This document shows, one piece after another, positions 1 to 23,171 of a DNA stretch of 23,171 nt. Within the stretch, counting starts at the first letter, position 1; every line of letters starts with the position of its first letter. Made by a program: the position numbers and the translations under genes. The stretch spans positions 1-23,171 of the IMG/VR virus record IMGVR_UViG_3300025732_000274; one strand, given 5' to 3'. Source of the DNA: a virus. Below the pieces are notes generated by a model. That model did no database searches. It had not been told where the DNA came from and worked only from the letters and a program-made list of their open reading frames with translations.

Positions 1-1892
1 AGAAGGGGCAGATCCCCCGCGAGTTGATGCTCATCAACCCGGCCTACGTCACCGTCAACGTCGACAAGCGGTCGAGCCTGGTGCTCGGCTACACCTACCA
101 AGGACCGCAGGGCGGTCAGGTCGCGTTTGCGGCCGATTCCGTCTGCCACATCAAGACCTTCAATCCGAACGACCCGACGCGCGGTCTGTCGCCGATTCAG
201 TCGGTGCTGCTCTCGCTCGGGTTCGACGTGAAGGCTACGGCCTACAACAACGCGCTCCTGTCGAACGGGGCCGACCCGGGCGGCATCCTCTACAGCGACA
301 CGCCGCTCGACGTCTCCGAGGTCGAGGCCCTGCGTGCGCAATGGGAGGACCGTCACCGCGGCGCGATCCGAGCGGCCCGTCTCGCCATCCTCTCGGGCGG
401 CCTCAAGTACGAGCAGTCGAAGACGACTCCGAAGGACATGGCATTCAAGGAGTTCATGGACCTGCATCGCGAGCAGATTCTCGCGGTGCTCGGCGTGAAC
501 CCGTTCGACGTTGCGCAGACGCCCGAGTACAACCGCGCGGCCGCGCTCGCCGCTCGAGCGCAGACGTGGGAGAACACGGTCGTGCCGCGCCTGCGGCAGA
601 TCGAGGACGCCTTCTGGTCATGGCTTTTCGAGCCGTACTCGGTAAGGCAGACGCGCGACACTTGGCTCACGTTCGACTTGACGGGCATCGAGGCCCTGCA
701 GCCCAACATGACCGAGAAGTTGCAGCAGGCCAACAGCCTGTCGATGCTCGGCTACACGGCCGATCAGATCAACGAGCGGCTCGATCTGGGCATGCCCGAG
801 GCACCTGCCGACGTTCTCGATGTCGTCGCTGACGAGACTCCTGCAGGAGCAGAGCCGATTGTCTCGGACGCCACGTCTGTCGCCGAGACCGCGATGAACG
901 GCGCGCAGGTAACGTCGCTCGTCGAGATCGTGCAGTCAGTTGCCGAAGGAACTTTGCCCGCGGATTCGGCGATCGCCATGCTGCTGATCGCGTTCCCGAC
1001 CATCTCGGAAGAGGAAGCCCGAGCTTTGATTGAACCGGCTGCTGCCTCGACGCCAACTCAAGCCCCGCCGCCTCCGGCACCCGTTCCCTCCGACAGCACA
1101 CCTCCGCCCGAACCGGAGCAGCGGGGCGTCTTACACCGTCATGAAATCTGCAAGGCCATCGGCAAACAGTTGCCGCGTCAGGTACGCAATGTCCGACGCA
1201 AGGTCCAACAACTTCAACAGGATCACGCCAAGGAAATCTTGAAGAGGTTGAGGGATCTTCCCCAGTTCAAAGCCGTCGGCGACCTGCCGGAACTGACCGA
1301 GGCCGAACTCAACAAGATCTTGGGAACTCCCAAAGAATGGCGCGAAGCGGCCGAGGAGTATCTCAAAGGGGTTCTTGACCCCGTCGCGACCTACGCTCTG
1401 AACTCCGCCAAGACCCAGTTCGGCGGCTTTGAGATCGTCGACATTCGCGATCCGAAGTGGTACGCCAAGGCGGCGTCGCAGACGGCCTCCATGGTCAAGG
1501 TCGAGACCAACCGCCGCGAGGCGTTCCGCTCTGCCCTCGTCGACGTGTTCCGCACCGCGGGGGCAGGCGACATCAACGAAATCAGCCGCACGCTCGAGGC
1601 CAAGTTCTCCTCGGAAATCCCGTCAAATGCCGACACCGTCGCTCGCACCGAGTCGGCGATGCTGATTCAGAACGTCAAGGAGACAGCCGCGACGGACGAG
1701 GGGTTCACCCACAAGACCTGGACGACGGCGGGAGACCTGTCCGTTCGTGCGTCCCACGCCGCGATCGACAACGAAACCGTACCGATCTCCGACAAGTTCT
1801 CTAACGGCCTGATGTACCCGTCTCAGATGGGAGGCCCTCCGGAGGAGGTGATCAACTGCCGTTGTGACGTCGTGTACCGAGTGATCGACTAG
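1..1892 (+). CDS. Portal protein fused to MuF/SPP1 gp7-like head morphogenesis domain (5' partial)
   Basis: The frame is open from base 3 with no start or upstream stop in view, so the N-terminus lies outside the window. The TTG-ATG at 24-29 is internal, because sequence before it (KGQIPREL) already reads like a portal. Residues about 1-245, counted from base 24, resemble HK97-type portals (HIKTFNPNDPTRGLSPIQ, then GADPGGIL), the dodecameric DNA gate at the capsid vertex. Residues about 285-340 match a helical segment often found in phage portals (NGAQVTSLVEIVQSVAEG). A proline-rich linker follows (about 341-368), then a helical region. Residues about 518-622 carry the Mu gpF/SPP1 gp7 pattern: ARTESAM, R-x2-H in VRASHAAI, and the terminal EEVINCRC. 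In most phages this domain is a separate minor head protein encoded after the portal gene. Codons between about 840 and 1450 look less GC-biased than those on either side. The next gene is the protease. Portal call firm, MuF call good. Confidence 0.9.
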   Translation, partial: KGQIPRELMLINPAYVTVNVDKRSSLVLGYTYQGPQGGQVAFAADSVCHIKTFNPNDPTRGLSPIQSVLLSLGFDVKATAYNNALLSNGADPGGILYSDTPLDVSEVEALRAQWEDRHRGAIRAARLAILSGGLKYEQSKTTPKDMAFKEFMDLHREQILAVLGVNPFDVAQTPEYNRAAALAARAQTWENTVVPRLRQIEDAFWSWLFEPYSVRQTRDTWLTFDLTGIEALQPNMTEKLQQANSLSMLGYTADQINERLDLGMPEAPADVLDVVADETPAGAEPIVSDATSVAETAMNGAQVTSLVEIVQSVAEGTLPADSAIAMLLIAFPTISEEEARALIEPAAASTPTQAPPPPAPVPSDSTPPPEPEQRGVLHRHEICKAIGKQLPRQVRNVRRKVQQLQQDHAKEILKRLRDLPQFKAVGDLPELTEAELNKILGTPKEWREAAEEYLKGVLDPVATYALNSAKTQFGGFEIVDIRDPKWYAKAASQTASMVKVETNRREAFRSALVDVFRTAGAGDINEISRTLEAKFSSEIPSNADTVARTESAMLIQNVKETAATDEGFTHKTWTTAGDLSVRASHAAIDNETVPISDKFSNGLMYPSQMGGPPEEVINCRCDVVYRVID

Positions 1893-1909
1893 TTCCCGAG
1901 GGCGACATA

Positions 1910-2812
1910 ATGGTTCCCATGGACAAGCGGCAGATGAGGCTCTCGGCGTCTTTCGAGAAGAAGGCGGCAGGCGTCTACACCTTCACGGGCTCGACCGATA
2001 CCGTCGACCGCGTGGGTGACGTCGTCGAGCAGAACTGGGACCTTGACAACTACAAGAAGAACCCGGTCCTGCTTTACGCGCACGACTACAGCCAACTTCC
2101 GATCGGCCGCACCAACCCGTACATGGACGGCGGGAAATTGAAGTTCGACGTCGAGTTCGTGCCGAAGGATATTTATCCATTCGCCGGCACGGTCGAAGCG
2201 ATGGTCGAACTCGGCTTCCTCAACGCCGTCTCGGTCGGCTTCAAGCCGCTCGACATGGACGGCACGCGCATCAAGCGCAGCGAGCTGCTCGAGCTTTCGA
2301 TCGTTCCGATCCCGGCGAACGCCGAGGCGCTGATCGAGCGCAAAGGCATGGGGATGCGCCCGATCTACCGTACAGACTTGGACTACGCCGCGAAGATGAC
2401 GGCGGCTCGCATCGACGAGGCCGTGAATGCGTGGTTCAAGAAGGCCGACAGCGAGGAAGATATGGACGACGAGCCGAAGAAGAAGAGTCTTGAAGAACTC
2501 GTTCCGATGATCGACGCGGCGATCGCGCAAGCGAAGGCTGGGGAGATCGACGCAGTCGTCGAGTCCCTCACCGCGATCAACACGATGGTTGCGCTCCTCC
2601 TCCAAGAACAGGAGCAGGAGGAAGGCGTCGGCGGTCCCGAGCGTCCAACTGCCAATGACCCGGGCGCTGGCGAAGACGCTCCACCCAGATCCATCGACGA
2701 GGAGATGACGAAGTCCGTGCTCGCCGAACTCCAACTCATGCACATTGAAAAGGTCCTGTCGGATCCTGCCGCAGTGGCAAAGGTCTTGCAGGGCATCAAA
2801 ACTCCCAACTGA
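1910..2812 (+). CDS. HK97-family prohead protease (peptidase S78) with acidic C-terminal extension
   Basis: A 300-residue protein that should cleave capsid delta domains and itself during prohead maturation. Residues about 8-145 form the S78 protease: VYTFTGSTDTVDRVGDVV, catalytic His in LLYAHDYSQLPIG (H58), nucleophile Ser in NAVSVGF (S108), then ELLELSIVPIPAN with acidic residues likely to complete the triad. Residues about 155-300 are an acidic, glutamine-rich, largely helical extension (SEEDMDDEPKKK, LLLQEQEQEEG). HK97 gp4 is shorter, about 225 residues, so this tail may act as scaffold or regulate the enzyme (inference). The ATG at 1910 has a GAGGG a few bases upstream. A second ATG at 1919 is possible and would shorten the protein by three residues. 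It sits between portal and major capsid genes, the standard order. Confidence 0.93.
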   Translation: MVPMDKRQMRLSASFEKKAAGVYTFTGSTDTVDRVGDVVEQNWDLDNYKKNPVLLYAHDYSQLPIGRTNPYMDGGKLKFDVEFVPKDIYPFAGTVEAMVELGFLNAVSVGFKPLDMDGTRIKRSELLELSIVPIPANAEALIERKGMGMRPIYRTDLDYAAKMTAARIDEAVNAWFKKADSEEDMDDEPKKKSLEELVPMIDAAIAQAKAGEIDAVVESLTAINTMVALLLQEQEQEEGVGGPERPTANDPGAGEDAPPRSIDEEMTKSVLAELQLMHIEKVLSDPAAVAKVLQGIKTPN

Positions 2813-2815
2813 AAT

Positions 2816-2820
2816 AGGAG
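2816..2820 (+). promoter_or_regulatory. Ribosome binding site of the major capsid gene
   Basis: AGGAG lies six bases before the ATG at 2827, an ideal spacing. A TTG in the same frame at 2821 abuts this site directly and could not use it, so the site fixes the capsid start at 2827. It is a strong site, as suits the most abundant virion protein. Confidence 0.8.
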
Positions 2821-2826
2821 TTGACC

Positions 2827-4029
2827 ATGACCGACCATGTGAAGCAGATCGTCGAAGGCGTCCGCCCGATGATCGAAGTGGTCGACGCGAAGGCCAAGCA
2901 GCTTGAGGCCCGTGTCGACGAACTCAGCAGCCAGATGCGCAGCCGCTCGAGCCTCCCCGGTGTCGAGCCGAAGAAGTTCTCGATGTGCAAGTTGATCAAC
3001 GCGATCTGCACGAACGACTTCTCCAGCGCCGGATACGAGCTCGAAGTCACGACCGAGATGCGCAAGAAGGCGTTGTCCTTCGGCACGGCCGCGTCGGGCG
3101 GCTACCTCGTTCCGGACGAAGTGCGCAGCGACCTGCTCACGTCGTTCCCGCGCGCGAACAACGTTCTGTTCAACACGAACGTCCTTCGCATCACGTCGGC
3201 GGGTGGCGCTCCGATTCGCATCCCGCGCATCTCGGCGGGTGTGTCGGGCGGCTGGATCGGTGAAAACGGCACGGCAGGCACCTCGCCCAACGCTGCCGCG
3301 GATCAGACCTACGCCGAAATCACGCTCTCGCCGAAGCGTTCGTTCGCCGCGACCATCATGTCGAACACGCTGATCCGTCGCGACGCCGCGTCGGCCGAAG
3401 CCATCGTTCGCGCGGACCTCTCGGCCGCCGTGATGGAAACCATGGACGCGGGTTACCTCGTCGGCTCGGGCACCGCTCCGGCCCCGACGGGCATCTCGAA
3501 CGCTTCCGGCGTTTCGTCGGTGACGGGCTCCGGCTCGGATACCGCCGTGAACATGCAGAAGCTTTGGGAAGCTTTGCAGACCGTGGAAACGCAGAAGGGC
3601 TCCGTCGAAGGCTGCATCTGGGTCATGCATCCCAAGACGTGGTACTACATGCTCTCGGCTTCGTTCCAGCCTTCGGCTGGCGCTGCGACCAACACCGCGA
3701 CGTTGATCTACAACGCTCCGGCTGGCAACAGCACGGCGATCGCTGGCTTCAACCAACTCGGTCAGAAGACGCTGCTTGGCCTCCCGGTGTACCTCACGAC
3801 AAACATCGCGGTCACCGCTGGAACCCCGGACACGTCGACGATCCTACTGTACAACCCGCAGAACACGATCTACGCCGAGTTCGGACCGATGGAAATCCTC
3901 GTGACGAACGCCGGCTACACCCTCGGCCTGCAGGATCAGACGATGATCCGCGTGGTCCAGGAGGTCGACTTCGGCGTCCGTCAGGCCGCTCAGGTCGTGA
4001 AGATCACTGGCGTCTACGCCGGGCCTTGA
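2827..4029 (+). CDS. Major capsid protein, HK97 fold
   Basis: A 400-residue protein forming the icosahedral shell. Residues about 1-85 are a helical, charged region with coiled-coil character (VVDAKAKQLEARVDELSSQM). This is the expected delta domain, serving as built-in scaffold and removed by the upstream protease. The HK97 core starts near residue 86 with FGTAASGGYLVPDEVRSDLL, the usual N-arm signature. It continues with the E-loop and spine region (RIPRISAGVSGGWIGENG, then LSPKRSFAATIMSNTLIRRD), and later has GTAPAPTGI, WVMHPKTWYYML and LLGLPVYLTTNI, all common in this family. The end (VDFGVRQAAQVVKITGV) is also typical. Length suits a fused delta domain plus core, and no separate scaffold gene is present. 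The ATG at 2827 is chosen because AGGAG is six bases upstream. Confidence 0.96.
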   Translation: MTDHVKQIVEGVRPMIEVVDAKAKQLEARVDELSSQMRSRSSLPGVEPKKFSMCKLINAICTNDFSSAGYELEVTTEMRKKALSFGTAASGGYLVPDEVRSDLLTSFPRANNVLFNTNVLRITSAGGAPIRIPRISAGVSGGWIGENGTAGTSPNAAADQTYAEITLSPKRSFAATIMSNTLIRRDAASAEAIVRADLSAAVMETMDAGYLVGSGTAPAPTGISNASGVSSVTGSGSDTAVNMQKLWEALQTVETQKGSVEGCIWVMHPKTWYYMLSASFQPSAGAATNTATLIYNAPAGNSTAIAGFNQLGQKTLLGLPVYLTTNIAVTAGTPDTSTILLYNPQNTIYAEFGPMEILVTNAGYTLGLQDQTMIRVVQEVDFGVRQAAQVVKITGVYAGP

Positions 4030-4032
4030 CCT

Positions 4033-4632
4033 ATGGACCTGACCACGGCGGCACGTGTTGCGACGTTGGTTGTGCCGGGGGAGACCGCTCCCTCGGCATT
4101 CAACACCGTCATCGGTCAGGTCATCACGGCGGTGTCCGCAGCCGCCGAACGGTACCTCGGGAGGTACGCGCAAACGACCTCCCGAACCGAGTACCTCACG
4201 GTGCAGCCGGGGAAGCGCGTGTATCGCTTGCGCGCTTTCCCGGTCACCACTCTCACATCGGTGTACCTCGATGCCGACCAGGCGTTCGGGAACGACACCG
4301 CGCTGACGTCGGAGGACTACTACAACCCGACGTATGCGGCCGACGGCACGTTCACGCTGAAGTGGTATCCGACCGTCGACGACACGGCCGCACCGAACGC
4401 CATGAAGATCACCTACACGGGTGGAATGGGCACTACGACCGCCAACTTCATCAGCGGTTTCCCCGACATCGCGCACGCCATCGACCTTCAGTGCGCGCAC
4501 ATCTACCACACGCGCAACTACGCAGGCACGCTCTCGCAGAGCGGCGACAGCGGCTCGGTGTCGATCCAAACGGTCGACTGGTTGCCCGAAGTTAAGGCCA
4601 CGCTCGACCGCTATCGGGTCAGGGCGCTGTGA
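4033..4632 (+). CDS. Head-tail connector (gp6-like adaptor)
   Basis: A 199-residue protein immediately after the capsid gene, in the place of HK97 gp6/SPP1 gp15-type adaptors that dock under the portal and extend the DNA channel. The sequence has an N-terminal helical part (FNTVIGQVITAVSAAAERYLGR), a central beta region (TEYLTVQPGKRVYRLRAFPV, then SVYLDADQAFG), and a C-terminal helical part (IAHAIDLQCAHIYHTRN) ending in LPEVKATLDRYRV. That ending is the usual close of this family, reporting that DNA-binding loops precede a final helix. Three bases separate it from the capsid stop, and no good Shine-Dalgarno is seen, so translation probably depends on coupling to the capsid gene. Family assignment is by pattern and position. 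Confidence 0.78.
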   Translation: MDLTTAARVATLVVPGETAPSAFNTVIGQVITAVSAAAERYLGRYAQTTSRTEYLTVQPGKRVYRLRAFPVTTLTSVYLDADQAFGNDTALTSEDYYNPTYAADGTFTLKWYPTVDDTAAPNAMKITYTGGMGTTTANFISGFPDIAHAIDLQCAHIYHTRNYAGTLSQSGDSGSVSIQTVDWLPEVKATLDRYRVRAL

Positions 4633-5192
4633 TCAGTGTTCAGTTTCAAAACGGCGACGCGATCTCGCGCATCATTCGGAACCTCGGCGAGAAGGCGACG
4701 CCTATCGTTCGCCGCGGCTTCCTGCGGATCTCGGGCGAGTTCCTGCTGACGTTCAAGACGACGCGCCTGCGCGGCCGTCCCGGCCTCGTGCGTCGATCCG
4801 GCAACCTCACCCGCCAGTTTGACCAGCGCACCGCCGTCCGCGAGACGGGCGCGACGCTCGGCGAAGTGCGCACCACGATCGGCGTCTACGACAAGAAGAC
4901 CGTGCAGTACGCTCGCGTCCACGAGTTCGGCACGGTGGGTAAAGGCGGTCGGCTGCCCGACATCGTCCCGCGCAAGGCCAAGTTCCTGCGCTTCCCGGTC
5001 CGCGACCCGGGCACGGCGACCCGCCCGAAGGCGCGCTCGTCAAAGATCGTCGCGTGGGTCAGCACGAAGAAGGTCAGCATCGAGCCCCGCCTAGGCTTCT
5101 TCGCGACGTGGGCGAAGTTCACGAAGAGCGAGGTGCCCAAGTTCCTCGAGCGCATCGCCGTCGACCTTGTCAACGAGTCGGTCAAAAAATGA
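4629..5192 (+). CDS. HK97 gp10-like neck / tail completion protein
   Basis: A 187-residue basic protein. It starts with GTG in a GTGA overlap with the connector gene, with AGGGCG just upstream. The pattern YARVHEFGTVGKGGRL followed by IVPRKAKFLRFPV is the hallmark of HK97 gp10-like and Mu gpG-like virion morphogenesis proteins (Y-A-x-x-H-E-F-G, then P-x-K-x-K-x-L-x-F). An N-terminal amphipathic helix (AISRIIRNLGEKATPIVRRG) and a C-terminal helix (VPKFLERIAVDLVNESV) frame a beta core. This family acts at the joint between head and tail. Family call is good. The exact role, neck completion versus tail completion, is inferred from position between the connector and the tail terminator. Confidence 0.75.
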   Translation: MISVQFQNGDAISRIIRNLGEKATPIVRRGFLRISGEFLLTFKTTRLRGRPGLVRRSGNLTRQFDQRTAVRETGATLGEVRTTIGVYDKKTVQYARVHEFGTVGKGGRLPDIVPRKAKFLRFPVRDPGTATRPKARSSKIVAWVSTKKVSIEPRLGFFATWAKFTKSEVPKFLERIAVDLVNESVKK

Positions 5193-5905
5193 AGGCGACT
5201 CTAACACTCACGAACAACACGGGCACCTCGGTGCCTGCGGGCTACTCCGTCGACGTGGCCCAGCCGACGTCGTTCAACCACGCCACGCTCGTCACGGCCT
5301 TGCGGTCGAAGACGAACGGCTACGACATCCGAGTGCTCGACAGCGACGGCACGCTCGCCGGGCTGTCGTCGATCTCGAACCCGAACACCTCGACGTGCCG
5401 GCTGATCTTCAATCTGACCAAGGCTCTCGCGTCGGGCGGCGGCTCGTCCGTCTACACCGTCGAGTTCACCGACCTCAGCCGCCTGATCAACCCCGCGACG
5501 GCGACGGCGGGAGCCACGGTCACGAGCCGCGGCGTCACCCTCACGGCCTCCTGGTCGATCCCGGCGGTCACGCTCCCGGTGCCCGGCTACCCGTACAGTT
5601 TCACCCGAGCCGACGCCGTCGACGAGTTGTCGTACCCGTCGTTCCCGACGACGCGCCGCGCTCGTCGTCACACGAATCCGACGACGATCATCGAGGCCGC
5701 ATGGGTGGCGATCGCCCCGGAAGAGTTCTACGAGATCCGAGCGTTCAACCACGCCTACGGAGGAGGCTCCGGGACGTTCACAGAGGCCGCTGTGTCGTGG
5801 CTTGACGCAGGAACCTACCGAGTACAGCCGAACAGCCTACGGCTCGTCCAGGAGGCGCGGCTGGCCTATCGCGCCAACGTGACCATTCTGAAGGTGCCGC
5901 TATGA
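5189..5905 (+). CDS. Two-domain beta protein: DUF2341-like N-terminus, gpM-like C-terminus
   Basis: A 238-residue protein starting at the ATG of an ATGA overlap with the preceding gene. The same frame is open further upstream, but that part lies inside the neck gene. Residues about 1-105 resemble the DUF2341 concanavalin-like module (GYSVDVAQPTSFNHATLV, YDIRVLDSDGTLAG, VYTVEFTDLS). Residues about 145-238 begin with PTTRRARRHTNP and show a strand pattern (IIEAAWVAIAPEEFYEIRAF, then RLAYRANVTILKV). This resembles the gpM-like C-terminus of the protein at 9620-10936, which has PTTRRRRRWTLGWVALP followed by a similar run of strands. Position between the neck and terminator genes suggests a virion protein, possibly decorating the head, neck or upper tail. 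No function can be assigned with confidence, and the domain calls are by eye. Confidence 0.5.
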   Translation: MKATLTLTNNTGTSVPAGYSVDVAQPTSFNHATLVTALRSKTNGYDIRVLDSDGTLAGLSSISNPNTSTCRLIFNLTKALASGGGSSVYTVEFTDLSRLINPATATAGATVTSRGVTLTASWSIPAVTLPVPGYPYSFTRADAVDELSYPSFPTTRRARRHTNPTTIIEAAWVAIAPEEFYEIRAFNHAYGGGSGTFTEAAVSWLDAGTYRVQPNSLRLVQEARLAYRANVTILKVPL

Positions 5906-6369
5906 CGACCGCCTACCGTGAGACCGTGTTGGCCGCCTTGCAAGGCAAGCTCGACGACATCGTCACCGACGCGGGGCGGACGTGGGCGCAGACGGTCGCG
6001 CCGCGCGTCGTGCGCGTCCGGCAGAACGCCGAGGCCCTGCCGCTCGTGCCGACCTGCTACATGGGCACAAAGGACGAGGCGATCGAGCGCCGCGAGGCCA
6101 CGTCGAACTACGTCCTGTACGTCAGGTCGCTGACGGTCCTGCTCGAGTACTACGTCCAAGCATGGGACGTCGACCTCGAGTGCTCGAACATCGTGCACGA
6201 CGTCGAGTTGGCCTTGGCTGACTGGACGCTCGGCGGGGTCGTTGACGACATGGCGATCACGGCCGAGCGCACGCTGATGGGCGACCCCGGACAGCCGCTG
6301 TGCGGGGTCGAGTTTACGGTGGTCGTAAGATATCGAACGTCGAGCGCGGATCCGTCCGCCCGACGCTGA
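5902..6369 (+). CDS. Probable tail terminator protein
   Basis: A 155-residue protein starting in an ATGA overlap, with AAGGTG six bases or fewer upstream. It directly precedes the tail tube gene, where siphophages encode the gpU-like terminator that caps the tube and joins it to the neck. The makeup is an N-terminal helix (RETVLAALQGKLDDIV), a strand region (APRVVRVRQNAEALPLVP), central strands and helices (SNYVLYVRSLTVLLEYYVQ), and a terminal strand (GVEFTVVVRYRT) that fits the V-x-V-x-Y-R ending common in this group. The alpha/beta order agrees with the gpU/HK97 gp9 fold. The call rests mainly on position and size. A minor tail component is the alternative. Confidence 0.62.
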   Translation: MTTAYRETVLAALQGKLDDIVTDAGRTWAQTVAPRVVRVRQNAEALPLVPTCYMGTKDEAIERREATSNYVLYVRSLTVLLEYYVQAWDVDLECSNIVHDVELALADWTLGGVVDDMAITAERTLMGDPGQPLCGVEFTVVVRYRTSSADPSARR

Positions 6370-6378
6370 GGCACCTAC

Positions 6379-7344
6379 ATGGCACTGAACAACGTTCTCC
6401 TCGCTCGGCTTGCTCAGATCGGCGTCACCGTCGAATCGACGCGCGGAACCTACAATGCGCCGGGATACACGGACGCGACCACGAACGACTACAAGATCCT
6501 CGCTCAGAACATCGTCATGACGATCAATCAGACTCGTTATGACCGCGACGTTCAATGGGGCAGCCTCACGAAATACGCGGGTGTTGTCGGCAAGCAGCCG
6601 GTCACGCTGTCGTTCAGCGTCGAGGCTCGGCGCACGAATGCGACCGCGACGGCTGACCAGTGGTTCACGCTGCTCAAGGGATGTGGATATAAGGGGACCG
6701 GAACTTCCGTTTACGCCCTGACTTCAATCTACGCCGACATGCCGACCCTGTCCTTCGAGGTCGCGCTCGGCGGCCGCGGTATCGGTGCGAACGCCCGCGG
6801 CATGAAGATCAAAGGTGCAGTCGGAAACGTCGTGTGGTCGGGCCAAGTCGGCCAGCCGCTCATGGCGAACTTCACCTTCCAAGGCGTGCTTGAGGAGGTG
6901 GCCGACGTCGCCCTGCGCGACATCACCCACGAGACGGGCGTGCCGCCCGTGTTCCAAGGGATCAACTTCCAGTACGGCGGCGCGGCCGACGTGGCCGCCA
7001 CGACCTTCACGTTCGACACGGGCAACGTGCTCGCCGAGCGCGAGTCGATCAATGCCTCGACGGGATGCCTCCACTACGTCATCACCGATCGCCGGCCGAC
7101 CGGAACGATTGACCCCGACCTTGGCCTCGAGGCCGACAACGCCAGCGACTTCTTCGACCACATGACCACGAACGCCGAGAAGCAGCTCGACTTCGACTTG
7201 GCTGGCGTGTGCACGTTCACGGTGCCGAAGGCCCGTTTGACCGCGATCACGGATGGCAACCGCAATGGCATTTTGACCGCCAACATCACCTACGAGGCCA
7301 TCCACACCACGACCGATTCCGAAGTCAGCATCGACTTCGATTGA
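6379..7344 (+). CDS. Major tail tube protein
   Basis: A 321-residue beta-rich protein starting at an ATG with GAGG seven bases upstream. The Shine-Dalgarno overlaps the previous stop. Features of phage tube proteins are visible: ARLAQIGVTVESTRGTYNAP at the start, DRDVQWGSLTKYAGVVG with a KQPVTLSFSVEAR strand, the helix ADQWFTLLKGCG, and the strand pair IKGAVGNVVWSGQVGQPLMA followed by NFTFQG. The last pair is typical of hexameric tube subunits, in which these strands form the inner beta barrel. The second half (about 180-321) has DTGNVLAERESINASTG and ends on TANITYEAIHTT, also usual for this class. It sits between terminator and chaperone genes as expected. At 321 residues it is longer than lambda gpV. 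No separate Ig-like domain was recognised. Confidence 0.85.
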   Translation: MALNNVLLARLAQIGVTVESTRGTYNAPGYTDATTNDYKILAQNIVMTINQTRYDRDVQWGSLTKYAGVVGKQPVTLSFSVEARRTNATATADQWFTLLKGCGYKGTGTSVYALTSIYADMPTLSFEVALGGRGIGANARGMKIKGAVGNVVWSGQVGQPLMANFTFQGVLEEVADVALRDITHETGVPPVFQGINFQYGGAADVAATTFTFDTGNVLAERESINASTGCLHYVITDRRPTGTIDPDLGLEADNASDFFDHMTTNAEKQLDFDLAGVCTFTVPKARLTAITDGNRNGILTANITYEAIHTTTDSEVSIDFD

Positions 7345-7349
7345 TTGAA

Positions 7350-7355
7350 AGGAGG
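7350..7355 (+). promoter_or_regulatory. Strong ribosome binding site of the tail chaperone gene
   Basis: AGGAGG, within AAAGGAGGG, lies eight bases before the GTG at 7364. It is the fullest Shine-Dalgarno match seen in the window and compensates for the GTG start. Confidence 0.75.
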
Positions 7356-7363
7356 GCATCGCC

Positions 7364-7768
7364 GTGCCCATAGCCTTAGATCCTCGCCGCGAGACGAAAT
7401 ACGTTCTCGCGTGCGACCGGGAACTTCCGACCGAGAAGCAGACCAAGTTCTTCATCCGCCCTCTCACGATTCGGCAGCACGCCGAGTGGCAGGACTCGAT
7501 CATGAACTACGACGCCGAGACCAAAGAGGTCAAGACGAACTACTACAGCAACATCCTCACGTTGCTGCGGTTCGGCCTGATCGGGTGCTCGGAGTTCTTC
7601 GATTCCGAGGGGCGCGAGGTGCGCTTCGCCATGCGCAACGGCCAGGTCAGCGACGACTTCCTCGAGCGCCTCAGCCCCGAGCACCGCTACGAGATCGCCA
7701 CCGCCATCAAGGATTTGAGCACCCCGTCCGAGCGTGACTTGGGGGGCTCATCCTCGGCGCAGCCGTAG
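7364..7768 (+). CDS. Tail assembly chaperone, short form (lambda gpG-like)
   Basis: A 134-residue soluble protein between the tail tube and tape measure genes, where siphophages encode the chaperone that coats the tape measure during tail assembly. It starts with GTG behind a strong AGGAGG. The sequence has an N-terminal strand-rich part (KYVLACDRELPTEKQTKFFI, then RPLTIRQHAEWQDSI), a helical middle (YYSNILTLLRFGLIGCSEF), and LERLSPEHRYEIATAIKDL near the end. RPLT and the terminal helix are usual in this group. Its last codons overlap a slippery heptamer, so a fraction of ribosomes should make the longer product described separately. The 0-frame ends at the TAG at 7766-7768. Confidence 0.82.
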   Translation: MPIALDPRRETKYVLACDRELPTEKQTKFFIRPLTIRQHAEWQDSIMNYDAETKEVKTNYYSNILTLLRFGLIGCSEFFDSEGREVRFAMRNGQVSDDFLERLSPEHRYEIATAIKDLSTPSERDLGGSSSAQP

Positions 7769-8148
7769 CGGCTGGTGCGCTCGAGCAAGACTGCCGCAGG
7801 TGCATCCATTCCGAGCAGCTCCGCCGTCAATGGGGCTGCGACGGACCCGCTCCCGTTCCGTTTGCGTACCTGACATGCGAGCGGTGCTTCGGCCGCGACA
7901 AGGCGTGCGACCTCTGCAAAGGCGATCCGAAGGGCAGGCCGCATAGGGTCTGCCCGAATCGTCAACGCGACCACTCGACCTCGCTCGCTGTCTCGATGCA
8001 TTCGATGTTTGGAGAGACCGGAGCCATGCCCGTGGAGGGTGGCATAATGGATCAAACGCAAGCATGGTTCGTCGCCCTGAGCGTCATCGGGAGCGAAAAG
8101 GCCAAGCACCGCGAGGCAGAATGGGAAATGACTCGATCCTCCAAGTAG
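7364..8148 (+). CDS. Tail assembly chaperone, -1 frameshift form (lambda gpGT-like) with cysteine-rich domain
   Basis: This is the predicted 261-residue product: 128 residues in frame 0, a -1 slip on G GGG GGC, then 133 residues read from base 7747 to the TAG at 8146-8148. The -1 frame has no ATG, GTG or TTG near its beginning, and its first in-frame ATG is far inside, so it cannot be an ordinary gene. The added part holds eight cysteines in about 58 residues, including three C-x2-C pairs (CRRC, CERC, CDLC), plus WGC and VCP. This suggests one or two zinc sites. A glutamate- and lysine-rich helix ends the chain. Similar cysteine-rich extensions occur in chaperone frameshift products of other siphophages (from memory). 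The T part presumably binds the tape measure. Its end overlaps the tape measure start by 28 bases. Confidence 0.78.
7741..7747 (+). promoter_or_regulatory. Programmed -1 ribosomal frameshift slippery site
   Basis: G GGG GGC fits the X XXY YYZ rule in the correct phase: 0-frame codons are TTG GGG GGC. Slipping back one base lets both tRNAs re-pair and opens a further 133 codons. Lambda uses the same heptamer (G GGA AAG differs, but the principle is shared) at its G-GT junction. A hairpin begins nine bases downstream. Confidence 0.8.
7757..7780 (+). promoter_or_regulatory. Frameshift-stimulating hairpin with the stop codon in its loop
   Basis: The inner stem CAGCCG (7760-7765) pairs with CGGCTG (7769-7774) around a three-base loop, TAG, which is itself the 0-frame stop codon. 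An alternative reading keeps AGCCG/CGGCT and adds an outer GCGC (7757-7760) with GCGC (7777-7780) across a three-base bulge. The distance from the slippery site is 9-12 bases, close to the spacing usual for stimulatory structures. Stability was not calculated. Confidence 0.65.
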
Positions 8149-9623
8149 TCCTGAAGGTCAAGGACGAGATGTCGCCCATCCTCCCGAGGATTGGTGAACG
8201 GTTCACCGGGATCTTCACGAAGATGAAGGCATCGGCGAAGCAGTTCTTCGACCAGTTCAGCGACCTGAACTTGGAGAAGGTTTCGCGGTTGGCCAAAGCC
8301 CCGTTCGAAATGATCAGCAAGTTCGGCGCGAAACTGCGCGAACTTGCACCCGACGCCAAGAAGTTCACGGAGTCGTTCTCCGAGGACGAGATGAGGACGA
8401 TCAACAAGGCCGCCGAGAGTTACAACCGACTCGGCGCGTCGATGAACACCTTTATCGGTCAGATGATCGCCGCGGTCCCCGGCCTGAACAGCGCGATGGA
8501 GTCGCTGGCCAACACGATGGATCGGATCACGGGGATCGACGAACGCTCCAAGGATCGTGCGGCTCTCCTCAAGGACTTGGCCGATGCTCAAGCCGCTTTC
8601 GCGCAGGGTCCTCCATCAGGCAGTCAAGAAGGATCCGCTCTTTACAAGGAATACATTCGCCTCCACGGCGCAGTCATCGCGGCTCGTGAGGCTCTGAAAG
8701 CCTTCGATAAACAACAGCAGGAGATGGCGATGAAGCCTCTCCGCGAAAAGTTGCAGAAGGAACGCGAGGACTTTGATCGGATTCAAGCCGCGAACAAGGC
8801 AGCCGGGACGTTCCTCCGGGACACTCGGCAGGGACCCGGTGCCGCAAGCCACCAGGCGCAGCGGGACATCGCCGAACTGCGTCGAATGTCAGATGCTTGG
8901 GTCGAGGAGACCAACAACAAACTTCTGCCCACCGTTGAGAAAGTTTTCAGTGACGCAGCCGACGCGGCCAAGCAAGCAGAAGATGACATGCTCGACGACA
9001 CGGCGAACATGCTTCGCGTCAAGGCGAAGATGTACGACGACGACCGCAAGGAGTTTGAGAAGTCAGAAGAGGATAAGCGCAAGGCTGCCGCAGAAACGAC
9101 AGCCGAGAACCTTGCCACACTCCAAGCCTTTTACGAGAAGTCCTCTGCCGTCCGCGCCGAGAACGCCGAGCGGCTCCGTCAGCAGATGGAAGCCGAGATC
9201 GAGCGGATCAATCAGCAGCTAGAGCAGGTCGCAGGCATCATGTCGAGCGCGTTCCTGTCTGGCTTTGAAGACATCATCCGTGGCACGAAGTCGGTCGCGG
9301 AAGCCTTCGGCGCGATGGTGGCCCAAATCATGTACGACGTCGGTCGAATGCTTGCTTCCGAGGCATTGACGGGTCTGTTCCGAGACTTGTTGAAAGGTCT
9401 CTTCGGAACTTCCGGTGGACGTGACATCAGCAACGCCGGAGTGCAGGCTGGCAGCCTCGATATGCCATCGTATGCACCATCAACTGGTGGAGGCCGGACG
9501 GGCGTAACCATCAACGTCAACGGTGCTCGCGATGCGACAGCCGTGGCGCGTGAGGTGCGTACGGCGATCCTGAATCTCGCCTCCACCGACAGCAGCGTGC
9601 GCCGCCGTCTTCAACTCTCATGA
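8121..9623 (+). CDS. Tail tape measure protein (short)
   Basis: A 500-residue protein that sets tail length and is carried inside the tube. It starts at the ATG at 8121, giving MGNDSILQVVLKVKDEMSP, a common tape measure opening. GAGG lies four to five bases upstream. The longer in-frame start at 8064 would add residues translated out of the chaperone extension. The body is largely helical and charged with long coiled-coil stretches (about 200-370). Near the C-terminus, SGFEDIIRGTKSVAEAFGAM and the amphipathic segment that follows (to about 440) match lambda-type tape measure ends. It is followed by a glycine-rich piece and GVTINVNGARDATAVAREVR. Using the usual rule of about 0.15 nm per residue, the tail would be about 75 nm long (inference). 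The ATGA stop overlaps the next gene. Confidence 0.88.
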   Translation: MGNDSILQVVLKVKDEMSPILPRIGERFTGIFTKMKASAKQFFDQFSDLNLEKVSRLAKAPFEMISKFGAKLRELAPDAKKFTESFSEDEMRTINKAAESYNRLGASMNTFIGQMIAAVPGLNSAMESLANTMDRITGIDERSKDRAALLKDLADAQAAFAQGPPSGSQEGSALYKEYIRLHGAVIAAREALKAFDKQQQEMAMKPLREKLQKEREDFDRIQAANKAAGTFLRDTRQGPGAASHQAQRDIAELRRMSDAWVEETNNKLLPTVEKVFSDAADAAKQAEDDMLDDTANMLRVKAKMYDDDRKEFEKSEEDKRKAAAETTAENLATLQAFYEKSSAVRAENAERLRQQMEAEIERINQQLEQVAGIMSSAFLSGFEDIIRGTKSVAEAFGAMVAQIMYDVGRMLASEALTGLFRDLLKGLFGTSGGRDISNAGVQAGSLDMPSYAPSTGGGRTGVTINVNGARDATAVAREVRTAILNLASTDSSVRRRLQLS

Positions 9624-10936
9624 CGTCGACGCTCTCGTACATCACCTTCACGGGACAGACCGCGCCTTACTCGGGCGAGTTCTACCCCGTCGATCAGGAG
9701 TTCCCGTTCACGTCGGTGACTGGATACTGGAAAGTCAACGCCGAGCGGCTCGAGTGCCGCACCCCGGTCATGTCGCCGGGCGGCGCGATCGGCACCGGAA
9801 GCACGGCTCCGTATGTCGCCAAGACTTCGATCTGCCGCCTGAAGTCTTCAATCTGGACGCAGGCTTTTCACCTACCGGGCAAGCCCGACGGCGGTCGTCG
9901 GATCACGGTATCGGTCGATATCACGATGCCGACGACGATCCCGGCCTACATCGCGTCCTTCGACGACGACATGCACATCGGGGTCATGTACCTCGGCGAG
10001 TCGTCAGGAAAGGGCTTCTGTTGGCTGTATCAGAACCTCGGCGATGGCACGACGATCCGATACGCGCACTCCTACGTCGACGGAACGACGGCGACGCCAG
10101 TCCTCCTAGGCCCGTCCGTCTCGACGACCGCCTGGGCGGCCGGATCGACTCACACGATGATGGTCGAGGTCCACCTGAACATCGCGGGTGATGTCGTCGA
10201 TTCGACGCTTTTCGTCGACGGCGTTCCGATCTTGTCTTTCGGAGCGGTGAGCGCACCGCTCTACAACTACCTGTTCAACGTCGCGATCTCGAGCTTCGTG
10301 ACCAAGAACTTCTATCAGGGTCTCGTCTGCAGGAACTTCACAGATTCCACGGCGTGGGGTCAGAGCGGCGACCCGGTCCCCGCGGCGTGGCAGTCGTACC
10401 TTTACACCTACGTGCGGTACACGTCCGGCGGCATCAACTACTTCCACTACGGCAGCAAGAACGTCCGCTTCGATAAGTGGCTGATCCGCGACATCAACCC
10501 CGCGACGATCCTACCTCCCGTCGACAGCGAGCCGAGCCTCGGAGCCGACTTCGCGGGTTATACGCAGATCTCGACCGCGCTCGAGAACAACACGACGAGC
10601 GACGTCCTGACGGTTGCGCCTTCTTACAGCCAACCGATCGCCGATCAGTGGGAGGTCGTCGAGTTCAACAGCGACGGGGGCTACACGACGACGTACACGC
10701 CAACCACCCGTCGCCGGCGAAGGTGGACGCTCGGCTGGGTCGCGCTGCCGACCGCCGACAAAGACACGCTCGTTTCCCTCACGGCCTCGGTGGCCTCGCG
10801 GTTTCGCTCGTTTGCGTGGACGGACCCGGAAACGAACGAGGCCCTGAACATCCGTTTCACATCCGACGTCCGAGTTGATCGCGTGGCCTATGCCGTCTGG
10901 AACGTATCGGCTCAGGCCGAAGAGGTGCTCGGCTAA
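9620..10936 (+). CDS. Minor tail protein: LamG-like domain fused to gpM-like domain
   Basis: A 438-residue protein starting in an ATGA overlap with the tape measure gene, without a clear Shine-Dalgarno. Residues about 15-300 look like a concanavalin/LamG beta sandwich: GYWKVNAERLECRTPV, RITVSVDITMPTTIPAYIAS, THTMMVEVHLNIAGDVVD, STLFVDGVPILSFGA. Such domains bind sugars. Residues about 333-438 resemble lambda gpM, a distal tail protein: EVVEFNSDGGY, PTTRRRRRWTLGWVALPTAD, FRSFAWTDPETNEALNIRF, DRVAYAVWNVSAQAEEV. Lambda gpM (109 residues) shows the same succession G-Y, T-x-S/T, F-x-W-T/DP and final V-x-F/V-x-A. Gene order (tape measure, this gene, gpL-like) equals lambda H-M-L. The LamG part may contact surface glycans (inference). 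Confidence 0.7.
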   Translation: MTSTLSYITFTGQTAPYSGEFYPVDQEFPFTSVTGYWKVNAERLECRTPVMSPGGAIGTGSTAPYVAKTSICRLKSSIWTQAFHLPGKPDGGRRITVSVDITMPTTIPAYIASFDDDMHIGVMYLGESSGKGFCWLYQNLGDGTTIRYAHSYVDGTTATPVLLGPSVSTTAWAAGSTHTMMVEVHLNIAGDVVDSTLFVDGVPILSFGAVSAPLYNYLFNVAISSFVTKNFYQGLVCRNFTDSTAWGQSGDPVPAAWQSYLYTYVRYTSGGINYFHYGSKNVRFDKWLIRDINPATILPPVDSEPSLGADFAGYTQISTALENNTTSDVLTVAPSYSQPIADQWEVVEFNSDGGYTTTYTPTTRRRRRWTLGWVALPTADKDTLVSLTASVASRFRSFAWTDPETNEALNIRFTSDVRVDRVAYAVWNVSAQAEEVLG

Positions 10937-11616
10937 TGCCCGAATCAATCAACAGCGAACTCACGACGCTCAAGAACCTGATCCATTCGCAGAACGGATG
11001 GATCTACCTGTTCCTCATCGAGCTCGACGGCAGCAACAAGGCCGCTCTCTGCGGTCACGACACGACCGTCACTCATGACGGCATCACCTATCAGAACTTC
11101 CCGATCAATATCGGATCGTGGACTCGCGACGTCGACGGAAACCTCGCGCAGCCGACGGTAACGGTGTCGAACCTCAGCCGCGAGATGGCCAACTACCTCG
11201 AGGCGGGCGGCCTGCTCGACCGTCGCGTGCGCGTGTACGCCAAGAACCTCGGGTCGTCGAGCGTCGTCGAGTTCGGCGAGTGGCGCATCATCGAGGCGAC
11301 GGTCAGCCTTGACGTCGCCATATTCCGCATCGGCGTCTACCAGTTGTTCGACGCGCCCTTCCCGCAGCGTCGGCAGTTTCGCAGCCGATGCGACTACCAG
11401 TACGGAGGCAGCGAATGCGCGTACCAGATCTCGCTGCCGAATCTGATCTCGTCGACGAATCCGAACTTCGACGGCAGCACCTGCGACTACACCATCGGCG
11501 GCGAAAACGGCTGCCGAGTTCACGGACTGAACGAGGCCGCCAACGGTCAGTTCAAAGCACACCCGGCCCGCTTCGGCGGGTTCCCCGGCATTCCGAAGGG
11601 GCCTGCCCGTGTCTGA
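10936..11616 (+). CDS. Minor tail protein L-like, four-cysteine (Fe-S) tail tip hub protein
   Basis: A 226-residue protein starting at the ATG of a TAATG junction, with AAGAGG about eight bases upstream. The N-terminal domain (about 20-145) has [24 protein letters not shown] and [15 protein letters not shown], and ends with [10 protein letters not shown]. The C-terminal part has C152-x8-C161 and C183-x9-C193, then the ending [10 protein letters not shown], typical of gpL/DUF2163-like tail proteins. Lambda gpL binds a [4Fe-4S] cluster through four C-terminal cysteines, and the spacing here is very similar, so the same cluster is likely. It should form part of the distal tail ring that holds the central receptor-binding protein. 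Order with the neighbouring gpM-like and gpK/I/J-like genes matches lambda. Confidence 0.85.
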
Positions 11617-14600
11617 ACTTGAATACGAAAAGTGGCACGACCTGCTCGGTCAGCCTCACGAACCGCTCGGCTGCTGGCTCTTGGTCGCCGAAGTCTACCG
11701 TCGCAGCGGCAAGATTCTGCCGTCGCACCCCGCGGCCTACCTCGGAGGCAACGGCTGGCAGCGGGTCGATGCCAACAACCCGTCGCCGCTCGACATCATC
11801 GTCACGGGCCAAGACGGAGTCATCAAGCATGTCGCGGTCTACATCGGCAAAGGCAAGATCCTCCACTCGGTCGAGGGCTCGTGCGTTCGCGTCGATTCGT
11901 ACTCGTCGCTGAAGAAGACAGGCACGGTGATGTGGGTCGGTCGTCCCGGCCCGGCCTCCGAGATCGAGGCGATGCCCATGGATCTCGACGGCCTGACCGT
12001 CGTCGAGGTCCCCGACGTCCTGACGCCGCGCTCGAGGACGATTCGGCAGGCCCGTCCCGGCATGCGCGTGCGCGACTACAAGCCCGACTGGGCCGATGCG
12101 TTCATCGACGCCCACGGCCCGTCGACGGACTTCAATCGAGTCGCCGACCGCGGCGAGATCCTTCTCTTCTACGCCGTCCCGGGCGCGACTGCCGCCGCGA
12201 CTGCCGCCATCGTCACCGACATTCTCGCGGGTGTCGCGCTCATGGTGGCGGGCATGCTCCTTCTCAAAGTCATCGGTGGTGGACAGGCTGCGCCGCAGGA
12301 AGAAGGGAGGCCGGGGTTCGACCTTGAGGGCTTTCGTAACACAGCAACGGTTGGCATTGCGCAGCCTGTCGTTTACGGCGAGCACAAGGTGGCAGGCAAT
12401 ATCGTGTCGGCTTTCCAACGGGTCGACACCGACGGTCGCCGCCAGCTGTACATGCTGCTCCTTCTCAGCCGCGGCCCCATCGAATCCATCGGGGGTATCG
12501 GCTCGGATCAGGATGATCTCCAAGGCGCGGCGATTCCCGAAGCAATACAGATAAACGGGAACCCAGCGAGCAACTATCCGGTCTCGATCTACACGCGCCT
12601 CGGCTCATCGAATCAGGAACACATCCCCGGGTTTGATGAAACCGTTTCAAGCATCGGTGTTGGCGCGACTCTTCAGCAGAATCAGCCCTACGTCTACACC
12701 ACATCGGGGGCGGTGACCTCGGCCGAAGTATTGATCACGTTCCCTCAGGGTTTGTACTCGGCTACGGGCGCGATCACCGTGGCCACGTTCAAGATCCGGT
12801 ACCGCGAGCAAGGGGCCACGACTTGGGTCGACCTCCCGCAGAAGACGACCGGAGGCGGTGTCACGCTGACGCCTGCGCAGCAGGCCGCGACGACCAACGC
12901 GACGCTCGTCGTTATCAAGCAGACGCGCACCGAGCACGCCGCGCTCTACCGCATTGACTTCCCGTCCGAGAAGACCTACGAGATCGAGGTCACGCGCCTT
13001 TATCCGACCTACCCTGACAGCGCGAACGTCGTGACTCAGTCGGTTTTCGACGAGGTCAACGAGATCACGGGCGACCGGCTGACGTACCCGGGCAAGGCGC
13101 TCCTCGGCCTTGTGGCGACTGGCAGCGACACGATCGGCACGTCTTTGCCCAACGTGACGACGGTGATCAAAGGACGCCGGGTCTACGTTTGGGACGGTGT
13201 GTCCGAGCGCAGCCCCAACTTCACGCAGCAATGGACGCAGAACCCCGCGTGGATCTGTATGGACATGCTGCTCGACAAGAACTACGGTATGGGCCGGAAT
13301 GGCCAACTGACGCTCGACAACGTCGACCTGCAGTCGTTCAAGGACTGGGCCGACTACGCCGACACGATCCCAGAGGTCGGCAACGGCGTGCGTGCTCAGT
13401 GCGATCTGCTCATCGACTCGACCTCGAGCGGCTGGGATCTCGTCACCAGTCTCGCCACGTCGCACTTCGCGCGTCTGCTTTTCGTCGGGTCGAAGGTCAC
13501 GGCGATTCCGGACAACGCCAAGACCGTCACGGGCGTGTTCTCGATGGGGAACGTCCGCGACTTCGCGATCCAGTACAACGGAAACCGCACCCGTCCGAAC
13601 GCCGTCGAGGTGCAGTACTACAACGCCTCGACGAACTACGAAGCCGAGCAGGCCCTTCAGGTCGAGTCCGCGGCGCTCATCGCCGGCGAGACGGTACGCA
13701 AGGAATCCATCGCGGGAACGGGCATCACCCGCGCGATCCAAGCCAACCGACTGGCTAAGCGCCGAATCCTGACCGCGCAGAACGTGAGCCGGGTCGTCGA
13801 GTTCACGGTCGGCGTCGAGGGCATCGCGGTCCTGCCGATGGACGTCGTCCGCATTCAGCACGACTCGTCGAGCAAGGGCAAAGGCGGACGCATCCTTGTC
13901 GTCAACTCGACGACGTCGATTCAGCTCGACACGCAGGTGCTGACCGCCGACCTGTCGGGAGCGACCATCTATATCCGCGTCGTCTCGGGCGGCGTCGACA
14001 CCGTGATCAGCGGCACGCCGACCGGAACCGATCAGGCCGAGCACTCGACCGTCACGTTCACGTCGGCTCTCTCGGTGCTTCCGAGCGCGGGCGACCCGTA
14101 CGGCTTCGGAGCCGTCGGCGCGACGGGCTGGCCGAAGTTGTTCCAAGTCTCGTCTGTCACCCACAACGAAGACTTCAGCCGCCGAATCACGGCCTACGAG
14201 TACAACGCCTCGATCTACTCCGACGATCCCGGCGAGATCGAGACGTTCACCGACACGATGCCCGACCCGCGGGCGATGCCTGCCCAAGCCACCGGGCTGC
14301 GCCTCAACGAGGAGTTCCCCGAGGCGTGCGCGGGTGGCTGCGGCCTCGCTCGCGTCCGCGCCGACTGGAACCTCGACACGGGCTGGGAAAAGGCCGACGT
14401 CTACTACGGCATCGCGGGCGGTGACGGGCAGATCTGGCAGTACGTCGGACGGTTCGAGGACACCGCCACCTTCGACGTCGAGCCCGACCAGACCTACAAC
14501 GTCAGGATCGTGCCTGTGTCGTCTCAGGAGACGCGCAGACGCCCCGCGGCGGTCATCGAGGGGTTCATCTACCCACGCGGCGACAGGACGCCCCCAAGCC

Positions 14601-16447
14601 CGCCCAGCGCCGTCAACGCGACGGTCGCGAATCAGGTGCTGTACGTCCTGATCGAGCCGCCATCCGGTCAAAGCGTCGACGGGTACGAGGTCCGGTATGC
14701 GTCGGGCTCGGGCTCGATCTTCGCCGGCGAGCCTAGGTTGGGCTACACGCGCTCCGACACGTTCACGATCGCGTGCCCGTCGACGTCTACTTTCTACCTG
14801 CACGTGCGGTCGCGCACCGCTCGAGGCGTTCTCTCGGAAACCTCGACGACCGTGCGGGTCGATCCGACGACTCCGACGTCGACGTACACCACGAAGCAGT
14901 CGATCTCGGACACGGGATTCCCCGGCACGAAAAGCAACACGGCCGTCACCTCGGGCAGCCTTTTCCTGTCGGGGTCAAACCTATCAGGCACGTACGTTTC
15001 CACGGCGTTCACGTCGACGGGCAATCGCGCCTGGTGGTTGGTCTCTTCGACTCTCGATCCTGTCGACCGCACGTGGGACGAGTCCGGCCGCGCTTGGGCC
15101 GACGGCGACGAGACGTGGGCCTCGGCCTACCTGACGGGCGAAGAGGCCGGGCCGAACCCGACGTGGGCCGACGCGGGGTGGACATGGGGCGGCACTATCG
15201 GTTCCGTCATGGCTTGGGCCGGATGGCCGGACGTCATCGGGCAGTTGACGCCGACCGTCGAGACCCGAATCAACGCAGGGTCGTACGTCGAGCTGACGAC
15301 CCTCGAGGCGTCGAGCATCACGAGCGGCGACGTCAAGGTCACGATGCGTCGTCCGCACGACCGCTATCAGCCGAAACTGACGGCTGTCGACGGACGTCTA
15401 TCGGAATGGTCGGCGACCGCGAGCAGCGCGGTTGCAGGTTACTTCGGGCAGTTTTGGTCGACGCAGGATCAGACGGCCGCCGCGATCAACACGGGCTACG
15501 CGGTCACCTTCAACAACAGCGACTCCAACAACAGCGGAGTCTCGGTCGTGTCGAACTCTCAGATCGAGTTCGACTATGCGGGTACCTACTCGCTGACGTT
15601 CTCGATGCAGTTCGTCAACGTGGACACGCAGATCCACGATGTGAACGTCTGGTTCAAGTTGAACGGCACCAACATCGCCGACAGCGACTCGAAGTGGTCG
15701 GTGGTCGAGTCGCACGGTGGCACGGACGGCCACGCGATCGGCACGGTGAACTTGGTCGTCACGGTCGACGCCGGAGACTACGTCGAGTTGTTCTGGTCAG
15801 TCGACGACACCGATATCTCTCTGCAGTACATCGGGGCGGTATCGCCGGCTCCGGCAATCCCGAGCGTCATTCTGACCGCGGTGCCAGTTGCAAACATCCT
15901 CGAAGGACCTCAAGGCCCGACCGGGTTGACGGGTGGTCAAGGTCCGCAAGGTGCTACGGGATCGCAGGGGGCTACTGGACCCCAAGGGTCGACGGGCGCT
16001 CAAGGCCCTCAAGGGGCCACGGGTTCGCAAGGAGCGACGGGATCGCAAGGTCCGCAAGGCGCGACGGGCAGCACCGGAGCGCAAGGCCCGCAGGGCATTC
16101 AAGGCCCTCAGGGTGCCACGGGCTCCCAAGGGCCGCAGGGTGCCACCGGGCCTCAGGGTGCAAAGGGCGACACGGGACCACAGGGTGCGACTGGCCCTCA
16201 AGGCGCACAAGGTGCAACCGGACCGCAAGGCACGAAGGGCGATACAGGGCCACAAGGTCCACAGGGAACCAGTGGGCCGCAAGGTGCTAAAGGCGACACC
16301 GGACCGCAGGGACCGCAAGGTGACTCGATCACCGGGCCTCAGGGGGCGACTGGTGCGCAAGGTCCACAAGGCCCACAAGGCGCATCAGGCGGTGGTGGCG
16401 GCGCGGCGATCTACGATATTCTGAAGACGGTTACGATAGGCGTCTGA
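11609..16447 (+). CDS. Tail tip megaprotein: NlpC/P60 peptidase + gpI-like + gpJ-like + C1q-like + collagen-like
   Basis: A 1612-residue protein starting with GTG, eight bases into the end of the gpL-like gene, with GAAGGGG about eight bases upstream. Residues about 1-112 form an NlpC/P60 cysteine peptidase: Cys22 in [13 protein letters not shown], His74 in IKHVAVYIG, His86. This is the gpK-type enzyme that opens peptidoglycan. Residues about 122-230 resemble gpI, with a hydrophobic Ala/Gly-rich helix at about 191-222. From about 240, [19 protein letters not shown] starts the gpJ-like hub, with the usual gpJ core following ([22 protein letters not shown]). An FN3-like domain lies near 990-1090 and a C1q-like beta domain near 1280-1428. 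About 53 Gly-X-Y triplets follow (1433-1593). In lambda these are three genes, K, I and J. The host-binding parts should be the C1q and collagen segments. Confidence 0.88.
15905..16387 (+). repeat. Collagen-like Gly-X-Y repeat tract 1
   Basis: Forty-seven unbroken Gly-X-Y triplets (mostly [12 protein letters not shown]), a two-residue break (IT at 16328-16333), then six more. The coding DNA is a degenerate nine-base repeat. Such tracts fold as trimeric triple helices in phage fibres. It follows a C1q-like domain, the reverse of the usual order in animal C1q proteins, and ends in a short Gly-rich tail. Confidence 0.95.
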
Positions 16448-17529
16448 TGCTCACTCTCGGCACCACAACTCAGACTCTCGAGGCACTGCTTGGTGGCGCG
16501 GCTGCCACGACGAACCCCGCGGCGGTCGTGTCGTACGCCGAGCACACCGCGACGACGTACACGGGGAAGGTCCAACACACCGACCTGAACGGCACGACTG
16601 CGGTCACGATTCTGTCCGCACCTGCGTCGTCGACCGAGCACGTCGTTCGTGGCGTGGCCATCTCGAACATCGACACGGCGGCTGTCACGCTCACCGTCCG
16701 CTTCAAGGACACGAGCGGCTCGACCGTCTACCGCACCGTCTTCAAGGCCACGCTGTCGGTAGGCGACACGGCAGGCTACGACGACGACGGCTGGTACGTG
16801 ATGGACTCGACTGGTGCTCGCAAGGGCATCGGTGCGACCGGAGCGCAAGGGCCACAGGGCGTTGCCGGAGCTCAAGGCGCGACGGGGGCTCAAGGTCCTC
16901 AAGGCGCAAAGGGTGCCGACGGTGCGCAGGGTGCGCAGGGTGCCCAAGGTGCGACTGGCGCACAAGGCGCGACAGGTGCCCAAGGCGCGACTGGGGCTCA
17001 GGGTGCAACGGGAGCGCAAGGCGCGACAGGTGCCCAAGGTCCGCAAGGAGATCCGGGTGCAGTTGGCCCACAAGGTGCCAAAGGCGACACGGGACCACAG
17101 GGACCCCAAGGCGCACAGGGCGCAACGGGTCCTCAGGGCGCAAAGGGCGACACGGGCGCGACCGGGCCTCAGGGGCCGCAAGGTGACCCGGGCGCAACCG
17201 GGCCGCAAGGGCCTCAGGGTGCCAAAGGCGACACCGGAGCGACGGGGCCGCAAGGTCCACAAGGCGATGCGGGTCCTCAAGGTGCAACGGGTGCACAGGG
17301 CGCACAGGGCGCGCAAGGTCCACAGGGAACCGCCGGATCTCCAACCGACGCACGCTACGTCGTCACGGGCTATAGCAGCGGCCTCAGCGACGAACGTTTG
17401 CTGACGGCTGGCACGGGCATCACGATCACGGACAACGGTGCGAACAACACGGTGGTCATCGAGGCCACGGGCGGCGGCGGCGGAACGTCGGCACCTGATT
17501 ACATGTTCTTCTTCAACGGAATCATCTGA
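16447..17529 (+). CDS. Collagen-like tail fibre protein
   Basis: A 360-residue protein starting at a TGATG junction with the preceding megaprotein. Residues 1-128 form a beta-rich head ([20 protein letters not shown], then [18 protein letters not shown]), probably the attachment or trimer-nucleating domain. Residues 129-299 are 57 continuous Gly-X-Y triplets. The C-terminal part has [20 protein letters not shown] followed by [11 protein letters not shown], a short repeat known from many phage fibres, where it often precedes the tip. It ends with a glycine run and [11 protein letters not shown]. It should make a trimeric flexible fibre at the tail tip. Proline hydroxylation is not expected in bacteria, so stability would come from charged and Gln/Thr residues (inference). 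A whole-gene call is secure, the role is inferred. Confidence 0.82.
16831..17343 (+). repeat. Collagen-like Gly-X-Y repeat tract 2
   Basis: Fifty-seven unbroken triplets within the fibre gene. An almost pure (GAT GAQ) run occupies triplets 14-23, and [12 protein letters not shown] units repeat later. At DNA level it resembles tract 1 (15905-16387) in phase and wording, so the two could recombine and change length. Confidence 0.95.
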
Positions 17530-17951
17530 TGGCAACTTCTGCTCAATACAGTGTCGCACCTACCGTCGAGATCTCTCAAGTCTCGACCGCGAACGCGAAC
17601 CGCGACGGATCAGGAACGACGGTCGAAGTCGCGGCTGGGCCGTCAACCGCTCAAGGTACGGGCGTCGGGAAGCGCATCGCGGCAATCGTCATCCAAGCAA
17701 CGGGCACGACGACGGCAGGAATGATTCGCTTCTTCCTATCGACCGACGGAGGCACGACAAAGCGAATGATTGCCGAGGTTCCTGTTGTTGCGCAAACACC
17801 ATCGGCGACGGCTCCGGCGTTTCAGAACACCGTCCCGACTCTAGTCGGGCTTGTGTTGCAGGGTCAGGTCTCATCAAACTCTTGCAAGTTGTACGCCTCG
17901 ACGGAGAAGGCCGAGACGTTCAACATCCACGTTTTCGGAAGCACCTACTGA
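17529..17951 (+). CDS. Small beta-sandwich virion protein, function unknown
   Basis: A 140-residue protein in a TGATG-coupled chain between two fibre genes. Strands dominate: VGKRIAAIVIQATGTTTAG, MIRFFLSTDGGTTKRMIAEV, LVGLVLQGQVSSNSCKLYAS, ending TFNIHVFGSTY. There is no signal peptide or membrane segment. The strand wording is like the head of the preceding fibre ([20 protein letters not shown], then [11 protein letters not shown]), so both may share one fold. It could be a tail tip, fibre-anchoring or decoration protein. The sequence does not settle which. Confidence 0.6.
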   Translation: MATSAQYSVAPTVEISQVSTANANRDGSGTTVEVAAGPSTAQGTGVGKRIAAIVIQATGTTTAGMIRFFLSTDGGTTKRMIAEVPVVAQTPSATAPAFQNTVPTLVGLVLQGQVSSNSCKLYASTEKAETFNIHVFGSTY

Positions 17952-18949
17952 TGAACGACGGACTCTTCAACGGATTTGGAAGCGGGACTCCAACCGTTCG
18001 CACGCCGTGCGTTTGGCAAGTGTTTGAAACCACCACCTCTCGCGTTCCGTTCCCATCGAACGCCAAGTACCTCAGTTACTTCGGAGCAGGCGGCGGCGGT
18101 GGTGGTGGAAGCGGTCGTTACGACAGCGTTGGTGCTGCAAGCGGTGGCGGTGGCGGTGGTAGTTCAAATCTGTTTTGGGAGCGACGGCTCCCTGTGCAAA
18201 TGTTGAGGATGTTCGGCTACAACCGATTCGAGATCGTTATTGGTGCCGGAGGAACTGCGGGTGCTGCGAGCACGGTAAACGGTGTAAATGGAACGGCAGG
18301 CGGTGCAGCAGGGCAAACCACACTTCGGTTCTACGACGATATCGTTCTTGTCGGCTCGACCAATTTCAATAGTTATCACTATATCGCAGCACCCGGAGGC
18401 AGCGGAGGTTCTGGAGGAACAACGACGACGGCGGCTGGGGGAAACGCTGGTGGTTTGTTTGCAAATGCATTTCAATCGAACAACGGAGGAACTGGAAGAA
18501 CTAGTCCCGGAGACGAGGGTAGGCCTTCAAATGCGTACTATGGCTTAAATGGTCGAGCATTTGTTGGAGGAAACGGTGGGAGTGGAAAAAACACACTACA
18601 AGGCTTTCCCGTTAGTTTTGGTCGACATTCAAATGCAGGAGCGGGTGGTTCGTGGAGTCCGGGGTATGGCGCAAATGGATTCCCCGCGACTTACTGGGGG
18701 CAATCGCTCTTTAACATGTTGACCTCGCTTCCGTATTTCCCAGACTTCGCAGAGTTCAGCAACTATCTTTGGGGTTCCGGTGGCGGCGGCGCAGGCGGAG
18801 AAACTGCGGTCAGCGGCGCTGCCGGATCTGGCGGCGACGGCTGGCGCGGAACAGGAGGCGGTGGCGGAGGCGGCAATGCAACCTCACCATCAGGTGCAGG
18901 CGGCGCAGGCGGCAACGGCTTCGTCGTCATGTGTTGGGAGTTTGAGTAA
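17951..18949 (+). CDS. Glycine-rich tail fibre adhesin (gp38-like)
   Basis: A 332-residue protein starting at the ATG of a TGATG junction, with CGGAAG upstream. The same frame is open further upstream, but that stretch lies in other genes. After a short N-terminal part (VWQVFETTTSRVPFPSNAKY) it is built of glycine runs separated by variable segments: GAGGGGGGGSG, SGGGGGGSS, APGGSGGSGG, GSGGGGAGG, GTGGGGGGG, with GAGGAGGNGFVVMCWEFE at the end. Polyglycine-rich adhesins such as the gp38 tips of T-even phages form packed polyglycine II helices with variable loops that bind the receptor. This protein has the same look. Codons between about 18000 and 18760 use many A/T third bases (ttt, aat, gga, caa), unlike its neighbours, which suggests recent transfer. 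It is the best candidate for host-range determinant. Confidence 0.7.
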   Translation: MNDGLFNGFGSGTPTVRTPCVWQVFETTTSRVPFPSNAKYLSYFGAGGGGGGGSGRYDSVGAASGGGGGGSSNLFWERRLPVQMLRMFGYNRFEIVIGAGGTAGAASTVNGVNGTAGGAAGQTTLRFYDDIVLVGSTNFNSYHYIAAPGGSGGSGGTTTTAAGGNAGGLFANAFQSNNGGTGRTSPGDEGRPSNAYYGLNGRAFVGGNGGSGKNTLQGFPVSFGRHSNAGAGGSWSPGYGANGFPATYWGQSLFNMLTSLPYFPDFAEFSNYLWGSGGGGAGGETAVSGAAGSGGDGWRGTGGGGGGGNATSPSGAGGAGGNGFVVMCWEFE

Positions 18950-19137
18950 TGCGCTGGGCAATCGTGAACCCGACGACGCTCGTCGTCGATAACGTCGTGA
19001 TCTGGGGCGGCGGCGAATCGCTGTGGCCTGACATGCTGACGATCCAACTGGAGGCCGACGAGCGATGCGCACCGGGGTGGACGTACGACTCCGCGGCGAC
19101 TCCGCGCTTCATCGATCCGACCCCGCCGTCGGAGTAA
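18949..19137 (+). CDS. Small tail-associated protein, possible fibre chaperone
   Basis: A 62-residue protein starting in the TAATG junction after the adhesin gene, with GGGAG about nine bases upstream. The pattern RWAIVNPTTLVVDNVVIWGG, then LWPDM, then APGWTYDSAATPRF with a proline-rich end, recurs in short phage proteins encoded next to tail fibre genes. Some of these are thought to assist fibre assembly. There is no membrane segment. The role is inferred from position and wording, not shown. Confidence 0.6.
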   Translation: MRWAIVNPTTLVVDNVVIWGGGESLWPDMLTIQLEADERCAPGWTYDSAATPRFIDPTPPSE

Positions 19138-19146
19138 GATTTCAAC

Positions 19147-19878
19147 ATGGCCGACATCACGACAATCAACTCGAGCGACACCCTCGCGGCTAGTCGGTCG
19201 ACCATCAACACGAACTTCGCCAACCTTCAGAACCTCTGCAGGTCGGCAACTGCCCCGGCCTCGCCGGTTGCCGGAATGCTGTGGCTCGACATCTCGTCGG
19301 GCAATGTGCTCAAGATCCGCAACGCTGCGAACTCCGCGTGGGTCACGCTGCTCGCCAACACCGAGACCTCGGGAGGCGGCTCGCTGCCTCTCACCGGCGG
19401 CACGATGTCCGGCGCGATCGCGATGGGCACGCAGCAGATCACGGGCTTGGCGGCGGGCACGGCATCGACGCACGCCGTGAACAAGTCTCAGGTCGACGCG
19501 CGAGAGCACGTGGTCAGCGTGACCATCGGAGCCGTCTCGGCGACTGCGACCAAGCTGCTCACTGTGGCTCCTGCGGGCATGTCGATCGTCCAGGCGTACA
19601 TCGTGAACGCTTCGACCATCTCGACCAGCGCGACGAACTACTGGTCGATTCAAGTGGCCAATCAGACGCAGGGCTTCAACATGGCGTCGACGGCCTTCAC
19701 GACTAACTCAACGGGCGGCAGCGCGATCACGGCCAACACCGCGACCAGCCTGCTGCTCAATCAGAACCTCTCGCCGACCGCACTCGATGTCATCAACGTG
19801 ACGCTCACGGCAACCGGCTCGCCGACCGCGACCGGATCCGATGCCATCGTCGTGCTTCGGTACAAGATCACCACATAA
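19147..19878 (+). CDS. Tail fibre-like protein
   Basis: A 243-residue protein starting at the ATG at 19147. Its only upstream match is GGAG 12 bases away, so initiation may be weak. The N-terminal part (TINSSDTLAASRSTINTNFA, then GMLWLDISSGNVLKIRNAA) is like the first domain of many phage fibres. LPLTGGTMSGAIAMGTQQIT, followed by GLAAGTASTHAVNKSQVDA, is the classic phage fibre repeat (Phage_fiber_2 type: G-G-T-M-x-G-x-I, then A-x-N/T-K-x-x-V-D). The remaining 120 residues are Thr/Ser-rich strands ending in AIVVLRYKIT, likely a trimeric beta tip. It is the last structural gene before the membrane/lysis cluster. A short side fibre is the simplest reading. Confidence 0.75.
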   Translation: MADITTINSSDTLAASRSTINTNFANLQNLCRSATAPASPVAGMLWLDISSGNVLKIRNAANSAWVTLLANTETSGGGSLPLTGGTMSGAIAMGTQQITGLAAGTASTHAVNKSQVDAREHVVSVTIGAVSATATKLLTVAPAGMSIVQAYIVNASTISTSATNYWSIQVANQTQGFNMASTAFTTNSTGGSAITANTATSLLLNQNLSPTALDVINVTLTATGSPTATGSDAIVVLRYKITT

Positions 19879-19950
19879 TCAGTCGGGTCACTCGATTCCT
19901 ATCCGTGGTTTGTTCTCCTGACTTTTCTCTATCTCCATTCCCCCGACTGA
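19879..19950 (+). repeat. Perfect 9-bp inverted repeat spanning the intergenic gap
   Basis: TCAGTCGGG (19879-19887), directly after the fibre gene stop, is repeated inverted as CCCGACTGA (19942-19950), ten bases before the next ATG. The 54-base interval is rich in T and C. No T-run follows the second arm, so it does not look like a terminator. The next gene lacks a Shine-Dalgarno. This gap (19879-19960) holds nothing else recognisable. Confidence 0.6.
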
Positions 19951-19960
19951 CATTCAACAG

Positions 19961-20341
19961 ATGGACAAGATCCTCGAAAACGCCGACCTGACGGACCTCC
20001 TTCTCGGAGTCGTGCTCGCGCTTCTTGCCATCGCGATGCGGTGGATCGCCAAGAAGGCGAAACTGAACGACGCGCAGAACGAGGCGATGGAGCAGATCCT
20101 GCTTGCCACCCAAGAGGTTCGCCGCGTCTACGTCGACGCCATCCGCAAGGCATCGGAGGACGGAGTGGTTACCGACGAGGAGAAGCGCCTCGCGCTCGAT
20201 CTCGCCAAGGCCCGACTCCTCGAGCGCGTTGGTCCCGAAGCCAAGAAGCTTGTCCTCTCGTGGGGCGAAGAGCGGCTCCGAGGACTTCTGCAGATCGCCA
20301 TGGAAAAGGTCACGGCAGACAAGCCGGCTCCGGTGGCCTGA
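19961..20341 (+). CDS. Single-span membrane protein, LLH-holin-like
   Basis: A 126-residue protein. One N-terminal membrane span (about residues 11-28, LLLGVVLALLAIAMRWIA) is followed by a long charged helix (KKAKLNDAQNEAMEQILLAT, then ASEDGVVTDEEKRLALDLAK) and ends with LLQIAMEKVTADKPAPVA. This layout, one span then a cytoplasmic helix with D-G-x-V/L-T-x-E-E, fits the Holin_LLH group. No Shine-Dalgarno precedes the ATG, which lies just after an inverted repeat. It starts a run of four membrane or lipoprotein genes that looks like a lysis cassette. An i-spanin-like role is an alternative, since i-spanins also have one span and a helix, but those helices face the periplasm. Confidence 0.55.
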   Translation: MDKILENADLTDLLLGVVLALLAIAMRWIAKKAKLNDAQNEAMEQILLATQEVRRVYVDAIRKASEDGVVTDEEKRLALDLAKARLLERVGPEAKKLVLSWGEERLRGLLQIAMEKVTADKPAPVA

Positions 20342-20342
20342 C

Positions 20343-20642
20343 GTGGACACGCTCAAGGCTCTCGGCATCGACCTGACCCTCTGCATTGCAGGAACGGCCG
20401 GAGCGGTGATCACGATCGGAAAGAAGGCGCTCGAGAACCTAGCGGTCACTTTCACGTCGATCGTCGCGGGTGTCGGGTGCGCGAACTACCTGACACCGAT
20501 CATCATGGACATGGCGAAACTCGACAACCCGAAGTGGCAAACCGGGCTTGCGTTCATTCTCGGCACGCTCGGTCTGAAGACCGTCGAGATCTTCGGCCAG
20601 CGCGTCGAAGACGCTCTGCGAAGGAAGACTCCAGCGCCATGA
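20343..20642 (+). CDS. Small membrane protein, putative holin
   Basis: A 99-residue protein starting with GTG one base after the previous stop. No other start in this frame lies near. Three hydrophobic stretches are visible: about 9-26 (LTLCIAGTAGAVITIG), about 31-52 (LAVTFTSIVAGVGCANYL, then TPIIM), and about 64-84 (TGLAFILGTLGLKTVEIF). A charged tail follows (RVEDALRRK). The GCANYLTPIIM and GLAFILGTLGLKTVE wording resembles a group of small putative holins in phages of Gram-negative hosts. Size, spans and tail agree with a class I holin, which forms holes in the inner membrane at the time of lysis. No dual-start motif was seen. Confidence 0.62.
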   Translation: MDTLKALGIDLTLCIAGTAGAVITIGKKALENLAVTFTSIVAGVGCANYLTPIIMDMAKLDNPKWQTGLAFILGTLGLKTVEIFGQRVEDALRRKTPAP

Positions 20643-20971
20643 CTTGGATCTACTGGATCGCCAACCTGTGCGGTATGGTCGGCATCGCCGCGCTCAACGT
20701 CGCGATGTTCGGGCGCGAGAACTCGCGCGTGTACAAATGGCCCAAGTGGCAGTCGACGACTCTGCGAATCTCCATGCTCGCCGTCATGGTCGGGCACGCT
20801 TACTGCGTGATCGACATGGGCAAACCAACGTTCGGTGAAGTCGTGCTCGCCTGCGGTTTGGGCTTCATCTTCCCGTGGACTGCGTGGTACCACTGGAACA
20901 TCTTCGTCGTGAAGTACCGAGAGGGCATTCCGTTCCGCAAGGAGCAGGTCATCGAGAGCGATCTTTCATGA
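20639..20971 (+). CDS. Small three-span membrane protein, possible second holin or antiholin
   Basis: A 110-residue protein starting in an ATGA overlap with the putative holin gene. Hydrophobic segments lie at about 4-23 (IYWIANLCGMVGIAALNVAM), 42-58 (LRISMLAVMVGHAYCVI) and 66-90 (GEVVLACGLGFIFPWTAWYH). The final 20 residues are charged (KYREGIPFRKEQVIESD). The family was not recognised. Aromatic residues are frequent. Tight coupling to the holin candidate suggests a second holin, an antiholin, or a membrane partner. Confidence 0.55.
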   Translation: MTWIYWIANLCGMVGIAALNVAMFGRENSRVYKWPKWQSTTLRISMLAVMVGHAYCVIDMGKPTFGEVVLACGLGFIFPWTAWYHWNIFVVKYREGIPFRKEQVIESDLS

Positions 20972-21360
20972 GCGCGATCTTTGCCTTCCTTGCCAAACTG
21001 ATCGCCGACGTGCTCGGCATGGCGCTCGACAAACAGAAGACCACTGGCAGCGTTTCGCACGGCAACACGAAGCTCGTGCCCACACCCGTCGATGAGCTCA
21101 AGGAAAAGGCGCGACGTTCTGGCTTACTTGGGTTGGTGGCTGTTTTTCTTTGTGGTTGTGGCACCACGCATGTGGTGGTCGCGACGCTCCACCCCATAGA
21201 GCCGGAAACGGCTGGGTGGCCCCGAGTTGCGCAGGACGAGGTTCGGGTGCTGCTCGACGGGACCGACAAGATCGGCGTCGTGAGCCCCGCTGGCGGTTAC
21301 TTCTTGGTGCATGAGGCCGACTTAAAGGGCCTGCTCCGCGCCGCCGCGGAAAAAAAGTAG
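20968..21360 (+). CDS. Lysis-cluster lipoprotein (o-spanin-like) with extra N-terminal segment
   Basis: A 130-residue protein starting in an ATGA overlap. Residues 1-50 carry an amphipathic helix (FLAKLIADVLGMALDKQK), then VDELKEKARR. Residues 52-61 are hydrophobic (GLLGLVAVFL) and run into the lipobox L61-C62-G63-C64. The mature part contains HPIEPETAGWPRVAQDEVRV, GVVSPAGGYFLV and a terminal helix, like small phage lipoproteins near holin genes. A lipoprotein signal normally sits at the very N-terminus. Here 50 residues come first, so either two genes have fused, or a second start is used, for instance the GTG at 21076 (V37), though no Shine-Dalgarno is seen there. Around 21110-21165 the codons shift to tta, ctt, ttt and tgt. 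The o-spanin role is inferred from context. Confidence 0.6.
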   Translation: MSAIFAFLAKLIADVLGMALDKQKTTGSVSHGNTKLVPTPVDELKEKARRSGLLGLVAVFLCGCGTTHVVVATLHPIEPETAGWPRVAQDEVRVLLDGTDKIGVVSPAGGYFLVHEADLKGLLRAAAEKK

Positions 21361-21422
21361 AGCCGGAAACCTTGGTTCCGTAAGGGTTTACAGCGTTCCG
21401 CAAAAAATCTTTTCTTCGGTAC

Positions 21423-21451
21423 TTGCTTTTCAATATTAAGTCCGGCATGAT
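21423..21451 (+). promoter_or_regulatory. Weak sigma70-like promoter candidate
   Basis: TTGCTT (21423-21428), a 17-base spacer, then CATGAT (21446-21451), with three and four matches to consensus. It sits in the most AT-rich stretch of the 133-base gap (21361-21493), at the boundary between the lysis cluster and the replication block. The spacing is right but the boxes are poor. Confidence 0.25.
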
Positions 21452-21456
21452 GTGAC

Positions 21457-21482
21457 CACTTCGCAGCAAGGTGCTGCAAGTG
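21457..21482 (+). promoter_or_regulatory. Hairpin/dyad next to the ribosome binding site of the gene at 21494
   Basis: CACTTcGCAGCA (21457-21468) and TGCTGCAAGTG (21472-21482) pair in eleven base pairs with one unpaired C (21462) and an AGG loop. The last paired base is the first G of the Shine-Dalgarno GAGGA (21482-21486). No T-run follows, so it is not a terminator. It may be an RNA switch over the start site or an operator. Confidence 0.6.
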
Positions 21483-21493
21483 AGGATTTAGCC

Positions 21494-21670
21494 ATGAGTA
21501 CCGTTGTTTTCTACCTCGTCCTGTTGTCCCTGTTACCGCTCGCTGCGGCGATCGGTTTATCGGAAACCGCGATGGCCGTGCCGTTCGGCATCTGCCTCGT
21601 CATGCTTCTCGCGGGTCCCCGCGGCTGCACCTACCTCGCCAAGTCGTGGCTGAAGGGCGGTGCCAAGTGA
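21494..21670 (+). CDS. Two-span mini membrane protein, function unknown
   Basis: A 58-residue protein. The ATG at 21494 is chosen because GAGGA lies seven bases before it. A GTG in frame at 21452 lies upstream of the hairpin and has no ribosome site. Two hydrophobic segments, about 3-21 (TVVFYLVLLSLLPLAAAIGL) and about 27-45 (MAVPFGICLVMLLAGPRG), are followed by a basic end (YLAKSWLKGGAK). It opens the block of regulatory and replication genes rather than the lysis cluster. It was not recognised. Superinfection exclusion or membrane anchoring are possible, but nothing shows this. Confidence 0.65.
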   Translation: MSTVVFYLVLLSLLPLAAAIGLSETAMAVPFGICLVMLLAGPRGCTYLAKSWLKGGAK

Positions 21671-21936
21671 ACCACCGCAAGAAGCGCACCGTCGTCAAGA
21701 CGCCCAGCACCGACCGCGCCTGCCGCCCGTGGTCCTTCGAGATGCGTGCCGCCGTCTACCGCGCCCACAAGGCCGGAGCGTCGGACGAAGACCTTGCGAT
21801 CCTGACGGGCCGCACCATCGAGGCCGTCAAGCAGCAGATCGGAATCGTCCGTCGCCGCGACGTGCGGCTCTTTGATTCCTCGTTCCTCGAAGAGTTCCGG
21901 ATCACCGAGGGCTCGCCGAAGGGTGACAACTCGTGA
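21667..21936 (+). CDS. Small basic helix-turn-helix-like protein
   Basis: An 89-residue protein starting with GTG in a GTGA overlap. The frame is open further upstream but only inside the preceding gene. The N-terminus is basic (NHRKKRTVVK). The centre, PWSFEMRAAVYRAHKAGASD then EDLAILTGRTIEAVKQQIG, reads as helix-loop-helix-turn-helix of the type W-S-x-E...G-x-S-x-x-x-L-A-x-x-x-G-R-T-x-x-A-V. It resembles SANT/Myb-like or sigma region 4-like DNA-binding folds. RRRDVRLFD follows. Its neighbour also encodes an HTH protein, so the pair may control this operon, perhaps through the dyad at 21457-21482 (inference). Confidence 0.62.
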   Translation: MNHRKKRTVVKTPSTDRACRPWSFEMRAAVYRAHKAGASDEDLAILTGRTIEAVKQQIGIVRRRDVRLFDSSFLEEFRITEGSPKGDNS

Positions 21937-22145
21937 AGTTCCAAGAACTCATCAAGACCAAGTTCGCAAGCCTGCAGATCTTCGCCTCCGTCATCAACGT
22001 GCCGGCTCCCACCGTCTCGCACTGGTGCCGAGGGTTGGCGATCAGCAGGAAGCATCGTCCGACCGTGTGCATGGTTTTGGAAGTAACCCCAGAAGACCTG
22101 CTCAAGTTGCAGGTCGAATGCCTCAAGGAGAACTACCGTGATTGA
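21933..22145 (+). CDS. Cro-like helix-turn-helix regulator
   Basis: A 70-residue protein starting with GTG in a GTGA overlap. FASLQIFASVINVPAPTVSH then WCRGLAIS gives a helix-turn-helix of the Cro/YdaS kind: the first helix ends at INV, the turn at PAP, and the recognition helix is TVSHWCRG. RKHRPTVCMVLEVTPEDLL then resembles the last helices of such small repressors. The size is that of Cro-type regulators. It precedes a recombination ATPase gene. The target sites are unknown. Confidence 0.65.
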   Translation: MKFQELIKTKFASLQIFASVINVPAPTVSHWCRGLAISRKHRPTVCMVLEVTPEDLLKLQVECLKENYRD

Positions 22146-23010
22146 GATCGTCAAGGGTCGATCCCTCGCTCCCGACCGTATCCTCGTGTACGGCCGCCCG
22201 GGCGTGGGCAAGTCGACGTTCGCAGCCGGGGCCACGAACCCCTTGTTCATCGACGTCGAGCGCGGATCGGGTGCGCTCGAGGTCGACCGTGTCCACCCGT
22301 GCAACTGGAAGGCCGTCCTCGAGGTCATCCGCAACTGGCCCGAGGGCTACTCGACACTCGTCATCGACACGCTCGACGCGCTCGAGAAGTTCATCTTCGC
22401 CGACGTGTGCAGCGAGGCCGACGTCAAGACCATCGAGGACATCGGCTACGGGAAGGGCTACGCTCGCGCCATCGACCGCTGGGTCGAGTTGCTCGGTGCT
22501 CTCGACACGCTCCGCATCGGCCGCGGGGTCGAGATCATCCTGATCGCCCACGCGACGGTGCGCTCGATGACCAACCCCGGCGGGTCGGACTACACCAAGT
22601 GGGAACTCGCCGTGCACGCCAAGTCGGTGGGATTCATCACGGCGTGGGCCGACACGATCGCCTTCGCGGACATCGACCACACGATCACGAACGACGAGAA
22701 GATCCTCGTCAACGGCCGTCGGATCCTGCGTCTCGCGCCTGGTGCGTGGGAGGCTAAGTGCCGCTATCGCGGAACGCCTGCCGTCATCGACAACTCGTAC
22801 GACGCCTACGCGGCGGCCCGTTCCAAGGCCGGGGCGAAGTCGGCGAAGGAACTGTTCGGAGAGGCGACGGCCATGGCGGTCGCGATCCCCGACCTTGAGA
22901 CGCAGAAGAAGATCGTCAAGTTCCTCGACGACAACCAGCACAACGCCGCGAAGTTGGCCTCGGCCATCGACCGCATGAAGAAGATGGAGAAGACCGATGG
23001 GATGGCTTGA
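22138..23010 (+). CDS. Phage RecA-fold ATPase (AAA_24 / Sak4-like)
   Basis: A 290-residue protein starting with GTG, AAGGAG lying seven bases upstream, and overlapping the HTH gene by eight bases. Walker A is G19-R-P-G-V-G-K25-S-T. Walker B is likely STLVIDTLDAL with D77. LFIDVERGSG after Walker A, and IILIAHATVRSM (about 135-147), a sensor-like strand with His, match the AAA_24 group, which includes Sak4 single-strand annealing-related proteins of phages. The C-terminal 60 residues are helical and lysine-rich. It would act with an SSB-like partner in phage recombination or replication, and a candidate starts directly downstream. Assignment to AAA_24 is firm by wording. The Sak4 role is inferred. 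Confidence 0.8.
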   Translation: MIEIVKGRSLAPDRILVYGRPGVGKSTFAAGATNPLFIDVERGSGALEVDRVHPCNWKAVLEVIRNWPEGYSTLVIDTLDALEKFIFADVCSEADVKTIEDIGYGKGYARAIDRWVELLGALDTLRIGRGVEIILIAHATVRSMTNPGGSDYTKWELAVHAKSVGFITAWADTIAFADIDHTITNDEKILVNGRRILRLAPGAWEAKCRYRGTPAVIDNSYDAYAAARSKAGAKSAKELFGEATAMAVAIPDLETQKKIVKFLDDNQHNAAKLASAIDRMKKMEKTDGMA

Positions 23011-23171
23011 TGACGACGGCCCGAAGGCCGGGAACAAGTTGGGCGCTGGCCGTCACGTCGTGACGATATCGCGCGTGACCACGAAGAAGAAGGACGGCTC
23101 GCAGATGCTCGACAAAATGGGCAACCCCCAGTTCGTCGTGACGCTCGAGGCCGCCAACGGCGAGCTCGACT
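22997..23171 (+). CDS. Probable ssDNA-binding/DUF669-like protein (3' partial)
   Basis: The reading frame opens at the ATG at 22997, with GGAGA six bases upstream, overlaps the ATPase gene by 14 bases and stays open to the window edge (58 codons). The visible part has HVVTISRVTTKKKDGSQM, then NPQFVVTLEAANGE. The pattern of a strand, a K-rich turn, then a strand resembles the OB-fold-like or DUF669 proteins often encoded beside AAA_24 ATPases in phages. The rest lies outside the window, so the assignment is tentative. Confidence 0.55.
   Translation, partial: MGWLDDDGPKAGNKLGAGRHVVTISRVTTKKKDGSQMLDKMGNPQFVVTLEAANGELD

Follow-up and report, generated by a model that had tools for sequence, protein, structure and literature searches.

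A conserved hairpin-forming leader at the shared promoter of a replication-side operon in an uncultured phage group

We analyzed a 23,171-base stretch of phage DNA (the window), in which a rough gene caller placed all 22 called genes on the + strand. The feature studied here lies in an AT-rich gap (0.41–0.43 GC) that follows the end of the gene at 20968–21360 and precedes a replication-side operon (Table 1). The initial annotation described this as the only real gap between late and replication genes, which is fair but not exact, as the rough gene caller left other uncalled stretches. It also credited the operon with two HTH proteins; this holds for the 70-aa product, which matches a Pfam family above cut-off, whereas the 89-aa product has only weak HTH matches. 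Elsewhere in the window, positions 11609–17529 encode the tail-tip and following proteins with long collagen-like Gly-X-Y repeats.

Table 1. Features of the leader and the operon, with positions in the window
Feature	Position	Strand	Evidence and relatives
-35-like hexamer TTGCTT	21423-21428	+	Relatives: TTGCTA, TTGTTA, TTGACA
-10-like hexamer CATGAT	21446-21451	+	17 nt past -35; relatives: CAAGAT, CATCAT, TAGGAT at 16-17 nt
Predicted transcription start A	21458	+	7 nt past -10, from promoter geometry; same-place A in the close group
Hairpin 5' arm CACTT(c)GCAGCA	21457-21468	+	C21462 bulged; kept in close relatives
Hairpin loop AGG	21469-21471	+	AGT in the 3300025848 and 3300025889 records
Hairpin 3' arm TGCTGCAAGTG	21472-21482	+	Last G changed to A in the 3300025848 and 3300025889 records
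Shine-Dalgarno GAGGA	21482-21486	+	Direct reading; relatives have GGAG
58-aa hydrophobic mini membrane protein	21494-21670	+	Translation; no Pfam or PHROG match
89-aa protein, weak HTH resemblance	21667-21936	+	phrog_5497, phrog_686, E about 0.036; no Pfam match
70-aa Cro/C1-type HTH protein	21933-22145	+	PF13443 HTH_26, 7.9e-05, 23.3 bits vs cut-off 22
Sak4-like single-strand annealing ATPase	22138-23010	+	PF13479 1.8e-40; phrog_124 1.7e-42

Direct reading of 21457–21482 (+) revealed a dyad of 11 Watson-Crick pairs with one bulged C and the loop AGG, as the initial annotation had described. Its stem base was said to run into GAGGA, and G21482 is indeed common to the stem end and the start of that motif; the end coordinate given, 21494, is instead the ATG of the 58-aa ORF. 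The outer arms CACTT/AAGTG pair only across the bulge, with a one-base offset, a register that fits RNA better than a DNA dyad. The stem is followed by AGGATTTAGCC with no T run, no terminator-like site was reported there, and Rfam covariance models run against 21300–21700 gave no match up to E 10.

By stability alone, the hairpin is unremarkable in this GC-rich phage. Its 26 bases have a predicted energy of -12.8 kcal/mol, and 57 other places on the + strand of the whole window hold a 26-nt segment at least equally stable, and shuffles of the surrounding 81-nt stretch fold just as well (z -0.09). Counting places with 11 or more Watson-Crick pairs, at most one 1-nt bulge, and a loop of 3–8, we found 2 in the window, this hairpin among them, versus 10 positions over 20 whole-window shuffles (0.5 each). 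Shuffling the stretch from the -10 box to the Shine-Dalgarno (SD) sequence base by base, 5000 times, gave p 0.006 with the SD and 0.033 without it. The dyad in isolation is therefore only mildly unusual, and the weight is carried by its conservation and position.

A GTG at 21452, in frame with the 58-aa ORF, was also considered as a start codon; it would add 21452–21493 to give a 72-aa ORF and make the hairpin coding. This start was rejected, having no SD and lying upstream of the predicted transcription start. On reading, the corresponding frame of the L012 leader also has no start codon ahead of the hairpin.

Scans of viral contigs identified seven related IMG/VR records with the leader at the same position: 3300049042_000164, 3300025848_000490, 3300025889_010900, 3300045125_000055, 3300025585_000253, 3300006641_003419, and 3300010370_000356. 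The second and third of these show 2 mismatches over their overlap, 3300025585_000253 and 3300006641_003419 have an identical leader, and the window together with the seven records represents six distinct leaders in three lineages. Left out were L035, L036, and L037, with a distant Sak4 match (34–38 percent), and L045–L048, with an HTH match only; all are without the other genes around the leader, and L036 additionally matches the HTH protein and the protein of 5902–6369 weakly. A profile of 19961–20341 gained no further related record. Seven of ten loci with a loose dyad pattern (L001, L002, L004, and L007–L010), outside the phage group, were dropped because none of the 17 window proteins compared had a match in them. 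When other promoters with hairpins were sought by reading, the AT-rich stretches read in L003, L049, and L051 looked coding or without such a leader. A literature search, not aimed at proving absence, found no paper on this leader.

The alignment disclosed a sigma-70-like promoter, TTGnnn-16/17-YAnnAT, common to all six distinct leaders, with CTTG and the end of the -10-like box aligned and invariant in each. Its individual forms are TTGCTT-17-CATGAT (window), TTGCTA-17-CAAGAT, TTGTTA-16-CATCAT, and TTGACA-16-TAGGAT. This conservation supports the promoter that the initial annotation had suspected just upstream, placing the hairpin in the 5' leader; a generic promoter scan did not have 21423–21451 among its reported sites. 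The start is predicted at the hairpin foot because of promoter geometry, and a transcript beginning at A21458, inside the stem foot, would carry few or no unpaired 5' bases. The 3300045125 leader contains, on reading, a second possible box, TGTTATAAT, further upstream, and its use would give a longer 5' tail. Upstream of the promoter, close relatives also retain the block TAAGGGTTTACAGCGTTC at 21381–21398, which L014 (3300045125_000055) has in part. The Sak4-like gene of that record is split over frames (4001–4870), reflecting a frameshift in either the phage or the assembly.

Comparison of the window with the 3300025848 leader, aligned without gaps over the 113 bases ahead of the start codon, revealed 2 differences among the 26 hairpin bases versus 28 among the 87 other aligned bases (Fisher one-sided p 0.009). 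The lowest 26-base sliding difference count falls on the hairpin, and the -35 and -10 stretches are also largely kept. One of the two hairpin differences is in the loop and the other in the outermost pair, which would lie outside the RNA if transcription starts at A21458. Among the three distinct rows of the close group, 10 of 11 stem pairs are invariant and no compensatory changes were seen. The initial annotation had regarded arms that vary without compensation as evidence against the element; compensation is indeed missing in this group, but the arms are kept and do not vary freely. The invariant pairs speak for a conserved sequence, which does not in itself prove an RNA structure. It is comparison with relatives that sets the hairpin apart from chance.

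Two more distant lineages have unrelated sequence here, yet a hairpin is possible between the -10 box and the SD, a weak one in the third lineage. In the 3300045125_000055 lineage, different bases form CGCCC-AACCTA-GGGCG ahead of GGAG. The third lineage, that of 3300025585_000253, can form CGTCC-CAAGT-GGACG directly ahead of GGAG; its two leaders differ in the five bases before the hairpin, and the hairpin is identical. The same leader shuffles gave p 0.018 without and 0.036 with the SD for 3300045125, 0.38 and 0.091 for 3300025585, 0.38 and 0.119 for 3300010370, and, in the close group, 0.013 and 0.031 for 3300025848. By these values the hairpin reappears clearly in one leader of unrelated sequence, but its recurrence in the third lineage is weak. 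In that lineage (3300025585/3300010370), another ORF comes first after the promoter and the membrane ORF second. Because the first gene there is not the mini membrane protein, the element is tied to the promoter and is part of the operon's promoter and leader, not of the mini membrane gene. An order of another small ORF, a small hydrophobic ORF, and then the HTH protein was read in L019 (5841–6300) and L028 (1589–2040). In these two, arms GTCC, GGAC, and GTCC around the SD (L019 5841–5905, L028 1589–1650) allow two mutually exclusive hairpins, one of which would hold the SD in or beside its loop.

To place the hairpin in a longer context, 110 nt of transcript were folded. The stem persists in the window and in L012. 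In L013, whose hairpin is identical to that of the window, the unpaired probability of the first five bases is 0.25–0.62; the 5' end is partly unpaired despite the same hairpin, and therefore downstream sequence can compete. In the third lineage, the leader hairpin is replaced by a predicted fold pairing the 5' end with the start-codon region, leaving the first four bases unpaired with probability 0.02–0.19. Much of the SD is predicted to be paired in the window, L013, and L012. Such pairing is not what a simple insulator model predicts; the modelled folds weaken that model and keep a translational role open.

We tentatively favor a 5'-terminal mRNA hairpin, located next to the ribosome-binding site, as a protection for the end of the transcript. 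The promoter at 21423–21451 would drive the mRNA for the mini membrane protein, the two small proteins, and Sak4, starting it near A21458 in the stem foot, with the SD directly after the hairpin. The paired 5' end could hinder triphosphate conversion and 5'-end-dependent decay, and the leader could thereby stay folded and clear of the ribosome-binding site. The shared promoter, the kept stem, the recurrence in the same slot, the RNA-suited register, and the missing T run argue for an RNA leader hairpin, and the lack of compensatory change in the close group and the weak third-lineage hairpin (shuffle p 0.09–0.38) argue against it. On balance, we read the data as favoring an RNA leader hairpin that goes with the promoter. 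The initial annotation had offered an operator or a translational switch; the operator is retained here as the main rival. According to a published study (PMC3997798), RppH and RNase E depend on a single-stranded 5' end; adding a 5' hairpin stabilizes bla mRNA but leaves rpsO and T7-made lacZ mRNA unaffected.

That main rival, which we consider unlikely, is a DNA operator: the Cro/C1-type protein (21933–22145) would repress its own operon by binding the inner dyad GCAGCA-AGG-TGCTGC, which overlaps the predicted transcription start. The operon does encode a protein of this type (Table 1), the dyad overlaps the predicted start in the classical repressor position, and the HTH protein changes in step with the dyad, its identity being 77, 46, and 29 percent. 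By reading, the inner dyads are also similar in length across the three lineages (15, 16, and 15 bp). Cro/C1-type repressors usually have more than one operator copy, although single operators exist. The search for further dyad copies, proposed in the initial annotation, found no second inner dyad when up to 1 mismatch was allowed, whether in the window, 3300049042_000164 (L003), or 3300025848_000490 (L005), these records being fragments. Allowing 2 mismatches, the inner 15-mer matches once in the window, within a gene at 11706, and once in L005. For the dyads of the other lineages, L034 has a single match with 1 mismatch, at 8261, and L032 and L033 have no match. Further against an operator, symmetry of the outer five bases requires a one-base offset, and the half-site gap varies (3, 6, and 5). 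The phage element shares with Cro/C1-type operators a short dyad at the predicted start of an operon containing a Cro/C1-type gene; it departs from them in that the close group has one copy only, the outer arms are offset, and the half-site gap changes between lineages.

Improbable in our estimation is an RNA operator, at which an operon protein (Sak4 or a small protein) binds the hairpin and blocks the adjoining SD. The hairpin does lie next to the SD, a nucleic-acid-binding replication protein is among the operon's products, and the long folds of several leaders pair the SD. On reading, all loops have AA near the 5' side if the top A-T pair is opened (AAGGT, AAGTT, AACCTA, and CAAGT), but this resemblance between lineages is short. 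Loop and stem sequences vary widely between lineages while Sak4 identity stays at least 52 percent, and the first gene differs in one lineage. Very improbable is the particular form in which the Sak4-type recombinase or a small operon protein senses its own level on the hairpin and shuts the ribosome-binding site, the hairpin sequence co-evolving with the protein. We know of no autoregulation through a leader RNA operator for this class of proteins. The model RNA operator (PMC3014915) is that of T4 DNA polymerase (gene 43) on its own mRNA; the phage leader differs from it in that the lineages do not share stem and loop sequences and the RNA-binding repressor is hypothetical. A chance hairpin in a short leader, with conservation due only to constraint on the promoter and the initial transcribed region, would agree with the many equally stable places and the moderate leader shuffle values, weak in one lineage, but is doubtful given a stem kept while 28 of 87 other leader bases change and a hairpin-forming sequence recurring at the same place in lineages whose sequences there are not similar.

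If the interpretation as a 5'-terminal mRNA hairpin is right, this uncultured phage group carries a compact native leader of promoter, start-site hairpin, and SD, and the leader may be kept as an architecture while its sequence turns over. The underlying principle is already known, and its use would be in finding operon starts in uncultured phages.

A hairpin at the very transcript end ahead of an SD is best known as a 5' stabilizer, and the 5'-terminal stem-loops of E. coli ompA and papA mRNA resist 5'-end-dependent decay. Unlike in those leaders, the phage SD touches the stem. The likeness would lie in a 5'-terminal stem-loop, the start site and any effect on decay being predictions in the phage. 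The leader hairpin is real and conserved, and it belongs to a known kind; its function may be akin to that of the ompA and papA stem-loops.
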